Assembly: GCF_003731765.1 (NCBI RefSeq) | Contig: NZ_MOAL01000004.1 | Span: forward strand, 2,480,001-2,544,000 | Source of the DNA: Pseudomonas chlororaphis | GTDB lineage: Bacteria > Pseudomonadota > Gammaproteobacteria > Pseudomonadales > Pseudomonadaceae | Direction: 5' to 3' | Length of the DNA: 64,000 nt | Shown here: one piece after another, positions 1 through 64,000 of the stretch | Position numbering within the stretch: position 1 is the first letter of the stretch | Layout of the letters: each line of letters opens with the position of its first letter | Notes under the pieces: model-generated | The model's input: only the letters and a program-made list of their open reading frames with translations | What the model was told of the DNA's origin: nothing | The model's database searches: none | Program-made: the position numbers and the translations under genes

Positions 1-601
1 CGGGCGACTGGCGAAATTCAGGGTCATCCTCCCCCACAAAGGCATTGGTCCAGTGGTACAGGTCGTGCCAGGTTTCTTCCCCCAAACCCAAAAGTTCAGC
101 CAGGGTCAGCAGGGGCAAAGGAGCCGACAGCAAAGGCACCAGGTCCACCGGTTCGCCCAGGGGGATCTTGTCGATCAAGGCCTCGGCACGGGCCTCAATG
201 CGTTGTTCGATATCCCCCAGGCGGGCCGGAGACAGCGCCGGCATCACCACCTTGCGGTACTGGGTGTGCACGGGTGGATCGGTGGAAATGAACGGCACGC
301 CAATGGCCGAGTCACCGGCATTGGTGAGGCCGACTTCGTTTTCGTTGAAAATCCGGTGGCCACCGTTTTCATGGGCCGAAGAGAACAACAGCGGCTGGCG
401 CGAGACTTCGACGATGTCGGCATGACGCAGGATCGCCCAGAACCCGGCGCCATCGGCTTCGGGGTTCCAATACACAGGCTGTTCCTGGCGCAGTCGGGCA
501 AACACTTCGTGGGGCACCCGATTGACATAGAGGTCGGGGCTTTTCAAATCGGGGCGCTGATCAAGATCAGCGTTCACAAGGTCGGACGTGAGAACAGGCA
601 T
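1..601 (-). CDS. Cytochrome P450, N-terminal part (runs off window)
   Basis: The minus-strand frame is open from an ATG at 601 to the window edge, giving about 200 residues that begin MPVLTSDLVNADLDQ. It reads as the N-terminal half of a soluble bacterial cytochrome P450. The B-C helix region STDPPVHTQYRKVV matches the family pattern DPPxHTxxRxxV, and it is followed by an acidic/arginine stretch (DIEQRIEARAEALID) and LPLLTLAELLGL. The I-helix threonine and the heme-binding cysteine lie outside the window, so activity and subfamily cannot be judged. There is no membrane anchor, as expected for a class I bacterial enzyme. It lies 183 bp downstream of a MetA-like porin gene on the same strand. 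The substrate is unknown. Confidence 0.85.
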   Translation of the reverse strand, partial: MPVLTSDLVNADLDQRPDLKSPDLYVNRVPHEVFARLRQEQPVYWNPEADGAGFWAILRHADIVEVSRQPLLFSSAHENGGHRIFNENEVGLTNAGDSAIGVPFISTDPPVHTQYRKVVMPALSPARLGDIEQRIEARAEALIDKIPLGEPVDLVPLLSAPLPLLTLAELLGLGEETWHDLYHWTNAFVGEDDPEFRQSP

Positions 602-784
602 ATTCTCTGACTCCATCGGGGCCCTCGACGGGCTTTTATTATTGGGCTATGCAACAAGGTAGAGCGAAGCAGCGGCAGGGTCTATACACAGAATTACCGC
701 CGTTTTTGTCTATTCCTGCAGTGCACTTGGAGGGCGGTTCTATCCAGTCTTTTGCTCGGTTGTCCGCTTATATCGACGCACTGC

Positions 785-1651
785 TCAGAACAACTTCGCC
801 AGGCGCAGCTGCACGACGTAATCATTCTTGAAGCCACCCTCGACGTTGATATCTCGACCGAGCATCCCTTCGATTTGCGAGGTGGCCGATATCCACTTGC
901 CCGCAAACAGTCGCAGTTGATCATTACGGGTCTTGGTCCCGGTGTAATCATCATCCAGGTAACGTTTACCGCCGTAGCGTCCCGAATAACCAAAGGTCAG
1001 CGAGTCCGTCGGGTTGAACTGGTAACGCAGATAGGTTTGCAACTGGGTGGCCGGATCAACCGAGTCTTTTATTCCTCGGTCAGTGCTGTCGCGACGAAAA
1101 GCCACATCCAGGTAAGCGTCCAGGTAAAAGCCGTGCCCCAACCCCTGGGTCATCCCCAACTGCGGGGTAAACACCCAGGCGCCCCCGCCGATGGAGACAT
1201 CACGCACGTCGTACTGCCCCGTAGGTGCAGTGAGGAATGCCGTGATCCCCAGGGTGGTTCCGGTCGGCTCCATGGACGCCAGCGGATAGATCGTGGCCCC
1301 CACCGTCAGGTCGCCAATGCCGTTGGACGTGGTCTGATCAACCCCGCCGACACGCGCCGTACGAAACTCCCCGGCCGGCACAAAAAACTGAAAGGAGGTT
1401 TTAACGCCCCCCAGGTCCCTGAAGTACACGCCCCGCACAATCGATGTAGCCGCTTCAAGTTTCGACTTCGGCACGGTATTGCCACCATCGACCTTGAACG
1501 AGTCGGCCGATTGATACTGTCCATAAATCAGTGCGACGGCAGAGTGATCCGGGAGCCATAAGTAATCCCCTGGATGACCATCGAACGCATAACTTTTCGA
1601 GGCAACAGACAGCACTAACGTCGACATGGCAACAGCTTTTAACTTGTTCAT
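785..1651 (-). CDS. MetA-pathway (phenol degradation-like) outer-membrane protein
   Basis: This 288-aa protein has an N-terminal signal peptide (cleavage probably after SKSYA, about residue 22). The rest is an alternating aromatic/polar beta-strand pattern ending in phenylalanine (QLRLAKLF), which is typical of an outer-membrane barrel. Length and phrases such as VGATIYPLA and FLTAPTGQY fit the Phenol_MetA_deg family, thought to help hydrophobic or aromatic substrates cross the outer membrane. It is upstream of and co-directional with the P450 gene, so a substrate-uptake role for that enzyme is plausible (inference). A second member of the family lies at 47075-47962. The start ATG has an adequate upstream purine stretch. 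Confidence 0.75.
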   Translation of the reverse strand: MNKLKAVAMSTLVLSVASKSYAFDGHPGDYLWLPDHSAVALIYGQYQSADSFKVDGGNTVPKSKLEAATSIVRGVYFRDLGGVKTSFQFFVPAGEFRTARVGGVDQTTSNGIGDLTVGATIYPLASMEPTGTTLGITAFLTAPTGQYDVRDVSIGGGAWVFTPQLGMTQGLGHGFYLDAYLDVAFRRDSTDRGIKDSVDPATQLQTYLRYQFNPTDSLTFGYSGRYGGKRYLDDDYTGTKTRNDQLRLFAGKWISATSQIEGMLGRDINVEGGFKNDYVVQLRLAKLF

Positions 1652-2243
1652 CTGCGACTACCTTTTTTATTCTTGTAATGGGTCTACACGCGAACAGGCA
1701 CAGCGGCCTGCGAGCCCATCATAAGGACGCACGGAACAGTCGACTGGTCGGAAATGACCTGTGTTTTTACCGAATCTTGCGGTGGCTATGGACGCTGGGG
1801 TGGCGCACGTAGCAATAGACGCCCGACGACCTTGTCTTCACCTCAAAGGGGTGATGTGAAAGGTTTGCCCCCCGATGACGGGCAAGTGATACGCATAAAA
1901 CGGGGGACTAGCCGTGGTCGACTTGTCCACGCCTGCCTGGCCCCCCCACCTTCCTCGCGCCCCGCCATTGATGGTGCTGGCCACTTCACCCTCAACTTGA
2001 CGCTCGATATCAACTCGTCGATGGACTGTCTGGCGCGTAGCCATCGGCGTGCTGCCTGCTCCACTTGGGACGCGCCCTCGCCCCACGGGTGCCGGCCATC
2101 AGGAAAATAAGCCTCAATCCATACGACAGCGTTGATAGTGGAAATCACCACAACCACATTGAACACCTACCAACTGAATGGTAGCGTAATAACAAGTTCA
2201 AAAACCGAACTAAACCCTGAATAAATCGCTCTGTGAGAATCCT
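1652..2243. other. 592-bp intergenic region without a convincing gene
   Basis: The region lies between the porin gene (minus) and the AhpD-like gene (plus), so it should contain two divergent promoters. Several overlapping open frames exist on both strands (for example minus 1843-2166, 107 codons). None has a recognisable domain or a good ribosome site, and the composition (runs such as ccccccc near 1940) looks non-coding. The only clear element is the inverted repeat at 2167-2184. A degraded gene cannot be excluded. Confidence 0.6.
2167..2184. promoter_or_regulatory. Inverted repeat CTACC-N8-GGTAG, probable TetR-type operator
   Basis: The sequence CTACCAACTGAATGGTAG has 6-bp outer arms (CTACCA/TGGTAG) and ends 59 bp before the AhpD-like ATG. 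The same half-sites occur with a shorter spacer at 7498-7513, also about 55 bp before the start of the OsmC-like operon. The TetR gene at 7864-8439 is the obvious candidate ligand (inference). The wider spacer (N8 rather than N4) may mean weaker binding or different occupancy. Confidence 0.55.
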
Positions 2244-2576
2244 ATGCAAGATTGGAAGCAAACCCGCAAAGACATCAACACTCGCCTGGTGGAACTCAAC
2301 GGCCTGTCTCCAGAAACCATGAAAGGCATGGCTGCGCTGGGCGCTGCCGGCAGCAAGACCCATCACCTGGACGCAAAGACCCGCGAGCTGATCTCCCTCG
2401 CCGTGGCCGTCACCACCCGTTGCGATGGCTGTATCGCCTTCCACGCCGCGGAAGCCAAGAAACTCGGCGTCACCAGTGAAGAAGTTGCCGAAGCACTGGG
2501 TGTGGCAATCAACATGAACGCTGGCGCGGCGCTGGTTTACAGCACGCACGTGCTGGACGCATTCGACAAGTCGTAA
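2244..2576 (+). CDS. Carboxymuconolactone decarboxylase / AhpD-like protein
   Basis: This 110-aa single-domain protein carries the AhpD-type signature RCDGCIAFH (CxxCxxxH), the redox-active pair with the proton-relay histidine seen in AhpD-like peroxidases. The surrounding LDAKTRELISLAVAVTT is also characteristic. In this family the pair reduces peroxides or acts as a thiol-disulfide partner; true decarboxylases lack it. It is the first gene of an operon with the OYE-like protein (45 bp downstream) and the tautomerase. The operator-like repeat at 2167-2184 lies just upstream. The likely role is detoxification of reactive electrophiles or peroxides; the physiological substrate is not evident. 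Confidence 0.88.
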   Translation: MQDWKQTRKDINTRLVELNGLSPETMKGMAALGAAGSKTHHLDAKTRELISLAVAVTTRCDGCIAFHAAEAKKLGVTSEEVAEALGVAINMNAGAALVYSTHVLDAFDKS

Positions 2577-2621
2577 CTCCGACAGCTTGGTTTTTAACCC
2601 TCAACCTCTTCGAGATTAATC

Positions 2622-3728
2622 ATGAATAAGCTGTTCACCCCTTACGACCTGTCCGGTACTGCACTTCAGAACTGGGTCGTCATGGCTCCAATGACCCGCA
2701 CTCGGACCCTGGATAACATCCCTAACGAGTTCACCGCGCTGTACTACGCACAGCGCGCCTCTGCCGGGCTGTTGATCACCGAAGGCTTACCGGTTTCCGA
2801 CGAAGCCCGCGGCTACCTGTACACCCCCGGTATTTACGCCGATGAACACTTGCCAGGCTGGCGTAAGGTCACCGACGCGGTGCATGCCAAAGGCGGAAAA
2901 ATCTTTGCTCAGTTGTGGCACGTTGGCCGCATGTCCCATGTTTCGGTGCATGGCCTGGTGCCGGTTTCTTCGGGCACTCAGCCGGCGGTCGATACCACCG
3001 TCTACGCCTGGGTCGAGCCCGGCGAGTCCGGCCCTGTGCAACCCAGCGTGCCCCGTGCGCTGGATACCGATGAGGTAAAGCGGGTCATCGCTGACTTTGT
3101 GAAGTCCGCGCGCATGGCGATGGAAGCCGGTTTTGACGGTGTCGAAATCATGGCCGCCAACGGCTTTCTGTTTGACCAGTTCCTCAGTAGCGCCTTGAAC
3201 ACCCGTACCGACCAGTACGGTGGCTCGATCGCCAATCGCCAGCGTTTCCTGCTGGAAACCATCGACGCGATTGCTGCCGAAATCGGCGGGTCAAAGATTG
3301 GCGTACGGTTCTCGCCATTTGGTCGCCTGTACGACTTTGGTGTTTACGAAGGTGAGGCAGAAACCTGGATGAGCATGGCAGCAGCGCTCAACGAGCGTGA
3401 GCTGGCCTATATCCACCTTAACTACCAACCGACCCTCGTCACCGCGCAAACGCCGCCTGGTTTCAGCGCGGCGTTCCGTGAAGCCTACAAAGGGACCTTG
3501 ATGGCTGCTGGCGGATTCACCCAGGCCCTCGCTGAGTCGGAGCTGGCCAAAGGTGAACTTGACTTGATCGCCTTCGGAACCGCCTACATCGCCAACCCTG
3601 ACCTGGTAGAGCGCATGCAGAACGGCTGGCCACTGGCAGAAGGCGATCGCACGACTTACTACGGTGTCAGCGATCGCATCGCCAAGGGTTACACCGACTA
3701 CCCGCACTACCTTGCAGACCAAGCCTGA
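2622..3728 (+). CDS. Old Yellow Enzyme-family flavoprotein (NemA-like) with altered active site
   Basis: This 368-aa TIM-barrel flavin oxidoreductase shows family landmarks. They are the N-terminal FTPYDLSG and VMAPMTRTR, the LWHVGRMSH motif, DQYGGSIANRQRF, and a C-terminal phosphate/flavin region (AFGTAYIANPDL). NemA-type members reduce activated alkenes and nitro compounds with NAD(P)H. Unusually, the active-site block reads EIMAANGFLFDQFL where relatives have a His-x-x-His/Asn-Gly-Tyr pattern. Residue 177 is Met instead of the substrate-binding His and residue 182 is Phe instead of the proton-donor Tyr; Asn180 is kept. Classical alkene reduction may therefore be impaired or altered. It is the middle gene of the AhpD-OYE-tautomerase operon. 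Confidence 0.88.
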   Translation: MNKLFTPYDLSGTALQNWVVMAPMTRTRTLDNIPNEFTALYYAQRASAGLLITEGLPVSDEARGYLYTPGIYADEHLPGWRKVTDAVHAKGGKIFAQLWHVGRMSHVSVHGLVPVSSGTQPAVDTTVYAWVEPGESGPVQPSVPRALDTDEVKRVIADFVKSARMAMEAGFDGVEIMAANGFLFDQFLSSALNTRTDQYGGSIANRQRFLLETIDAIAAEIGGSKIGVRFSPFGRLYDFGVYEGEAETWMSMAAALNERELAYIHLNYQPTLVTAQTPPGFSAAFREAYKGTLMAAGGFTQALAESELAKGELDLIAFGTAYIANPDLVERMQNGWPLAEGDRTTYYGVSDRIAKGYTDYPHYLADQA

Positions 3729-3776
3729 GGACTGACTGCTTCATCACTGGCCACTTCAGACATCAAGGAGCACACC

Positions 3777-3995
3777 ATGCCGCTCATTACCATCAAGAGC
3801 ATTGAAGGCCTTTTTACCGATCAGCAGAAAGCCGAAGTCATTCAGAAAGTGACGGACGCCATGGTGTCTGTGGAAGGTGAAAACATGCGCCCCCTCACCT
3901 GGGTCATCTTCGAAGAGGTCAAGAGCGGGGATTGGGGAATCGCGGGCAAGCCCGTGACGGCGCAAGAAGTCTTGAAATTGCAAGCGGGTCAATAA
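3777..3995 (+). CDS. 4-oxalocrotonate tautomerase-family protein
   Basis: This 72-aa protein starts MPLITIKSIEG, exposing after Met removal the N-terminal proline that is the catalytic base of the 4-OT superfamily. Length and the later RPLTWVIFEEV strand fit small tautomerases. Arg at about position 38-39 is retained, but the usual Arg11 region (GRTDEQK) reads GLFTDQQK, so it may not act on 4-oxalocrotonate. It is the third gene of the operon, 48 bp after the OYE-like gene, with a clear GGAG site. Transcription probably ends at the large palindrome directly downstream. A promiscuous keto-enol tautomerase acting with the reductase is a reasonable guess. Confidence 0.85.
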   Translation: MPLITIKSIEGLFTDQQKAEVIQKVTDAMVSVEGENMRPLTWVIFEEVKSGDWGIAGKPVTAQEVLKLQAGQ

Positions 3996-4012
3996 AGACG
4001 CCCCTTCCCCCA

Positions 4013-4064
4013 AAAAACTCCCTGATCGCTGGGCATGTACATGCCCAGCGATCAGGGAGTTTTT
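4013..4064. terminator. 52-bp perfect palindrome, bidirectional intrinsic terminator
   Basis: There are 26-bp arms with no mismatch around a central GTAC. The stem is A5-CTCCCTGATCGCTGGGCAT and its complement ends in T5. It follows the tautomerase stop codon by 17 bp. The A-run/T-run flanks would give a U-tract in either direction. The length and perfection of the stem are far beyond what termination requires. Confidence 0.85.
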
Positions 4065-4065
4065 G

Positions 4066-4859
4066 CGTTCTGAAGGCAACGAATTCGCCTTCGTTGTGTT
4101 CGGCGCAGCGACCGTCGCCGACATACTGACCGACCCATGGGGTAGCTGCCTGACCCTGGCTGTGGCGTTGTCTCTGTGCGTAAAACCCCTGCTCAATCGG
4201 CTGGAACCCCACGGCAAACAAGACCATCAGGAGGCAGACCTGATCGACCAGAAAAACCACGGACGATTCGGCCAGATCGCAAGGCGCTTGCTGATGTCTT
4301 TGGGCGTTGCAGGGGGGTACTTGACCATGATTCCGACCACATCCAGACACTGCGCAAATCCGGGATCGAGGCGTTCTACGGCGATGCCCAAGCCTTGGTA
4401 ATGGTCAACCCTATTGACGATCAGGGCGATAACCTGGCCCTGACCCAACTGGCCAAGATGCATTTGCCGAACTTGAAACTGATGGTGCACGCACGCGACA
4501 TGGGACACCGCAGTGCTTTGCCTCAGATGGGCATGGATGCGGGCGAATGCGAGACGTTTGAAAGCGCATTGGCCTGGGGTGGCAGAGCGCTGGAGCAACT
4601 GGGCATTGGCCGTTGCGAGGCTCGGGAGCGCGCCGACAGTTTTCGACGTCTGAACCGGCAGATGCGGGAGGGAGTGGCCGTGCAACCGGTGGAAGACACC
4701 GAGTTCAAATACGACGCTTACAAGCAGGCCTACGCGCTGTTAACGAAAATGTTCAACGAAGACCTTACGCCCCCCTCGCCAGTTGGCCTGGGGCAGATCC
4801 GAGGGGTAGAAAAGAACGCCAGCCCAATCAGCCTGAGCCGTGACGAAAAGGTGCGTTAA
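4066..4859 (+). pseudogene. kefC: Decayed kefC/kefB-type K+ efflux antiporter (C-terminal remnant)
   Basis: Two reading frames together match the C-terminal part of glutathione-gated potassium efflux proteins. The first frame has FGAATVADIL, TLAVALSL and GRFGQIARRLL. The second has VLDHDSDHIQTLRKSGIEAFYGDA, split here as VLDHDSDHIQTLRK and GIEAFYGDA, then ETFESALAWGGRALEQLG. They join at a G6 run (4312-4317), where one missing G explains the shift. About 370 N-terminal residues (the transport domain) are absent. Parts of the nucleotide-binding domain (the VIIAG strand and about 14 residues after YGDA) look deleted. No product is expected. The palindromic terminator abuts its left end and the thioredoxin gene overlaps its right end. 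Confidence 0.85.
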
Positions 4860-5185
4860 ACCACCTCTTCCAGCTCCGCGAGAATGGATTTTTTCATCAC
4901 TCCAACTGAGCGAGAGCCGGGCATGACCCGCAACAGCCGCCCCTCATGAAACACAGCCAAGGATGGCACTGCCCGGATACCATACATTTGCGCAATGGTC
5001 GGAGAGACCGCCACATCAATCTTTGCAAAAGCCGCCAAGGCGTGAAGTTTTTCTTCCAGAGCATGAAACACCGGCTTCATCTCCTGACACGGCTTGCACC
5101 AAGACGCTGAAAACAGCACGACGCTGCTGCCTTTGGCCACAAATCGGGCGAACTGCGGAGCACTCAACTCAACGATACGGCTCAT
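4856..5185 (-). CDS. Thioredoxin-family protein
   Basis: This 109-aa thioredoxin-fold protein has the active site SASWCKPCQEM (WCxxC with Lys-Pro between the cysteines) and the cis-proline loop IRAVPSLAVF. It therefore resembles a cytoplasmic thiol-disulfide reductant; no signal peptide is present. I chose the ATG at 5185, which has GAGG five to six bases upstream, over the GTG two codons earlier. It is the last gene of a minus-strand set (OsmC-like, SDR, FrnE-like, thioredoxin) with gaps of 58-97 bp, consistent with one transcript. It probably recycles disulfides or peroxidatic thiols formed by its neighbours (inference). Confidence 0.9.
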   Translation of the reverse strand: MSRIVELSAPQFARFVAKGSSVVLFSASWCKPCQEMKPVFHALEEKLHALAAFAKIDVAVSPTIAQMYGIRAVPSLAVFHEGRLLRVMPGSRSVGVMKKSILAELEEVV

Positions 5186-5249
5186 CAGCACCTCGTATTC
5201 AATGCAATTGAAAAGGCGGCACCCCCGGGTGCCGCGCCTCCTCTATCAA

Positions 5250-5948
5250 TCAAACCTTGCAACCATCAATGCCACAGACTTGGCTGCTAAACGATTGCTC
5301 ATCGAGCTCTGAATTGGCCCGCATCTTGTTCAGTGCCTCGAGAAACGCGGCCTCTGGCTGAGCACCGGATACTGAGAAGGAGTTATTGAATACGAACAGC
5401 GGAACGCCCGAACCCAATCGAGCGGCCACATGTTCGTCCTCCTCCATCTCTACGCGCAACTCAACGGACGACCACGCCATTTGGATTGAGGCATCCGAAA
5501 CGCCAACGGCCTTGGCTATGGTCTCCAGACTGCCTCGCTCAAACAGCGACTGACCGTGGCGGGTGCTTTGCTCATACAGCGCCTCGAACAAACGTTTTTT
5601 TACAGCTTCGTCCGCAACCGCCTTGACCAGGACATGGGCATCGGCGGTATCGCCAAACAGCATGCTTTCAAACCGATAATCAAGCCCTGCATCCCGGCCA
5701 TATTTACTGACGGTGTTCATCATCGCGACAGCGGAATCAGGATTGCCGAGCTTGCGCTTCAGGGCTGCAACCATCGGTTCTGGCACGTGATCCGCCGCCA
5801 GGCGATAAGCTCTTAGGTTTATTTGCACCTGATCTTTTTCTGCAAATTTATCGAGTGCCTGCTCGAAACGACGCTTGGCGACCCAGCACCAGGGGCAGAC
5901 AAAATCAGACCAGATATCCACCGCGTACTTTTTTGAAGGGGGTTGCAT
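5250..5948 (-). CDS. FrnE-like DsbA-family oxidoreductase
   Basis: This 232-aa protein has a thioredoxin fold with an inserted helical domain. The active site is SDFVCPWCWVAKRRFE (CPWC) and the cis-Pro segment is GVPLFVFNNSFSVSGAQ. This identifies the cytoplasmic FrnE/2-hydroxychromene-isomerase-like DsbA group rather than periplasmic DsbA, and there is no signal peptide. A C-terminal tail ends in VCGIDGCKV, a CX4C pair resembling the extra cysteine pair described for Deinococcus FrnE. It lies 58 bp before the thioredoxin gene and 71 bp after the SDR. A likely role is disulfide isomerisation or handling of thiol adducts under electrophile stress. Confidence 0.87.
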   Translation of the reverse strand: MQPPSKKYAVDIWSDFVCPWCWVAKRRFEQALDKFAEKDQVQINLRAYRLAADHVPEPMVAALKRKLGNPDSAVAMMNTVSKYGRDAGLDYRFESMLFGDTADAHVLVKAVADEAVKKRLFEALYEQSTRHGQSLFERGSLETIAKAVGVSDASIQMAWSSVELRVEMEEDEHVAARLGSGVPLFVFNNSFSVSGAQPEAAFLEALNKMRANSELDEQSFSSQVCGIDGCKV

Positions 5949-6019
5949 GACTCATCCTGCGTTGAAAGAAATGAAGGTCGCGCCGCTCATGTTAAAACGC
6001 CGCCAGGAGACTCTTTTGC

Positions 6020-6793
6020 TCAAGCACGTACGGCCATGACGCCCGCATCCACATCCCAAATCGCGCCGGTGACCCAGGACGCTTTATCAGAGAGCAGGAA
6101 CAGAATGGTATTGGCGACATCCTCAGGAAGACCGACTCGCCCCAGCGGGTGGAAGGCGTTGAGGGACTTCATCGCTTCCGGAATCGCCTCTTTGTCCATG
6201 AACCCTTCATAGATCGAGGTATGGACGATCCCTGGCGAGGCCGCATTGACTCGAATTCCGGAGTGAGCCAACTCAATGGCCAGATTGCGTGTCAACGCAT
6301 GCAGGCCCGCCTTGGCCATCGAATAGGCAGAGGCCGGTGAACCCGCCAATGCTGCCTGGGCACCGATGGAGCCAACGTTGACAATCGCCCCTTCGCGCCG
6401 CGCCGCCAACATGTTCTTGACCACGGTCTGGGTAATGAAAAAAGTCGCACGGTTGAGCGATAGGTACATGTCATATTCAGCCCCGTCATGCTCAGTGAAC
6501 GGCTTGGGGACAAAGATCCCAGCCGAGTTCACCATAAAGCTGATATCGCTGTGATGATCGTTGATTTCCTGGCGAACGGCGTTCATACCCTCTTCAGTCA
6601 TCAGGTTAGCGACGATCACGGACACAGAGCCCAAGGCGCTCAGCTCGCGGCGTACCGCCTCGGCCTTTTCTTGTTTACTGCCGGTCAGTACCACACTACC
6701 GCCCGCCTTCAGCATCATGCGCGCGGTTTCCAGGCCCATGCCGCTGGTACCGCCGACGACCAACAGCTTCTTACCTTTGAAAAAATCACTCAT
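6020..6793 (-). CDS. Short-chain dehydrogenase/reductase
   Basis: This 257-aa classical SDR has a nucleotide-binding [13 protein letters not shown] near residue 12, an NSAG motif (MVNSAGIFV) and the catalytic Ser/Tyr/Lys set with [20 protein letters not shown] follows, with a C-terminal GxWDVDAG. It is an NAD(P)-dependent oxidoreductase of unknown carbonyl or alcohol substrate. Its position between OsmC-like and FrnE-like genes suggests reduction of reactive carbonyls. The ATG at 6793 is preceded by GGAGCG. There is no clear terminator on either side, so it is probably co-transcribed with its neighbours. Confidence 0.88.
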
Positions 6794-6890
6794 TGCACGC
6801 TCCGATCAAGCAAGGTTCCGTAAAGTTAAACACCGAGGCAACCATGCCCTTGTGGGGGCATGACGACTTCAAAACACCCGGGCAGTGAGA

Positions 6891-7445
6891 TCAGTCCTCA
6901 CGAACTTCAAGGGTGGGCACCATGCGGATGGCTTTCGAGAAGTTTGCATAGTTGACAGACGTCTTGAGCACCACGTTGTGCAGTTCTTCAACACGCTCGC
7001 GGGAGGCGTCGGTATGCAGGCGAATCACCACATTCACTTCGTCGTATCCCGGGTTGACGCTTTCATCGAGCCCCAGAAAACCACGCAAATCGAGGGTGCC
7101 GTCGGTTTCGATTTCCAGGCTATGAATCTTGATACCCATCATCGAGGCGTTGGCGGCATAACCGACTGACATGCATGCGTTGAGTGCCGCCATCAACAGC
7201 TCTTGTGGGTTAGGAGCGCTGTTCTGACCCAATAACTCGTTTGGCTCATCGGCAACGATCTCGAAATCACGTGGGTAGGTTTCACCGGCCAGGCTGTAAC
7301 GGCTGACCTTGGCCACCGAGCGGGTCTGATGCTCCCATTTCGTCTTTACGTTAAAGCCCGCCTGACGTTTGGACGCATCCTCAGCCACGCTTTGGGCGAA
7401 CTGCTGGAGTGCAGCTACATCAATACCGTTCAGGTTATTACTCAT
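6891..7445 (-). CDS. OsmC-family protein
   Basis: This 184-aa OsmC/Ohr-fold protein contains GQNSAPNPQELLMAALNACM, where the conserved cysteine follows the LNA helix start, and the late motif NFSKAIRMVPTLEV. The second cysteine of the peroxidatic pair in classical OsmC/Ohr is replaced by serine (LKTSVNYANF). It therefore belongs to the broader one-cysteine OsmC-like group, and a two-cysteine organic hydroperoxidase mechanism is doubtful. It is the first gene of the minus-strand stress operon. The perfect TCTACCAACTGGTAGA repeat sits 53 bp upstream of its ATG, so it is probably repressed by a TetR protein. Confidence 0.87.
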   Translation of the reverse strand: MSNNLNGIDVAALQQFAQSVAEDASKRQAGFNVKTKWEHQTRSVAKVSRYSLAGETYPRDFEIVADEPNELLGQNSAPNPQELLMAALNACMSVGYAANASMMGIKIHSLEIETDGTLDLRGFLGLDESVNPGYDEVNVVIRLHTDASRERVEELHNVVLKTSVNYANFSKAIRMVPTLEVRED

Positions 7446-7863
7446 CGATTCAATCCTTATTGAATGCAGGGGCGCTAAAGCCCGGAAGAGAAATTACTCT
7501 ACCAACTGGTAGATAGGCTTTCAATTCATTTCCAATGATCGGCGTTATCACGATGAGAAATACACAAACTGTTTTGCTGCTGGCAGCAGTATTCCGCCCA
7601 CACGCTTTGTTTTCGCTGGGACAGCAGGTGCAAGGCAATAGACAATCGACGCCCACAGCCGGGGCCGCTGCAAGATTCAGGGATTTGAATTGGGTGGAGA
7701 CGCAGAGATGCAGGGTCCATTCATCTGGCTCTGGCCAGACTTTCGGATGACACAAAGGAAACGTATTCGGCGGACTGAAGCCGCCGGAACACTTTAAAAA
7801 AGCGAATCAAGCCTAGTTGATTGGGACAATAACAGACAAGGAAACCCCGACCTCGCGGAGGTA
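7446..7863. other. 418-bp intergenic region with the OsmC-operon promoter
   Basis: The region separates the OsmC-like gene start from the 3' end of the tetR gene, both minus strand. It holds the operator at 7498-7513. A possible minus-strand frame (7450-7755) has no family features and cysteine/proline-rich composition, so I do not call it. A small ACCTC-GCG-GAGGT hairpin at 7850-7862 could mark the end of the tetR transcript but lacks a U-tract. Confidence 0.6.
7498..7513. promoter_or_regulatory. Palindromic TetR-type operator TCTACC-N4-GGTAGA
   Basis: TCTACCAACTGGTAGA has 7-bp arms around AC and sits 53 bp before the OsmC-like start codon, where it would overlap the promoter. The architecture (CTACC-N4-GGTAG) is the same as at 31599-31614 and the half-sites match those at 2167-2184. 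The TetR encoded just upstream (7864-8439) is the likely binder. Confidence 0.65.
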
Positions 7864-8439
7864 TCAGTGGTGGGTTTTTGCAGCCCGCAGGCTATCCAGA
7901 ATGAATTCGAATCCGGAAAATTGCGCGTACTGGTCATTCAAGGCCCAGGACACAAAGCTGCCTCCTTCAAGCGTATTCAAGATCACCCTGGAGATCTTGA
8001 CTGCATCCAGTTCAGCCTTGATCTCTCCGTCTGCTTGACCATTGCGAACATTGTCTTGAAGCCAGTCGAGATGGATTTCGAAAAAGTCCCGAGTCATTTC
8101 CTTGAGGCTTTCCGGCAACGCCAGTAACTCAGCCGCCAAGGCGCCACACAGCGGCAACATTGCGTTCTCACTGCTTTCAGAAAACATCTGGGCGAAAGCC
8201 TCGAGTCGCTTCATGACACTGATATTTTCATCATTGATGCGTTCAAGTTGCTTCTTGAATCTGAACAGGTAGCTCTCGACAATAGCAATTGCCAGGCCTT
8301 CTTTCGTCGGGAAGTGGTGATGAATACTTGCCTTCTTTATGCCTATCTCAGTTGCCAGATCGGCATAGCTGAATGCCGCATAGCCCTTTGTGCGTAACAA
8401 TAGTTCCGCACAGGTGAGAAGGTCAGAACGTGTGCTCAT
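7864..8439 (-). CDS. TetR/AcrR-family repressor
   Basis: This 191-aa regulator has an N-terminal helix-turn-helix (YADLATEIGIKKASIHHHFPTKEG, split here as YADLATEIGIKK and ASIHHHFPTKEG), the typical TetR DNA-binding domain over residues 1-50. An all-helical ligand domain follows. The FxxTKEG and GGSFVSWAL features fit the NemR/YxaF-like electrophile or aromatic-responsive groups. It is transcribed in the same direction as the OsmC-like operon and lies upstream of it. I infer that it represses both the 2244 and 7445 operons through the CTACC/GGTAG repeats. No matching repeat is seen in its own upstream region (8440-8520), so autoregulation is not evident. Confidence 0.9.
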   Translation of the reverse strand: MSTRSDLLTCAELLLRTKGYAAFSYADLATEIGIKKASIHHHFPTKEGLAIAIVESYLFRFKKQLERINDENISVMKRLEAFAQMFSESSENAMLPLCGALAAELLALPESLKEMTRDFFEIHLDWLQDNVRNGQADGEIKAELDAVKISRVILNTLEGGSFVSWALNDQYAQFSGFEFILDSLRAAKTHH

Positions 8440-8730
8440 GATCCTGCATCCAAATTTTTCAATGCGGCATCATAAATTAGTACCTCCCTATAAGACAGCG
8501 CTCCGGCAACAGCCTCCTTAGCTCGCCTTCACAACCCGCGCAATGCACTGGCAATACCGCCCCATCATGCAAAACACCCGAGCCCGGGCGTTGCCTGACC
8601 CAACAAGCCATTGGTTTGCAACGACTTTATAAATCACGGTGGTTGGCACAGCCGATGCAGCTACCCCTGAGGCGTAGCGTTGGCCTGTTGATCGGCGCGC
8701 GTCTCACCGTGATGACCCAAGGAATCCGAT

Positions 8731-9207
8731 ATGAACGCCATTGACCTGCTGCAAGCTGATCACGAACGCGTCAAAGCCATCCTGGCCCAACTCAGCGAGT
8801 CCACCGAGCGCGGTGTCAAAAAGCGCACGGAGTTGCTGGCCAAGCTGGAGATGGAGATCACCATCCATACCCGACTTGAAGAAGAAATCCTCTACCCGGC
8901 CTTCAAGGAAGCCGGCGGCAAGGAGCAAGACGTGATGTATTACGAGGCCAAGGAAGAACACCGCACCGTGGACTCCCTGGTATTGCCGGATTTGAAGGAG
9001 ACCAGCCCGGGTACCCCTGAGTTTTCCGGCCGCGTGAAAGTGGTCAAGGAGCTGCTGGAACACCACATCGAAGAAGAGGAAACCGAGATGTTTCCTCAGG
9101 CGAAAAAGCTGCTGGGCAAGGCCAAGCTGGACGAGTTGGGACAGCAGATGGAAGCGCTGAAAGCGGACTACAAAAAGACCCTTTCCGGCCCTGAACTCGC
9201 CGCCTGA
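8731..9207 (+). CDS. Hemerythrin HHE domain protein
   Basis: This 158-aa four-helix protein has the hemerythrin iron-ligand pattern. The pieces are DLLQADHERVKAIL (His), ITIHTRLEEEILYPAF (HxxxE), EEHRTVDSL (His) and LLEHHIEEEETEMFP (HHxxxE). Such HHE proteins bind a di-iron centre and are linked to oxygen, nitric oxide or peroxide sensing and detoxification; the exact role is not predictable. It is highly charged and without a signal peptide, so cytoplasmic. It is monocistronic, with a strong terminator 23 bp downstream, and is transcribed divergently from the tetR gene. Confidence 0.9.
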   Translation: MNAIDLLQADHERVKAILAQLSESTERGVKKRTELLAKLEMEITIHTRLEEEILYPAFKEAGGKEQDVMYYEAKEEHRTVDSLVLPDLKETSPGTPEFSGRVKVVKELLEHHIEEEETEMFPQAKKLLGKAKLDELGQQMEALKADYKKTLSGPELAA

Positions 9208-9230
9208 TCGACCCTCACCTGATCGAACGT

Positions 9231-9258
9231 AAAAAAGCCCCGCTCTCGCGGGGCTTTT
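9231..9258 (+). terminator. Intrinsic terminator after the hemerythrin gene
   Basis: An A6 run leads into GCCCCGC, loop TCTC, GCGGGGC and T4. The stem of 11 pairs includes the A/T flanks. Located 23 bp after the hemerythrin stop codon. Confidence 0.85.
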
Positions 9259-9337
9259 CAGGTTCAGGTCGGCCTGTTGGTCGGTCGCAGCGTTGGCGGC
9301 CTAAAGCACCGACCCGAGTTCATGGGCGACAGTCCCC

Positions 9338-10351
9338 TTAATCACCGACCTTGATCACCACCTTGCCAAAGGCGCCCTTGGCCAGGTGCTTGTAGGCTTC
9401 ACGGGCCTTGTCGAACGGATAGACCTGATCGATGACCGGCCGGATCTTGTGTGCGTTCAAGAACACATTCATGCGGTCGAACGACGAACGCGGCGCCACG
9501 GCAATACCGCGCAGGGTGGTTTGGCGAAAGATCAGTGGCATCAGGTTGAGCTGCACGCTCTGCCCGGTCAGAAAGCCGATCTGCGCAATGCGCCCGGCGG
9601 CTTTGGTGGCGGCGATGGACTGGTTGATGCCGTTGCCACCGGCCACATCCAGCAGCAGATCGACGCCTTTACCCTCGGTGAGCCTGAGCACTTCGGCCTC
9701 CCACTCGGAGGTGCTGCGGTAGTTGATGCCCGCCACCGCTCCCAGCTTCATCACGGCTTGCAGGTTGTGGTCGCTGCTGGAGGTGGCAATGACCTTTGCC
9801 CCCAACGCCGTGGCAATCTGCACGGCAAAAATGGAGACGCCGCCGGTGCCCTGGACCAGCACGGTCTGGCCCGGCTGCAGCTGCCCGAAATCAACCAGGG
9901 AATACCAGGCCGTCAGCGCGGCAATCGGCAACGTGGCGGCCTCTTCGTCGCTCATATTGCCTGGCGCAGCCACAGCGCTGTCTTGGTGAATGATCATGTA
10001 CTCCGCCAAGCCGCCGGGCAGCGGCGAGCCAAAGCAGTAATCCGGTTCATCCGGGCCGGGCTCCCCGTCCAACCAACGGGAGTACAGGTGCGAGTTGACG
10101 CGATCGCCCACCTTGAAGCGGGTGACGCCCTCACCCACCGCTGCCACGGTGCCGGCGGCATCGCTGACGGGGATCAGGTTTTTCGGAACCTTGTGCGGTT
10201 CATAGATGCCATCGACGATGGCCTTGTCGCGAAAATTCAGCGAAACCGCACCGACCTTCACCAGCAGCTCACCGGCCTGGGGCTCGGGGACGGGGACTTC
10301 CCCCATCTGCAGGTGGTTCAGTCCGAAATCCTTCAGTAGCCAAGCCTTCAT
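9338..10351 (-). CDS. Zinc-independent medium-chain dehydrogenase (quinone oxidoreductase-like)
   Basis: This 337-aa MDR-superfamily enzyme has an N-terminal GroES-like domain (VGAVSLNFRD) and the cofactor site VLVQGTGGVSIFAVQIA near residue 165. GGNGINQSIAATKAAGRIAQIG then follows (in pieces GGNGINQS and AAGRIAQIG). The cysteine cluster for structural zinc and the Cys/His catalytic ligands of alcohol dehydrogenases are not seen, so an NAD(P)H-dependent enoyl or quinone reductase is more likely than a true ADH. It is divergent from a LysR gene whose ATG is 179 bp away, which probably regulates it. Confidence 0.85.
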   Translation of the reverse strand: MKAWLLKDFGLNHLQMGEVPVPEPQAGELLVKVGAVSLNFRDKAIVDGIYEPHKVPKNLIPVSDAAGTVAAVGEGVTRFKVGDRVNSHLYSRWLDGEPGPDEPDYCFGSPLPGGLAEYMIIHQDSAVAAPGNMSDEEAATLPIAALTAWYSLVDFGQLQPGQTVLVQGTGGVSIFAVQIATALGAKVIATSSSDHNLQAVMKLGAVAGINYRSTSEWEAEVLRLTEGKGVDLLLDVAGGNGINQSIAATKAAGRIAQIGFLTGQSVQLNLMPLIFRQTTLRGIAVAPRSSFDRMNVFLNAHKIRPVIDQVYPFDKAREAYKHLAKGAFGKVVIKVGD

Positions 10352-10530
10352 TGCGTATCTCCAAAGCGTTGTCAGGGGTGGCGACGCCAGGGGGCGGCGT
10401 GGCCATGCCGTATCTTTCGCCTTTGGCCCGGGGCAATAAATGCGTATAAAAGGACATGATTGTTCTACCCATACGCAACAATCAGCGATCCTACACTCGA
10501 TGCCCCCTCGAAGGCCCCACAGGACAGATC

Positions 10531-11445
10531 ATGGAACTGCTTCAATCGATGCGCTTGTTCGCCCGGCTCGCCGAACTCGGAAGCTTCACCAAGGCCGCCG
10601 AGTCCCTGGAGATCGGGCGGCCCCAAGTCACCCGCTACATTCAAGAGCTGGAGTCGTCGCTGGGGGTGCGTTTGTTCCAGCGCACCACCCGGAAGGTCAC
10701 ACTGACTGCCGAGGGCGAGCGATTCTACGAACGGGTGGTGGAGATCCTCGGCAGCATCAGCGCGGCAACCTCCATGTTCGACCCGTCCGGGGCCACCCTC
10801 AGTGGCCGGTTGCGCATCGATATCCCGACCGCCTTTGCCCAACTTGAACTCATCGAAAACCTCAAGGGCTTCACGGCGGCATTTCCAGGCATCAACCTGA
10901 CCCTGGGGGTGACCGACCGGACGGTCGACCTGGTGGGCGAAGGCATTGATTGTGCGCTGCGCCTGGGCGAGTTGCCGGACTCGACCTTGATCGCCCGTCC
11001 GGTGGGCATGGCAACCATGGTGACCTGCGCCGCCCCCCGCTACCTGCTCGAACACAACGAGCCGACGCGACTGGAAGATCTGGCGGCGCATCAAGGTGTC
11101 AATTTCCTCTCGGGCCACAGCAACCGGACATTGCCCTGGCATTTCCGGGTCGACGGCCAGGACCAGGCCTATATCAGCAATGCCGGAATTACCGTCACCG
11201 AGTCCCATGCCTATGTGCAATGTGGCGTGGCCGGTTTCGGCATCATCCAGGCGCCCGGTATTGCAGTCAGCCAATACCTCGGCAGTGGCGCCCTGGTGGA
11301 GATTCTAAAACCCTATCGCCCGGCCCCGCGCCCGGTCACCCTGTTGTACCCCAGCCGGGCCCATATCGCGCCGCAGGTGCAGGTGTTCATCGAGTGGCTG
11401 CACACGCATTTTCCGCAGTTGCACGCGGCCTGGCTGGAGCCGTAA
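10531..11445 (+). CDS. LysR-family regulator
   Basis: This 304-aa protein starts at ATG 10531 (MELLQSMRLFARLAELGSF), with AGGA about nine bases upstream. An upstream in-frame ATG at 10456 would add 25 residues without family similarity. The N-terminal winged HTH (FTKAAESLEIGRPQVTRYIQ) is followed by the periplasmic-binding-like effector domain. DLVGEGIDCALRLGELPDS and the C-terminal FIEWL are typical of the CrgA/DhcR-like branch. It is divergent from the MDR gene. LysR proteins of this branch usually respond to a small aromatic or aldehyde effector. Confidence 0.9.
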   Translation: MELLQSMRLFARLAELGSFTKAAESLEIGRPQVTRYIQELESSLGVRLFQRTTRKVTLTAEGERFYERVVEILGSISAATSMFDPSGATLSGRLRIDIPTAFAQLELIENLKGFTAAFPGINLTLGVTDRTVDLVGEGIDCALRLGELPDSTLIARPVGMATMVTCAAPRYLLEHNEPTRLEDLAAHQGVNFLSGHSNRTLPWHFRVDGQDQAYISNAGITVTESHAYVQCGVAGFGIIQAPGIAVSQYLGSGALVEILKPYRPAPRPVTLLYPSRAHIAPQVQVFIEWLHTHFPQLHAAWLEP

Positions 11446-11475
11446 CGCCTCAGCAAGCGAGCCTCATTTCCTGGG

Positions 11476-12408
11476 TCAGCCCGCCCCGCGCAAGGTTGCG
11501 ATATCACGTTTGGGCGGCGCACCAAACAGCCGGCTGTATTCGCGGCTGAACTGCGAGGGGCTTTCATAACCGACGTTGAAGGCCGCACTGGAGACGTCCT
11601 GGTGTTCGTTGAGCATCAATCGCCGGGCCTCGTTCAAGCGCAGCCATTTCTGGTACTGCAACGGGCTCATGGCGGTGAGCTGGCGAAAATGGTGGTGAAA
11701 GGTCGCCGAACTCATCTGCACCCGAGACGCGAGTTCATCGACGCGCAGGGCCGAGGTGTAATTCAGTTTCAGCCAATCGATGGCCCTGGCGATGCGATAG
11801 CCCTGGCCATCGACCGAGGTGATTTGCCGCAACCGACCCGCCTGGTCGCTGCGTAACAGGCGGTAGTGAATTTCCCGCTGGATCAGGGGCGCGAGCACGG
11901 CAATGGCCTCGGGCTCATCGAGCAACGCCAGCAAGCGCTCGAACGATGCCAGCAAGGGGCCGGTCACGGTGCCGATGCCCACGCCCGTCACCACTGGACG
12001 GTCCCGGGTTGGCGGCAGCTCACTGTGCGCAATCAGCTCCGCCAGCATGCGCAGGTCAAGCTTGAACGTCAGCCCCAGGCAGGGCCGTTCGGGGCGTGCT
12101 GCCAGGACTTCCGAGTTGGCGGGCAAGTCCAGGGAGGTGACCAAGAAGCGCGAGGTGTCGTAGGGGTAACCCTCGCCCCCGACCCACAGCTGCTTCTCGC
12201 CTTGGGCCACCAGAATGATGCTCGGCTCCACCATGCACACCACCGGCGGCGACGGGTGTTCGCGGCGGAACAGGCCGAGGCCCGGAATCGATGTGGTGAA
12301 GTCTCCGGGGGTTGAAATCCGCGCGCCAATGCTCTGCGCAAGCGCCTCTTGCGGGGCTGCGGAATGAGCCGTGTTGGGCTGCGCCGTGTCGGGGTGGATG
12401 TTGTTCAT
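11476..12408 (-). CDS. AraC-family regulator (AraC_N type)
   Basis: This protein of about 310 aa begins at ATG 12408 (MNNIHPDTAQPNTAH), chosen over an ATG 23 codons upstream because AAAGAG lies at the right spacing and family similarity begins later. The N-terminal cupin-like AraC_N domain (VCMVEPSIILVAQGEKQLWV) is followed by two HTH motifs near the C-terminus. They are LRVDELASRVQMSSATFHHH and VSSAAFNVGYESPSQFSREY. It is divergent from the alpha/beta hydrolase gene, which it probably activates. A paralogue of the same architecture is at 17888-18862. Confidence 0.9.
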   Translation of the reverse strand: MNNIHPDTAQPNTAHSAAPQEALAQSIGARISTPGDFTTSIPGLGLFRREHPSPPVVCMVEPSIILVAQGEKQLWVGGEGYPYDTSRFLVTSLDLPANSEVLAARPERPCLGLTFKLDLRMLAELIAHSELPPTRDRPVVTGVGIGTVTGPLLASFERLLALLDEPEAIAVLAPLIQREIHYRLLRSDQAGRLRQITSVDGQGYRIARAIDWLKLNYTSALRVDELASRVQMSSATFHHHFRQLTAMSPLQYQKWLRLNEARRLMLNEHQDVSSAAFNVGYESPSQFSREYSRLFGAPPKRDIATLRGAG

Positions 12409-12677
12409 GCTGTGCTCTTTGCCAGGTCCGCCGAAACTGTAACTCGGCAGCCCGCCAGCGTCTTGCCAATCGATCAAGACTCATAGGATCAGGCAAGTAA
12501 TCCAGCGTAATGCACTACAGAACCGCTGAGTGGGTCGGGAAAATGTACCGACCAACGCCACCCAGGGTTCGCCATCTCGACCAGCAATCGACAACGCCCC
12601 TGACGGAATGAAGGCCGACGTCGAACGCCTCCGACATAACCCATTACCCCAACCCCCTCCATGACAAGGACTCTCCA

Positions 12678-13700
12678 ATGAAAGGCATTTTTCTTGCCCT
12701 CGGGCTGCTTGTTACCTCCGTTTCTTCACTAGGTGCCGACATGTCGAACGCAGCGAGCAACTTCTACAAAAGCGATCAGGTGACCGTGGAAAAAGTCACC
12801 TTCAAGAATCAGTACGGCATGCAGGTGGCGGGCAACCTGTTCGTGCCCAAGGCCCTGGCCGCCACCGCCTATAATGCCGCGATCATCGTCGGCCACCCCA
12901 TGGGCGCGGTCAAAGAGCAGAGCGCGAACCTCTACGCCACTAAAATGGCCGAGCAGGGCTTTGTCACCCTCTCCCTGGACTTGTCTTTCTGGGGCGAAAG
13001 CGCGGGCACGCCGCGCAATGCGGTCTCACCGGACATCTACGCCGAAGACTTCAGCGCCGCCGTGGACTTCCTCGGCACTTCCCCCCTGGTCGACCGTGAG
13101 CGAATCGGCGTCCTGGGTATCTGCGGCAGTGGCAGCTTCGCCATCAGCGCGGCGAAGATCGATCCGCGCCTGAAAGCCATCGCCACCGTCAGCATGTACG
13201 ACATGGGCGCCGCCAACCGTAACGGCCTCAAGCACGCCGTGACCCTGGAGCAACGCCAGCAAGTCCTTCGCGACGCCGCCGAACAGCGTTACGCAGAATT
13301 CACCGGGGGGCCAATCCGCTACACCGGCGGCACGCCACTCAAGCTGACCGGCAACGCCATCGGCGATGAGTTCTTCGACTTCTACCGCACCCCACGCGGG
13401 CAAGTCACACCGGCCGGGGCCTCGCCACAACACACCACCATGCCGACCCAGACCAGCAACGTGAAGTTCATGAACTTCTACCCGTTCAATGACATCGAGA
13501 CCCTCTCGCCGCGGCCTCTGCTGTTGATCACCGGCGCCGACGCCCACTCCCGGGAATTCAGCGAAGACGCCTACCAGCGCGCCGCCGAGCCCAAGGAACT
13601 GGTGATCATTCCAGGTGCCGGGCATGTGGATCTTTACGACCGGGTCAACCTCATTCCCTTCGCCAAACTGGGCAGCTTCTTTAAAAGCAACCTGAAGTAA
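12678..13700 (+). CDS. Secreted alpha/beta hydrolase with Cys at the nucleophile elbow
   Basis: This 340-aa protein has a signal peptide (MKGIFLALGLLVTSVSSLGA). The alpha/beta-hydrolase core contains the oxyanion region IIVGHPMGAVKEQ and the elbow GVLGICGSGSF. Asp comes from LLLITGADAHS and His from IPGAGHVDLYD. The elbow reads G-x-C-x-G, so the nucleophile is cysteine, as in dienelactone hydrolases and YcjY-like proteins, rather than serine. It probably hydrolyses or isomerises a lactone or ester in the periplasm. The divergent AraC regulator (11476-12408) and the downstream MFS exporter suggest an inducible uptake, processing or export unit. Confidence 0.85.
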   Translation: MKGIFLALGLLVTSVSSLGADMSNAASNFYKSDQVTVEKVTFKNQYGMQVAGNLFVPKALAATAYNAAIIVGHPMGAVKEQSANLYATKMAEQGFVTLSLDLSFWGESAGTPRNAVSPDIYAEDFSAAVDFLGTSPLVDRERIGVLGICGSGSFAISAAKIDPRLKAIATVSMYDMGAANRNGLKHAVTLEQRQQVLRDAAEQRYAEFTGGPIRYTGGTPLKLTGNAIGDEFFDFYRTPRGQVTPAGASPQHTTMPTQTSNVKFMNFYPFNDIETLSPRPLLLITGADAHSREFSEDAYQRAAEPKELVIIPGAGHVDLYDRVNLIPFAKLGSFFKSNLK

Positions 13701-13707
13701 TCGAATC

Positions 13708-13758
13708 GGCGCCCTGCCCGGGCGCCGGCACTTTCTGCGGCCTGGTTGATCAGGCCGC
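13708..13758 (+). promoter_or_regulatory. Two GC-rich hairpins between hydrolase and MFS genes
   Basis: GGCGCC-CTGCCC-GGGCGCC (13708-13726) is followed by GCGGCCTG-GTTGAT-CAGGCCGC (13737-13758). Neither has a clean U-tract, so they may reduce rather than stop read-through into the MFS gene, which starts 30 bp later. Confidence 0.4.
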
Positions 13759-13787
13759 GGGGCTTCAGGCATGACAGGATTCAAGCA

Positions 13788-14999
13788 ATGACCGCTCACC
13801 CTCTTCTCCCGTCCCGGCAGGCTCGGCCCGCCTGGGGCGCGGTACTGGCCATGTCCCTGGCCGCCTTTGCCCTGGTGGCTTCTGAGTTCATGCCCGTCAG
13901 CCTGCTGACGCCGATTGCCGCCGACCTGAACATCACCGAAGGCCAGGCCGGCCAGGGTATTTCCGTCTCGGGGCTATTCGCCCTGATCACCAGCCTGCTC
14001 ATCGCCTCGGTGGCGGCGCGAGTCGACCGCAAACGACTGCTGATCGCCCTGACCCTGCTGATGATCCTGTCCGGAGCGGTGGTGGCGTACGCGCCGAACT
14101 ACCTGATCTTCATGCTCGGCCGGGCGCTGATTGGCGTGGCCATTGGCGGGTTCTGGTCGCTGTCGGCAGCCACCGCCATGAAGCTGGTACCCGCTGACCA
14201 GGTGCCGCGCGCCTTGGCCATCGTCAACGGTGGCAACGCCCTCGCCACCGTGATTGCCGCGCCCCTGGGGAGCTTTCTCGGGGCGTTGATCGGCTGGCGC
14301 GGGGCCTTTTTCTGCATCCTGCCGGTGGCCATGATCGCCGCCCTGTGGTTGCTGGCGAGCCTGCCCTCGATCAAGACGCCCCGGCACGCCAGCCGCGGCA
14401 ATCCGTTTCGCTTGATGGCCCAGGCTCCGGTGGCCTTGGGCATGCTGGCGGTCAGCGTGTTTTTCATGGGCCAGTTCATGTTGTTCACCTACTTGCGGCC
14501 GTTCCTGGAAGGCATCACCCACGTCAGCGTCTCCATGCTCTCGCTGATGCTCCTGGTGCTGGGTGTGGCCGGGTTAGTGGGCACCTTCCTGATTGAAGCC
14601 TTGCTGAAAAAGGGCCTGTACCGAACGCTGATTGCCATCCCGATGCTGATGGCGGTGATCGCCCTGGCGCTGGTGTCTTTTGGCAGCTCGCCCGCCATCA
14701 CCATGACGCTGCTTGGGCTCTGGGGCCTGCTGGCAACAGCGGCGCCAGTGGGCTGGTGGACCTGGCTGGCGAACACCCTGCCAGACGACGCAGAAGCCGG
14801 AGGCGGCTTGATGGTGGCGATCGTGCAGCTGGCGATCGCCCTGGGCGCTACCGTGGGCGGCCTGGTGTTCGACGTCAGCGGCTACCAGGCCACCTTCGAA
14901 CTGAGCGCGGCGCTGTTGGTATTGGCCGCTGTACTCGCCTACCTGGCAGCACGTTCCGCCGCACACACCGCTCCGGTTACAGGCCATGCCAATGCATGA
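13788..14999 (+). CDS. MFS efflux transporter (NepI-like)
   Basis: This 403-aa membrane protein has about 12 predicted helices. The ATG at 13788 (MTAHPLLPSRQARPAWGAV) is preferred over one 14 codons upstream. The pattern ARPAWGAVLAMSLAAF, EFMPVSLLTPIAADL, GFWSLSAATAMKLVP, PLGSFLGALIGWR and PVGWWTWLANTL closely follows E. coli NepI, a purine-ribonucleoside efflux protein of the DHA1 group. The actual substrate here may differ. It follows the secreted hydrolase gene and could export a related compound. Confidence 0.87.
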   Translation: MTAHPLLPSRQARPAWGAVLAMSLAAFALVASEFMPVSLLTPIAADLNITEGQAGQGISVSGLFALITSLLIASVAARVDRKRLLIALTLLMILSGAVVAYAPNYLIFMLGRALIGVAIGGFWSLSAATAMKLVPADQVPRALAIVNGGNALATVIAAPLGSFLGALIGWRGAFFCILPVAMIAALWLLASLPSIKTPRHASRGNPFRLMAQAPVALGMLAVSVFFMGQFMLFTYLRPFLEGITHVSVSMLSLMLLVLGVAGLVGTFLIEALLKKGLYRTLIAIPMLMAVIALALVSFGSSPAITMTLLGLWGLLATAAPVGWWTWLANTLPDDAEAGGGLMVAIVQLAIALGATVGGLVFDVSGYQATFELSAALLVLAAVLAYLAARSAAHTAPVTGHANA

Positions 15000-15056
15000 C
15001 TCGGCCCGCAGCAAGGTCCGGTGATCGGTGCCTTGCTGGCAGCCCTGAGGCCCAAC

Positions 15057-15800
15057 TTAACGGGCGCTGTCGATGATCTGACCGCCGTCCGGCGTCAAGC
15101 TATAGCCGGTGATGAACTGCGCATCCTGGCTGGCCAGAAACAGCACCACAGGGGCAATGTCATCTTCCGGCGAACCATAGCGTCCCAGGACGTTGGTCGG
15201 CGCTGGCGCATCGTAGGCCGAGCCCCAGGTGTCCGCGACGGGCAGCAGGTTATTCACGGTGATGTTGTCGGCGCCCCACTCCCGGGCGGCCGAACGCGTC
15301 AGGGCGCGCACCGCTTCCTTGGCCATGTTGTACGGGGCATAACCCTGCATCCCGATCACCCCGGCCAGGGAGCCGAAGTTGATCACCCGCCCTGCTCCGC
15401 TGGCCTTCAGATGGGGGTAGCAGGCTTGCATGGTGCGCAGATAGGCAATCGGCCCCATCTCGAAATTGCGCTGCAGTTGTTCCACCGGCAACTCCAGCAC
15501 CGATGAAAATACCGCGCTGGGGTCGAAAGCGTTGTTCACCAGAATGTCGATCCGGCCGTAAGCCGACGCCACCTGGTCGACCGCCGCCTGGACCTGTCCT
15601 GGGTCCGCGATGTCGCAGACAATCCCCAGGGCGCTCCCCCCTGCCGCCTGGATATCGGCCACCACCTGATCGACGTTTGCCGCCGTGCGCGACACCACTG
15701 CGACCGTCGCGCCCTGGGCCGCAAACAGCTTGGCTGTCGCGCGGCCGATACCGCGGCCGGCACCGGTGACGATGGCTACTTTTCCGTTGAGTCGGGACAT
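15057..15800 (-). CDS. Short-chain dehydrogenase/reductase
   Basis: This 247-aa classical SDR starts at ATG 15800 (MSRLNGKVAIVTGAGRGIGR, GxxxGxG at residues 12-18), which has GGAG eight bases upstream inside the alternative longer N-terminus. The catalytic YNMAK (APYNMAKEAVRAL) and NNAF motifs are present. The end YSLTPDGGQI fits FabG-like enzymes. It lies 12 bp after the DoxX-like gene on the same strand, forming a two-gene operon divergent from an HxlR regulator. The substrate is unknown. Confidence 0.88.
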   Translation of the reverse strand: MSRLNGKVAIVTGAGRGIGRATAKLFAAQGATVAVVSRTAANVDQVVADIQAAGGSALGIVCDIADPGQVQAAVDQVASAYGRIDILVNNAFDPSAVFSSVLELPVEQLQRNFEMGPIAYLRTMQACYPHLKASGAGRVINFGSLAGVIGMQGYAPYNMAKEAVRALTRSAAREWGADNITVNNLLPVADTWGSAYDAPAPTNVLGRYGSPEDDIAPVVLFLASQDAQFITGYSLTPDGGQIIDSAR

Positions 15801-15812
15801 GGTGTTCTCCAA

Positions 15813-16220
15813 TCAGTTGAGGGTTGCAAGGTTTTCCGTGGCCACCCACCCATAGGGCGACGGCCAGTCTCGGGCGCTGTTTTGAGTCAGGAAAGAAGTG
15901 GCCAGCAGCACCAGGCACAACACGGCGGGCAAGGCATCACGCGGCTTGCGCACCCCGATATGCGCTGCGGCGGACAGCAGCAGGTGATAGAACATTCCGG
16001 CGTAGGCGAGATCACTCAGCGCCACGCTGAAGCGCGACAGAATCACCGCCACGACAAGGAGTTTTACCGCGATCAGCAGCGGCACCAGGTACTCGGGATA
16101 ACCGAGACCCGCAAAGACTTTGCGCACCCAGTTTCTTTTGAAGATGTACAACGTTGCGGAGACTAGATAGATCAACGACAACAGTATGGTGCTGATCCAA
16201 TACCCATAAATGGCGATCAT
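15813..16220 (-). CDS. DoxX-like membrane protein
   Basis: This 135-aa protein has four hydrophobic segments (about residues 5-25, 45-65, 72-90 and 96-112), typical of the DoxX_2 family of small inner-membrane proteins. The FAGLGYPEYLVPLLIAVKLL stretch (here FAGLGYPEYLVP and LLIAVKLL) is a family hallmark. Function is poorly known; members often accompany inducible oxidoreductases. It is the first gene of the operon with the SDR and shares an 84-bp divergent promoter region with the HxlR gene. Confidence 0.8.
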   Translation of the reverse strand: MIAIYGYWISTILLSLIYLVSATLYIFKRNWVRKVFAGLGYPEYLVPLLIAVKLLVVAVILSRFSVALSDLAYAGMFYHLLLSAAAHIGVRKPRDALPAVLCLVLLATSFLTQNSARDWPSPYGWVATENLATLN

Positions 16221-16304
16221 TAAGCGGCTTCCTAAGCACGTGTTTTACTTCGACTTGGGCTCACGATGTCGCCTAACATGAAAGTTCACAAGTAGGATGA
16301 AAAA

Positions 16305-16706
16305 GTGGTGCTTAGTATGGAAAACCAGACTGATGAAGTTCCTCACATCAACATGCACGAAGAAATGCGCCGCGCATTTGCCCTGCTTTCAGGCAAATGG
16401 AAACTGGAAATCATGTGGTTGTTGAATCAGCGGATTTATCGATTTGGCGAACTGCGCAAAGCCATCAGCGGTATTACCCAGCACATGCTGACCGCACAAC
16501 TTCGCGAGCTTGAACATGACGGGTTGGTGTCACGCACGGTATTTGCCGAAGTGCCACCACGCGTCGAATATGAAATGACCGAAAAGGCCCGCGCACTGGG
16601 GCCGACGATGCAGGCACTGGCCACCTGGTGGAGTGAATACGGCAACAGCGTGCCGGTAAAACCCAGCTCACGCGGGCGCAAGCCAACCACCCACACACCG
16701 CGCTGA
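16305..16706 (+). CDS. HxlR-family regulator
   Basis: This 133-aa winged-helix protein has LLSGKWKLEIMWLLNQRIYR, RFGELRKAISGITQHMLTAQ and RELEHDGLVSRTVF, the classic HxlR/DUF24 fold. I take the GTG at 16305 as start because AGGATG precedes it by six to seven bases; an ATG lies four codons downstream. It has no cysteine at all, so thiol-based sensing as in HypR or QorR is excluded. It is divergent from the DoxX-SDR operon, its probable target. Confidence 0.88.
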   Translation: MVLSMENQTDEVPHINMHEEMRRAFALLSGKWKLEIMWLLNQRIYRFGELRKAISGITQHMLTAQLRELEHDGLVSRTVFAEVPPRVEYEMTEKARALGPTMQALATWWSEYGNSVPVKPSSRGRKPTTHTPR

Positions 16707-16971
16707 ACCTTGCGCTCAGCCGGCGCTCGCACCCACGCCCTGCCTGGGGCCTGATCGTCTGCCGGAGCGCGGGTTCACCGGCTTCGACCCGGGCACATGC
16801 TGTTAAAAGATCTTCCGCCCCTGTTTCGCCAAACCCATGGCTGTGTATCCCGCGGTGATGGCCGCTCGCTGGACGAACGAGGCCAATGGATGACCGATGA
16901 GCGTCAGTCGAGCGGGCGGCCTGTGGGCCTCTGTATGGGGCTGCGACGCAATGGCCTGAGTGCCGCTACGG

Positions 16972-17730
16972 TTACAACAACTGCCCGCCCGAAATATCAA
17001 ACGTGGTCCCGTTGGCCCAGGCCATGTCATCGGACAGGATGGCCGCCACCGCACCGCCGATGTCGTCCGGCAGGCCGACACGGCCCAGTGCGATGCCTTG
17101 TGCCACGTAGGCATTCACCTCCTGGTTATCGCGCACTGCACCACCGCCAAAATCGGTTGCGATGGCGCCCGGGGCAATTGCATTCACCCGAATTCGGCGC
17201 GAGCCCAGTTCCACGGCCATGTAGCGGGTCAGCACTTCGACTGCAGCTTTCACCGCCGCATAAATGCTGTACCCCGGCAACGTAAAGCGCACAAAACCGG
17301 AGGACACGTTGAGGATGCGACCGCCGTCTGCGACGAGGGGCAGCAGCGCCTGAGTGAGGAAAATCGGCCCGCGAAGGTGCGTGGCGACCAGTGAGGCAAA
17401 CTGCTCTTGAGTCGCGTCAGTAAAGTTGGAAAAAAGACCATTGCCGGCATTGTTGACGAGGAAGTCGAAGCGCTCGCGGCCGAAGTTGGCCATCAGCGTA
17501 TGGGTCACTGCGCTTGAGAACGCCTCATAGCTGGCGGTATCGGTGATATCGAGCGGCAGCATCGCGGCCTTGCCGCCCTGCGCTTCGATCTCCAGCTTCA
17601 GCGTCTCGGCTTCTGCTGCGCCGCTGCGGTAGGTGCCGATGATGTGGACGCCGCGCTTGGCGAGGTGCAGGGCCATGTTGCGGCCGAGGCCGCGGCTGGC
17701 ACCGGTGATAAGAGCGATCTGCTGGGTCAT
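16972..17730 (-). CDS. Short-chain dehydrogenase/reductase
   Basis: This 252-aa SDR starts at ATG 17730 (MTQQIALITGASRGLGRNMA, glycine motif at 10-16); a longer frame adds 21 residues without similarity. NNAGNGLFSN and the catalytic YAAVK (GYSIYAAVKAA) are present, followed by NAIAPGAIATDF and a C-terminal FDISGGQ. It is divergent from the second AraC_N regulator with 157 bp between the start codons, so probably its target. Substrate unknown. Confidence 0.88.
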   Translation of the reverse strand: MTQQIALITGASRGLGRNMALHLAKRGVHIIGTYRSGAAEAETLKLEIEAQGGKAAMLPLDITDTASYEAFSSAVTHTLMANFGRERFDFLVNNAGNGLFSNFTDATQEQFASLVATHLRGPIFLTQALLPLVADGGRILNVSSGFVRFTLPGYSIYAAVKAAVEVLTRYMAVELGSRRIRVNAIAPGAIATDFGGGAVRDNQEVNAYVAQGIALGRVGLPDDIGGAVAAILSDDMAWANGTTFDISGGQLL

Positions 17731-17887
17731 GGTCTGTCTCTGCTGGGTTAGGTGCACCCTGGGGTGCTTTCTTGACTCGCCCAAGATAGGCAACGGACGG
17801 TTTTCAACCCACGCCTGATCAGCTCAATTCATTGCCTGATTGTCTCAATCGTCTTGCGTGCTGCCGGAGCATCGCCATAATCCGCAG

Positions 17888-18862
17888 ATGAATAATGACC
17901 TTGCCCCCCACCTTGATATCGCCCTGCGCCATGCGCCGCCGGGTTTGACGCGCACGCCGATCCCGCGTGTAGACCTCTGCGTCGGGCAAGGCTCTACAGA
18001 CGAGACACCCTGCCTGTACCGCTCGATGATCTGCTTCATCCTGCAAGGCTCGAAGCGCGTCGCGCTTAACGACCATCTTCTGAGCTACGACAGTCAGCAA
18101 TACCTCATCAGCGCCCTGGACCTGCCTCTGATCGGGCAGATTCTGGATGCTGAAGAGGGGCAGCCCTACGTTGCGGTCTCGCTCGTGCTGGATCCGGCCC
18201 TGCTGGCGGAACTGGCGGCGACCCTGCCGCCGGTTCGCGAGAGCGCGGAAAACGGGATTGGCATCACCATCAACCCGATGAGCGCGGCGCTTCGCGACAC
18301 GTTACTGCGCTTGTTGTCGCTGCTCGACACACCGGCCGACATCCCGGTTCTGGGCCCCCTGGTCGAACGGGAATTGCTCTATCGTCTCCTTCAGGGGCCT
18401 CAAGGCCGGCTGCTGCGCCAGATTGCCCAACCCGACGGCGCCCTCGGTAGCATCCGCCGAGCCGTGGCCTGGATCAGGGATAACTACAGTGCGCGGCTGC
18501 GTATCGAGGCGCTGTGCGATGCCAGCGGCATGAGCCGCGCCAGCCTGCATCGGCACTTCAAGTCGATGACCGGCTTGAGTCCTATCCAGTATCAGAAGCA
18601 GCTCAGGTTGCAGGAAGCTCGCCAGCTTTTACTGGCGGGCGAGCATCGCGCGTCTGATGTGGCGTTCGCCGTCGGCTATGAAAGCGCCTCCCAGTTCAGC
18701 CGCGAGTACCTCCGGCAATTCGGCGCCTCGCCGGCCCGCAACGTGCGCGAAATACGCCAGGCGATCGGTGAGCCGTTTCTCAACACGACCGCCTCAACAT
18801 CGCCGCCAACCGAGCCGAGCGCCACCTCTATGCAATCGGCGATCACCGATACCCTGGCATAA
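17888..18862 (+). CDS. AraC-family regulator (AraC_N type)
   Basis: This 324-aa regulator starts at ATG 17888 (MNNDLAPHLDIALRH); a TTG 16 codons earlier is less likely. The N-terminal AraC_N domain (MICFILQGSKRVALNDHLLS) precedes two C-terminal HTH motifs. They are LRIEALCDASGMSRASLHRH and RASDVAFAVGYESASQFSRE. It is architecturally the same as 11476-12408, each paired with a divergent enzyme gene. A terminator directly follows. Confidence 0.9.
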   Translation: MNNDLAPHLDIALRHAPPGLTRTPIPRVDLCVGQGSTDETPCLYRSMICFILQGSKRVALNDHLLSYDSQQYLISALDLPLIGQILDAEEGQPYVAVSLVLDPALLAELAATLPPVRESAENGIGITINPMSAALRDTLLRLLSLLDTPADIPVLGPLVERELLYRLLQGPQGRLLRQIAQPDGALGSIRRAVAWIRDNYSARLRIEALCDASGMSRASLHRHFKSMTGLSPIQYQKQLRLQEARQLLLAGEHRASDVAFAVGYESASQFSREYLRQFGASPARNVREIRQAIGEPFLNTTASTSPPTEPSATSMQSAITDTLA

Positions 18863-18864
18863 AA

Positions 18865-18894
18865 AAGGCCGCCTCGAGTATTCGAGGCAGCCTT
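18865..18894. terminator. Terminator between araC-type gene and feaB
   Basis: AAGGC-c-GCCTCGA, loop GTAT, TCGAGGC-a-GCCTT forms 12 pairs with one mismatch. The A-run on its left becomes a U-tract only for minus-strand transcription, so it best serves feaB. Confidence 0.7.
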
Positions 18895-18972
18895 GGGCAA
18901 GTCAGCTAGAGATCAGATCAAACGGCGCATTCAACCCCTGCCCCAACACTGGCCTTGCCGGATCAAAACAGT

Positions 18973-20475
18973 TCAATGCCGGATGCAAATGGATTTGCTT
19001 TCAGTAAAAGCATCGAGCCAATCGACACCGAAATCCCGTCCTGTGCCTGACTGCTTGAAACCACCGAACGGCATGTTCGCGTCGATCAGGGTATGGCTGT
19101 TGACCCACACGGTGCCGGCCTCGATGCGTGGGGTCAGGTCCATAGCCGCCGACAGGCTATTGGTCCATAAGCTGGCGGTGAGCCCGTACTCGGTGTCGTT
19201 GGCCTTGCTCAGGGCTTCTTCAACATCGGCCACCCGGGTCAGGGTGACGACCGGCCCGAACACTTCCTCCCGGCTCAGCGACAACCTGTCATCGGGGTTG
19301 ATCACCAGGGTTGGCGAGACATAAAACCCTTGATGGTCCGGCACCGGGGCGCCGCTGATCAGTTCGGCCTGGTGGCTGTGGGCGTCGGCCAGGTAAGACT
19401 GGACGTTCAGTTGATGGGGTTTGGAGGCCACCGGGTTGATCTGGGCGCTGGGGTCCATGCCCGCCCCTAAGGTCAGCCCTTTGACCGCCGACTCGAAGTC
19501 GCCCACCAGCCGGTCGAACAACGGGGCTTCGATGTAGATCCGCGAGCTGGCGGCACAAACCTGGCCCTGATTGAGAAAGCTGCCCATCATCAGGCCTTCG
19601 ACCACTTGCTGCGGGTCTGCATCCTTGAGGACGATGGCCGGGTTTTTGCCGCCCAATTCCAGGGTGATGCGGGTCAGCCGGTCCACGGCGCTGCGGGCAA
19701 TGCCCTTGCCGGTGGCGGTCGAGCCGGTGAAGCTGATTTTGCTGATCAACGGGTGGCGGGTCAGTACCTGACCGCACACGCTGCCGCTGCCCGTCACCAG
19801 GTTGAAGACACCCGGAGGAATGCCGGCTTCAGTGGCCAGTTCGGCCATGCGCATCAAGGTCAACGGGGTGATTTCCGAAGGCTTGATCACGATCGAGCAA
19901 CCGGCCGCCAGTGCCGGCATCACTTTCCACATGCCGATCATCAACGGGAAGTTCCAGGGCACAATCCCGGCGACCACGCCAATTGGCTCTTTGCGGGTGT
20001 AGGCGGTGTAGCGCGCCCCGGCGGGTACGGGGAGCGACAGGTCGAGGGTGCGTCCGGAGATTTTTGTGGCCAGGCCTGCGGTGTAGCGCATCCAGTTCAG
20101 GGTGCAGCCCACTTCAAAGGCCCGCGACACCGCGATCGACTTGCCCTGCTCCAGGGTTTCCAACTGAGCCAGTTCTTCAGCGTGCTGTTCGAGCAAGTCG
20201 GCATAGCGCAGCAAAATACGTTCGCGCTCCGCCGGCAGGCGGCGCGACCAGACGCCCGAGACAAAAGCACCATGGGCCGACGTCACCGCACGCTCGACAT
20301 CGAACGCATTGGCGTCGGCAGTCGAGGCGATCTGCAGGCCGGTTGAAGGGTCGTAGACCGGCAAGGTGGCCGTGGACTGGGCACTGACCCAACCGCCATC
20401 GATGTACAAGCCACGGCGTTGCTTCAAGAAGGCGCTGACCCTGTCCAGGGTCGCGACCTTATGACTATGATTCAT
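18973..20475 (-). CDS. feaB: Phenylacetaldehyde dehydrogenase
   Basis: This 500-aa aldehyde dehydrogenase starts at ATG 20475 ([17 protein letters not shown]) with AAGGAT at good spacing. Long stretches follow E. coli FeaB/PadA, including [20 protein letters not shown] and [15 protein letters not shown]. The catalytic glutamate lies in [11 protein letters not shown] and the nucleophile cysteine in [11 protein letters not shown]. It oxidises phenylacetaldehyde-type aldehydes to the arylacetate with NAD. It is divergent from tynA, whose product supplies the aldehyde, and is probably activated by FeaR. A second, less similar PadA-type enzyme is at 35223-36710. Confidence 0.92.
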
Positions 20476-20589
20476 GATCCTTGCCTCACGCAGACGATTG
20501 GAAATAACCACCACTGCACGCCTCAACCGCCCCACGGTCGGCGTTACAGTGCTTGGCGTCAGAGCCTAAGTCAGCGATGAGGCCTTGGA

Positions 20590-20605
20590 CTTTTCATCTG
20601 TGCCA
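20590..20605 (-). promoter_or_regulatory. Near-match FeaR site for feaB
   Basis: On the minus strand this reads TGGCA-CAGATGAA-AAG, one base off TGNCA-N8-AAA (an N7 reading gives the full AAA). It lies 115 bp upstream of the feaB start. Confidence 0.4.
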
Positions 20606-20768
20606 GAGCGGTTTCTGTCCCTGCCAATCTCGGTTCGGCGAGCCAGACAGCGCGGCGTCGGCCGCTGGGCCTTACACTGCGCGGCATCGTCTCGACGCCC
20701 CGAAAACTCCCGGGTTCGATGGGGTGCCGATCGAGAACGATTGATTTAGGCACAGAGCACAAGGTTTC

Positions 20769-20784
20769 TGGCAAGAATCAAAAA
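20769..20784 (+). promoter_or_regulatory. FeaR-type activator site for tynA
   Basis: TGGCA-AGAATCAA-AAA fits the FeaR binding consensus TGNCA-N8-AAA reported for E. coli. It ends 68 bp before the tynA ATG, in an activator-like position. Confidence 0.6.
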
Positions 20785-20852
20785 GAAGCGATCCACCGGC
20801 TGTAGCAAAGTGCAGGTGTGCCTGTCCCCGGCTCGTCCCAAGGAACTCAGAA

Positions 20853-23141
20853 ATGTTCACGTCCGTAGCGTTGCTAAAAAGAAAACCGCTGGCTCGACTC
20901 GCGCTGGCAATGACCTTGGCCACCGTCAGCTTGCCGTGCTGGCTGCCCAATGCTGACGCTCACGGAGCGGCCGCCGAGATGGTGCCCCTGCAATCGACCC
21001 TCGAGGCGTTTGGCGCCACGGTCAAATGGGACAACTACGCCAACCTGTTCGTCATCGCCAAGGACGGTGCCTACGTCAAGGTCAAGCCCAACAGCAAGGT
21101 GGCTCTGCTCAACGGCAAGCGCATGGAGCTGTCCGTGCCGGTGGTGTTCAAGAACAAGACCGCGTTCATGTCCAAGGACTTCATCAACCAGGTATTCCAG
21201 TCCGGCCTGGACAAGACCTTTGTCGTCGAGACTCGCCCCAACCCGCTCAACCCGCTGAGCGCCGACGAAATCAAGGCCGCCGTGACCATCGTCAAGCAGT
21301 CCGAGCACTACAAGCCCGGCTTGCGCTTCACTGAAGTCTCCGTCAAGGAGCCGCCCAAGGAGCAAGTGTGGAACTTCGTCTACACCGGCCAGAACGTCAG
21401 CCAGCCGCGCCAGGCCAATGTGGTGGTGCTCGATGGCAAGCATGTGATCGAAGGGCTGGTGGACCTGGACAGCAAGACGCTGAAGTCCTGGAAACCCGTG
21501 GAAGGTGCCCACGGCATGGTCTTGCTGGATGATTTTGCCACCGTGCAGTCCGCCATTGAGTCGAGCCCGGAATACGCACAGGCCCTGGCCAAACGTGGCA
21601 TCAACGACGTCAAGAAGGTCGTGGCCACGCCGCTGACGGTCGGCTATTTCGACGGCAAGGACGGCCTGGCCCAGGATAAACGCCTGCTGAAAATCGTCAG
21701 TTACCTGAACACCGAGGACGGCAACTACTGGGCACACCCGATCGAGGGCCTGGTGGCGATTGTCGACCTGGAGCAGAAGAAACTGATCAAGATCGAGGAC
21801 GAGGCCCTGATCCCGGTGCCGATGAAACCGACCCCCTATGACGGGCGTGGGCGCCTGGGAGTGAAGGTCAAGCCGTTGGAGATCATCGAGCCCGAGGGGA
21901 AAAACTACACCATCACCGGCAACAGCATTCACTGGCAGAACTGGAACTTCCACGTCCGTCTCGATTCCCGGGTCGGCCCGGTGCTGTCCACCGTCACCTA
22001 CGACGACAAGGGCAAGAAACGCAAAGTCATGTACGAAGGCTCCTTGGGCGGCATGATCGTGCCTTACGGCGACCCGGATGTGGGCTGGTATTTCAAGGCC
22101 TACCTGGACTCGGGCGACTACGGCATGGGCACCTTGACCTCGCCGATCGCCCGCGGCAAGGACGCCCCGGAAAACGCCGTGCTCCTGGACGCCACCCTGG
22201 CCGACTACACCGGCGCACCGACCTCGATCCCACGCGCCATGGCGGTGTTCGAACGCTACGCCGGCCCGGAATACAAACACCAGGAGATGGGCCAGCCCAA
22301 CCTCAGCACCGAACGCCGTGAACTGGTGGTGCGTTGGATCAGCACCGTCGGCAACTACGACTACATCTTCGACTGGGTCTTCCAGCAGAACGGCACCATC
22401 GGCATCGACGCCGGCGCCACCGGCATCGAGGCGGTCAAGGGCGTGAAGTCCAAAACCATGCACGAGGCCACCGCCAAGGAAGACACCCGCTACGGCACCC
22501 TGCTGGACCACAACATCGTGGGCACCACCCACCAGCACATCTACAACTTCCGCCTGGACATGGATGTGGATGGGGAAAACAACTCCCTGGTGGAAGTGAA
22601 CCCGGTGGTTGCCAAGAACGACCGCGGCGGGCCGCGCACCAGCACCATGCAGACCGAGCAGCAGGTGGTCAGCACCGAACAGCAAGCCGCGCAGAAATTC
22701 GACCCTTCGACCGTTCGCCTGCTGACCAACTTCAGCAAGGAAAACAAAGTCGGCAACCCGGTTTCCTATCAGTTGATCCCTTACGCCGGCGGCACTCACC
22801 CGGTGGCCAAGGGCGCCAACTTCGGCAAGGATGAGTGGCTCTATCACCGCTTGAGCTTTATGGACAAACAACTCTGGGTAACGCGCTACAACCCCGAGGA
22901 AAAATACCCTGAAGGCAAGTACCCGAACCGCTCGGACAAGGACGCCGGGCTGGGCCAGTTCACCCATGACAACCAGTCCATCGAGAACACCGACAATGTG
23001 GTCTGGCTGACCACCGGCACCACCCACATCGCCCGTGCCGAAGAGTGGCCGATCATGCCCACCGAGTGGGTGCATGTGCTGTTGAAACCATGGAACTTCT
23101 TCGATGAAACCCCGACGTTGAACCTCAACTCACCCCAATAA
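20853..23141 (+). CDS. tynA: Copper/TPQ primary amine oxidase (tyramine oxidase)
   Basis: This 762-aa periplasmic quinoprotein converts tyramine or 2-phenylethylamine with O2 to the aldehyde, NH3 and H2O2. A signal peptide spans about residues 1-36 (ending NADAHG). The N-terminal Cu-amine-oxidase domain (VPLQSTLEAFGATVKWDNYA) is the extra domain of E. coli TynA. The TPQ precursor is Tyr502 in GNYDYIFDW. The catalytic-base Asp is in YLDSGDYG. Copper ligands are in THQHIYNF (HxH) and near GTTHIARAEEWPIMPTEW. The length equals that of the E. coli enzyme. It is divergent from feaB and upstream of feaR, a compact phenylethylamine-to-phenylacetate module. Confidence 0.95.
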   Translation: MFTSVALLKRKPLARLALAMTLATVSLPCWLPNADAHGAAAEMVPLQSTLEAFGATVKWDNYANLFVIAKDGAYVKVKPNSKVALLNGKRMELSVPVVFKNKTAFMSKDFINQVFQSGLDKTFVVETRPNPLNPLSADEIKAAVTIVKQSEHYKPGLRFTEVSVKEPPKEQVWNFVYTGQNVSQPRQANVVVLDGKHVIEGLVDLDSKTLKSWKPVEGAHGMVLLDDFATVQSAIESSPEYAQALAKRGINDVKKVVATPLTVGYFDGKDGLAQDKRLLKIVSYLNTEDGNYWAHPIEGLVAIVDLEQKKLIKIEDEALIPVPMKPTPYDGRGRLGVKVKPLEIIEPEGKNYTITGNSIHWQNWNFHVRLDSRVGPVLSTVTYDDKGKKRKVMYEGSLGGMIVPYGDPDVGWYFKAYLDSGDYGMGTLTSPIARGKDAPENAVLLDATLADYTGAPTSIPRAMAVFERYAGPEYKHQEMGQPNLSTERRELVVRWISTVGNYDYIFDWVFQQNGTIGIDAGATGIEAVKGVKSKTMHEATAKEDTRYGTLLDHNIVGTTHQHIYNFRLDMDVDGENNSLVEVNPVVAKNDRGGPRTSTMQTEQQVVSTEQQAAQKFDPSTVRLLTNFSKENKVGNPVSYQLIPYAGGTHPVAKGANFGKDEWLYHRLSFMDKQLWVTRYNPEEKYPEGKYPNRSDKDAGLGQFTHDNQSIENTDNVVWLTTGTTHIARAEEWPIMPTEWVHVLLKPWNFFDETPTLNLNSPQ

Positions 23142-23147
23142 ACGCAT

Positions 23148-23178
23148 AAAAAAAGAGGCTCCCAGGAGCCTCTTTTTT
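23148..23178. terminator. Bidirectional terminator between tynA and feaR
   Basis: AAAAAAGAGGCTCC, loop CA, GGAGCCTCTTTTTT. The 14-pair stem has A- and T-run flanks that would terminate both convergent transcripts. Confidence 0.9.
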
Positions 23179-23197
23179 GTGTTGGAGAACGCATCGG

Positions 23198-24112
23198 TCA
23201 AGCGTGCTGCTTGCGGTACTCCCCCGGGGAAATGCCAAAGCGCGACTTGAACGCCGTGGAGAAGTAGCTCGAATCGGAGAACCCCCACGAGTAACCCAGC
23301 GCCGACAGCTTTTGCTCGACCCCCGACTGGCGCAAGGACTCGGCACACAGGTCCAGGCGACGGTTCTTGATATAGCGCGCCACCACCAGCCCCTTCTTGG
23401 CGAACATCCGATACAGGCCGCGCATGGAGACGCCAACTTCCCGCGCCAGCCATTCAGGGCAGAGCTCTTCCGAACGGATGTGCTCGTCAATGCAGCCCAG
23501 CGTCTTGCGGAACAGGCGCTCGTGCACATCACCGCCGTCTTCGGCCTGGCTGATCGCCGGGCGCAGCAGGCTGACAATCGCTTCCAGGGTCGCTTCGCTT
23601 TCCTGCCGGCTCAGGCTGGGTTGTGACGCGGCATCCAATATCAAACGGTGGGAAAACAGGGCAATGGGGGATGTCGCGGCAATCCGTTGGCCGCACCGGA
23701 CCTGACTGAAGCGCAGGGTTTGCTCGACCAACTGATAGGGAAGAATGAGCGACAACTGCCGCGAGTTTTCACTGTAGTTGAAGTCGCTGGGGCGCGAGGC
23801 ATCAATCAGCGTGATGTCGCCCGCCGAGAGCAAGGCCTTGTTGTCGCCCTGGGCCATGCCGGCGGTGCCATCGAGTTGGAACACCGCGAAGTACTTGCCG
23901 CCCTCACCTGCCGCGACCTCTCGCGGCGTGCGGTACAGCCGCGCCTGGCAGGCATCGACAAAACTGAGCTCCAGTGCGCCGTTTTGGCACTCGCGGATCT
24001 GCCCGGAAAATTCGGTGCCCAGGGTTTGTGCGTTGAAGGCGCCGCATATCTGGTTGATCTGGTGGATCCACTGATCAAACCCATCACGGCGTTGTGCAAG
24101 TGTAGAAATCAT
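23198..24112 (-). CDS. feaR: AraC-family activator of the tynA/feaB genes
   Basis: This 304-aa protein starts at ATG 24112 (MISTLAQRRDGFDQWIHQIN), preferred over a GTG four codons earlier because GAGG is correctly spaced. The N-terminal AraC_binding_2-like domain (FVDACQARLYRTPREVAAG) matches FeaR. The C-terminal double HTH has WLAREVGVSMRGLYRMFAKK and GFSDSSYFSTAFKSRFGISP. In E. coli FeaR activates tynA and feaB in response to aromatic amines or their aldehydes. Adjacency, convergent orientation to tynA and the TGNCA-N8-AAA site support the same role here. Confidence 0.88.
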   Translation of the reverse strand: MISTLAQRRDGFDQWIHQINQICGAFNAQTLGTEFSGQIRECQNGALELSFVDACQARLYRTPREVAAGEGGKYFAVFQLDGTAGMAQGDNKALLSAGDITLIDASRPSDFNYSENSRQLSLILPYQLVEQTLRFSQVRCGQRIAATSPIALFSHRLILDAASQPSLSRQESEATLEAIVSLLRPAISQAEDGGDVHERLFRKTLGCIDEHIRSEELCPEWLAREVGVSMRGLYRMFAKKGLVVARYIKNRRLDLCAESLRQSGVEQKLSALGYSWGFSDSSYFSTAFKSRFGISPGEYRKQHA

Positions 24113-24813
24113 CTCGGGCCTCACGCGGGCTTATTTTTATTATGTACGCCACTTCACGATAAATGGCGGCACCACTGCCGTGCTGCACGCCCTGCCCGGG
24201 CCTGGGTGACCGGCCATCGGGTTACGGCGGGGAGCGCAGCGGCACCGTTCGAAGCTCATGAAGAAGCAGGATTCGCGCCAGGAACAGCCTGAAGGCTACC
24301 GCCTCTCTGGTTCGCGAAGCGCTTTCCGGGGTGAGCGAAACGATGCCGAGACAGATTAGGCCTTTACCACTCAATTATTCAACATTTTAAAAGAAAATCC
24401 GTATCACTTAAAAAGCACCAAATGGCGTCATAAAAAACCTATAAATAAAAAAATAAATCCAATAAAAACAATTACTTAAACATAAAACACCATTTGCAAA
24501 TCGTATTTATTAAAAACGAATACAAAAATACCGACACCCTAAATAACGTTAAAACCATATTTAAGGTATCTAATCCGCGCTGTTTCCTGAGAAAACCCGC
24601 TCAAGCGGCAAAGGCCGCCTTGGCCTAGATTCAGGCCCCTCGCCGTGAGCACCTGGGGCAACCCGGAAGGTGAATCATGGCAACCCTGGTCAAAAGCCAC
24701 GGCACACAGAATCAAGACACCTACCGCTCGGAAGGCACTTAATAGCTTCCATCAGGAACAGCGTTGGGTGCTGGTTCTGCAGTTGGGTTCCCCTTCACTT
24801 TTTAGGCTGCGCC
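24113..24813. other. 701-bp divergent intergenic region between feaR and amine oxidase gene
   Basis: No gene is seen. The right half contains the strongly AT-rich block at 24361-24570. The left half (24130-24350) has ordinary GC content and no motif I recognise. An in-frame upstream extension of the amine oxidase gene (from 24670) lacks similarity to the family and is read as leader. Confidence 0.65.
24361..24570. other. AT-rich block (about 26% GC)
   Basis: By hand count the 210 bp contain about 54 G or C, against about 60% in the flanking genes; 24421-24480 has only 11 of 60. A-tracts and TTAAA/ATAAAT steps dominate. Such blocks are typical targets of MvaT/MvaU (H-NS-like) silencers in pseudomonads, and would lie over the promoter of the 24814 gene. 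Confidence 0.7.
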
Positions 24814-26112
24814 ATGATCAATATCGAAACGCCTACCTACTATTCAGCCACCAAGAAATACAACCTGAGCTTTCCCACCCTTGAACAGGATGTGGAAGCC
24901 GATGTAGTCGTGATTGGCGGCGGCTTCTCCGGTATCAACACCGCGCTGGAATTGGCTGAAAAAGGCATCACCAATATCGTGGTGCTGGAAGCGCGTTACC
25001 TGGGGTTCGGCGGCACAGGGCGCAACGGTGGCCAGATCATGGCGGGCATCGGCCACGACCTGGAAAAGGTCAAGAAGCACGTGGGCGAGCAAGGGCTGCG
25101 GGAGATCTTTGAGATCAGCGAGCTGGGGGCCGGGATCATCAAGGACCGCATCGCCAAGTACTCGATCGACGCAGACTTCTGCAACGGCTACGGCTACATG
25201 GGCTTCAACGCCCGCCAGGAAAAGACCCTGCGTGCCTGGGAAAAGGACTTCAAGTCGATCAACACCAAGGACGAAATCCGCTTTATGGCGGGCTCCGAGG
25301 TCAAGCAGATCATTGGTTCCGACGCCTACAGCAGCGCGCTGTTGCACATGGGCGGCGGCCACGTGCACTCCCTGAACCTGCTGCTGGGTGAAGCCAAGGC
25401 GCTGAGCGAGCACGGGGTACGCATCTACGAACACAGCCCGGCCCTGGAAGTCAGCTATGGCGAGCGCATCACCGTGCGTACTGGCCGCGGCTCGGTGAGG
25501 GCGTCCAAGCTGCTGTGGGCCTGCGACAGTTTCCTCAACAAACTGGAGCCCGAGCTGCACAAGACCACCCTGAACACCTACGCCTTCCAACTGATGACCG
25601 AGCCGCTGTCGGACGAGCTGATCAACCGTATCAGCCCGATTCGCGGGGCCTACAGCGATATCCGCCCGGTGATCGACTACTACCGGGTGACGAATGAAAA
25701 CCGCCTGCTGTTCGGCGCTGCCACGCCTTTTGTCGAGCACATCCCGCTGGACCTGAAGGCCTGGAACCGCAACCTGATGCTGAAGATTTTCCCCTACCTG
25801 AAGGATGTGCGCATCGACCTGGCCTGGGGCGGCCCGATGGCCACCGGCGCCAACCTGTTCCCGCAGATCGGCACCCTCAGCGGTCGGCCCAACGCCTTTT
25901 ACGTACAGGGCTACGCCGGTTTTGGCGTCACCCCGAGCCACATCATCTGCAAGGTCCTGGCCGAAGGCATGAGCGAAGGCTCTTCGCGCTATGACCTGAT
26001 CAGCTCGGTCAAGCACGCACAGATCCTGGGCAAGGACCACATCCGGCCGCTGCTGCTGACCGCTGGCAAAAGCCTTCACCAACTTTCGGGCTACTTCAAC
26101 GGTCGCCGTTGA
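24814..26112 (+). CDS. FAD-dependent amine oxidase (PuuB-like, DAO family)
   Basis: This 432-aa flavoprotein starts at ATG 24814 (MINIETPTYYSATKKY). The FAD Rossmann motif VVVIGGGFSGINTALELAEK lies at about residue 31, then LGFGGTGRNGGQIMAGIG. The C-terminal DAO motif is YVQGYAGFGVTPSHIICKVL. This matches gamma-glutamylputrescine oxidase (PuuB) and related secondary-amine oxidases, which release an aldehyde, an amine and H2O2. No glutamylputrescine synthetase is nearby, so the substrate is open. It is followed 31 bp later by a cupin gene, a common pairing for this oxidase group. Confidence 0.85.
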   Translation: MINIETPTYYSATKKYNLSFPTLEQDVEADVVVIGGGFSGINTALELAEKGITNIVVLEARYLGFGGTGRNGGQIMAGIGHDLEKVKKHVGEQGLREIFEISELGAGIIKDRIAKYSIDADFCNGYGYMGFNARQEKTLRAWEKDFKSINTKDEIRFMAGSEVKQIIGSDAYSSALLHMGGGHVHSLNLLLGEAKALSEHGVRIYEHSPALEVSYGERITVRTGRGSVRASKLLWACDSFLNKLEPELHKTTLNTYAFQLMTEPLSDELINRISPIRGAYSDIRPVIDYYRVTNENRLLFGAATPFVEHIPLDLKAWNRNLMLKIFPYLKDVRIDLAWGGPMATGANLFPQIGTLSGRPNAFYVQGYAGFGVTPSHIICKVLAEGMSEGSSRYDLISSVKHAQILGKDHIRPLLLTAGKSLHQLSGYFNGRR

Positions 26113-26143
26113 TGCCCCCCCTTTCATACACAGGAGAACTGCC

Positions 26144-26509
26144 ATGCCCGTTACCCCCCTCAAGCAAGACATCCAACTGTCCGAACTGGATGCCTGGGGC
26201 ACTGTTGCCGACCTGGGTTCCGAGATCCTCGAAGGTGAAGTCAAAGCCTTTGGCAAAATGACCTTCGGCGCCCCCACCGACCCCGTCAGCAGCGCCTATT
26301 TCGGCACCACCCAAGGCAAGTTCCGCATGGTTTACCCCTTCGCCGAACAGGCCACCGTGGTCACCGGTGAAGTGCTGCTGACCGACGAATCCACTGGCCA
26401 GAGCACCCGCTACAAGGCCGGTGACAGCTGGTTCGTGACCAAGGGCACGCCCGTGCTCTGGGAAGTGGTCAGCGAAAGCTTTGTGAAGCATTATTTCGCC
26501 GTTGCCTGA
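26144..26509 (+). CDS. Cupin-domain protein (DUF861/EutQ-like)
   Basis: This 121-aa single cupin contains FGTTQGKFRMVYPFAEQATV and VVTGEVLLTDESTGQSTRYK, followed by AGDSWFVTKGTPVLWEVV. This pattern fits the DUF861 (Cupin_3) family. Typical metal-binding histidines are largely absent, so it may bind a ligand rather than a metal. It is the second gene of the operon with the FAD amine oxidase, and a strong terminator directly follows. A role in handling the oxidase product is an inference. Confidence 0.82.
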   Translation: MPVTPLKQDIQLSELDAWGTVADLGSEILEGEVKAFGKMTFGAPTDPVSSAYFGTTQGKFRMVYPFAEQATVVTGEVLLTDESTGQSTRYKAGDSWFVTKGTPVLWEVVSESFVKHYFAVA

Positions 26510-26517
26510 TTGATCCC

Positions 26518-26547
26518 GGCTGCCGGCACCCACCGGCAGCCTTTTTT
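26518..26547 (+). terminator. Intrinsic terminator after the cupin gene
   Basis: GGCTGCCGG, loop CACCCA, CCGGCAGCC, T6. Nine perfect pairs, 8 bp after the stop codon. Confidence 0.92.
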
Positions 26548-26564
26548 GGCGAGGGTGACCCACC

Positions 26565-27224
26565 ATGCACGCCATCCCGATCCAGGAAGTCGCCGGCCAT
26601 TGCCTGCAGGCTTTCACCCAACTCGTGCCGGCCAGCCAGGCCGCGTTCTATTGTGTCGACCGCCAACTGCAAGCCCGGGACTTCAGCCTGCACCGCATGA
26701 GCGGTGACATGCACCGCGATTACCTGGACAACTACCGCCAGTTCGACCCGCTGCAACCGCGCAATTGCCTGTCCAGTGGCCTGGCGGTGGTGCCGTTGGG
26801 CCTGGCCATGGCCCGACAGCCCAGCCGTGACAGTCGTCGTTACCGAGACTTCCTGCAGCGCTACGGGGTGGTGGACGTGGTGGAGATCCTCGCGCACCGC
26901 GCCGGCCAGCCCCAGGCCGCCATCTCCCTGCTGCGCACCGCCGACCAGGGCGCCTTCACCGCCGCTCAACTGACCCAACTCACGGCCCTGCAAGCCTTGC
27001 TGCAAATGGCCGTCGCCAATATGCAGCCCTGTGAGGATGCGCTGGCCGGGCTGACCCCCAAAGAACGGCAGATCGCCCTGTTGCTGCGCCAGGGAGCGAG
27101 CAACAAGCAACTGGCCCTGGAGTTAGGCGTCGGCCTGCCCACCATCAAGACCCACCTGATCAACCTGTTCCGCAAGACCGGCGTGGCCAGCCGCACCGAG
27201 TTACTGAGCACGCTGTTTTTATAG
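26565..27224 (+). CDS. LuxR-family regulator (MoaR-like position)
   Basis: This 219-aa protein has an unassigned N-terminal sensory region (about residues 1-150) and a C-terminal LuxR/GerE HTH. The HTH shows LTPKERQIALLLRQGASNKQ and ALELGVGLPTIKTHLINLFR. There is no response-regulator receiver domain. It lies directly upstream of moaF and two SDR genes. In Klebsiella the moaEF operon is controlled by MoaR, and this gene occupies the equivalent position, but I cannot establish orthology by eye. A hairpin (27224-27255, GCCCGCCT...AGGCGGGC) overlaps its stop and may attenuate read-through. Confidence 0.85.
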   Translation: MHAIPIQEVAGHCLQAFTQLVPASQAAFYCVDRQLQARDFSLHRMSGDMHRDYLDNYRQFDPLQPRNCLSSGLAVVPLGLAMARQPSRDSRRYRDFLQRYGVVDVVEILAHRAGQPQAAISLLRTADQGAFTAAQLTQLTALQALLQMAVANMQPCEDALAGLTPKERQIALLLRQGASNKQLALELGVGLPTIKTHLINLFRKTGVASRTELLSTLFL

Positions 27225-27309
27225 CCCGCCTCAACCCTTTGGTTGATAGGCGGGCCCAGGTGCGGGCGGCATGATCCGGGGTGTTCACCCACTCAACCGG
27301 AGCCTTGCC

Positions 27310-28131
27310 ATGACCACACCTTCCGACTGGATCACCGTTGGCGCCCTTGCCGACGGTTTCGCCCCTGAAGCCTTTATCCTGCCCAACCTGGCAGACCTCA
27401 GCGGCAAGACCTTCACCCTGTACTTCGCCAACGGCTGGCAGATTGAACATCGCTTTGAGGGCCAGACACTGAACTGGCACGCGGCCGACGGGCACTCCAG
27501 CGGCTCGGCCCCGTACCGCGCCACCTCGGTGCGCCCGGGCCTGTACCTGGTGGACTTCATCAAGCACGAAGCCGGCCAGGCCTGGTCGGTGAGCCTGGTG
27601 CTGGACACTCACAGCGCGTCCTTTACCGCAGTCATCGGCCGTATGCCGCCCCAGGAACAGACCCAGGAAGGGCTGTACAGCCGCGCCCTGGCCGGCAAGC
27701 CCCTGACCTCGGTCAGCGTGGATTTCCTCCACGGCAGCCTGGATCGCCCCTGGCAGGAAGGCCTGTGCCCCCACGCGCCGACCACTGAACTGAACGGGCT
27801 GCGCAACCTGTACCGCTACAGCCCGAGCGAGGTCTACGAGCACATCTACCTCAACGATCAGTTCTACTCCTGGCAGTGCCTGAAGGGCGTCGAGCAGGGC
27901 CTGTGCGACACCGACCGTTGCCACTACTACAAGATTGCCGAGCAGCTGTACCTGTTCGTCTGGCGCGAAAAAATCATCCCCACCCTCGGCCTGGTGTTGA
28001 TCGACCTGCAACAGCACCGCAGCGACGGCAAGATCTTCGGTTACGCCGGCTCGTCCTTCGACGAACTCTCGAACTTCCCGGTCAGTTCCTACTGCCAGGT
28101 CCTCAACCGCACGGAGTACCCCGATGCCTGA
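27310..28131 (+). CDS. moaF: MoaF-family protein
   Basis: This 273-aa protein starts at ATG 27310 (MTTPSDWITVGALADGF); an upstream in-frame start at 27271 is less likely. It resembles MoaF, with an N-terminal lipocalin-like half (LSGKTFTLYFANGWQIEHRF) and a C-terminal half containing YHYSPSEVYEHIYLN-type sequence (YRYSPSEVYEHIYL here) and YAGSSFDELSNFPVSSY. Automated pipelines call this family molybdenum cofactor biosynthesis protein F, but moaF was named for the Klebsiella monoamine regulon. The amine-catabolic context here fits the latter. It overlaps the next SDR by 8 bp, implying translational coupling. The biochemical role is unknown. Confidence 0.82.
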   Translation: MTTPSDWITVGALADGFAPEAFILPNLADLSGKTFTLYFANGWQIEHRFEGQTLNWHAADGHSSGSAPYRATSVRPGLYLVDFIKHEAGQAWSVSLVLDTHSASFTAVIGRMPPQEQTQEGLYSRALAGKPLTSVSVDFLHGSLDRPWQEGLCPHAPTTELNGLRNLYRYSPSEVYEHIYLNDQFYSWQCLKGVEQGLCDTDRCHYYKIAEQLYLFVWREKIIPTLGLVLIDLQQHRSDGKIFGYAGSSFDELSNFPVSSYCQVLNRTEYPDA

Positions 28132-28924
28132 CTCACGCACCGTCGTCATCACTGGCGCCGGCACCGGCATCGGCGCCGCCTGCGCCCGGCTGTACGCTGC
28201 CGAAGGGGCCAACCTGGTGCTGATCGGCCGCCGCCGCGAGCCGCTGGAGCAGGTGGCCGCCGACACCGGCGGCCTGATCCTGGTGGGCGATGCCGCCTGC
28301 CCGGACGCCTGGGCCGGGTTCATCGCACAGATCAGCGAGTGCTACGGCCGGCTGGATGTGTTGCTGGCCTGCGCCGGCGGCCACGGTATGGGCAGCGCCA
28401 CCCAGACCAGCCCGGCCACCTGGGAAACCTCGCTGCGCAGCAACCTGCACAGCGCGTTCTACAGTGCCAGGGCCTGTTTGCCGTTGCTGATCGAAGGGGC
28501 CGGCAACATTGTGCTGATCGGCTCCATCGCCTCGCTGGCCGCCGGCCCCGAAGTCTGCGGCTACACCACCGCCAAGCACGCGCTGCTGGGGCTCAACCGC
28601 TCGCTGGCCAGGGATTACGGCCCGCGCGGCGTGCGGGTCAACACGGTGTGCCCGGGCTGGGTCACCACGCCCATGGCCGATGAGGAAATGCAGCCGCTGA
28701 TGAGTGCCTATGGCGACACCCTGGAGCAAGCCTATGAGCGGGTCTGCGCCGATGTGCCGTTGCGCCGCCCCGCCAGCGCCGAAGAAATCGCCAAGGTCTG
28801 CCGCTTCCTGGCCAGCGCCGACGCCTCGATCATCACTGGCGCAACGCTGGTCGCCGATGGCGGCTCAAGCATCGTCGATGTGCCGACCCTGGCTTACGCG
28901 CACCTGGAGACCGCCCATGGCTGA
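28124..28924 (+). CDS. Short-chain dehydrogenase/reductase
   Basis: This 266-aa SDR has VVITGAGTGIGAACARLYAA at the N-terminus, CAGGHGMGSA in place of NNAG, and the catalytic YTTAK (CGYTTAKHALLGL). VCPGWVTTPM and the C-terminal VADGGSS complete the fold. It overlaps moaF by 8 bp upstream and the next SDR by 8 bp downstream, so the three genes are translated from one message. It probably oxidises or reduces an alcohol or ketone intermediate of amine catabolism. Confidence 0.88.
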   Translation: MPDSRTVVITGAGTGIGAACARLYAAEGANLVLIGRRREPLEQVAADTGGLILVGDAACPDAWAGFIAQISECYGRLDVLLACAGGHGMGSATQTSPATWETSLRSNLHSAFYSARACLPLLIEGAGNIVLIGSIASLAAGPEVCGYTTAKHALLGLNRSLARDYGPRGVRVNTVCPGWVTTPMADEEMQPLMSAYGDTLEQAYERVCADVPLRRPASAEEIAKVCRFLASADASIITGATLVADGGSSIVDVPTLAYAHLETAHG

Positions 28925-29684
28925 AGACTTCGATTTCAGCGGCAAAACAGCCCTGGTCACCGGCGGTGCGCAAGGCATTGGCCGGGCCATCGTCGAAGCC
29001 TTTGCCCGGCGCGGGGCACGGGTGATGATCGCCGACTTGCGCCTGGCACAGGCCCAGGCGCTGGCCGCCGAACTGACGGCCCAGGGCTGCCAGGTGGAGG
29101 CCACCGACCTTGACCTGGCGCAGGCCTGCGCTGTGTTTAGCTGTGTGCAGGGGCTGGAACGCGACTGGGGACGGCTGGACATTCTGATTCACAACGCCGG
29201 TTACTTCCCATTGACCCCATTCGCCGAAATCACCCCCGCCATCCTCGAACGCACCCTGGCAGTGAACCTCTCGGCACTGTTCTGGCTGACCCAGGCGGCC
29301 TTACCGATGTTCCAGCGCCAGGGCGCCGGCTGTGTGCTGGTCACCTCCTCGGTGACCGGCCCACGGGTGGCGTACCCGGGGCTTAGCCATTACGCGGCGT
29401 CTAAGGCTGGGGTCAACGGCTTTATTCGCAACGCCGCCTTGGAACTGGCGAGCCTGCAGGTGCGGGTCAACGGGGTCGAGCCCGGGATGATTGCCACCCC
29501 GGCCATGGGCAACCTTGGCGACGACCAGCTCAATCAGGACATTGCCAGCCGAGTGCCCCTGGGACGGCTCGGCCGCCCCGAAGACATTGCCGGGGCCATG
29601 CTCTTCCTCGCTTCGGACCTGGCGGCCTACATCACCGGCCAGACCCTCGTGGTCGACGGGGGTTCGACCTTGCCTGAGGTCTGA
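28917..29684 (+). CDS. Short-chain dehydrogenase/reductase
   Basis: This 255-aa SDR starts at ATG 28917 (MAEDFDFSGKTALVTGGAQG), eight bases before the previous stop; a longer frame from 28704 is shadow. It has GGAQGIGRA, HNAGYFPLTPF and the catalytic YAASK (SHYAASKAGVNGF). The end LVVDGGSTLPEV is typical of FabG-like enzymes. It differs enough from its upstream SDR neighbour that the pair is not a recent duplication. Last gene of the LuxR-MoaF-SDR-SDR set. Confidence 0.88.
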   Translation: MAEDFDFSGKTALVTGGAQGIGRAIVEAFARRGARVMIADLRLAQAQALAAELTAQGCQVEATDLDLAQACAVFSCVQGLERDWGRLDILIHNAGYFPLTPFAEITPAILERTLAVNLSALFWLTQAALPMFQRQGAGCVLVTSSVTGPRVAYPGLSHYAASKAGVNGFIRNAALELASLQVRVNGVEPGMIATPAMGNLGDDQLNQDIASRVPLGRLGRPEDIAGAMLFLASDLAAYITGQTLVVDGGSTLPEV

Positions 29685-29704
29685 ACCACCCAGAGCGTTC
29701 GCCC

Positions 29705-30316
29705 TCAACCACGGCTTGCACCTTCGAGCATCGACAGTGAATCACTGAAGACCCGCGACAAGGCCGCAAGCCGTTTGGCATAGCCCTCGGGCGTGGCGTA
29801 AATCAACTCCACGTGCAGGCTGTCGACGATGCCGAGGTAGGCGTCGCAGAACACCTCCAGTTGGTCAGGCTGGGCCCGCGCCCAGGCATATCGTTCCTGG
29901 GCGGCGTGCTGGAAGTACTGGCGGATCTTGGCCAGGTAGGCCTCGAACCCCTCGGTGATGACAGGGCGGATAGAGGCCGGTGGAAAGTAGGCCGTGCGCA
30001 ATAAAAAGCGCAGGTGCGCCGACCCTTCATAACGCCCGATCAGCCGCTCAAGGTGCAGGTACCCGGGCACGCTGCTGCGCTCGCCCTCCTCCTCAAAACA
30101 ACCGGCGATGTACTGGCGCTCATGGCCTAGGGCAATCTCGAACACTGTCTGGTACAGCGCATCCTTGCTGACAAAGTGGGCGTAAAGCGAGGCCTTGCGC
30201 ATGCCCGCGCGGACCGCGATTTCATTAAGGGACGAGGCGTCATAACCCAGGTCGGCAAAATGTTCGACCGCCATCGCGCAAATATTGGCGGCTGAAGGGG
30301 TGAGTGGTTTTTTCAC
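29705..30316 (-). CDS. TetR/AcrR-family repressor
   Basis: This 203-aa regulator has the N-terminal HTH SLNEIAVRAGMRKASLYAHF, typical of TetR, followed by KDALYQTVFE and a helical ligand domain. It lies 30 bp downstream of the MFS gene on the same strand, forming an MFS-tetR operon. The perfect CCTACCGACAGGTAGG palindrome just before the MFS start is the likely operator, which would make the operon autorepressed. The ligand is probably an exported toxic compound. Confidence 0.9.
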   Translation of the reverse strand: MKKPLTPSAANICAMAVEHFADLGYDASSLNEIAVRAGMRKASLYAHFVSKDALYQTVFEIALGHERQYIAGCFEEEGERSSVPGYLHLERLIGRYEGSAHLRFLLRTAYFPPASIRPVITEGFEAYLAKIRQYFQHAAQERYAWARAQPDQLEVFCDAYLGIVDSLHVELIYATPEGYAKRLAALSRVFSDSLSMLEGASRG

Positions 30317-30346
30317 AGAGGATTCCCTGACTCATTGAAATAAGGC

Positions 30347-31570
30347 TCAGTGCCCGGCCATCGATTTGGAGGCGAGCGCAGCGTTGCGCGTCGCCCACCC
30401 GGTCAGCCCCCAGACCACCAGGGCCGACAGCAGCAAGAGTACCGCCCAATCGAGCAAACCGCTTTCCACCGCCGCACCGGCCAAGGGCGTGGCCGACGAA
30501 GAAATCATCAACTGCAAGGCCCCGAGCAATGCTGCGGTGGACCCCAGCGCCCGCTCCTGGGACGCCATGGCCAGCGCCATCAGTGTCGACTCACACAGGC
30601 CAAGCCCGAACAGGCTCAGGGCGACACCGGCCACCACGGCGCCCAGGGGCGCTGCGCTCACCGCAGACGCCAGGGTCAACGCCGCGCCCAGCAACATGCA
30701 CGCCGCGCCGAGCTGGGACAGCGTGCCGAGGCCAAAACGGCTGACCAGCCGCCCCGCGCTGATGGCGCCGAGCAGGATCGCCACCCCGGAGCCACCGAAC
30801 ACGTAGCCGAAGCTGGACGCCGACAAACCGAAATGGGCCTGATAAATGAATGCCGCCCCGCCGATGTAAGCGAAAAGGAAGAAGAACACCGCCGACACCG
30901 CCAGGGCCGGGCGCAAAAAGCCGGGGTCGGCCGCAATGTGTTTGTAGGTGCGGGCGATGGCCCGTGGCTGGAAGGCCAGGCGCTTCTCTGGGGCCAGGGT
31001 CTCTTTCAACACCAGGAAGGAGTTGAGCAACACCGCAGCCCCCAGGGCCGCCAGCACCAGCATGATTGCGCGCCAGCCGAAGTGCACACTCAAAAAACCG
31101 CCCAGGGCGGGGGCGATCACCGGCGCCAAGCCTTCAATGGTGATCAGCAAGGCAAAAATCTGCGCTGCGCGTGCGCCTTCGGCGACATCCCGCACCATGC
31201 TCATGATCACCACCAGCGTCAGGGCGCTGCCCAGGCCCTGGACAAAACGCGCCAGCAACAGCCACTCCAGGCTCGGCGCGACTGCCGCCAGCAAGGAGCT
31301 GAGGATGAACACCAGCAGGCCCACCAGCAATGGCCGACGCCGGCCCAGGGTATCGACCACCGGCCCGAACAGCAGTTGCCCCGCGCCCATGGCCAGCAGG
31401 AACACGGTCAGGGTCAGTTGCACCTGGGTATAGGAGCGGGCGTACTCCTGGGCGATGTCCGGAAGGCTCGCCAAATACATATCGACGGCTGAAGGGCCCA
31501 GGGCGCCGATCACGGCGAGTGAGGCGGCAAAGCGCAGGTGGGATGGGGTACCGCTGGCTGAAAAAATCAT
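30347..31570 (-). CDS. MFS drug efflux transporter (Bcr/CflA type)
   Basis: This 407-aa protein has 12 predicted membrane helices. The start region FAASLAVIGALGPSAVDMYL and LPDIAQEYARSYTQVQLTLT is the Bcr/CflA signature. VDTLGRRRPLLVG is the loop 2-3 motif and RFVQGLGSALTLVVIMSMVR the helix 4 region. Members export drugs such as bicyclomycin or small metabolites. It is co-transcribed with the downstream tetR gene and preceded by a palindromic operator. Confidence 0.9.
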   Translation of the reverse strand: MIFSASGTPSHLRFAASLAVIGALGPSAVDMYLASLPDIAQEYARSYTQVQLTLTVFLLAMGAGQLLFGPVVDTLGRRRPLLVGLLVFILSSLLAAVAPSLEWLLLARFVQGLGSALTLVVIMSMVRDVAEGARAAQIFALLITIEGLAPVIAPALGGFLSVHFGWRAIMLVLAALGAAVLLNSFLVLKETLAPEKRLAFQPRAIARTYKHIAADPGFLRPALAVSAVFFFLFAYIGGAAFIYQAHFGLSASSFGYVFGGSGVAILLGAISAGRLVSRFGLGTLSQLGAACMLLGAALTLASAVSAAPLGAVVAGVALSLFGLGLCESTLMALAMASQERALGSTAALLGALQLMISSSATPLAGAAVESGLLDWAVLLLLSALVVWGLTGWATRNAALASKSMAGH

Positions 31571-31598
31571 GAATGTTCCTGAAGCCTGAAAAAAACAA

Positions 31599-31614
31599 CC
31601 TACCGACAGGTAGG
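31599..31614. promoter_or_regulatory. Palindromic TetR operator CCTACC-GACA-GGTAGG
   Basis: Perfect 6-bp arms around GACA, 29 bp before the MFS start codon. It shares spacing and core with 7498-7513. Confidence 0.7.
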
Positions 31615-31711
31615 AAGCCAGCTAAGCTTATCTGCCGGCCTATCCCAGGTCAATTCATTAACAGGTTAACCAACCGCGCCAACCCAGAGCACAACGGCCT
31701 CAAAGCCCCCC

Positions 31712-32332
31712 TCAAAGCTGGCTCAACAGCCGCGGCAAGCCCGCCAGCACCGTCAACAGGTGATCACGCTGTTCGCCGCTCAAGGCGATGTAGCGCCGAA
31801 ACGCCGGCATGCGGTTGACCACCTCGCTACCGCCCATGTGCTCGAGGCGCACCTGCCACTCGCACCCGCTCAACTCGATGCTCAGGCGCTTGAAGTCGAG
31901 CAGCATCAGCGCTTGATGCAGCGTGCTGTCGTGCTCCAGCCCGGCCTGGAGCCGGGTCAGCAGCGCCGGTTTCCCGGTGCGTTGCCGGTAGCCCAGCCCG
32001 GTGCGGCGAAGGGCGCCGCGGTGATGCAGTTCAAAGCGCGCGTTGCCCTCCTCCGAGGTGCTGGCCGTGACCCTGAACTCGGTCATCACCAGGTGCATCA
32101 GCAACTGCGATTCGGTGCGTTCGACCAGTTCCACCCGCACGCCAGGTGCTGGCAGAACCAACTCGGCCCGGGCCGGGCCTGTGGTGGTAAAACTCGCCAG
32201 GCCCAGGTTGCGCCGTAGGTACTCAAGCGTGACCCCGGGCCGATAGCCGGATGGGGCCCGCTGGGCGCTGAACGCTTCAGACAGTTTTTGCCGCAGCATT
32301 GAGATAACCGTGCTCAAGGTTGCCAGGCTCAT
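31712..32332 (-). CDS. DUF3156-like protein overlapping the permease gene
   Basis: This 206-aa soluble protein of unknown function resembles the DUF3156 group; I recall such genes next to amino-acid permeases in pseudomonads but cannot verify it here. It has VTLEYLRRNLGLASFTTTGP near residue 34 and many short beta-strand-like segments, and no signal peptide or membrane helix. The start at 32332 has a strong AAGGAG seven bases upstream, so the reading frame truly begins 56 nt inside the permease 3' end. A later ATG (32299) lacks a ribosome site. The overlap suggests coupled expression with the permease. Confidence 0.7.
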   Translation of the reverse strand: MSLATLSTVISMLRQKLSEAFSAQRAPSGYRPGVTLEYLRRNLGLASFTTTGPARAELVLPAPGVRVELVERTESQLLMHLVMTEFRVTASTSEEGNARFELHHRGALRRTGLGYRQRTGKPALLTRLQAGLEHDSTLHQALMLLDFKRLSIELSGCEWQVRLEHMGGSEVVNRMPAFRRYIALSGEQRDHLLTVLAGLPRLLSQL

Positions 32333-33776
32333 GGGAAAACTCCTTGGCCAGCACTTCTTCTACCGAAGCCGGCTTGAATGGATTGACCTTCTGTACCACC
32401 AACGTCCAGAACAGCGCGTAGGTGGCGGTTATTCCGAGCATCACCCCGAACGGCACGTAGATATCGGCAGGGTTCATGCCCGGTGGGGTGATGAACCACA
32501 TGCCCAGCAAGATGCCGACGCTGGACAGAATCTGCGGCAACGGGAAGAACGGTGAGCGGTAGGCCCGTGGCAGATCGGGACGGCGAATGCGCAGGATCAC
32601 CACCGACAGCGTCACCAGCAGGTAGGAGAAACTCCAGGCACACACGGCGGCCAGCACCAGGTGCATGATGTTGTCGGTGTTGCCCCCCAGCCACAGCGCG
32701 TAAAGGCACGGAATCAGCATCGCCACCAGGATGCACAGCAGCGGCGTCTTGAAGCGTGGGTGCAGGTAGGTGAAGACCTTGGGCAGCGCGCCGTCCACGG
32801 CCATGCCGTAGAGAATCCGCGGCACACCGGCCATCAGCGTATTGATGGTGGCCGCCCCGGCAAACAGAAAGCCCAGGCCCAGCCACATCGGGCCGATATG
32901 CCCCATGACCTGCTCGGCAAACTTGGGAATGGCCATTGGCGTGTCGAGCAAATGCACGCCGCTGGCGGCGTCCAGCAGCACGTTCTCGACCTGGCGTTTC
33001 ATCGCTGCGCCGTAGATAAACATGCAGGTGGCCACGCTCAACAGGCCGAGGATCATGGCCTTGGGCATGACCTTGGCTGAGTTGCGCAGGTCCGGCGCCA
33101 GCGGGGTGACGAACTCGCAGCCGACGAACATGAACATGGCCATGCCCACCAGCGACAGAATGGTGATCAGGTCGGTGCCCACCAGCGACACGCCGAACCA
33201 GCCTTCAAGTTCCACCGCCGGGGCCGCGATCAGCCCCAGCACGCCAAACACCATCAAGGTGGTCCACATGCCGAAGGTCAGGATGATCTCCGCCTTGCCA
33301 AAGGCGCTGACGCCAAAGGCATTGAGAATGCCGAACACCACGACAAAGCCCACCCCCAGCAGCCAGGAACCGCCGGCCGACTCCGCCAGGGTGTTCAGGT
33401 GTTCGAAGTTCACCAAGGCCATGACCCCGGAGAGGATGGTTTCCGCGGTGCCGGCAAACACGTGCACGATCAGGTACGCCGACAGGGTGCCGGTGATCGC
33501 GAAGAAACGCCCCATGCCGCAGTTGATGTAGTCGTAGACCGAACCGGTGGTCGGCAGGATCGATGCGGCTTCAGCGAAGGTGCTGGCCTGGGCCAGCATC
33601 ATGACCACCGCAATCAACATGGCCACCGCGAAGGCACTGCCGCCGATGCCGAAGCCCATGGTCGCGGTCAGAATCACCGGGCTGGCCATGATCAGGCCGA
33701 TGGTGCTGGCTAACGCGGTGGGAAAACCAACTGACCCCCTTTTCAAATGCTCGGTGAGACGGTCATTGATCGACAT
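32277..33776 (-). CDS. APC-family amino acid/amine permease
   Basis: This 499-aa protein starts at ATG 33776 (MSINDRLTEHLKRGSVGFPT), with GAGGA upstream, rather than 17 codons earlier. It has about 12 hydrophobic helices. The first segment TALASTIGLIMASPVILTAT is the conserved TM1 region of the APC superfamily, followed by ASILPTTGSVYDYINCGMGR. It is a cytoplasmic-membrane importer; the surrounding amine oxidases and dehydrogenases suggest an amine or aromatic amino acid substrate (inference). Its 3' end overlaps the DUF3156-like gene. Confidence 0.87.
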   Translation of the reverse strand: MSINDRLTEHLKRGSVGFPTALASTIGLIMASPVILTATMGFGIGGSAFAVAMLIAVVMMLAQASTFAEAASILPTTGSVYDYINCGMGRFFAITGTLSAYLIVHVFAGTAETILSGVMALVNFEHLNTLAESAGGSWLLGVGFVVVFGILNAFGVSAFGKAEIILTFGMWTTLMVFGVLGLIAAPAVELEGWFGVSLVGTDLITILSLVGMAMFMFVGCEFVTPLAPDLRNSAKVMPKAMILGLLSVATCMFIYGAAMKRQVENVLLDAASGVHLLDTPMAIPKFAEQVMGHIGPMWLGLGFLFAGAATINTLMAGVPRILYGMAVDGALPKVFTYLHPRFKTPLLCILVAMLIPCLYALWLGGNTDNIMHLVLAAVCAWSFSYLLVTLSVVILRIRRPDLPRAYRSPFFPLPQILSSVGILLGMWFITPPGMNPADIYVPFGVMLGITATYALFWTLVVQKVNPFKPASVEEVLAKEFSHEPGNLEHGYLNAAAKTV

Positions 33777-34009
33777 GGTGCGGATCCTCGAAAGCGGATT
33801 TCTCAGTGGATGTATCGAGCCGTTCAATGAGCCGGCAATGGCGCCGGGCCCAAGCGCTTCCTGATCGGAACGACATCGTGTTCAGGGTCACTGTGCGCCC
33901 CTGCCACCCTGAGCGTCTTGCCCATGGCTGCCGCCGGTTTTGTTACTGCCTGCCAAGTCTGCGCGTAGCGCCGGCAGGAGCAATCACTCGGCGCCCCGCA
34001 GCGGCAAGC

Positions 34010-34990
34010 CTAGAGCCGGTCCGGCCCGTGCTGATGCAGCATCGTCTGAATCTGCTGGGTGGCGTGGCGGGTGCTTTCCGCCAGCTTGCGCACCTCATCG
34101 GCCACCACAGAAAAGCCGCGCCCGACCTCCCCGGCCCTGGCCGCCTCGATGGCGGCGTTCAAGGCCAGCAGGTTGGTCTGGTCGGCAATGCCCTTGATCA
34201 CACTGACCACGGTGGCGATCTGGCCGTAGGTCGCCTGATTCTGCTCCAGCAGTTGTTGGTGGGTGATCTTCGCGGAGTGTTCATCGCTGATGTCGCGGAC
34301 CGCGCCGATCACCCGGGTCAGGCGCCCCTGCGGATCACGCACCGCCCGCCCCCGCTCCCGGCACCAGATATAGCCCCGAGTCTTGTGGCGCATCCGGTAC
34401 TCGAACACGTATTCACCGCTGCCGTGGCTGGCGAGAATCTCCCGTTCAAAAATCGCCATGATCTTCGGCAAATCGTCCGGGTGGGTGATGCTGACTTGCG
34501 CGTCCCAGCCATCGGGCAGCTCATGGGCGGCATAGCCCATCAGTTGGCGGAACTGATTGAAGATGCGCATTTGGCTGGCCGGGTCTTGCAGGTCGCCGTT
34601 GACCACGGTGATGTCCCAGCAGCCTTCGGTCAGGGTCGATTGCAGCAGCGCCCAGATCTGCGCCTCCTGCTGATGCTGGTGGGACAGCGCCCGCTGCTGG
34701 CTCAACTCGACGTCCAGGGCCTGCTCACTGAGCCGACGCTGCGCCAGTTCCAGTTGCAGCGCTTGTATTGCCTGCTCGCTGCGCTGCAACTGTACGGTTT
34801 GCTCGCGGACGGCGGCCTGAGCCTCCAGGCGTTGCCGGGCGTCTTGCGCCTGCTGCTGCGCCCACTGCCGCAGGCAACCCTGCAAGGGCGGAAAAGCCTC
34901 CAGCGCTGGCGCATCCAAGGCCCCACCGGCCAGCCAGGGCTCGAGGATGGCGGCGAGTTCGTGCAGCTGTTTATTTTTCCGGAAGAACAT
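34010..34990 (-). CDS. Soluble PAS-containing chemoreceptor with very short signalling domain
   Basis: This 326-aa protein has no transmembrane segment. Residues 45-115 form a Gln/Leu-rich coiled coil. A PAS fold follows (about 115-235: [18 protein letters not shown], then [16 protein letters not shown], then [12 protein letters not shown]). A methyl-accepting hairpin tip completes it ([20 protein letters not shown] and [15 protein letters not shown]). The protein ends about 20 residues after the tip, so most of the return helix and its methylation region are missing. It resembles cytoplasmic PAS-MCPs that sense redox or small ligands. It lies between the permease gene and a phenylacetaldehyde-type ALDH, pointing to metabolism-linked taxis. 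Confidence 0.85.
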
Positions 34991-35222
34991 CAGCCAGCCC
35001 TTTGTTCAGCGAGTCGAGGCCCTCGATCTGATCGCAAATCGCCAGCGAATACTTGTTCCAGGCTGCTGGGCGGCTTGCTCCTGCCTGCCAAGCTGCACCG
35101 CAAGCGGCTGTACCAGCGCGCACTGGCAGCCACAGACATGCGCCCCGGCAGCCACAGTCAAGCCGCAGCGGAGCGTGCGGCTTAACCTCGGGCTTTTCTT
35201 TGTTCGCTAACTGGAAAAGCCC

Positions 35223-36710
35223 ATGAGCGATATTTCGTTACTGCCCAGCGTTGAAGCCTTCCTCAGCCGCCGCCACGCCTTGTTCATCGACGGCGCCTAC
35301 GTCCAGAGCCATTCCAACGAAACCCTGGAGGTCATCAACCCGGCCACCGGCAAGGTCATTGCCCAGGTGGCCGACGCCGATCCGGCCGACATCGATGCGG
35401 CGGTGGAATCGGCCGGCCGCGGTTTCAAACACTGGTCCCAGGTCGCCCCCGCCGTGCGGGGCAATGTGCTGCTGAAACTGGCCGATCTGCTGGAGCAGCA
35501 CCGCGAGGAACTGGCCCAGATCGAAACCTGCCAGTCGGGCAAGATCATCCAGATTTCCCGCGCCTTCGAAGTGGACCAGGCCGCCCACTTCCTGCGTTAT
35601 TACGCGGGTTGGGCCACCAAGATCAGCGGCCAGACTATTACCCCATCGCTGCCGTCTTTCGCCGGCGAGCGCTACACCGCCTTCACCTTGCGCGAACCGG
35701 TCGGGGTGGTGGTGGGCATCGTGCCGTGGAATTTCTCGACCATGATCGCCATCTGGAAACTCGCCTCGGCGCTGGTGACCGGCTGCAGCATCATCATCAA
35801 GCCCAGTGAGTTCACCCCGCTGACCATCCTGCGCATCGCCGAACTGGCCATCGAAGCCGGTCTGCCGGCCGGCGCCTTGAACGTCTTGACCGGTGGCGGC
35901 GCGGTGGGCAAAGCCTTGATCGAGCACCCGGGCACCGACAAGGTCTCGTTCACCGGCTCGGTGCCCACCGGGATTGCGGTCGGCCGCAGTGCCATGGGCG
36001 CCGGCCTGACCCGCGCGACCCTGGAACTGGGCGGCAAAAACTCCGCCGGCTTCCTGCGCGATGTCGACTTGGACAAAGCGGTCAACGGCATCATCGAAGC
36101 CGGCTTCCTGCACTCCGGGCAAATCTGCGCTGCCGCCGAACGCTTCTTCGTCCACCGCTCGCAGATCGACCCGGTGATGGACACGCTCAGCCAGCGCCTG
36201 AGCACACTGAACATCGGCTCGCCACTGGATGAGCGCACCGAGTTCGGCCCGGTGACCAACCGCCAGCACCAGTTGAAGCTGGAAGGGTTCTTCGCCAAGG
36301 CCCGTGCCGAAAACAACCGCATCATCCACGGCGGCCACCTGATTGACCGCCCGGGCTGCTACGTCGAGCCCACGGTGATTCTCGCCAACAGCGTCAACGA
36401 CACCCTGCTCAACGAAGAAACCTTTGGACCGATCGCCACCTTCTTCCCCTACGACAGCGAAGACGAACTGCTGGAGCTGATGAACAACACGCCCTACGGC
36501 TTGAGCGCCAGCCTCTGGACCAACGACCTGAGCAAGGCACTGCGCATGGTGCCAGCCATCAACGCCGGCACCGTGTGGGTGAACATGCACACGATGCTGG
36601 ACCCGGCCGTGCCCTTCGGCGGCAATAAATCCTCGGGGGTCGGCCGCGAGTTTGGCAGTGCTTTTATCGATGACTACACCGAACTGAAGTCGGTGATGAT
36701 TCGCTACTGA
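35223..36710 (+). CDS. Phenylacetaldehyde-type aldehyde dehydrogenase
   Basis: This 495-aa NAD-dependent ALDH begins MSDISLLPSVEAFLSRRHAL. It has GIVPWNFSTMIAIWKLASAL, glutamate in [12 protein letters not shown], and cysteine in HSGQICAAAERFFV. The C-terminal NMHTMLDPAVPFGGNKSSGV corresponds to [15 protein letters not shown] of FeaB, which places it in the PadA group but clearly apart from the feaB product in this window. It is preceded by GGAAAAG and stands alone on the plus strand between two chemoreceptor genes. Probable role: oxidation of an aldehyde made by one of the local amine oxidases. Confidence 0.88.
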   Translation: MSDISLLPSVEAFLSRRHALFIDGAYVQSHSNETLEVINPATGKVIAQVADADPADIDAAVESAGRGFKHWSQVAPAVRGNVLLKLADLLEQHREELAQIETCQSGKIIQISRAFEVDQAAHFLRYYAGWATKISGQTITPSLPSFAGERYTAFTLREPVGVVVGIVPWNFSTMIAIWKLASALVTGCSIIIKPSEFTPLTILRIAELAIEAGLPAGALNVLTGGGAVGKALIEHPGTDKVSFTGSVPTGIAVGRSAMGAGLTRATLELGGKNSAGFLRDVDLDKAVNGIIEAGFLHSGQICAAAERFFVHRSQIDPVMDTLSQRLSTLNIGSPLDERTEFGPVTNRQHQLKLEGFFAKARAENNRIIHGGHLIDRPGCYVEPTVILANSVNDTLLNEETFGPIATFFPYDSEDELLELMNNTPYGLSASLWTNDLSKALRMVPAINAGTVWVNMHTMLDPAVPFGGNKSSGVGREFGSAFIDDYTELKSVMIRY

Positions 36711-36836
36711 CGAGGGAGCAACGCCAGGGGAGCGGCCCGTGATCGCCACCGGGGTATGGCGGGCATCACGAACCGGAACGCCGACTGGGCTGTCGGCAGC
36801 CGCCCCTGGCTTGGCGTGCCGCCGCAGTAACAGCCG

Positions 36837-38453
36837 TTACATGCGGAAGCGACCGACCAGGTGATTGAGGTTGGTCGCCAGGCGCGCCAGTTCTTCACTG
36901 GCCTCGGAGGTTTGTTGCGCGCCCGCCGTACTCTGCTCGGAGATGTCGCGGATGGCGACCAGGTTACGGTCGACCTCGCGAGCCACCTGGGCTTGTTCTT
37001 CCGCCGCACTGGCAATGACCAGGTTCATGCCGTTGATCTCGGTGATCCGTGCAGCGATCAAGGTCAGCGCTTGATCCGCCTCGCTGGCCATCGTCTGGCT
37101 GCGCGCGGCGAACTCACCGCTCTGCTGCATCTCTGTCACGCCTTCCTGAGTTGCGCTCTGGATCGCGGAAATCATTCGTTCGATTTCCTGCGTCGACACT
37201 TGGGTGCGCTGGGCCAGGTTGCGAACCTCGTCGGCGACCACCGCAAAGCCGCGGCCCGCATCGCCTGCGCGGGCGGCCTCGATGGCTGCGTTGAGGGCCA
37301 GCAGGTTGGTTTGCTCCGCGATGGAGCGGATCACATCCAGCACGCCGCCGATGTTCGACACTTCATCGGCCAGCCGCAACACCGTCGTGGTGGTCTGGTT
37401 CAGCTTGCCGCTGAGCTGGTCGATGGTGTCACGGGTGCGCACCACTTGCTGACGCCCGCCATCGGACAACTCCATGGCTTCTCGCGAGGCATTGGATGTC
37501 CGACCGGCGTTATCCGCCACCTCATCCACTGCAGCGGACATCTCGGTCACAGCGGTCGCCGCCATTTGCATCTCGTCATTTTGCCGGTGGATGCCCTGGG
37601 CCGTTCCTTCGGTGACCGCCTGGAGTTCTTCGGCGGCGGCTGCCAGTTGGGTCGCCGAACCCTGGATGCCCTGCAAGGTTTCGCGCAACGTGTTTTGCAT
37701 CGTCTGCACCGACAGTTGCACGTCGGTAATCTCATCACGCCCCAGCACCTCGATGGTCTGGCTGAGATCTCCGGACGCCACCCGAGCGGCGGCGTCCTTC
37801 AACGTCGCCAACGGGCGGGTGATGCTGCGGATAAGCCGCCAGGCAAAGAGCACACCGCACGCCAGGATCATCACCAACAGCAGTGTCAACAGGGTGCGGG
37901 TGGTGTCATACAGGGCCACGGAGTCGTCGTAGACCCGCTTTGATTCGTCCAGTTGAATCTGGATCAACTGGCTGAATTCAGCCGAGATCGGATCAATGAA
38001 TTGATAGAGCTCAACCTTTACGAACGTGTCCAGCGCCGTTTTGTCGCTGCGCTGCAGAATGCCTTTCAAGCGTTCTATCGGCTCCTGAGCCGCATCGACC
38101 ACCCGGGCGGTCGCCACCACCAGGCTTTTTTCTTCAGGGCTCATTCGAGTGTTTTGATACGCCGCCCACAGTGTGTTGATCTGACTGTCGGCGTCCCTCA
38201 CGGCTTTCTCGGCCTGGGCGTAAGTCATCTGCCCGCTGTGCACTTTGTGGCTGCTATCGACTATTTTGACGGCGAACAGATCAGCGATATTTTTCAGGTC
38301 GCGCAAAGGCACGACCCGGTCCAGATACACCGTATTGAGCCCCGCCACGCTTCGCGAAAGAGCATCGAGGCCCATCACGCCAATAATGGTGCAACTGAGT
38401 AGCATGGCGCTCACCAGCGCCAGGAGCCGAAGCCGAATCGTCATTTTGTTCAT
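36837..38453 (-). CDS. Methyl-accepting chemotaxis protein, 4-helix-bundle sensor
   Basis: This 538-aa transmembrane receptor starts at ATG 38453 ([18 protein letters not shown]). TM1 is at about 8-28, a periplasmic four-helix-bundle domain spans about 30-185 ([20 protein letters not shown]), and TM2 is at about 187-207. A HAMP domain follows ([20 protein letters not shown]). The conserved signalling tip is [20 protein letters not shown]. There is no C-terminal CheR/CheB-docking pentapeptide. The 4HB_MCP ligand domain often senses organic acids or aromatic compounds; its ligand here is unknown. Confidence 0.92.
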
Positions 38454-38470
38454 TGTTATAGTCCTATTCA

Positions 38471-38656
38471 GTGAAGGCAGCGGCATTGATCATCGCGGAG
38501 CTATTGTCAGTGTCTGAACGGATCAACCTTTCAATCAAAACGCGCTTACACCACACCTCGTACGAGCCTCTGGCTACCGACGTTATCGGCGTGCTGGCGG
38601 ATACTTTAAAGTCGGCCGCCGAAAAAGCTTCAAGCCTGTTCCAGGCCCGTGAATAG
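38471..38656 (+). CDS. Possible small protein (61 aa)
   Basis: The frame begins with a GTG ([20 protein letters not shown] follows) and contains [20 protein letters not shown], an amphipathic-helix-like composition. There is a GTG start, no clear ribosome site, and a competing minus-strand frame over the same bases, so it may not be expressed. It lies divergently next to the MCP start. I recognise no family. Confidence 0.25.
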
Positions 38657-38920
38657 GGCTCAACGGTTGCAGGTGAGCGCGGTCGATTCCTCGTCGCCGC
38701 CATGGGCCGAACCCTGGGTGGCCGACGGCTGACTTGCGTGTCTCCAGCGCCACGAACGCTGTATGACGTTTTGTCCGGCCATCTGTGTCTAACACTGTTT
38801 TTTTCAGCGCCCTACTATCGGCTGCGTCATCCCGTTGCAGGCCTCGGAAAGGGCAAAAACCGTTGTGCATTGATGTACCGGGGCTGGCCATTCGTTATCT
38901 GTCGCTTGAGGAGTTAGACG

Positions 38921-39556
38921 ATGCCCGAGTTATCCACCCTGCTTGCCTACGGCCTGATCTCCCTCGGCATGGTGCTGACGCCCGGCCCGAACATGATCTA
39001 TCTGATCTCGCGGTCGATCTGCCAGGGGCCCATGGCCGGGCTGATTTCCCTGGGCGGCGTGGCCTTGGGTTTTCTCATCTACATGCTGTGCGCCGCCTTG
39101 GGCATTACCGCCCTGCTCCTGGCGGTGCCCTATGCCTATGACGCCCTGCGCCTGGGCGGCGCGCTCTATCTGCTGTATCTGGCCTGGCAGGCCGTCAAGC
39201 CCGGTGCCCGTTCGGCGTTCCAGGTACGCGACTTGCCCCAGGACAGCCCGCGCAAGCTGTTCATGATGGGGTTGGTCACCAACCTGCTGAACCCCAAGGT
39301 CGCCGTTATGTACCTGTCGCTGCTGCCCCAGTTCATCACCCCCACCGGCCATGGCTCGGTGCTGGCGCAATCCCTGGTGCTGGGCTTTACCCAGATTACG
39401 ATCAGCGTCAGCGTCAACGCGCTGATCGCCATCATGGCGGGTTCCATCGCCGCCTTTCTCGCCAGCCGCCCCCTGTGGCAGAGCGTGCAACGCTGGCTGA
39501 TGGCTACGGTCCTCGCCGGCTTGGCGGTGCGCATGGCGTTCGAAGGGCGGCGGTGA
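38921..39556 (+). CDS. LysE/RhtB-family exporter
   Basis: This 211-aa membrane protein has about six helices. It contains the family signature GMVLTPGPNMIYLISRSICQ near residue 16, then GVALGFLIYMLCAALG and NLLNPKVAVMYLSLLPQF. LysE-type carriers export amino acids or homoserine-lactone-like compounds. GAGGAG precedes the ATG. It is monocistronic, with the AhpD-like operon convergent on its 3' side. Confidence 0.9.
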   Translation: MPELSTLLAYGLISLGMVLTPGPNMIYLISRSICQGPMAGLISLGGVALGFLIYMLCAALGITALLLAVPYAYDALRLGGALYLLYLAWQAVKPGARSAFQVRDLPQDSPRKLFMMGLVTNLLNPKVAVMYLSLLPQFITPTGHGSVLAQSLVLGFTQITISVSVNALIAIMAGSIAAFLASRPLWQSVQRWLMATVLAGLAVRMAFEGRR

Positions 39557-39635
39557 GGCAAGTTGTTGTAAAGGATGCGCTGGATAGCCCAGCGCTTAAG
39601 CCCGGCCACAAAGGGCTCGGGCGCAGCTACACCGC

Positions 39636-40067
39636 CTAGAGCTTCATCCCTACCGCAAGGCGGTTAAAGGCATTCATCAAGGCGGCGGCCAAGGTCAGGT
39701 CGGAAATCTCGGCGTCGCTGAAGTGGGCTCGCAACGGCTCGTACAGCTCATCGGGTGCACCCTTTTCGCTGACGTGGGTCAGGGTCTCGGCCCAGGCCAG
39801 GGCGGCGCGCTCGCGGTCGTTGAACAGCTCGCTGATGCGCCAGCCGGCGAGGCAATCCAGCTTCTCTTGCGCCACGTCACATTCACGCAGGGTCGCGGAG
39901 TGCTTGCCCAGGCAGAAGGCGCAGCCGTTGATCTGCGAGATGCGCAGGTACACCAGCTCCAACAGCGGCAAGCCGAGCGGGCTCGACGCCAGGGCGGTGT
40001 TGCAGGCCAGCAGGCCCTGGTAGGCCGCAGGCGACAGGGAAGGAAACGGCAGTCTGAGTTGGCTCAT
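39636..40067 (-). CDS. AhpD-like / carboxymuconolactone decarboxylase-family protein
   Basis: This 143-aa protein has the CxxCxxxH motif in SQINGCAFCLGKHSATLREC and the following helix ISELFNDRERAALAWAETLT, typical of the YnjA/AhpD-core group of alkylhydroperoxidases. It is the last gene of the GNAT-azoR-AhpD operon, 27 bp after the azoreductase. It resembles the 2244 gene in chemistry but belongs to a different subgroup (longer, and preceded by SLSPAAYQGLLACNTAL). Confidence 0.9.
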   Translation of the reverse strand: MSQLRLPFPSLSPAAYQGLLACNTALASSPLGLPLLELVYLRISQINGCAFCLGKHSATLRECDVAQEKLDCLAGWRISELFNDRERAALAWAETLTHVSEKGAPDELYEPLRAHFSDAEISDLTLAAALMNAFNRLAVGMKL

Positions 40068-40094
40068 GGTGAAACTCCTGTGTAGAAAAAGGGA

Positions 40095-40715
40095 TCAGGC
40101 GCGAACAAGGGGGCTGAACAGCGGCTCCAGTGCCAGTCGCGTGCGGGCCGATTCGAGCGTGGCCGCGACGGCCTCTTCACCGAACACCAAGCCCTGGAGG
40201 TAGGAAAAGTGCAGGTCGAACAGCCCTAGGGTGTTCAGCACATGCCGCAGGTAGGACGTCAGAAAATCCGGCTGGCGTGCCGACTCGCCCTGATGAAAGC
40301 CGCCGGAACCGACCAGCACATACACCGGGCGGTCCCGCAGCAGGCCTGTCTTGCCCTCGGGACCGGAGCTGAAGGTGCGGTGAATGCGCAGCACGTAGTC
40401 GATCCAGAGCTTGAGCGCGGCGGGCAACGTGAAGTTGTGCATCGGGGTGGCAATCAACAGGACGTCGGCGCGCTCCAGTTCGCTGATCAGTGCTTCGGAA
40501 ACGTCGAATACCGGTGCGTCGAACGGCGTGGCCGTGGTCAGGGCCCGAGCGTAGTCGCTGCCCAGTGCCGGCGGGGGCTGGGCCCCCAGGTCACGCTCCA
40601 CCACCTCCAGGCGCGGATAGCGCTGGCGCAGCGAGGCCACTAACGCCAGTGCCAACTGGTTGGCATGGGAAACCTGCCCATGGGGGCTGGCGTTGATCAA
40701 TAGCAGGTTATTCAT
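40095..40715 (-). CDS. azoR: FMN-dependent NADH:quinone/azo reductase
   Basis: This 206-aa flavodoxin-like protein has the N-terminal FMN phosphate loop LLINASPHGQVSHANQLAL, the MHNFTLPAALKLWIDYVLRI segment, and a GSGGF loop (YVLVGSGGFHQG), which fit AzoR. It reduces quinones and azo compounds by two-electron transfer and so limits redox cycling. Its start overlaps the upstream GNAT stop by 4 bp (ATGA), so the genes are translationally coupled. Confidence 0.87.
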   Translation of the reverse strand: MNNLLLINASPHGQVSHANQLALALVASLRQRYPRLEVVERDLGAQPPPALGSDYARALTTATPFDAPVFDVSEALISELERADVLLIATPMHNFTLPAALKLWIDYVLRIHRTFSSGPEGKTGLLRDRPVYVLVGSGGFHQGESARQPDFLTSYLRHVLNTLGLFDLHFSYLQGLVFGEEAVAATLESARTRLALEPLFSPLVRA

Positions 40716-41158
40716 GCCAGGCTCCCGGCGCGAAGGTTTTGGGTGAAGTGCATGCCCCGGGCCAGCAGCCCTTGGCGAAAATAGAAGCGCTGGGCCAAGG
40801 GCATATGCAGCCCGGTGTCCAGCACCAGGTGATCGCAGCCACGCTGCAGCGCCTCCTGGCGAACCGCAGTCAACAGCCGACCGCCCAGACCGCCGCGTTG
40901 GAGATCGGGACTGACCACCAGGTCATCGACGTAGATAAAACGACCGTAGAGCAGGTTTTCCAGCCCGCGATAACCGGCCAGGCCGACTATCCGCTCACCG
41001 CTCCAGGCAGCCAGCAAGCGGTAACCCTGTTCAGCCTGACGCTGCAGTTGGGCAACATAAGCGGCCCGGTCAGTGACATGGGGGCGCAACACGCGCATCA
41101 GCTCGAAACTGGCCGCAAAGGCCTGCTGGCCCTCAAGGTGTTGAAGTGTGTCGGTCAT
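40712..41158 (-). CDS. GNAT-family N-acetyltransferase
   Basis: This 148-aa protein starts at ATG 41158 (MTDTLQHLEGQQAFAASFEL); the longer open frame enters the divergent promoter. The acetyl-CoA loop is VVSPDLQRGGLGGRLLTAV (Q/RxxGxG/A) and DTGLHMPLAQRFYFRQGL is the C-terminal fold. Its substrate is unknown. First gene of a three-gene operon divergent from the MocR regulator at 41245, with 86 bp between the start codons. Confidence 0.88.
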   Translation of the reverse strand: MTDTLQHLEGQQAFAASFELMRVLRPHVTDRAAYVAQLQRQAEQGYRLLAAWSGERIVGLAGYRGLENLLYGRFIYVDDLVVSPDLQRGGLGGRLLTAVRQEALQRGCDHLVLDTGLHMPLAQRFYFRQGLLARGMHFTQNLRAGSLA

Positions 41159-41244
41159 GAGCGTGGTCCGCTGAGAGAGTTCGCTCACCTTAAGGCGCCT
41201 ATGCCTTATGCTACAGGGCCGAAAAATGCATAAACGACTAGGCC

Positions 41245-42657
41245 ATGATGTTTTCCTTCGAATTCGACCGCAGCCAGTCAGCACCGATCTACCGTCAGCT
41301 GTATCAGCGTTTTTGTGCCTCGATTGCCGACGGCCGCCTGCGCTCGGGCGATCGGGTGCCGGCCGTTCGCGCCCTGGCCGCCGAGCTGAACCTGGCGCGC
41401 GGCACGGTGGAAGCGGCCTACCAACTGCTGATTGGCGAGGGTTACCTGATCACTCGCGGGGCCGCCGGGACCTTTGTCACGCCGTTGTTGCCACCGGTGG
41501 CTGCGCCGCCACTGCAGGCCCCAATGGCGCAGCCAGCCTCCCCCGCCACTCATTCCGGGACCTTGCCCCTGGCCCTGCAGATGGGCCTGCCGGCGCTGGA
41601 TGCCTTTCCGCGCAAGCTGTGGACCCGCTTGGCCGGCCGACAGTTACGCCAGGCCGGCATCGAAGGGCTGGTCTACCCGGACCCAAGAGGTTATGCGCCG
41701 TTGCGCGCGGCCATCGCGACTTACCTGGGGATTTCACGGGGGATCACCTGCCGCCCGGAGCAGGTTTTCGTCTGCGCCGGCTATCGCGCCTGCCTGGACC
41801 TGATCAGCCACACCCTGATGCAGCACGGCGATCGTTGCTGGCTGGAAGAGCCCGGCTATTTCATGGCCAGGAATGCACTGCTGGAGGCCGGGGCCCAGTT
41901 GGTGCCGGTCCCGGTGGATGACCATGGGCTGGACGTCGCCCAAGGCATCGCCCGGGCGGCCGATGCGCGCTTTGCGGTGGTCACGCCGACCCACCAGAGC
42001 CCGCTGGGGGTGTCGCTGTCATTGCCGCGTCGGCTGGCGTTGCTGGAGTGGGCCAACCGCCAGGGCAGTTGGATCATCGAGGACGATTACGACAGCGAAT
42101 ACCGCTACCAGGGCAAGCCCCTGCCCGCCCTCAAGAGCCTCGACCAACAAGGCCGTGTGCTCTACACCGGGACCTTCAGCAAGGTGCTGTTTCCCGGATT
42201 GCGCCTGGCCTACCTGGTGGTGCCGGCGGAACAGAGCGAAGCCTTCGCCCAACAGGCGGACCGCCTGCATAACCACTGCCCGACGCTGCTGCAGGCGACC
42301 GTCAGCGTGTTCCTCAACGAGGGCCATTTCGCCCGGCATTTAAACAAGATGCGCAACCTCTACGCACGCCGCCGGCAATGGCTGGTGGAGGCGCTGCTGC
42401 AACACCTGGGGGAACGCCTGTTGATCAACCCCCAGGCGGGCGGCATGCACCTGGTGGCGGGCCTTCTCGAGGCTGACGATGTCCAGGTCGCCCAACGCGC
42501 CCGGGGCCTGGGCATCGCCATGGAACCGCTGTCGCAGTGGTACCTGGAAGCCGAGCCCAGGCAGGGTCTGGTCATGGGCTTCACCAACATCGCCAGTGCC
42601 GAACAAGCGGCGAGCGTGGCACGGCGATTGGCTGACATCATCCCGGGCCCCGCGTAA
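41245..42657 (+). CDS. MocR/PdxR-family regulator (GntR HTH + aminotransferase-like domain)
   Basis: This 470-aa protein has an N-terminal GntR-type winged HTH (GDRVPAVRALAAELNLARGT). It is linked at about residues 75-115 to a fold-type I aminotransferase domain. PLP-binding residues include DDYDSEYRYQG and the Schiff-base lysine in YTGTFSKVLFPGLRLAYLV. MocR proteins use PLP or its adducts as an effector rather than for catalysis. It probably controls the divergent GNAT-azoR-AhpD operon. The start ATG at 41245 is followed by a second ATG. Confidence 0.9.
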   Translation: MMFSFEFDRSQSAPIYRQLYQRFCASIADGRLRSGDRVPAVRALAAELNLARGTVEAAYQLLIGEGYLITRGAAGTFVTPLLPPVAAPPLQAPMAQPASPATHSGTLPLALQMGLPALDAFPRKLWTRLAGRQLRQAGIEGLVYPDPRGYAPLRAAIATYLGISRGITCRPEQVFVCAGYRACLDLISHTLMQHGDRCWLEEPGYFMARNALLEAGAQLVPVPVDDHGLDVAQGIARAADARFAVVTPTHQSPLGVSLSLPRRLALLEWANRQGSWIIEDDYDSEYRYQGKPLPALKSLDQQGRVLYTGTFSKVLFPGLRLAYLVVPAEQSEAFAQQADRLHNHCPTLLQATVSVFLNEGHFARHLNKMRNLYARRRQWLVEALLQHLGERLLINPQAGGMHLVAGLLEADDVQVAQRARGLGIAMEPLSQWYLEAEPRQGLVMGFTNIASAEQAASVARRLADIIPGPA

Positions 42658-42689
42658 AGGCGGGGCACGAATAACGGCCCCCCTTTACG
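42653..42689. terminator. Hairpin spanning the convergent ends of the MocR and bphP genes
   Basis: CGTAAAGG (42653-42660) pairs with CCTTTACG (42682-42689) and is extended by GGGG/CCCC. It overlaps both stop codons. Without a strong U-tract, termination is a guess. Confidence 0.45.
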
Positions 42690-44925
42690 TCCGGCTTTTC
42701 GGCACCGTGAAGCGGAATTCCGTGCCGCAGCCCTCTTCACTCTCGGCCACGATGCGCCCGCCGTGGGCCTCGACAATGCCTTGGGTGATGTAAAGCCCGA
42801 GCCCGGTGCCCGTGGGGTTGCCTTCCTTCAAGGTCCAGTAGCGATCAAACACATGGGGCAACTGGTCCTTGGCAATCCCCTCCCCGGTATCACGCACGCT
42901 GAACACAATGTCATCGCCAGCCGCCATGGCCACCACGCCGATCTTGCCGCGACGGGGGGTGAACTTGATGGCATTGCCCACCAGGTTGGACAGCACCTGG
43001 AACAGCCGCTCGGGGTCGGCGTGAATCGTCAGCGCCGGCTCGGAATGAAAGGAAATCTCGATGTCTTTATCCAGCGCCAGGGGCGAGAGCAGCGCGTTGG
43101 CCTCTTCAAACATCTCCGCAACCTCCAGCTGCTGCGCGGTGATGGTGTAGCGCCCGGCGTCGATCTTCGAGGTGTCCAGCAAATCTTCCAGCAGCGTGTT
43201 CATACGGCCCGCCGCCTGTTGCATGGTGTCGATGGCCGTGGAGATGCGCCGAGAGGTGTGAGGGCCATCGGAGCTGAAGGCCTTCTGCATCATGCCGCAG
43301 AGCATTGAAATCACCGTCATCGGGTTGCGCAGGTCGTGGGATACCACCGCCACCAGTTCATCACGCGCCTGCACCGCACGCTGCTCACGCAGCACCTGTC
43401 GCGCCAGGTCACTTTCCAGGGCCGAACGCCGCAGGTCATTGGCGGCAAACAGGTCGCCGGGTGTCCACTGGGTGGAAATACCCGCCATCTCCACCTTCCA
43501 GATCTCGAAGGACGTGCGCGGCCGCAGGCGCAACCCCGATTCCGAGTCTTCCATATTGAGGGGTTTGCTCGGGTCGCCGCTCCAGTTGATGCTCTCTTTC
43601 ACCTCTGGGCGGAACCAGATCACGCCGTTATCCACCGGCTTGGGCAAACTCATCGCCAGCACACCACTGGCGACCCGGGTGAAGGCTTCGGCAGGCGGAT
43701 AGACCAGCGACAGTTGATGGCTGGAAAACACTTTTTGAGAGGACGATTGCAGCCACTTGTGCAGCGCGCGGATCTCCTCCGGCTCCGGACAGTTGCCATA
43801 GCGGTGCAGTTGTTTGTCTTCAATGATTGCCACGCCACCGGCGTGGGTCAGGGCCATCAGCAAGGCCGGTTGCTGGGCCAGGCCATCGAAGACGTTTTCC
43901 GGCGAGTCGATCATTGCTTGATTGAGCAGCGCCAGGGTGTCGACCTTTTCTTCCCGCTGCCGGCTGACTTCCAGCGCTTCCATGGCACTGATTTGCAGGG
44001 ACAGCACCTGGCCAATGGTCTGGCAGGCACTGCGCAATTCATGGGGCACATGCAATGGCTGACGATGGCCACAGCTGATCAACCCCCACAGCTTGTCATC
44101 CTTGAGCAGGGAAATGCTCATGGACGACAGCACCCCCATGTTTTTCATGTACTGGCAGTGAATGGGCGAGACGCTGCGCAGGCTGGCAAAGCTCAAGTCC
44201 AGCGGCTGGCCGGTGTCTGGGCGCAGCTTCGGCACCAGCGGTACCGGCTGGTAATCCGCGTCCGGGATGATCCGCAACCAGTTGGTGCGATACAGCTCCC
44301 GGGCCTGCTCGGGGATGTCCGAGGCGGGGAAAAACAGCCCCTGGAACACCTCCATGGACGGCGACGAGGCTTCGGCGATCACCTGGCCGTGGCCTTCCTC
44401 CTCGAAGCGATAAATCAGGACCCGGTCGTACCCAGTGATCGCCTGGATTTCCTTGACGCTGACGTCATACAAGGCCTCAAGGCTTTTCGCCGCATGCAAG
44501 CGCTGGAGCATGCGACCGAGGTTGTTGAGACGACCATCAGCCCCTAGAGACTCGATCGGTTTGGCCTGGACTTCCAGCTCCAACACCAGCACCCCTTGAT
44601 GCCGGTGCACAAAGCCTTCAAAGACGCCGCCATTGAGGGTGAAATACAGCTCCGGCGCATCCAGCGGATGATGCTGCTGCGCAGCCAACTGCACCTGCTG
44701 CGCGTAATCCTCACCGAGCAACAGGGCCAGCGGCGCACCCAGCACATCGTCCACGGCCTTGCCGAGCAGGGCTTGGACGTTGGCACTGACCTGCACCACA
44801 CGCATCTCGGGCTCGGACAGGGTCAACAGGACCCCGTGGGGTTGAATGGCGCCCGGGGTACGAATGGGCTCGTTGGCACAGTTGGCCAACAGCTCCTCAA
44901 AGGCTTTCTTTTCAAGCGGATTCAT
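42685..44925 (-). CDS. bphP: Bacteriophytochrome histidine kinase
   Basis: This 746-aa red/far-red photoreceptor has the PAS-GAF-PHY order. The N-terminal biliverdin-attachment Cys16 lies in LLANCANEPIRTPGAIQPHG and the GAF motif FFPASDIPEQARELYRTNWL. The PHY tongue contains RLRPRTSFEIWKVEM. The output module is HisKA (VVSHDLRNPMTVISML, phospho-His) plus HATPase (NLVGNAIKFTP, DTGEGI, GTGLGLYI). No response-regulator gene is nearby. Its start overlaps the bphO stop by 4 bp, so chromophore synthesis and apoprotein are coupled. Confidence 0.95.
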   Translation of the reverse strand: MNPLEKKAFEELLANCANEPIRTPGAIQPHGVLLTLSEPEMRVVQVSANVQALLGKAVDDVLGAPLALLLGEDYAQQVQLAAQQHHPLDAPELYFTLNGGVFEGFVHRHQGVLVLELEVQAKPIESLGADGRLNNLGRMLQRLHAAKSLEALYDVSVKEIQAITGYDRVLIYRFEEEGHGQVIAEASSPSMEVFQGLFFPASDIPEQARELYRTNWLRIIPDADYQPVPLVPKLRPDTGQPLDLSFASLRSVSPIHCQYMKNMGVLSSMSISLLKDDKLWGLISCGHRQPLHVPHELRSACQTIGQVLSLQISAMEALEVSRQREEKVDTLALLNQAMIDSPENVFDGLAQQPALLMALTHAGGVAIIEDKQLHRYGNCPEPEEIRALHKWLQSSSQKVFSSHQLSLVYPPAEAFTRVASGVLAMSLPKPVDNGVIWFRPEVKESINWSGDPSKPLNMEDSESGLRLRPRTSFEIWKVEMAGISTQWTPGDLFAANDLRRSALESDLARQVLREQRAVQARDELVAVVSHDLRNPMTVISMLCGMMQKAFSSDGPHTSRRISTAIDTMQQAAGRMNTLLEDLLDTSKIDAGRYTITAQQLEVAEMFEEANALLSPLALDKDIEISFHSEPALTIHADPERLFQVLSNLVGNAIKFTPRRGKIGVVAMAAGDDIVFSVRDTGEGIAKDQLPHVFDRYWTLKEGNPTGTGLGLYITQGIVEAHGGRIVAESEEGCGTEFRFTVPKSRT

Positions 44926-45536
44926 AACAGCACCTCTGAGCGATCAAGCCAGTGTTCAAAACAGGCAAACGTATCCTGGGCCGCACTGACGGCAGTTTGC
45001 CGCTCACCCTCAGTCAGGGATGAAGTGCCCAGGGCCTGGGTAAATTCGCGCCAACGCTGGCCGGTGGCGGCGCCGTAGATATCCAGGAACGCGGCCCCGG
45101 TGCTGGCGTCCAGTTCGAGCCGGGTGGCGATTTCACGGCGCAGGATCTGCCCGCCCAGCGTCGCGCCTTCCAGCACGTACAACACCCCGAGGCACGCTGC
45201 AGCGGACGGGGTAGCGGGCAGCGACCCGCACAGCGGCAAATCGGCAATGGCCTGTTCCGTCAGCCCCAGGGCCTTGAGGTCGCGGTGCAAGGTGGCGGTC
45301 TTGAGGCGCTCGGCCAAGTCAAAGTCCTGGAAAACCACACCGCTTTCCAGCAAGCGTTGTTCCAGGGGCAGATAAAAACCGTAATAGGCTTGAATCAAGC
45401 GCAGGTAATGGGGGGTATTCAAGGCAGGCGAGAAAAACGGCAGGCGTTTCTCCAGGGCGGTGTGCAACGAGGCTGTACCTGACCTCAGGTTCTGAAGCAG
45501 CAAGGGCACAACGACGCTACGGGCATCTGATTGCAT
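44922..45536 (-). CDS. bphO: Biliverdin-producing heme oxygenase
   Basis: This 204-aa all-helical heme oxygenase starts at ATG 45536 (MQSDARSVVVPLLLQNLRSG); a longer frame enters the promoter region. The axial-ligand histidine lies in GTASLHTALEKRLPFFS and the distal helix has YVLEGATLGGQILRREIA (GxxxG). It opens heme to biliverdin IXalpha, Fe and CO, providing the BphP chromophore. It is the first gene of the bphO-bphP operon. Confidence 0.92.
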   Translation of the reverse strand: MQSDARSVVVPLLLQNLRSGTASLHTALEKRLPFFSPALNTPHYLRLIQAYYGFYLPLEQRLLESGVVFQDFDLAERLKTATLHRDLKALGLTEQAIADLPLCGSLPATPSAAACLGVLYVLEGATLGGQILRREIATRLELDASTGAAFLDIYGAATGQRWREFTQALGTSSLTEGERQTAVSAAQDTFACFEHWLDRSEVLL

Positions 45537-45948
45537 GTAAGTAAGCTCTAGCGGTCGGGCCTCATCACGGCCATGGGTCAAAGAAAAGCAGCCGGAAAGA
45601 GTACACAAGATTAGCGGAATCCGTACAACCGATCCGCCAAATGGATACAACAGCCCCAATCAGTGATTTCGAGTCACCGAGGCCGGAAAAATTCATCTAT
45701 TTTCCGAGGTGTTTCGCGGGGGCTGAACATCGGCAGCCCGAGCAGGTACCGCCGCTGCAAGGCCGCAAACTCAGCCTGCGAGCACCTTTGATGAAGAAAA
45801 ACCCTGTCATCCTGCATCTGTAGGATAGTGATCGCGCCGCAATCCTCCGATACTTCGAGCCAGGCCCTGCCCACGTCTGCACGACGTTCCGGTCCTTACT
45901 GACCCCGTGACGAAACCAATAAAAACAGTCGCACAGAGGTACTCACCA
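45537..45948. other. 412-bp region between bphO and luxR-type gene
   Basis: The region should contain divergent promoters for the two operons. It holds a weak small-gene candidate (45674-45874, minus). I see no clear operator or hairpin. Confidence 0.55.
45674..45874 (-). CDS. Possible small protein (66 aa) upstream of bphO
   Basis: The frame uses a GTG start and reads plausibly as protein (GRAWLEVSEDCGAITILQMQ, then FLHQRCSQAEFAALQRR). Third-position GC is moderately high, but no ribosome site or family is evident. It is co-directional with bphO, whose ATG is 138 bp downstream; it may be a leader gene or chance. Confidence 0.3.
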   Translation of the reverse strand: MGRAWLEVSEDCGAITILQMQDDRVFLHQRCSQAEFAALQRRYLLGLPMFSPRETPRKIDEFFRPR

Positions 45949-46926
45949 ATGAGCCGTCAAGAACACCGTCTCGCCAGCCTTCTTGGGGCGTTCAGCACGA
46001 TGACTCTGGAGCTTCAGCGCCTGGCGCAGAACAAGGATATCGAGCACTTTCACCAGCCCGCCCTGAGCTGCATCGCTCAGTTGCTGCCCTTCGACAGTGC
46101 CTGGTGGGGGCGCGCGGCGATGATTGACGGGTTGCCGGTAGAACACAGTTCCTACCTGTACAACCTGCCCCCGAGCTACCTGGCGGACTGGCAATCGATT
46201 CGCCACACCGACGTGACCATCGACCGGGTCTACGAGCAGCCCGGGCAAGCCGTCATTGTGGACATGGGCGACCCGGCCAACGGCCCAGGCCTGACCTGGC
46301 TGGGCCAGACCTACGGCATTGGCGAACTGCTCTGTGTGGTGTACGTCGACCCGCGGACCCACCTCAGCGATCACCTCACCCTGTATCGCCAGCCCGGCGC
46401 CCCAGGCTTTACCCCCCACGACTGCCTGATCGTGAACAACGCCATGCTGCACCTGGTGGCAGCGGTGTCGGCCAATCATATTCGGACCCTGGTGGCCAAG
46501 CGCGAAACCATCACCGCCTCACGCCACCTGGCCCTGGCGGTGAGTGACCCACGCGGCGCCCTGCACTGCGCGGAACGAGGTTTTGTCGACTTGCTGCTCA
46601 GCGAGTGGCCGGACTGGACGGGGCCGTTCTTGCCCGTGGCCATGGACGCCCGCGGATATGAGGGCAAGCACTTGCAGATCGAGGCGTCGGCGGTGGGTGA
46701 CCTGTTCCTGCTGGCCGCCCGCAGCCGCAACGTGTTCGTGCAACTGAGCCCCCGGGAAAACGACGTCGCCCAAGGCTTTGGCGAAGGCAAGACCTACAAG
46801 GAAGTCGCCCGGGACCTGGGTATGTCGCCCAACACCGTGCGCCATCACATCCGCGCCATCTACAGCAAGCTGGGGGTCAAGGACAAAGCCCGCATCGCCC
46901 ACCTGCTGCATAGCACCCCCGACTGA
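45949..46926 (+). CDS. LuxR-family regulator
   Basis: This 325-aa protein starts at ATG 45949 (MSRQEHRLASLLGAF), with AGAGGT upstream; a GTG 14 codons earlier has poor context. A large N-terminal GAF-like sensory region (about 1-255) precedes the LuxR HTH, with LSPRENDVAQGFGEGKTYKE and VARDLGMSPNTVRHHIRAIY. It is the likely regulator of the porin, MFS and amidohydrolase genes that follow on the same strand, 148 bp downstream. Confidence 0.88.
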   Translation: MSRQEHRLASLLGAFSTMTLELQRLAQNKDIEHFHQPALSCIAQLLPFDSAWWGRAAMIDGLPVEHSSYLYNLPPSYLADWQSIRHTDVTIDRVYEQPGQAVIVDMGDPANGPGLTWLGQTYGIGELLCVVYVDPRTHLSDHLTLYRQPGAPGFTPHDCLIVNNAMLHLVAAVSANHIRTLVAKRETITASRHLALAVSDPRGALHCAERGFVDLLLSEWPDWTGPFLPVAMDARGYEGKHLQIEASAVGDLFLLAARSRNVFVQLSPRENDVAQGFGEGKTYKEVARDLGMSPNTVRHHIRAIYSKLGVKDKARIAHLLHSTPD

Positions 46927-47074
46927 CCCCCACCGCTGACCCACGCTGATTTTTGCGCTGTCGTTTTGACGGCCCTAGGCGCCCTTTGCCTTTTTTTTGC
47001 CACTGCACTTTTTTGACTGCCCAGCACCGGCGAACCGTTCGCCACACCACCACTCAACGAGAGGCGCTACGCCC

Positions 47075-47962
47075 ATGAACAACACCTTCACCCGAACACT
47101 GGCTTTCACCGCCGGACTGGCCTTCAGCAACGGACTATGGAGCCTGCCGGCCAGCGCCGCCGACCTCAACGCCCGGGACTTTTTCGGCGCCCCTTCGGGC
47201 ACCTCCCTGGGCGTGCTGTACCTTCCGGCCACCCGCGCCGATGACTTCCACGGCCCGGCCGACAGCAACGGCAAGGCCGAGCTGAAGGTCAACGCCGTGG
47301 CCTATCGCCAAGTGTTTTTCACCGATCTGTGCGGCACCCTGTGCACCCCGCAATTCATCGCGCCATTCGCTGATATCGATGCCCGCTTGCCCGGTTCCAG
47401 CCAGCACACCGCAGAGCGTGGCTTCGGCGACCCGCAAGTCGGCGGCACCGTGTTTTTCATCAATGATCCGGCCACACGCACCTACAGCGGGCTGCTGACC
47501 CTGGTCACCCTGCCGGTCGGCGAGTACCACGCCACCCGCCCCGACGTGTCCCCCGGGGCCAATCGCTGGGGCACCACCTTCGTTTACAACTACACCCAGG
47601 GGGTCGGCGAAAAGTGGGTGCTGGAAGCCAACCTCGAAGCCCAGCTCTACGGCAAAAACGACGACTACTTCGGCAGCGAATTGAAACAGGACCCGCTCTA
47701 TCGCCTGCAAGCCTTCGCCTCCTATGACTTCACCCCCGCAACCTACGGCGCCCTGCGCCTGATCCACGCCGATGGCGGCGAACTGCGGATCAACGACCAA
47801 CGCATCGATGACACCCACAAGCGCTACACCCAGGCCGGCTTCGAGGTCGGGCATTGGCTGGATAAACAGAACCAAGTGATGTTCAGCCTCTCGCAAAACC
47901 TCGCCACCGATAACGGCTACCACGGCACCGACGCCTTGCTGCGCCTGGTTCACGTGTTCTGA
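47075..47962 (+). CDS. MetA-pathway (phenol degradation-like) outer-membrane protein
   Basis: This 295-aa protein starts at ATG 47075 (MNNTFTRTLAFTAGLAFSNG), preceded by GAGAGG, with a signal peptide cleaved near LPASA-A. Beta-strand-rich sequence and VGGTVFFINDP, TLVTLPVGEYH and a C-terminal RLVHVF ending in Phe are typical of the Phenol_MetA_deg barrel family. It is the first gene of an operon with an MFS carrier and a deacetylase-like amidohydrolase, so probably the outer-membrane route for their substrate. Confidence 0.8.
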   Translation: MNNTFTRTLAFTAGLAFSNGLWSLPASAADLNARDFFGAPSGTSLGVLYLPATRADDFHGPADSNGKAELKVNAVAYRQVFFTDLCGTLCTPQFIAPFADIDARLPGSSQHTAERGFGDPQVGGTVFFINDPATRTYSGLLTLVTLPVGEYHATRPDVSPGANRWGTTFVYNYTQGVGEKWVLEANLEAQLYGKNDDYFGSELKQDPLYRLQAFASYDFTPATYGALRLIHADGGELRINDQRIDDTHKRYTQAGFEVGHWLDKQNQVMFSLSQNLATDNGYHGTDALLRLVHVF

Positions 47963-47985
47963 ATCGACTTTCCCGGAGCTTGCCC

Positions 47986-49149
47986 ATGAACGCCCAGCCT
48001 CAACCCCTGTCCGGCGACGCCCTGTTCAGCGCGTCGCAACGGGCCCTGCTGGCAGCCATCGTGCTGTTCGGCGCAATAACCCCGACCATTCTCATGACCG
48101 CCCCGGCGATCGCCGCGCAATTGGCCACGCAATGGCACCTCAGCCCGTCACAGATCGGCGACCTGTTTTCCACCGAGCTGGGCGCCATGAGCCTGGCCAC
48201 CCTGCCCGCTTTCTGGTGGCTCAAGCGCATCAATTGGCGCCGCGCCGCCGCCCTGGCCGGGGTGATCTTCATCGCCGCCAACCTGCTCTCCATCTGGGCC
48301 GAGGATTACAGCACCCTGCTCGCTCTGCGCTTTTGCAGCGCCCTGGCCGGGGGATCACTGATGATCGTCTGCCTGTCCAGCGCAGCGTCCACCGCCAACC
48401 CGAGCCGGGTCTACGGTTTGTGGGTCATGGGCCAACTGGTGGTCGGCGCCATTGGTTTGAGCATCCTGCCGCGGCTGTTCGAACACTATGGGTTAGGGGC
48501 CTGCTACCTGATCCTGGCCCTGCTGATGGCGCTGTTTCTGCCACTGGCACGCTACTTTCCCCAGGGCGCGCCGGTGGCGGCAAGCAACGCCGAAAAGTCC
48601 ACCCGGGCCTCTACGTGGAAGGTCAGCCTGGGCATTCTCGGCATCCTGAGTTTTTACATCAGCCTGAGTGGCGTCTGGACCTTTATCGGTGCCATCAGCG
48701 CCAACGCCGGAATTTCCGCCGAATCCAGCGGCGAGGTCCTCGCCATCGCCACCCTGATGGGGATTGTCGGTGCCGGCTGCGCCTCACTGATCGGCGACCG
48801 CCTGCCACGGCCTCTGTTGCTGTTGCTGGGTTACGGCTTGATGGCCGGCTCGGTGCTACTCCTCCTGGATCAGCCACCCCTGGCCCGCCTGGCCCTGGCA
48901 GCCCTGGCCTTCAAATTCACCTGGACCTTCATCCTGCCGCTGATCCTCGCCAGCCTGGCAGAGCTCGACCGCTCCGGAAAGCTGATGAACGCCTCCAACC
49001 TGGTGATCGGCGGCGGCCTGGCCATCGGCCCCACCGTCGCCGGGCACCTGATCGAAAACACCGGTGGTTACCAGCCGTTACTGATCGGTGCCGCCGCCAT
49101 CACCCTGCTCTCCCTGGTGCTGATTCTCAGCTGCCGCACAAAAGCTTGA
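47986..49149 (+). CDS. MFS transporter
   Basis: This 387-aa membrane protein of about 12 helices starts at ATG 47986 with GGAG upstream. PTILMTAPAIAAQLATQWHL and SLATLPAFWWLKRINWRRAA (loop 2-3) are MFS features. A C-terminal LVIGGGLAIGPTVAGHLIEN matches aromatic-compound or cyanate-type MFS permeases. It lies 24 bp after the porin gene and 33 bp before the amidohydrolase, so it probably imports the amidohydrolase substrate. Confidence 0.85.
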   Translation: MNAQPQPLSGDALFSASQRALLAAIVLFGAITPTILMTAPAIAAQLATQWHLSPSQIGDLFSTELGAMSLATLPAFWWLKRINWRRAAALAGVIFIAANLLSIWAEDYSTLLALRFCSALAGGSLMIVCLSSAASTANPSRVYGLWVMGQLVVGAIGLSILPRLFEHYGLGACYLILALLMALFLPLARYFPQGAPVAASNAEKSTRASTWKVSLGILGILSFYISLSGVWTFIGAISANAGISAESSGEVLAIATLMGIVGAGCASLIGDRLPRPLLLLLGYGLMAGSVLLLLDQPPLARLALAALAFKFTWTFILPLILASLAELDRSGKLMNASNLVIGGGLAIGPTVAGHLIENTGGYQPLLIGAAAITLLSLVLILSCRTKA

Positions 49150-49182
49150 GTGACCCTTTTACCCTCGAAAAATGGAAAAGAC

Positions 49183-50289
49183 ATGAGCCGAAAAAGTGCA
49201 TTTTTCTTCGACGAACTCAGCCTCTGGCACAGCGCCGGCCCCCACGCGCTGATCTTGCCGGTGGGTGGCTGGGTGCAACCTCCAGCCGCCGCCGGGCATG
49301 CCGAATCACCGGAAACCAAACGGCGGCTGAAGAGCCTGCTGGACGTCTCCGGCCTGACCCGACAGCTGCACGTACGCAGTGCCGAGACGGCCACAGAGGA
49401 AGACCTGCTGCGGGTGCACACGCCTGAGTACCTGCAGCGCTTCAAAGCCATGAGCGATGCCGGCGGCGGCCTGCTGGGCCCCAACGCCCCGATTGGCCCT
49501 GGCAGCTACGAGATCGCCACCCTCTCCGCCGGCCTGGCCATGGCCGCGGTCGAGGCCGTGTTGTCCGGCGAAGCCAACAATGCCTACGCCTTGTCCCGTC
49601 CGCCAGGCCACCACTGCCTGGCCGACAGCGCCATGGGCTTTTGTTTCCTGGCCAACATCCCGATCGCCATCGAAGCCGCCAAAGCACGTCTGGGCCTCGG
49701 CAAGGTCGCGGTGATCGACTGGGACGTACACCACGGCAACGGCACCCAATCGATCTTCGAAGAGCGCGGCGATGTACTGACCATTTCCCTGCACCAAGAC
49801 GGCTGCTTCCCGGCCGGATACAGCGGCGACACCGATCGTGGCCGAGGGCCGGGGCTGGGGGCCAACATCAACATCCCCCTGCCCCCGGGCAGCGGTCACG
49901 AGGCGTACCTGTATGCCCTGCAGCGCATCGTCATCCCGGCACTGGAGCAATTCGAACCGGAACTGATCATCGTCGCCTGCGGTTACGACGCCAACGCCGT
50001 CGATCCCCTGGCACGCATGCTGCTGCACAGCGACTCGTTCCGCGAGATGACCCGCCTGGTGCGCACAGCCGCCGAACGCCTCTGTCACGGAAGGCTGGTT
50101 CTGGTGCATGAAGGCGGGTATTCCGAAGCCTACGTGCCGTTCTGCGGGTTGGCGACGATTGAAGAGTTGTCGGGTATCAGGACCGAAGTGATCGACCCGC
50201 TGCTGGAATTCATGCAGTTGCAGCAGCCCAAGGAGGTACTCCTGGCGTTCCAGCGACAGTTGATCGATGGCTTGATCGAGCAACGTTAA
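49183..50289 (+). CDS. Class II histone-deacetylase-like amidohydrolase
   Basis: This 368-aa zinc amidohydrolase starts at ATG 49183 (MSRKSAFFFDELSLWHSAGP), which closely resembles the P. aeruginosa PA3774/HdaH type. Catalytic features are SRPPGHHCLADSAMGFCF (tandem His), VIDWDVHHGNGTQ (Zn Asp/His), CGYDANAVDPLARM (Zn Asp) and the late HEGGYSEAY. The family removes acetyl groups from acetylated polyamines, amines or lysine-like compounds. Its co-localisation with a porin and an MFS carrier suggests that an external acetylated or amide compound is taken up and hydrolysed. Confidence 0.92.
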   Translation: MSRKSAFFFDELSLWHSAGPHALILPVGGWVQPPAAAGHAESPETKRRLKSLLDVSGLTRQLHVRSAETATEEDLLRVHTPEYLQRFKAMSDAGGGLLGPNAPIGPGSYEIATLSAGLAMAAVEAVLSGEANNAYALSRPPGHHCLADSAMGFCFLANIPIAIEAAKARLGLGKVAVIDWDVHHGNGTQSIFEERGDVLTISLHQDGCFPAGYSGDTDRGRGPGLGANINIPLPPGSGHEAYLYALQRIVIPALEQFEPELIIVACGYDANAVDPLARMLLHSDSFREMTRLVRTAAERLCHGRLVLVHEGGYSEAYVPFCGLATIEELSGIRTEVIDPLLEFMQLQQPKEVLLAFQRQLIDGLIEQR

Positions 50290-50297
50290 AACGACGT

Positions 50298-50324
50298 CCG
50301 TCTCATCTCCCTGGGATGAGACGG
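50298..50324 (+). terminator. Hairpin after the amidohydrolase gene
   Basis: CCGTCTCATC, loop TCCCTGG, GATGAGACGG: ten perfect pairs, 8 bp after the stop. No T-run follows, so termination efficiency is uncertain. Confidence 0.5.
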
Positions 50325-50463
50325 TCGCTGCTGCCGGACATGGGGCATTCCCGCGCCGTTGGGCTCGCCCCCTGGCCAATAAGGCGAAACAACTCACCAA
50401 CGATTGACCGGCTCAACTAAACTGGCGACCAGAACTGCTTCTACCCGTGCCTGGTGAAACGCC

Positions 50464-51666
50464 ATGATTGCCCATACCCCCACGCTGTTTGCCTGTGTTG
50501 CTTTAGTGGCGACGATCATGGCGTTCTGTCTAATCCTGGTCGGCCAGTTCAATCAGCGTGACGGTTTGCTCACCATTGGTTTTGGTTTGCTGGCCCATGC
50601 CTTGGCCTATGTGGGCTACACCTTTTACGGTCATGCGCCGCTGTGGTTTACCTATGGCGCGGCCAACTCCTTGCTGGCGGTGGCGCTGGCCTTTTATGGC
50701 GCCAGCCTGTTTCGGATTATCGAGAGGCCCATGTCCTGGTGGCGGGTGTTCGCGCCGGCGGCATTGATGCTGGTGTTGATGGTCAGCCTGATCGATACCC
50801 TGGAGCCACGGATGCTCGCCGCCTCTCTGGTCTTGATGCTGCAGTGCGCCTTGATCATCTACTGGACCCATCGCTACATCCCCGCCCAGGGCCGTGCGCG
50901 CATGCTGTTGATCATTGGTTCGAGCATCAGCCTGATCGGCTTGGGCATGCGGGTGGTGGCGGTGCTCGGCGGCGGTGCGGCGGAGATGCGCTATGACGTC
51001 AGCAACCTCAAGCAAACCATCTCGGTCAGCATTGGCACGTTCACTGCGATGATGATTTCCCTCGGCCTGGTGCTGCTGGCGAAAGAGCGCAGTGAATCGT
51101 TGCTTCAGCACATGGCGCTGCGCGATGTGCTGACGGGCATCCTCAACCGGCGCGCCATCCTTGAGCAGTTCTCCAGCGAGTTGGAGCGTGCGCGCCGAGA
51201 CCGTTCCTGCCTGGCGGTGGCCATGGTCGACATCGACCACTTCAAACAGATCAATGACGTGCATGGCCATCTGGCCGGCGACGAAGTGATTTGCCACTGC
51301 GTCAACCACCTCACCCAGCGCCTGCGGCACTCCGACAGCATTGGTCGCTACGGGGGCGAGGAGTTCCTGCTGTTGCTGCCGGCCACCAGCCCCGATGGCG
51401 CCATTGCCGTGCTCGATGAACTGCGCGCCTCCCTGGCCGAGGCACCGGCGCACTACGCTCAGTCGAGCATTGTGCTGCACATCAGCATCGGCGTTTGCTG
51501 CGGAGTGCCCGAGGAAAGCGACACCACCGCCAGCCTGCTGGCCAGGGCGGATGCCGCGCTGTACGAGGCCAAGGGCCTGGGGCGCAATACCTTGCGCATG
51601 GCGCCATCAGGCTCCCAGCAGAGTGATGCGCCGTCCAGTGGCCTGTCACAGGCACTCAACGGCTGA
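50464..51666 (+). CDS. Membrane-bound diguanylate cyclase
   Basis: This 400-aa protein has six to seven hydrophobic helices over residues 1-205. The GGDEF domain has LRDVLTGILNRRAI-type sequence (ALRDVLTGILNRRAIL) and the active site GRYGGEEFLLLLP. The inhibitory I-site RxxD is intact (RHSD five residues before GGEEF), so product feedback is expected. It makes cyclic-di-GMP from two GTP. No EAL domain is present. It is monocistronic. Confidence 0.92.
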   Translation: MIAHTPTLFACVALVATIMAFCLILVGQFNQRDGLLTIGFGLLAHALAYVGYTFYGHAPLWFTYGAANSLLAVALAFYGASLFRIIERPMSWWRVFAPAALMLVLMVSLIDTLEPRMLAASLVLMLQCALIIYWTHRYIPAQGRARMLLIIGSSISLIGLGMRVVAVLGGGAAEMRYDVSNLKQTISVSIGTFTAMMISLGLVLLAKERSESLLQHMALRDVLTGILNRRAILEQFSSELERARRDRSCLAVAMVDIDHFKQINDVHGHLAGDEVICHCVNHLTQRLRHSDSIGRYGGEEFLLLLPATSPDGAIAVLDELRASLAEAPAHYAQSSIVLHISIGVCCGVPEESDTTASLLARADAALYEAKGLGRNTLRMAPSGSQQSDAPSSGLSQALNG

Positions 51667-51719
51667 CCGAGCGGCGTGCAAGGACGCTCGGAGTCGGTGC
51701 CATCACCCAGACTTGAGCC

Positions 51720-52085
51720 TTACTCGGCCAGCTCGACGTAGCTCGATTCCCCGCCCCCCGTCGCGCCCGACAACCAGCCCCAGACGAAGGCAAGGGTGGT
51801 GCGCCCTGCGTGATCAACACCGACCGTGCCACGCGACCAGCCGGCCAGAATCTCCCCCTCTGTCGTGACGCAGTGATAAAGCAGCTCAATGCTGTCAGGC
51901 CCCGTGGCGCGCCCCACTTGATGCCCCATGCGGATCCGGCCGCCCTGGTAGGTGCTGGAAATGTCATTTCCCTCGACCTGATAATGAAACACCGTGCCGG
52001 TGCCGGAGACCCCGTGGCTGTTGCCCGCGACGGTAAATCGGCGATTGTTCAAGCGCTCGCTGATTGCAGAAAAGGGAGTGTCCAT
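51720..52085 (-). CDS. Small conserved beta-rich protein of unknown function
   Basis: This 121-aa protein (MDTPFSAISERLNNRRFTVA) contains VFHYQVEGNDISSTYQGGRI, then GHQVGRATGPDSIELLYHCV and a C-terminal W-G-W-L-S-G segment. I recognise it as a family often labelled N-acetylglutamate synthase in genomes, but it has no acetyltransferase motif, so that name is unsupported. No signal peptide. It sits between the cyclase and the LysR gene, separated from both. Confidence 0.65.
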   Translation of the reverse strand: MDTPFSAISERLNNRRFTVAGNSHGVSGTGTVFHYQVEGNDISSTYQGGRIRMGHQVGRATGPDSIELLYHCVTTEGEILAGWSRGTVGVDHAGRTTLAFVWGWLSGATGGGESSYVELAE

Positions 52086-52182
52086 AAGTGTCGCGTCCTT
52101 GAGTCGAGAGGTTTTACCAGCCGCAACCTTGCCATGATTTCAGCCGTCCGTTGGGGTCTTTTGCATCACCACCGCCTGGAAC

Positions 52183-53091
52183 TCAACGGGGTTTGAAAGC
52201 AGGCATCTCTTGCAGCAGCATCGTCAGCAAACGGTTGGAGCCCACGCTCAATTGGCGCCCGAGACGACTGATCAGGTGAACCCGCGGGCTGGCAAAGATT
52301 TCATTATGCAAAGGCAGTGTGCACAGGCGGCCGGCCTGCACCTCTTCATCCACCACAAAGGTCGGTAGCAGCGTCACCCCGCCTTGCATGGCATAGCGCT
52401 TGAGCATGGCAATGGTATTGCAGGTCAAGGTGGGGCTGAGCATCAGTCCCAACTGATGCTCGGCCTGGGTCAGTATCTGGCGTATACCAAATGAAACCCC
52501 CGGTAACGCCAAGCGATGGGCATCCAGGCCCGCCAGCGGAATCGGGCCAACGCTTTGGGTCAGGGGATGCTGAGGGTTCACCACCACACAGACCGGCTGG
52601 GGTTGCGAGGCATGGGAGCGGATTTTCGGGTCGGCGGCCGGGTTGAACACCAGGCCTAAATGCGCCTCATCTTCCACGACCTGGCGTATCACCTCGTTGG
52701 TTCCGCACACATTCACCTGAATCTCGATCTTGGGGTACAGCGTGGAAAAGTTGCTGAGCGGGCCCGCCAGCCCATCGATGAAACCCTCCCCCACGGCCAG
52801 GACGACAGAGCCGCTCTGCAGCCCTCTCAATGCCTGCAGCGAATCCAGCAGCAGCTCCTGGTGAGTCAGGCGTTGCCGGTAGTAACCGAGCACCCGATCA
52901 CCGGCCTCCGTAGGCCTCACCCCACGTCGGTGGCGCTCCAGCAGTGGGCTGCCCAGTTCCTGTTCCAACTGCCCTATCTGGCGGCTGACAGCCGATGGCG
53001 CGACGTTGAGGACATCAGCGGCCGCTCGCACGCTGCCCAGCCTGACCGCTTCGAAAAAATAAAGAATCCGCCGATCTTGTACTTGGCTCAT
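52183..53091 (-). CDS. LysR-family regulator
   Basis: This 302-aa regulator starts at ATG 53091 (MSQVQDRRILYFFEAVRLGS). It has the winged HTH VRAAADVLNVAPSAVSRQIG and a LysR substrate-binding domain (LLERHRRGVRPTEAGDRVLG). It is divergent from the serine-acetyltransferase-like gene with 105 bp between the start codons, and so probably controls that operon. The intergenic segment has T-N11-A type sequences such as around ATTGAATTTGCGATTATTGC. Confidence 0.9.
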   Translation of the reverse strand: MSQVQDRRILYFFEAVRLGSVRAAADVLNVAPSAVSRQIGQLEQELGSPLLERHRRGVRPTEAGDRVLGYYRQRLTHQELLLDSLQALRGLQSGSVVLAVGEGFIDGLAGPLSNFSTLYPKIEIQVNVCGTNEVIRQVVEDEAHLGLVFNPAADPKIRSHASQPQPVCVVVNPQHPLTQSVGPIPLAGLDAHRLALPGVSFGIRQILTQAEHQLGLMLSPTLTCNTIAMLKRYAMQGGVTLLPTFVVDEEVQAGRLCTLPLHNEIFASPRVHLISRLGRQLSVGSNRLLTMLLQEMPAFKPR

Positions 53092-53196
53092 GGGCTGCCT
53101 GTGTTGCGTTAAAAGCAACAAAAGATTGAATTTGCGATTATTGCTGGCTCACCTGCGGCGTGTCCATACTCGGTCCATCAGTAACAGGAGATGGAA

Positions 53197-53961
53197 ATGA
53201 GCCCTCTTTGGCAGCGCCTTCGCGACCAAGCCCAGCAGTTAAGCGAACGCAATCCCGTACTGCACGACTACGCAACCAGCCACCTGCTGGCCTATGCCTC
53301 CTTCGAGGCGGCACTCGCCGCAAACCTGGCCCGCCAGCTGCAGGCGCAAGCGAGCAACGTCGCCCTGGAGCCCTGGTTCAAGTCGATCATCGACGCCAAC
53401 CCATCCATTGCCGAGGCCGCAGCCGCGGACATCCAGCACCTGGAAATCGTCAACCCGGCCTGCCCTGACCACCTCACGGCCTTTCTGACGTTCCGCGGCA
53501 TTCAAGCCGTGCAGGCGCACCGCATCGCCCATGCGTTGTGGCGTGAGGGGGACGTGCAAAGCGCAGTGCTGCTGCAGAACTGGGCGGCCAATACCTGGAG
53601 CGTCGACATCCATCCCGCTGCCCGGCTGGGGCAATCGCTGTTCGTCGACCATGGCATTGGCCTGGTGATTGGTGAAACCGCCGTGGTCGAGGATGAAGTC
53701 AGCCTCTGGCACGGCGTCACGCTGGGCAGCACCCTCAGCGAGGCCGGTGACCGACACCCAAAGGTTCGCCGTGGGGCCCTGATTTGCGCAGGCGCCACGG
53801 TTCTCGGAAACATTGAAGTGGGTGCCCAAGCCATCGTCGCGGCCAACTCCGTGGTGCTCAAACCCGTGACCGCGGGGACCGTTGTTGCCGGGGCCCCAGC
53901 CAAGGTGGTCGGCAACGCCCCGGCCGCCCTTGCCACCTTCACCGCTAAATCCAAAGGCTGA
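53197..53961 (+). CDS. Serine O-acetyltransferase-like protein (CysE/SrpH type)
   Basis: This 254-aa protein has an N-terminal helical domain and a left-handed beta-helix. RGIQAVQAHRIAHALWREGD, VDIHPAARLGQSLFVDHGIG and ETAVVEDEVSLWHGVTLGST are CysE hallmarks, including the catalytic Asp-His pairs. ATG 53197 is preferred to 53191, where AGGAG would abut the start. It acetylates L-serine (O-acetylserine for cysteine synthesis) or a related hydroxyl. Its place as first gene of a catabolic operon, without a cysteine synthase, is unusual. Confidence 0.88.
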   Translation: MSPLWQRLRDQAQQLSERNPVLHDYATSHLLAYASFEAALAANLARQLQAQASNVALEPWFKSIIDANPSIAEAAAADIQHLEIVNPACPDHLTAFLTFRGIQAVQAHRIAHALWREGDVQSAVLLQNWAANTWSVDIHPAARLGQSLFVDHGIGLVIGETAVVEDEVSLWHGVTLGSTLSEAGDRHPKVRRGALICAGATVLGNIEVGAQAIVAANSVVLKPVTAGTVVAGAPAKVVGNAPAALATFTAKSKG

Positions 53962-53976
53962 CCAGGAGCTACCACC

Positions 53977-54867
53977 ATGACCGCCGTCGCTCAATTTCCG
54001 CAGGGTATCGATCACCCCTTGGTCACCGTGCGTCATCACGCCGAGGCCTTGGAGCTGTACCGCAAGATGGGGTTTTCGCCTTCGCCGGTGAGCTATCACC
54101 CCTGGGGCAGCGTCACCTCCTTGATGATGTTCCCCAGCAACTTCATCGAGCTGATCGGTGTCGACGACCCTTCGAAGTTCGGTACCAACTCGGTGAACGG
54201 CTTCTGTTTCGGGCGCCAGCTCGGGCAGTTCCTTGATCGCGGCGAGGAAGGTGTGTCGTTGGTGGCGCTGCACAGCCAGGATGCCGACGCCGATCATGCG
54301 CGGATGGTCGAGTCCGGGCTGGAAAGCCAGGGCCGCATTGATTTTCGCCGCCCTATGACCCTGCCTGATGGGCGCCCCGATGAAGCCGTGGTGTCCCTGG
54401 CGCTGTTCATCGACCCGGAGTTACCCGACGCCTCCAACTTTATCTGCCACCAACATCGCCCCGAACTGATCTGGGTTCGCGGCTGGCAGGACCACCCCAA
54501 CGGGGCAGACGGGATTCTCGCCATCACGTACCTGGCAGACCCCAAGCGCCTTGAACCTCGCTGGCGAGCCCTCTACGGCGATGCCGTGAGCTACAACGGG
54601 GCGGTGCTGGAAGCCGATACCCGATGCGGCGTCTTGCGCGCCATCGACGCCGCCACCGCGGCCCTGGAGTTCCCGGGTATCGCCCTTCCCAAGCGTGCCG
54701 AGGAGCGCCCCCATGGGATTTCCATCCGCCTGCACACCCGAAGCCTGAGCGCCCTGCGCTCGATCCTCGAACACAACCAGGTTCCTCATCACGAGGTCCC
54801 GGGCCGGGTCTTGGTCGAGCCGCAAGCGGCCGGCAACGTCATCCTCGAATTCGTGCAGAACATCTAA
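53977..54867 (+). CDS. VOC-family glyoxalase-like protein
   Basis: This 296-aa protein has a two-module vicinal-oxygen-chelate layout: GIDHPLVTVRHHAEALELYR, then LMMFPSNFIELIGVDDPSKF, and a second half with GILAITYLADPKRLEPRWRA. The Glyoxalase_3-like subgroup has uncertain chemistry; members could be ring-cleavage dioxygenases, isomerases or lyases. It lies 15 bp after the acetyltransferase gene and 14 bp before the dehydrogenase, so is clearly in the operon. Confidence 0.82.
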   Translation: MTAVAQFPQGIDHPLVTVRHHAEALELYRKMGFSPSPVSYHPWGSVTSLMMFPSNFIELIGVDDPSKFGTNSVNGFCFGRQLGQFLDRGEEGVSLVALHSQDADADHARMVESGLESQGRIDFRRPMTLPDGRPDEAVVSLALFIDPELPDASNFICHQHRPELIWVRGWQDHPNGADGILAITYLADPKRLEPRWRALYGDAVSYNGAVLEADTRCGVLRAIDAATAALEFPGIALPKRAEERPHGISIRLHTRSLSALRSILEHNQVPHHEVPGRVLVEPQAAGNVILEFVQNI

Positions 54868-54881
54868 CTGAGACTGTTGAA

Positions 54882-55772
54882 ATGACCATGAAAGTAGGCG
54901 TTATTGGATTGGGCAATATGGGCGGCGGCATGGCCGCGACCCTCGCCGGCAAAGGCTTTGATGTCAGCGGATTCGACCTGTCCGACGCGGCGCTGGCCCA
55001 GGCCAAAGGCAAAGGTGTCCAACCCGTCGGCGACCGCCATCAACTGATTCAACAGTCGGATATGTTGATTCTGTCGCTGCCAAAAGCCGAGCACGTGGAA
55101 GCCGTCTGCCTGGGCCCAGGCGGCGTCATCGAGTTTGGCCGTGAAGGCTTGATCGTGGTTGACACCACCACCTCCACCCCGGAAGCCAGCCGCAAGGTCG
55201 CTGCCGCCCTGGCAAGGATGGGCATCGCCTTTATCGACGCGCCGGTCTCCGGGGGGCCCAAAGGGGCCGCGACCGGCACCATGTCCATGGTCATCGGTGC
55301 CGAGGATGGGGACCTGCAACGCGCCATGCCGGTGCTGGAAGGCATGAGCGGCACCCGCGTCCACGTCGGCAAATGTGGCGCCGGCAACGTGGCCAAGATC
55401 GCCAACAACATGCTGGCTGCCTGTCACCTGATCAGCACCGCCGAAGCCGTGTCGATGGCCGCGAAAGCAGGCGTGGACCCGGAAAAGCTCCTGCAAGGAC
55501 TCAACGCCGGCTCGGGCCGCAGCGGCGCCACCCAGATCATGTTCCCCACCTGGGTCCTGAACAAAGCCTATGACTCCGGCTTCACCATGGGGTTGATGCG
55601 TAAAGACGTCGGCCTTGCCAGCGACCTGGCCGACAGCCTGGACCTGGATCTGCCCCTGTCACGGATCGTCGCCCAGCTATGGCAAGCCAGCCGCGAATCG
55701 CTGCCCGATAACGAAGACTTTTGCGCGATTGTCCAGCGCACCGACGCCCAGCTTTTCGGCCGTGGAGAATAA
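54882..55772 (+). CDS. Beta-hydroxyacid dehydrogenase (3-hydroxyisobutyrate dehydrogenase-like)
   Basis: This 296-aa NAD(P)-dependent enzyme starts at ATG 54882 (MTMKVGVIGLGNMGGGMAAT), with the glycine-rich GLGNMG. FIDAPVSGGPKGAATGTMSM is the substrate-binding signature. The catalytic lysine lies in GNVAKIANNM. Family members oxidise 3-hydroxyisobutyrate, tartronate semialdehyde and related beta-hydroxyacids. It is followed 3 bp later by an aldehyde dehydrogenase that could take the resulting semialdehyde. Confidence 0.88.
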   Translation: MTMKVGVIGLGNMGGGMAATLAGKGFDVSGFDLSDAALAQAKGKGVQPVGDRHQLIQQSDMLILSLPKAEHVEAVCLGPGGVIEFGREGLIVVDTTTSTPEASRKVAAALARMGIAFIDAPVSGGPKGAATGTMSMVIGAEDGDLQRAMPVLEGMSGTRVHVGKCGAGNVAKIANNMLAACHLISTAEAVSMAAKAGVDPEKLLQGLNAGSGRSGATQIMFPTWVLNKAYDSGFTMGLMRKDVGLASDLADSLDLDLPLSRIVAQLWQASRESLPDNEDFCAIVQRTDAQLFGRGE

Positions 55773-55775
55773 TCA

Positions 55776-57293
55776 ATGAGCACGCAAAACATCCTCGACC
55801 TGATGCGCCCCTTCTGGGGTGACCGGAGCGTGATCGGCAGCTTTGTCGGTGGTGAGTTCATCGACGGTCACGGCTCGCCGGTGGACGTTCGCAACGCCCA
55901 TGACGACAGTCTGCTGCTGAGTTTTCCCGACGCTGATGACGCGCTGATTGCCCACACCGACGCCGTAGCCAAGGCCGCACAGGCGCAATGGTGGGCGCTC
56001 ACGGCACAGGCACGGGGTCGTGCGATGTACCAGGTCGGCGCGCTTATTCGCGAACACAGCGACAGCCTGGCCCAGGTTGAATCCCTCACCGCCAATAAAC
56101 CGATCCGTGACGCCCGGGTCGAGGTGACCAAGGTCGCCGAAATGTTCGAGTACTACGCGGGCTGGGCAGACAAACTGCACGGCGAAGTGATCCCCGTGCC
56201 GACCTCACACCTGAACTACGTCACGTACGAGCCCCTGGGCACGGTCCTGCAAATCACCCCGTGGAATGCACCGATCTTTACCTGCGGCTGGCAGATCGCA
56301 CCGGCGATCGCGGCGGGTAACGCGGTCATTCTCAAGCCCTCCGAGCTGACGGCCTTGTCGTCATTGATGATCGCGGTGTTGATCGAGCGCGCCGGCGTGC
56401 CCAAAGGGCTGGTCAACATCATCGCCGGCTTCGGTCACACCATCGGCCAAGGCTTCATCGCCAAGGCAGACATCCGCAAAGTGGTGTTTGTCGGCTCGCC
56501 AGCGACAGGACGGCACATCGCCGTCGCCGCCGCGCAACGTTGCATCCCTGCCGTGCTGGAGTTGGGCGGCAAATCGGCAAACATCGTGTTCGAGGACGCG
56601 GACCTGGACGTCGCCCTGCGCGGGGCGCAGGCCGCGATCTTCTCCGGGGCCGGCCAGAGTTGTGTCTCGGGCTCGCGATTGCTGGTTCAGGCGTCGATCT
56701 TTGACACGTTCACCCAGGCCCTGGCGCAAGCGGCCACGAACTTCAAGGTCGGCGACCCGAGCGACCCTGAGACTCAAATCGGCCCGATCAACAACGCCAA
56801 ACAGTACAACCACGTAAAAACCATGGTCGAGGGTGCACTCAAAGACGGTGCCAGGCTGGTCGGCGCGAATGCCAACCCCATCCCGGACAGGCCGGGGTAT
56901 TACATCAACCCAACGGTGTTGGCCGGCACCAACGACTTGTACTGCGCGCAAGAGGAAATCTTCGGGCCGGTGGTTGTGGCCATCCCGTTCACGGACGAAG
57001 CCGACGCGATCCGCATTGCCAATGACAGTCGCTTCGGCTTGGCCGGGGGGGTCTGGACCCGCGACGTCGGTCGAGCCCACCGAGTGGCCAGGCAGGTTCG
57101 CGCAGGGACCTTCTGGATCAACGGCTACAAGACGATTCACGTCAGCTCGCCCTTCGGTGGCTACGGCGAAAGTGGCTACGGTCGCTCTTCCGGGCTGGAT
57201 GCGTTGCGCGAATACAGCGAAGTGAAAAGCGTGTGGGTCGAAACCGCCGCCACGCCCGCGGTCAATTTCGGCTACGGCGCGAGCCTGGAGTGA
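55776..57293 (+). CDS. NAD-dependent aldehyde dehydrogenase
   Basis: This 505-aa ALDH contains LQITPWNAPIFTCGWQIAPA, glutamate in VLELGGKSANIVFED, cysteine in GAGQSCVSGSRLLVQ and the C-terminal VSSPFGGYGESGYGRSSGLD. It resembles broad-specificity betaine/semialdehyde-type dehydrogenases; there is no CoA-binding signature of methylmalonate-semialdehyde dehydrogenase. It lies 3 bp after the beta-hydroxyacid dehydrogenase, so the two probably act in sequence (hydroxyacid to semialdehyde to acid). Confidence 0.88.
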   Translation: MSTQNILDLMRPFWGDRSVIGSFVGGEFIDGHGSPVDVRNAHDDSLLLSFPDADDALIAHTDAVAKAAQAQWWALTAQARGRAMYQVGALIREHSDSLAQVESLTANKPIRDARVEVTKVAEMFEYYAGWADKLHGEVIPVPTSHLNYVTYEPLGTVLQITPWNAPIFTCGWQIAPAIAAGNAVILKPSELTALSSLMIAVLIERAGVPKGLVNIIAGFGHTIGQGFIAKADIRKVVFVGSPATGRHIAVAAAQRCIPAVLELGGKSANIVFEDADLDVALRGAQAAIFSGAGQSCVSGSRLLVQASIFDTFTQALAQAATNFKVGDPSDPETQIGPINNAKQYNHVKTMVEGALKDGARLVGANANPIPDRPGYYINPTVLAGTNDLYCAQEEIFGPVVVAIPFTDEADAIRIANDSRFGLAGGVWTRDVGRAHRVARQVRAGTFWINGYKTIHVSSPFGGYGESGYGRSSGLDALREYSEVKSVWVETAATPAVNFGYGASLE

Positions 57294-57298
57294 ACGCC

Positions 57299-58456
57299 AT
57301 GTCGATTTCCAAAGCCTTGATCGACGATGCCATCGGCTGGCGTCGGGACTTTCATGCCTCACCCGAACTCGGCTATGACGAGTTGCAGACCTCCGACCGG
57401 GTGGCACAGCTCCTGGAAAGCTTTGGGATCGAGGTGAATCGCGGGCTCGGCGGCACCGGTGTGGTGGGCACCCTGAGCCATGGACAGGGCCCGGCGATCG
57501 GCATTCGAGCCGACATGGACGCCCTGCCCATCCAAGAGTTGGGGCAGTGCCCCCACCAGTCGACGCATCAAGGCTGCATGCACGCCTGCGGTCATGACGG
57601 GCACACGGCAATCTTGCTCGCCACCGCTCGCCATTTGAGTGAGACACGGAATTTCAGCGGAACCGTCCACTTCGTCTTCCAACCCGCCGAGGAAGGTCTC
57701 GCGGGGGCGAAAAAAATGATCGAGGATGGCCTGTTCGAGCAGTTCCCCATGGACGCCATCTATGGGCTGCACAACTGGCCAGGCGCCCAGGCCGGTCAGG
57801 TGGTGATCAATCCAGGCCCGATGATGGCGTCCCTCGACACGTTCGTAATCACCCTGACGGGCCAAGGCTGCCACGCGGCGATGCCCGACAAAGGCGCGGA
57901 CCCCATCATCGCCGCGGCGGAGCTGATTCTTGCCCTGCAAACCATTCCCTCTCGACGTCTCTCACCCCTCGACAGTGCGGTGATCAGCGTGACCCAGATC
58001 AACGCAGGCGAAGCAATCAACGTGATTCCCGAAACGGCGGTGCTCAAGGGAACCGTGCGTTGCTTGCAATCGCACGTCCGCGATCACGTCCAACAGTTGA
58101 TCGGTCAGTTCGTCGAGCAGTTGCCTGGCGCTTTCGGCATCCGAGGGGAATTGCTCTACCAGGTCGGCTACCCGGTGACGGAAAACCATGCAGAGGCTGC
58201 GGCAAAGGTCCGCCGGGCAGCGGTAACGGCGGTGGGAGAGTCGCGCGTGCAGTGGGGTTGCAGCCCCTCCATGGCCTCGGAAGACTTCTCGTTCATGCTC
58301 AAAGCCTGCCCAGGTGCCTACCTGTGGATGGGCGCGGATGGAGAGAAACCCTCTGCGGCCTTGCACAACCCCTATTACGACTTCAATGACCAGATCATTG
58401 AACCGGCAGTCGCCGTCTGGACCCGCTTGGTCGAGCAATCTCTGCCAGCCGTTTAA
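57299..58456 (+). CDS. M20-family amidohydrolase
   Basis: This 385-aa metallopeptidase-fold enzyme starts at ATG 57299 (MSISKALIDDAIGWRRDFHA). It has GIRADMDALPIQE, the metal-binding MHACGHDGHTAILLAT, FQPAEEGLAGAKKMIEDGLF, and MASEDFSFML near the C-terminus. It belongs to the hippurate/N-acyl-amino-acid/IAA-amino-acid hydrolase branch and should release an amino acid from an N-acyl conjugate. It is the last enzyme of the LysR-linked operon, 5 bp after the ALDH stop. Confidence 0.9.
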   Translation: MSISKALIDDAIGWRRDFHASPELGYDELQTSDRVAQLLESFGIEVNRGLGGTGVVGTLSHGQGPAIGIRADMDALPIQELGQCPHQSTHQGCMHACGHDGHTAILLATARHLSETRNFSGTVHFVFQPAEEGLAGAKKMIEDGLFEQFPMDAIYGLHNWPGAQAGQVVINPGPMMASLDTFVITLTGQGCHAAMPDKGADPIIAAAELILALQTIPSRRLSPLDSAVISVTQINAGEAINVIPETAVLKGTVRCLQSHVRDHVQQLIGQFVEQLPGAFGIRGELLYQVGYPVTENHAEAAAKVRRAAVTAVGESRVQWGCSPSMASEDFSFMLKACPGAYLWMGADGEKPSAALHNPYYDFNDQIIEPAVAVWTRLVEQSLPAV

Positions 58457-58525
58457 GCCACAAAGAGCCGTACATTCCCGATGAATCCGGCCTCCTGGGG
58501 CCGACATAACAATAAGAGACAACCT

Positions 58526-58570
58526 ATGCCAAACAACAAAAAGAACCACCGTCCTGGCTGGGTCCCCTGA
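58526..58570 (+). CDS. Possible 14-aa leader peptide
   Basis: ATG to TGA encodes MPNNKKNHRPGWVP, preceded by AAGAGA at about 9 bases. It lies in the 233-bp gap between the amidohydrolase and binding-protein genes. Basic residues followed by proline-rich HRPGWVP could slow ribosomes, so a translational leader is possible. It may equally be chance. Confidence 0.3.
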   Translation: MPNNKKNHRPGWVP

Positions 58571-58689
58571 CGACCCACTCTTGTTTCTGCCCTCCAGATT
58601 TGCAGTTCAACACAGCGCCGACATTGGGTGCTCAGGCCCCCCTGCGCGTTGATTTGGCACTTACCCGCCACCCACACGAGAGCATTGCC

Positions 58690-59730
58690 ATGAAACGAGA
58701 AAGAACGCTGTTGAAAGGGGCTTCGACCTTAGCGTGCATGACCCTCGGCACGCTGTTTACCCTGAGCGCCAACGCCGGCGCCACCCTTGAGAACGTCAAA
58801 AGCAAAGGGTTTGTGCAGTGCGGCATCAGCGACGGCCTTCCGGGGTTTTCCTATGCCGACGCCAAAGGTGACTTTCACGGGTTCGACGTCGACGTGTGTC
58901 GGGCCGTGGCCGCTGCCGTGTTCGGCGACGCAAAGAAGGTCAAGTACACCCAGTTGACCGCCAAGGAGCGCTTTACTGCCCTGCAATCGGGCGAAGTCGA
59001 CATGCTGTCCCGAAGCACCACCTGGACCTCGTCCCGCGACGGCGCCATGGGTATCCAGTTCACCAGTGTCGCCTACTACGATGGCCAGGGATTCCTGGTC
59101 AATAAAAAGCTCGGGGTGAAAAGCGCCAAGGAGCTGGACGGCGCCACCTTCTGCATCCAGGCCGGCACGGTGACCGAGCTGAACCTGTCGGACTACTTCC
59201 GCAGCAACGGCATGAAGTACACCCCCATCACCTTCGACACCTCTGACGAGAGCTTCAAGGCGCTGGAATCAGGACGTTGTGATGTGCTGACCACCGACCA
59301 GTCGCAGCTGTACGGCCAGCGCCTGAAACTGGCAACGCCCGATGACTTCGTTGTGCTTCCCGAGGTGATTTCGAAGGAACCATTGACCCCCGCAGTACGC
59401 CGTGGCGATGAAGACTGGTTCACCGTGGTGCGCTGGTCCCTCGCCGCCATGCTCAACGCCGAAGAACTGGGCATCACCTCGAAAAACGTCAACGAGCAGC
59501 TCAAGTCGTCGAAGAATCCCGACATTGCGCGACTACTCGGAACGGAAGGTGCCCTCGGCAAGGACCTGAATCTGCCCAATGACTGGGCGGCGAAAATCAT
59601 TGCCCAGGTCGGTAACTACGGTGAGTCCTTCGACCGCAACCTGGGCAGCGGCAGTGACATGAAGATCAAGCGCGGCCTCAACGCGCTGTGGAGCCAGGGC
59701 GGCCTGCAATACGCCCCGCCCGTTCGCTGA
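58690..59730 (+). CDS. Amino acid ABC transporter periplasmic binding protein (AapJ/BztA-like)
   Basis: This 346-aa protein starts at ATG 58690 (MKRERTLLKGASTLACMTLG) with a signal peptide cleaved near ANA-GATLE. FVQCGISDGLPGFSYADAKG, DFHGFDVDVCRAVAAAVFGD and MLSRSTTWTSSRDGAMGIQF follow the general L-amino-acid binding proteins AapJ/BztA. No permease or ATPase genes follow. It either feeds a transporter encoded elsewhere or acts as a stand-alone receptor. It probably binds an amino acid related to the upstream amidohydrolase substrate or product. Confidence 0.88.
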   Translation: MKRERTLLKGASTLACMTLGTLFTLSANAGATLENVKSKGFVQCGISDGLPGFSYADAKGDFHGFDVDVCRAVAAAVFGDAKKVKYTQLTAKERFTALQSGEVDMLSRSTTWTSSRDGAMGIQFTSVAYYDGQGFLVNKKLGVKSAKELDGATFCIQAGTVTELNLSDYFRSNGMKYTPITFDTSDESFKALESGRCDVLTTDQSQLYGQRLKLATPDDFVVLPEVISKEPLTPAVRRGDEDWFTVVRWSLAAMLNAEELGITSKNVNEQLKSSKNPDIARLLGTEGALGKDLNLPNDWAAKIIAQVGNYGESFDRNLGSGSDMKIKRGLNALWSQGGLQYAPPVR

Positions 59731-59738
59731 CAAGGCGT

Positions 59739-59762
59739 TGCCCGGCAGCTTGCTGCCGGGCA
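59739..59762 (+). terminator. Hairpin after the binding-protein gene
   Basis: TGCCCGGCAG, loop CTTG, CTGCCGGGCA: ten perfect pairs starting 9 bp after the stop. Only a weak T-tract (CCCTTT) follows. Confidence 0.6.
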
Positions 59763-60042
59763 CTGACCCTTTGGGTTGATTCTTTGGAAAGACGTCACCC
59801 CCAACTCACACACCACACTCTGAAAATGCCGGATTGACAGACCCTTCACCCCGCCTCTGAAAAAACTCCCCCCTTTTGCTGTTCTAACGCCCACATTTTT
59901 CAATGCCAAGCCCGGGACGCTCTGCCGCACTCTGCAAATGCACGGCATGGCACCGAGCCGAAAACAGCGGGAATCATCTGCAGCGAAGCAGGCATCGCCC
60001 GCTGCACGCGCGCGTGCTTCTACGGGCCACCCATCAGCCTGC

Positions 60043-60057
60043 GTTCGTTAATCGCAC
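60043..60057 (+). promoter_or_regulatory. PcaR-type operator upstream of pcaI
   Basis: GTTCGTTAATCGCAC differs by one base from GTTCGATAATCGCAC, the site bound by PcaR at the P. putida pcaIJ promoter (recalled from the literature). It lies 160 bp before the pcaI start codon. Confidence 0.7.
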
Positions 60058-60217
60058 GACATCGTATTCAGGACCGCCCTGTCGGGCTCAATGTTTGGCA
60101 ACCTATGCGCAGCTGCCGACACGCGCTTTATGGGCTGTCGGTCCGTTGCCGGAACCTTCCCTGCGCAGCGGGTATTCAGATTGATCGACCCAATCAACAA
60201 AAATAGAGGAGCACGCC

Positions 60218-60910
60218 TTGATCAATAAAACTTTCGAATCCATTGCTGCCGCACTCGATGGCATTGCCGACGGCTCGGTCATCATGGTCGGAGGCTTCGG
60301 CACTGCCGGCATGCCGTCGGCGCTGGTGGATGGCGTCATTGAATCGGGCGCTCGCGACCTGACCATCATCAGCAACAATGCCGGCAACGGTGAAATCGGC
60401 CTGGCGGCGCTGCTCAAAGCCGGGCGGGTTGCCAAAGTGATTTGCTCGTTCCCGCGGCAATCCGATTCCTATGTATTCGACGAGTTGTACCTGGCGGGCA
60501 AGGTGCAACTGGAAGTGGTGCCCCAAGGCAACCTGGCCGAACGCATCCGCGCCGCGGGCTCGGGCATTGGCGCCTTCTTCTCCCCGACCGGCTACGGCAC
60601 CTTGTTGGCCGAAGGCAAGGAAACCCGAGTGATCGAAGGACGCAACTATGTGCTGGAAATGCCGCTGCACGCCGACGTTGCGCTGATCAAGGCCGAACAG
60701 GGTGATCGCTGGGGCAACCTGACCTACCGCAAGGCCGCCCGCAACTTTGGGCCGATCATGGCCATGGCCGCGAAGACCACCATCGCGCAGGTCAACCGGA
60801 TCGTCGAGTTGGGTGATCTGGACCCTGAACACATCATCACGCCGGGGATTTTCGTCCAGCGCGTGGTTGCTGTGCCTTCTGCCAGTTCCCTGATCGCCAA
60901 CGTCAATTGA
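60218..60910 (+). CDS. pcaI: 3-oxoadipate CoA-transferase, alpha subunit
   Basis: This 230-aa protein begins at a TTG start (60218) with AGGAG seven bases upstream, matching the MINKT N-terminus of P. putida PcaI. Long identity stretches include MVGGFGTAGMPSALVDGVIE, IGAFFSPTGYGTLLAEGKET and GDRWGNLTYRKAARNFGPIM. With PcaJ it transfers CoA from succinyl-CoA to 3-oxoadipate, the penultimate step of the beta-ketoadipate pathway for protocatechuate and catechol. As is common in pseudomonads it is not next to the other pca genes. Confidence 0.92.
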   Translation: MINKTFESIAAALDGIADGSVIMVGGFGTAGMPSALVDGVIESGARDLTIISNNAGNGEIGLAALLKAGRVAKVICSFPRQSDSYVFDELYLAGKVQLEVVPQGNLAERIRAAGSGIGAFFSPTGYGTLLAEGKETRVIEGRNYVLEMPLHADVALIKAEQGDRWGNLTYRKAARNFGPIMAMAAKTTIAQVNRIVELGDLDPEHIITPGIFVQRVVAVPSASSLIANVN

Positions 60911-60918
60911 GGCCTGCC

Positions 60919-61560
60919 ATGACCGTCATGAAAAAACTATCGCGCAACGAAATGGCCCAGCGCGTGGCCGACGATATTCTCGAAGGTTCTTATGTGAACC
61001 TGGGCATTGGCGTGCCCACCCTGGTGGCGAACTACCTGGGCGACAAGGAAATATTCCTGCATAGCGAAAATGGCGTGCTGGGCATGGGCCCGAGCCCGGC
61101 GCCCGGTGAAGAAGACGATGACCTGATCAACGCCGGCAAACAGCACGTGACGCTGCTGGCCGGTGGCGCGTATTTCCATCACGCCGACTCGTTCTCGATG
61201 ATGCGCGGTGGCCACATCGATATCGCCGTACTGGGGGCCTTCCAGGTCTCGGTCAACGGCGACCTGGCCAACTGGCACACTGGCGCTGAGGGCTCGATTC
61301 CGGCAGTGGGCGGTGCAATGGACCTGGCCACCGGCGCGCGCCAGGTGTTCGTGATGATGGATCACCTGACCAAGACCGGCGAAAGCAAACTGGTGCCTGA
61401 ATGCACCTACCCGCTCACCGGTATTGGCTGCGTCAGCCGGATTTACACCGACTTGGCGATTCTGGACGTCACCCCGCAAGGCCTGAAGGTGCGCGAGATC
61501 CTCGCGGATATCAGCTTTGAGGACTTGCAGACATTGAGTGGCGTGCCGTTGTTGAAGTAA
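60919..61560 (+). CDS. pcaJ: 3-oxoadipate CoA-transferase, beta subunit
   Basis: This 213-aa protein starts at ATG 60919 (MTVMKKLSRNEMAQRVADDI), with TTGAGG upstream overlapping the pcaI stop. The catalytic glutamate lies in FLHSENGVLGMGPSPAPGEE. VNGDLANWHTGAEGSIPAVG and KLVPECTYPLTGIGCVSRIY follow P. putida PcaJ closely. It forms the heteromeric CoA-transferase with PcaI and is co-transcribed with it, 8 bp apart. A GCAAGCT repeat follows the gene. Confidence 0.92.
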   Translation: MTVMKKLSRNEMAQRVADDILEGSYVNLGIGVPTLVANYLGDKEIFLHSENGVLGMGPSPAPGEEDDDLINAGKQHVTLLAGGAYFHHADSFSMMRGGHIDIAVLGAFQVSVNGDLANWHTGAEGSIPAVGGAMDLATGARQVFVMMDHLTKTGESKLVPECTYPLTGIGCVSRIYTDLAILDVTPQGLKVREILADISFEDLQTLSGVPLLK

Positions 61561-61601
61561 CGCGATTCAAGCGGCTTGCTGCGTGGGCTATGGGTCGCGC
61601 G

Positions 61602-61642
61602 GCAAGCTGCAAGCTGCAAGCTGCAAGCTGCAAGCTGCAAGC
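61602..61642. repeat. Tandem heptamer (GCAAGCT)x5.9
   Basis: Five perfect copies of GCAAGCT plus GCAAGC, in the 147-bp gap between convergent pcaJ and ABC-exporter genes. Heptamer arrays of this type recur between genes in some pseudomonads and may vary in copy number. Confidence 0.95.
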
Positions 61643-61707
61643 GAAATTGAAGCCCTGCCTCTACCCCCGCATCCCGTTATTCCCGTCCATTGAATCGTCT
61701 GTGCAGG

Positions 61708-63528
61708 TCACTCGCGGTAGCCCCGCGCCTGTACATCGAACAAGTCGGCATAACGTCCGCCCGCCGCCATCAATTGGCCGTGGTTGCCCTCCTCCAGAAT
61801 CCGCCCCCGGTCCAGCACGATGATGTGGTCGGCGCTGCGCACACTGGAGAAACGGTGGGAAATCAACAGCGTCATGCGGCCCTTGGCATGTTCACGAAAG
61901 TGCTCGAACACGGCCGCCTCGGCCCCGGCATCCAGGGCAGCAGTGGGTTCGTCGAGGATCAGCAAATCGGCGTCCTGGCGCATATAGGCGCGCGACAAGG
62001 CAACTTTCTGCCATTGCCCGCCGGACAGTTCCTGACCACCCAGCCAGCGCCCCAACGGCGTGGCGTAGCCCTTGCTCAAGCGCTCGATGAACTCAGCGGC
62101 AACACCCTGAGTGGCAGCACGGCGCCAGCGCGCCTGATCGTCAAACGCCTCGACGTCACCGACGCCCAGGTTTTCGCCCACGCTCATCTGATAGCGGATG
62201 TAATCCTGAAAAATCACCCCGATGCGCTGGTGCAGGGTCTGTTCGTCCCACGCTTGCAGGTCGCTGCCGTCTAGCAGGATGCGACCCTCGTCCGGGGTGT
62301 ACAGGCGGGTCAGCAATTTGATCAAGCTGGTCTTGCCCGAACCGTTTTCCCCCACCAGCGCCAGGCTTTGCCCCGGCGCCAGGTGCAGGTTGATGTTGCT
62401 CAGCGCCGGCGATTCGGCACCGGGATAGGTGAACCCCACCTGCTCGCAACGCAGCCCATCACCCGGGCGTGCCCCTTGAGTCAGTGTTCCGCGCCGCGCC
62501 GTGACCGGGACTTCCAGGTATTCATAAAGGTCCGAAAGGAACAAACCGTCGTCGTACAGGCCGGCGATGGCGCTGAGGCTGGCGGTGATTGCGCTCTGGC
62601 CCTGCTTGAACAGCACGATGTACATGGTCATCTGGCCCAGGGTCGTCTGCCCGCGCACTGTGTCCAGCACCACCCAGGCATAGGCCAGGTAAAACGCCGC
62701 GGTGCCCAGCAGCCCCAACGCAAAACCCCAACTGTCACGGCGCACCGTCAACTGGCGGTCTTCCGTGTAAAGACGTCGAGCGTTGTCCCGGTAGCGCTTG
62801 AGCAGCAACGGGGCCAGCCCGAACAGCTTGACCTCCTTGGCATGCGCCTCGTGGGACAGCAGGGATTCCAGGTAATTCTGCTGGCGGGTCTCCGGGGCGC
62901 GCCGGTGAAACAGGCGAAAGGCATTGCCCGAAAAATGCGTCTCGGCGAAGAACACCGGCAAGGCGCCGACCACCAGGATCAACAGGGCCCATGGAGAAAA
63001 GTGCACCAGCAGCACCGCAAAGCTGATCAGCGAAATCAGGTTCTGCACCAGGCCCAAGCCCTTTGTCACCAGGCTCAAGGGCCGGGTAGAAGCCCCCTGA
63101 CGCACCCGCACAAGCTTGTCGTGGAATTGCGCATCCTCAAATTGCAGCAGTGAGAGGGTCTGGGCCTTTTCCAGGATCATCAGGTTGACCTTCACCCCCA
63201 ACTGCACCCGCAGCAACGACTGCTGCATCGACAATGCCCGCTGGGCGGCCGCCAGTAACGCCAGCACGCCGGCTTCGGCCAGCACGTACTGCATGACCGG
63301 CCACACCGGCGCCTGACTGCCGGCGGCGTGAATCTGCATGGCATGGACCACACCATCCACGATGCGCTGGCCGATCCAGGCGGCCAACGCCGGCAGCAGG
63401 CCAGCGATCAGCGTCGCCAGCACCAGCCCTAGGAACAGGGGCCGCGAGGTCTCCCACACCAACCCCAGCGCCCTGCCAGCCTGGACGGAAAAAGCACGCA
63501 ATCGTTTGAACAGCGCCATGAATGCCAT
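61708..63528 (-). CDS. ABC exporter (fused permease and ATPase)
   Basis: This 606-aa half-transporter has an N-terminal six-helix membrane domain (about 20-330, for example LFLGLVLATLIAGLLPALAA). The C-terminal nucleotide-binding domain has Walker A LVGENGSGKTSLIKLL, signature ELSGGQWQKVALSRA and Walker B LLILDEPTAALD, followed by the H-loop LISHRFSSV. It should dimerise to export a lipid, peptide or drug; the substrate is unknown. ATG 63528 has GGAG four bases upstream; ATG 63519 is an alternative. Confidence 0.9.
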   Translation of the reverse strand: MAFMALFKRLRAFSVQAGRALGLVWETSRPLFLGLVLATLIAGLLPALAAWIGQRIVDGVVHAMQIHAAGSQAPVWPVMQYVLAEAGVLALLAAAQRALSMQQSLLRVQLGVKVNLMILEKAQTLSLLQFEDAQFHDKLVRVRQGASTRPLSLVTKGLGLVQNLISLISFAVLLVHFSPWALLILVVGALPVFFAETHFSGNAFRLFHRRAPETRQQNYLESLLSHEAHAKEVKLFGLAPLLLKRYRDNARRLYTEDRQLTVRRDSWGFALGLLGTAAFYLAYAWVVLDTVRGQTTLGQMTMYIVLFKQGQSAITASLSAIAGLYDDGLFLSDLYEYLEVPVTARRGTLTQGARPGDGLRCEQVGFTYPGAESPALSNINLHLAPGQSLALVGENGSGKTSLIKLLTRLYTPDEGRILLDGSDLQAWDEQTLHQRIGVIFQDYIRYQMSVGENLGVGDVEAFDDQARWRRAATQGVAAEFIERLSKGYATPLGRWLGGQELSGGQWQKVALSRAYMRQDADLLILDEPTAALDAGAEAAVFEHFREHAKGRMTLLISHRFSSVRSADHIIVLDRGRILEEGNHGQLMAAGGRYADLFDVQARGYRE

Positions 63529-63672
63529 GGACTCCTGGTTGGGTAAGATCGGCCTGGGTAGCCGCTGGTAAACGCCGCGCGCAAGTCACGGCTGCACGGA
63601 TTGCCCCGCCAGCACCTTCCCGAGCCACACCTGGATAGCCAGGCGCGGGCGCGTCAGTCTGACGAGGCGAAC

Positions 63673-64000
63673 CTACAGCAGCGCGCCTCTCCAGACGACC
63701 CTTCCGACTATTTCCAGCGCCTCCCGAGGCACTTCAAACTCGCGGTGCGTGGGGTTGTCGCACAGCGCCCGGACCCGGCCACCGGGTTCCAATTGCAGGC
63801 GCCGCACCAATAAGCTGCTGGCATCCTGAATGACGTAAATCTTGTCGTCCTGAATGTCCTTGGTGGTGACATCGATCAGCACCAAGTCTTCATCACGAAT
63901 CGTCGGCGACATGCTGTCACCGCGGATATGCATGGCGGCCAGGGCCTTGCTGTCGAGCCCATGGCTGCCGAGCCAATAGCGGCAAAACGCCTGAGAGGTG
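63673..64000 (-). CDS. S24/LexA-like repressor-type protein, C-terminal part (runs off window)
   Basis: The minus-strand frame is open to the window edge (about 108 residues, TSQAFCRYWLGSHGLDSKAL at the left) and ends at 63673. It contains the S24 serine in MHIRGDSMSPTIRDEDLVLI, as in LexA/CI-type self-cleaving repressors. The position of the catalytic lysine (usually VKRL) reads LLVRRLQLEPGG, so arginine replaces lysine and autocleavage may be lost. The N-terminal HTH, if present, lies beyond the window. It is not translated from the internal ATG at 63933. Confidence 0.82.
   Translation of the reverse strand, partial: TSQAFCRYWLGSHGLDSKALAAMHIRGDSMSPTIRDEDLVLIDVTTKDIQDDKIYVIQDASSLLVRRLQLEPGGRVRALCDNPTHREFEVPREALEIVGRVVWRGALL

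Follow-up and report, generated by a model that had tools for sequence, protein, structure and literature searches.

A conserved LysR-linked set of five enzyme genes as a candidate pathway for amino-blocked, serine-like β-hydroxyacids

The window, that is the whole 64-kb stretch of DNA that was analysed, carries five closely packed enzyme genes divergent from a gene encoding a LysR-type regulator (Table 1). The open reading frames, the protein families and the gaps of 3-15 bp described in the initial annotation were all borne out: from the CysE-like acetyltransferase (SAT) through the VOC protein, the β-hydroxyacid dehydrogenase (HIBADH) and the aldehyde dehydrogenase (ALDH) to the M20 amidohydrolase, the successive intergenic gaps are 15, 14, 3 and 5 bp, and about 100 bp separate the divergent LysR and SAT genes. 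Two features absent from the initial annotation, the palindrome and the downstream binding-protein gene, complete the locus. The listed TTG start of the regulator gene, at 53121, lies 10 codons upstream of the ATG at 53091, and the SAT start is more likely to be at 53197 because AGGAG abuts the ATG at 53191. Consensus scans for promoters and terminators gave matches not above chance; between positions 52000 and 60300 the promoter scan returned one site, on the LysR strand, for a chance expectation of 1.5, and the invariant block TGTCCATACTCG gave no plus-strand promoter score.

Table 1. Features of the LysR-linked locus (positions in the window)
Feature	Positions	Strand	Supporting matches
LysR-type regulator (P0006)	52183..53091	-	PF03466 112.9 bits; PF00126 73.2 bits
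Palindrome GTTGC-N7-GCAAC, probable LysR operator	53103..53119	.	sole exact match in 64 kb
TGTCCATACTCG, invariant block, possibly promoter	53161..53172	+	identical in 13/13 aligned Pseudomonas intergenic regions
CysE-family acetyltransferase (SAT), Asn for Asp92	53197..53961 (ORF from 53191)	+	SATase_N 76.7 bits; hexapeptide 30.9 bits
Two-domain VOC protein	53977..54867	+	PF13468 78.4 bits
β-hydroxyacid dehydrogenase (HIBADH family)	54882..55772	+	PF03446 137.5 bits; PF14833 127.1 bits
Aldehyde dehydrogenase (ALDH)	55776..57293	+	PF00171 539.4 bits
M20 aminoacylase/amidohydrolase	57299..58456	+	PF01546 165.3 bits; TIGR01891 358.8 bits
Lone AapJ-type family-3 binding protein	58690..59730	+	PF00497 64.4 bits

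The neighbourhood search for the five-gene set that the initial annotation had proposed was carried out with the VOC profile as bait, and 80 loci were collected. All five enzymes were present in 33 of them and a LysR of the operon type in 60, and the SAT gene lay immediately upstream of the VOC gene in 56 of the 60 loci having both. The bait aside, HIBADH-ALDH was the most constant part, and the earlier proposal of a hydroxyacid oxidized through a semialdehyde to an acid is retained; M20 was absent from 47/80 loci, including those of Pandoraea and Caballeronia. Carriers of the set include marine bacteria, Burkholderiales and Pseudomonas associated with plants; rhizobia are among those with a related core. 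Other Proteobacteria repeatedly have a core that lacks SAT-VOC, in most cases together with a DUF3100 membrane protein, and in the 32 core loci HIBADH-ALDH has M20 with it at least 18 times (a tally leaving out L150 and L153, its M20 count excluding L192, where M20 lies several kb off, and L193, where it overlaps ALDH). L132 is a repeat of L061 and L174 of L293, and G896 and G992, which resemble one assembly, were counted once. The VOC gene was rejected as a sole marker, as most remote VOC matches of the phylum search ('same phylum' genomes) lie among genes unrelated to the set.

At 13 loci the SAT-VOC pair was found without HIBADH nearby, and an operon-type HIBADH was present elsewhere in the genome in 12/12 searched, these being distinct genomes (11 Pseudomonas and one Granulosicoccus, L053 being left out); L084 stands outside this count because its HIBADH is on the same contig. 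The phylum sample had 10 further Pseudomonas genomes, all without the VOC gene, and none of these had an operon-type HIBADH. As judged by gene content and order, the five enzymes occur together beyond chance, SAT-VOC and HIBADH are linked even in trans, and the set is built of separable units, namely HIBADH-ALDH, M20, the transporter and SAT-VOC.

The layout is that of a divergent operon of a LysR-type regulator (LTTR), with a conserved palindrome inside the shared promoter region as predicted operator. GTTGC-N7-GCAAC, which we compared with spacer and half-site controls, is present in 14/14 fused Pseudomonas loci. Because it is unique in the 64 kb and stands upstream of both halves in Pseudomonas genomes with a split set, it is probably the LysR operator. 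Exact copies were found in 3 of 13 Oceanospirillaceae-type loci and in none of the 6 Pandoraea or 8 Caballeronia-type loci. Genome-wide counts were not clearly enriched over the reversed control (33 versus 21 in G000, 15 versus 23 in G056, 21 versus 21 in G050), so the palindrome marks the regulon by position only; Fisher tests on older groupings (14/15; 11/11) of related genomes were not relied on. Sequence comparison places one palindrome ahead of several units in many genomes, and the operon is, by these comparisons, a conserved regulon.

The SAT of the window has both CysE domains above cut-off and retains the catalytic Asp143/His158 and Arg192/His193 positions, in DIHPA, DHG and DRHPK blocks (E. 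coli CysE numbering). It scores 191.2 with TIGR01172 (cut-off 210.65), 232.4 with NF008349 (397) and 159.7 with the EpsC model NF041874 (150), and the genome holds two other SAT-like genes. SAT-type enzymes are O-acetyltransferases, and we take it that Asp92 of CysE grips the amino group of the substrate. At this position of the serine pocket the window SAT has Asn88. Of the 71 operon SAT rows, which comprise 67 different sequences with four rows repeating a genome, 70 have Asn there. All 63 comparison rows have Asp; their loci lack the VOC gene, the window's own SAT (L257) was removed from them, and they represent 59 different genes, with the duplicates L195/L255, L196/L256, L197/L258 and L198/L259. 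Asp92 is named among the CysE pocket residues in the available part of PMC9547175, and the terms 'Asp92', 'D92' and 'amino group' are absent from the available part of PMC13256707. In the larger SAT tree the operon SATs fall into two clades and Asn92 needs two origins on the starred branches. We do not claim convergence, however, because a single origin is not rejected in a 38-row tree from which the Asp92 column was removed (p-AU 0.23), and the Asn may have arisen once.

A structure model of the VOC protein (mean pLDDT 93.6) matched best to 3p8a (Z 22.1, 3.0 Å over 240 residues) in a fold search, and 4-hydroxyphenylpyruvate dioxygenase (HPPD) 1t47 was found with Z 20.5 (3.0 Å over 253 residues) in a list mostly of HPPD-type folds. 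Assigning a function from these matches was rejected, as the best match is uncharacterised and fold similarity does not fix a function. VOC metalloenzymes of the HPPD type have a 2-His-1-carboxylate iron site; the VOC alignment has conserved His and Glu columns.

The hallmarks of β-hydroxyacid dehydrogenases are GxGxxG, PVSGG and a catalytic Lys, and in 19 aligned HIBADH rows G9, G11, G14, P121-V-S-G-G125 and K172 are invariant. The protein scores below the model of 3-hydroxyisobutyrate dehydrogenase proper (TIGR01692, 214.1 bits, cut-off 291.6), and its top PDB match is 2-hydroxymethylglutarate dehydrogenase (3cky, 185.7 bits). The M20 protein belongs to subfamily TIGR01891 (cut-off 153.75) and falls below the acetyl-diaminobutyrate deacetylase DoeB2 model (NF038260, 382.5, cut-off 550); its best PDB match, B. 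subtilis YxeP (1ysj, 252 bits), is barely above a plant IAA-amino acid hydrolase (247 bits).

Amino-acid and dipeptide-type transporters lie near the loci, the neighbours of some of which were covered by a family scan. The AapJ-type binding protein, which begins 233 bp downstream of M20 and shares 72% identity with another copy encoded in the genome, is probably an accessory of the system, judging by its recurrence: a family-3 binding protein also adjoins the operon in L036, L037, L039 and L041, and in Variovorax and A. leguminum an AapJ-type gene comes first among the genes ahead of SAT-VOC. In A. leguminum, an L-serine ammonia-lyase gene follows M20 on the same strand, behind a palindrome. 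In the P. syringae complex a serine dehydratase gene adjoins or lies near the operon; this link may be mere neighbourhood, because the gene is convergent with M20, has its own LysR-type gene alongside and no palindrome. Tdh-Kbl genes are near the Psychrobacter core and Alr-DadA genes near some core loci. As side observations, two stand-alone SAT-VOC pairs have GNAT genes close by (L026, L030), one of them also a gene for flavin reductase (L030), all in separate transcription units, and monooxygenases with M20 lie beside a remote VOC gene in Pantoea and beside a truncated HIBADH in Phyllobacterium.

Tentatively, and with confidence short of even, we propose that the genes serve, under LysR control, to break down a serine-like β-hydroxyacid with a blocked amino group, an N-acyl-serine being the likeliest candidate. 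An N-acyl-serine-type substrate is suggested by the conserved set, the in-trans linkage, the shared palindrome, the Asn at the Asp92 position, the fit of the families, the serine dehydratase and the transporters; the SAT, HIBADH and M20 families presumably converge on HOCH2-CH(NH-acyl)-COO-. The substrate would enter through DUF3100, a dipeptide-type ABC, AapJ-type or TRAP system or an amino-acid permease. M20 would cleave the amide to free serine, which serine dehydratase could convert to pyruvate, and HIBADH then ALDH would oxidize the CH2OH to the aldehyde and the acid. In an add-on branch, the SAT with its Asn would acetylate the amino-blocked substrate at that same CH2OH, and the VOC protein might act on the acetylated product or on an enolisable intermediate, most simply by abstracting the α-proton (acetate elimination or epimerisation). 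Oxidation of an N-acyl-serine would be unusual chemistry, which counts against this proposal, and our confidence in a blocked serine is limited because M20 is missing from 47 VOC loci. Of the serine- or cysteine-like compound suggested earlier, serine is retained, on the three families and a dehydratase close by in two lineages, and modified cysteine finds little support.

Free serine is an unlikely substrate. HIBADH would then be a PA0743-like L-serine 3-dehydrogenase yielding aminoacetaldehyde and CO2, ALDH would give glycine, and SAT and M20 would merely handle acetylated serine; family membership, the small-amino-acid permeases and the serine dehydratase, Tdh-Kbl and Alr-DadA genes near some core loci agree with this, but Asn for Asp92 disfavours the usual binding of free serine, and M20 with dipeptide-type ABC transporters indicates an amide. 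About as unlikely is another β-hydroxy-α-amino acid, phenylserine- or threonine-like. P. syringae NK-15 has a D-phenylserine dehydrogenase, aligned in the available part of PMC2963168 with HIBADH-family enzymes, whose operon adjoins a LysR gene, and Tdh-Kbl in Psychrobacter also fits; however, the other genes of that operon are of the MFS, short-chain dehydrogenase and IlvD-like kinds, and the ALDH partner suggests a primary alcohol.

We regard as improbable a PLP-free route in which CysE, perhaps twice independently, was repurposed to O-acetylate amino-blocked serine. As O-acetylation makes acetate a leaving group, the VOC protein could eliminate it to give N-acyl-dehydroalanine, from which M20 would release 2-aminoacrylate and hence pyruvate and ammonia, with either enantiomer. 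An N-(hydroxyacyl)-amino acid such as pantothenate, its amide cut by M20 and its hydroxyacyl half oxidized by HIBADH and ALDH, appears quite improbable. In the classical route an amidase acts first, pantoate dehydrogenase second and an aldehyde dehydrogenase third, and M20 often accompanies the core, but SAT-VOC and serine dehydratase are left unaccounted for and no later gene of the route turned up among the families scanned. Least probable is the idea from the initial annotation that modified cysteines are acetylated and later deacetylated for salvage, taken here as the Bacillus yxe type with S-modified cysteines: the YxeP match, the kinship of SAT to CysE and, near two SAT-VOC pairs, genes for GNAT and flavin reductase speak for it, but SAT-type enzymes O-acetylate, the core occurs with M20 and often without SAT, and the window operon has neither monooxygenase nor GNAT.

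What had been five clustered genes of unassigned role can now be treated as a testable regulon, its components listed and its operator probable; the set also places DUF3100 membrane proteins, and a VOC subfamily lacking an assigned function, in a genomic setting. Asn at the Asp92 position offers a one-residue marker of proteins that resemble CysE but are unlikely to produce O-acetylserine; it would aid annotation and point to an undescribed acetyltransferase reaction. In the open-licence papers searched we found no description of the gene set, no match to the term DUF3100 and no characterised orthologous operon.

Compared with known systems, the window SAT resembles CysE of cysteine synthesis in its domains and catalytic positions but differs in the Asn and in belonging to a catabolic-looking regulon. 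The modelled VOC protein shares the two-domain fold of 3p8a and HPPD with only 14-15% identity. The HIBADH is of the same family as L-serine 3-dehydrogenase PA0743, which the P. aeruginosa chains 3obb/3q3c presumably represent, but matches these at 148 bits, versus 185.7 for 3cky. Salvage of the yxe type places an N-acetyltransferase and a monooxygenase beside M20; the operon has the M20 deacylase in common with it, whereas the family scan of the window operon found neither of the other two. Finally, although the partners named for the NK-15 operon in the available part of PMC2963168 are the MFS, short-chain dehydrogenase and IlvD-like proteins rather than M20, ALDH, SAT or VOC, both systems have a LysR gene divergent from the operon and a HIBADH-like enzyme, which in NK-15 acts on a β-hydroxy amino acid.

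ORF and family profile scans of the window bore out the positions that the initial annotation had assigned to the operon genes, with gaps of 15, 14, 3 and 5 bp among the genes for a CysE-like acetyltransferase (SAT), a VOC protein, a beta-hydroxyacid dehydrogenase (HIBADH), an ALDH and an M20 amidohydrolase. That annotation had called the set an unassigned combination; the enzyme kinds are known, and the set is a conserved LysR regulon, a new variant built from these kinds, with a probable operator and a modified CysE. The binding protein downstream also adjoins the operon in L036, L037, L039 and L041 (L-numbers denote gene loci with their neighbours). A pattern search of the compared loci for the short ORF MPNNKKNHRPGWVP gave matches in same-species loci only.

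Positions of features in the window and in compared loci
Feature	Position	Remarks
Histone-deacetylase-family gene (PF00850)	49150-50289	Upstream of LysR; a gene identified by eye as probable GGDEF comes after it
LysR	53091	ATG
Palindrome GTTGC-N7-GCAAC	53103-53119	LysR-SAT gap; sole exact match within the 64-kb window
SAT	53197	Probable start; AGGAG just ahead
M20	57299	Start
14-codon ORF MPNNKKNHRPGWVP	58526-58570	Between M20 and binding protein; overlaps a terminator-like stem
Lone binding protein	58690-59730	Downstream of operon; second genomic copy 72% identical
3-oxoacid CoA-transferase subunit pair (TIGR02429, TIGR02428)	60218-61560	Downstream of binding protein
Threonylcarbamoyl-AMP synthase-like (Sua5-like) gene, A. 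leguminum	L146:5562-6536	Between M20 and L-serine ammonia-lyase
Remote VOC (27%), Pantoea agglomerans	L023:2725-6837	Adjoins M20-type amidohydrolase, luciferase-like monooxygenase, alkylhydroperoxidase-domain protein
Flavin reductase gene	L030:8386-8973	Convergent with VOC of a stand-alone SAT-VOC pair; aminotransferase adjoining
Fused methionine sulfoxide reductase (PMSR-SelR) gene	L092:4338-5528	Directly upstream of set; clustering places similar ORFs in L093 and L096

Few genomes carry the VOC protein: 8 of 199 in the genus and 4 of 369 in the class, the window's own counted in both. Its counterpart in L035, a Pseudomonas morbosilactucae locus, is 99% identical. A VOC profile search of named species genomes gave 99 loci, the best 80 of which span Pseudomonas, Tatumella, Erwinia, Vibrio, Pandoraea, Caballeronia, Paraburkholderia, Oceanospirillaceae, Granulosicoccus and others. 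Among these 80, where VOC is present by construction, the full five-enzyme set occurs in 33, SAT in 60 (immediately 5' of VOC in 56), HIBADH in 65, LysR in 60 and M20 in 33. Pandoraea loci consist of VOC-HIBADH-ALDH, without SAT or M20, and Caballeronia-type loci of SAT-VOC and HIBADH-ALDH, without M20. Remote VOC relatives in genomes of the same phylum (L135-L144) lie amid genes foreign to the set and possibly belong to another subfamily.

The SAT-VOC and HIBADH-ALDH parts are two halves of one system. SAT-VOC stands without HIBADH in 13 of the best 80 VOC loci, from P. syringae-, P. viridiflava- and P. oryzihabitans-type genomes and one Granulosicoccus, whose locus ends at a contig end, so that its halves could be nearer than they appear. 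A HIBADH profile search covering 12 of the 13 genomes (L053 left out) found an operon-type HIBADH elsewhere in all 12 (E 1e-120 or better), many of them related and not to be counted as independent; as background, a HIBADH of this type occurs in 17 of the 398 genomes sampled across the phylum, including that of the window. Neither this HIBADH nor VOC was found in the 10 other Pseudomonas genomes listed in the phylum sample. The same search took in three further genomes: HIBADH lies on the same contig as the VOC locus in Variovorax, and where VOC occurs without SAT it was found in Wohlfahrtiimonas, an Acetobacteraceae MAG giving only a weaker homologue (2.6e-61). One Pseudoroseomonas strain carries SAT-VOC on one plasmid and HIBADH-ALDH on another, and in A. 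leguminum SAT-VOC and HIBADH are distant from each other on a single plasmid. A total of 32 core loci were collected via HIBADH or ALDH (sets of 15 and 8, and nine others): 29 have an operon-type LysR, 27 a DUF3100 (PF11299) protein and at least 18 M20; VOC lies within a few (L133, L154) and SAT-VOC elsewhere in the genome for L146 and L174. Transporters differ between loci (DUF3100, dipeptide-type ABC, AapJ-type ABC, TRAP, ProY/ThrP-like, sodium:alanine symporter).

The palindrome is probably the LysR operator. It is present in 14/14 fused Pseudomonas loci, 13/13 Pseudomonas SAT-VOC-only loci (12 genomes; 15/17 once other genera are added), 4/5 Tatumella, Erwinia and Vibrio loci, 15/27 core loci and 3/13 Oceanospirillaceae-type loci; no exact match was found in 6 Pandoraea or 8 Caballeronia-type loci. 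Among loci read as having HIBADH in trans it occurs in 13 of 15 (one repeated), the exceptions being Variovorax and Granulosicoccus, which has a more distant match in L326, ahead of ABC-HIBADH-ALDH-M20. Alphaproteobacterial loci such as L147 and L154 have it ahead of DUF3100 genes, and Rhodobacteraceae M382 (L149) has it ahead of a set of dipeptide-type ABC, HIBADH and ALDH genes. A count over 129 loci totalling 2.02 Mb gave 84 matches (78 different contexts) for the 7-base spacer, 0-9 for control spacers of 3-6 and 8-12, and at most 11 (median 2) for the 29 other half-site permutations. In the best 80 VOC loci, 35 of 42 matches are close to the start of SAT or HIBADH, and 21 of these 35 lie 72-91 bp upstream. 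Genome-wide, no clear enrichment was seen.

Regarding the substrate, SAT and HIBADH would both expect HOCH2-CH(X)-COO-, and M20 an N-acyl amino acid. In SAT, Asn replaces the Asp92 that presumably grips the amino group, a change that points to an X other than free ammonium. Combined, these expectations would have N-acyl-serine as their common answer; the substrate is probably a blocked serine. We count as support the L-serine ammonia-lyase (615.7 bits) of A. leguminum, on the M20 strand, 3' of M20 and the Sua5-like gene and behind a palindrome. A serine dehydratase gene adjoins M20 or lies near it in P. syringae-complex loci, but is convergent with it, has its own LysR-type neighbour and shows no palindrome; just past this gene, L321 and L322 have a DUF3100 gene. 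Psychrobacter has Tdh-Kbl at the corresponding place. The VOC model is confident (mean pLDDT 93.6); its top fold match is 3p8a, itself uncharacterised (Z 22.1, 3.0 A, 240 aligned), followed by HPPD (Z ~20). As VOC enzymes often act by proton abstraction next to a carbonyl, VOC might catalyse elimination or epimerisation.

The window genome has two further SAT-like genes, so the operon SAT is probably not required for cysteine. A larger tree splits the operon SATs between two positions; a smaller tree did not reject a single origin. Compared with CysE, the operon SAT retains the catalytic and Arg-His positions, whereas 70 of 71 operon rows (67 different sequences) have Asn where E. coli CysE has Asp92, A. 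leguminum being the sole exception. Asp stands there in 63/63 rows (59 different genes) of comparison SATs from genome searches and in 28/28 of a second, partly overlapping set, both excluding the window's own SAT and with no VOC in any comparison locus. PMC9547175 counts Asp92 among the serine-pocket residues.
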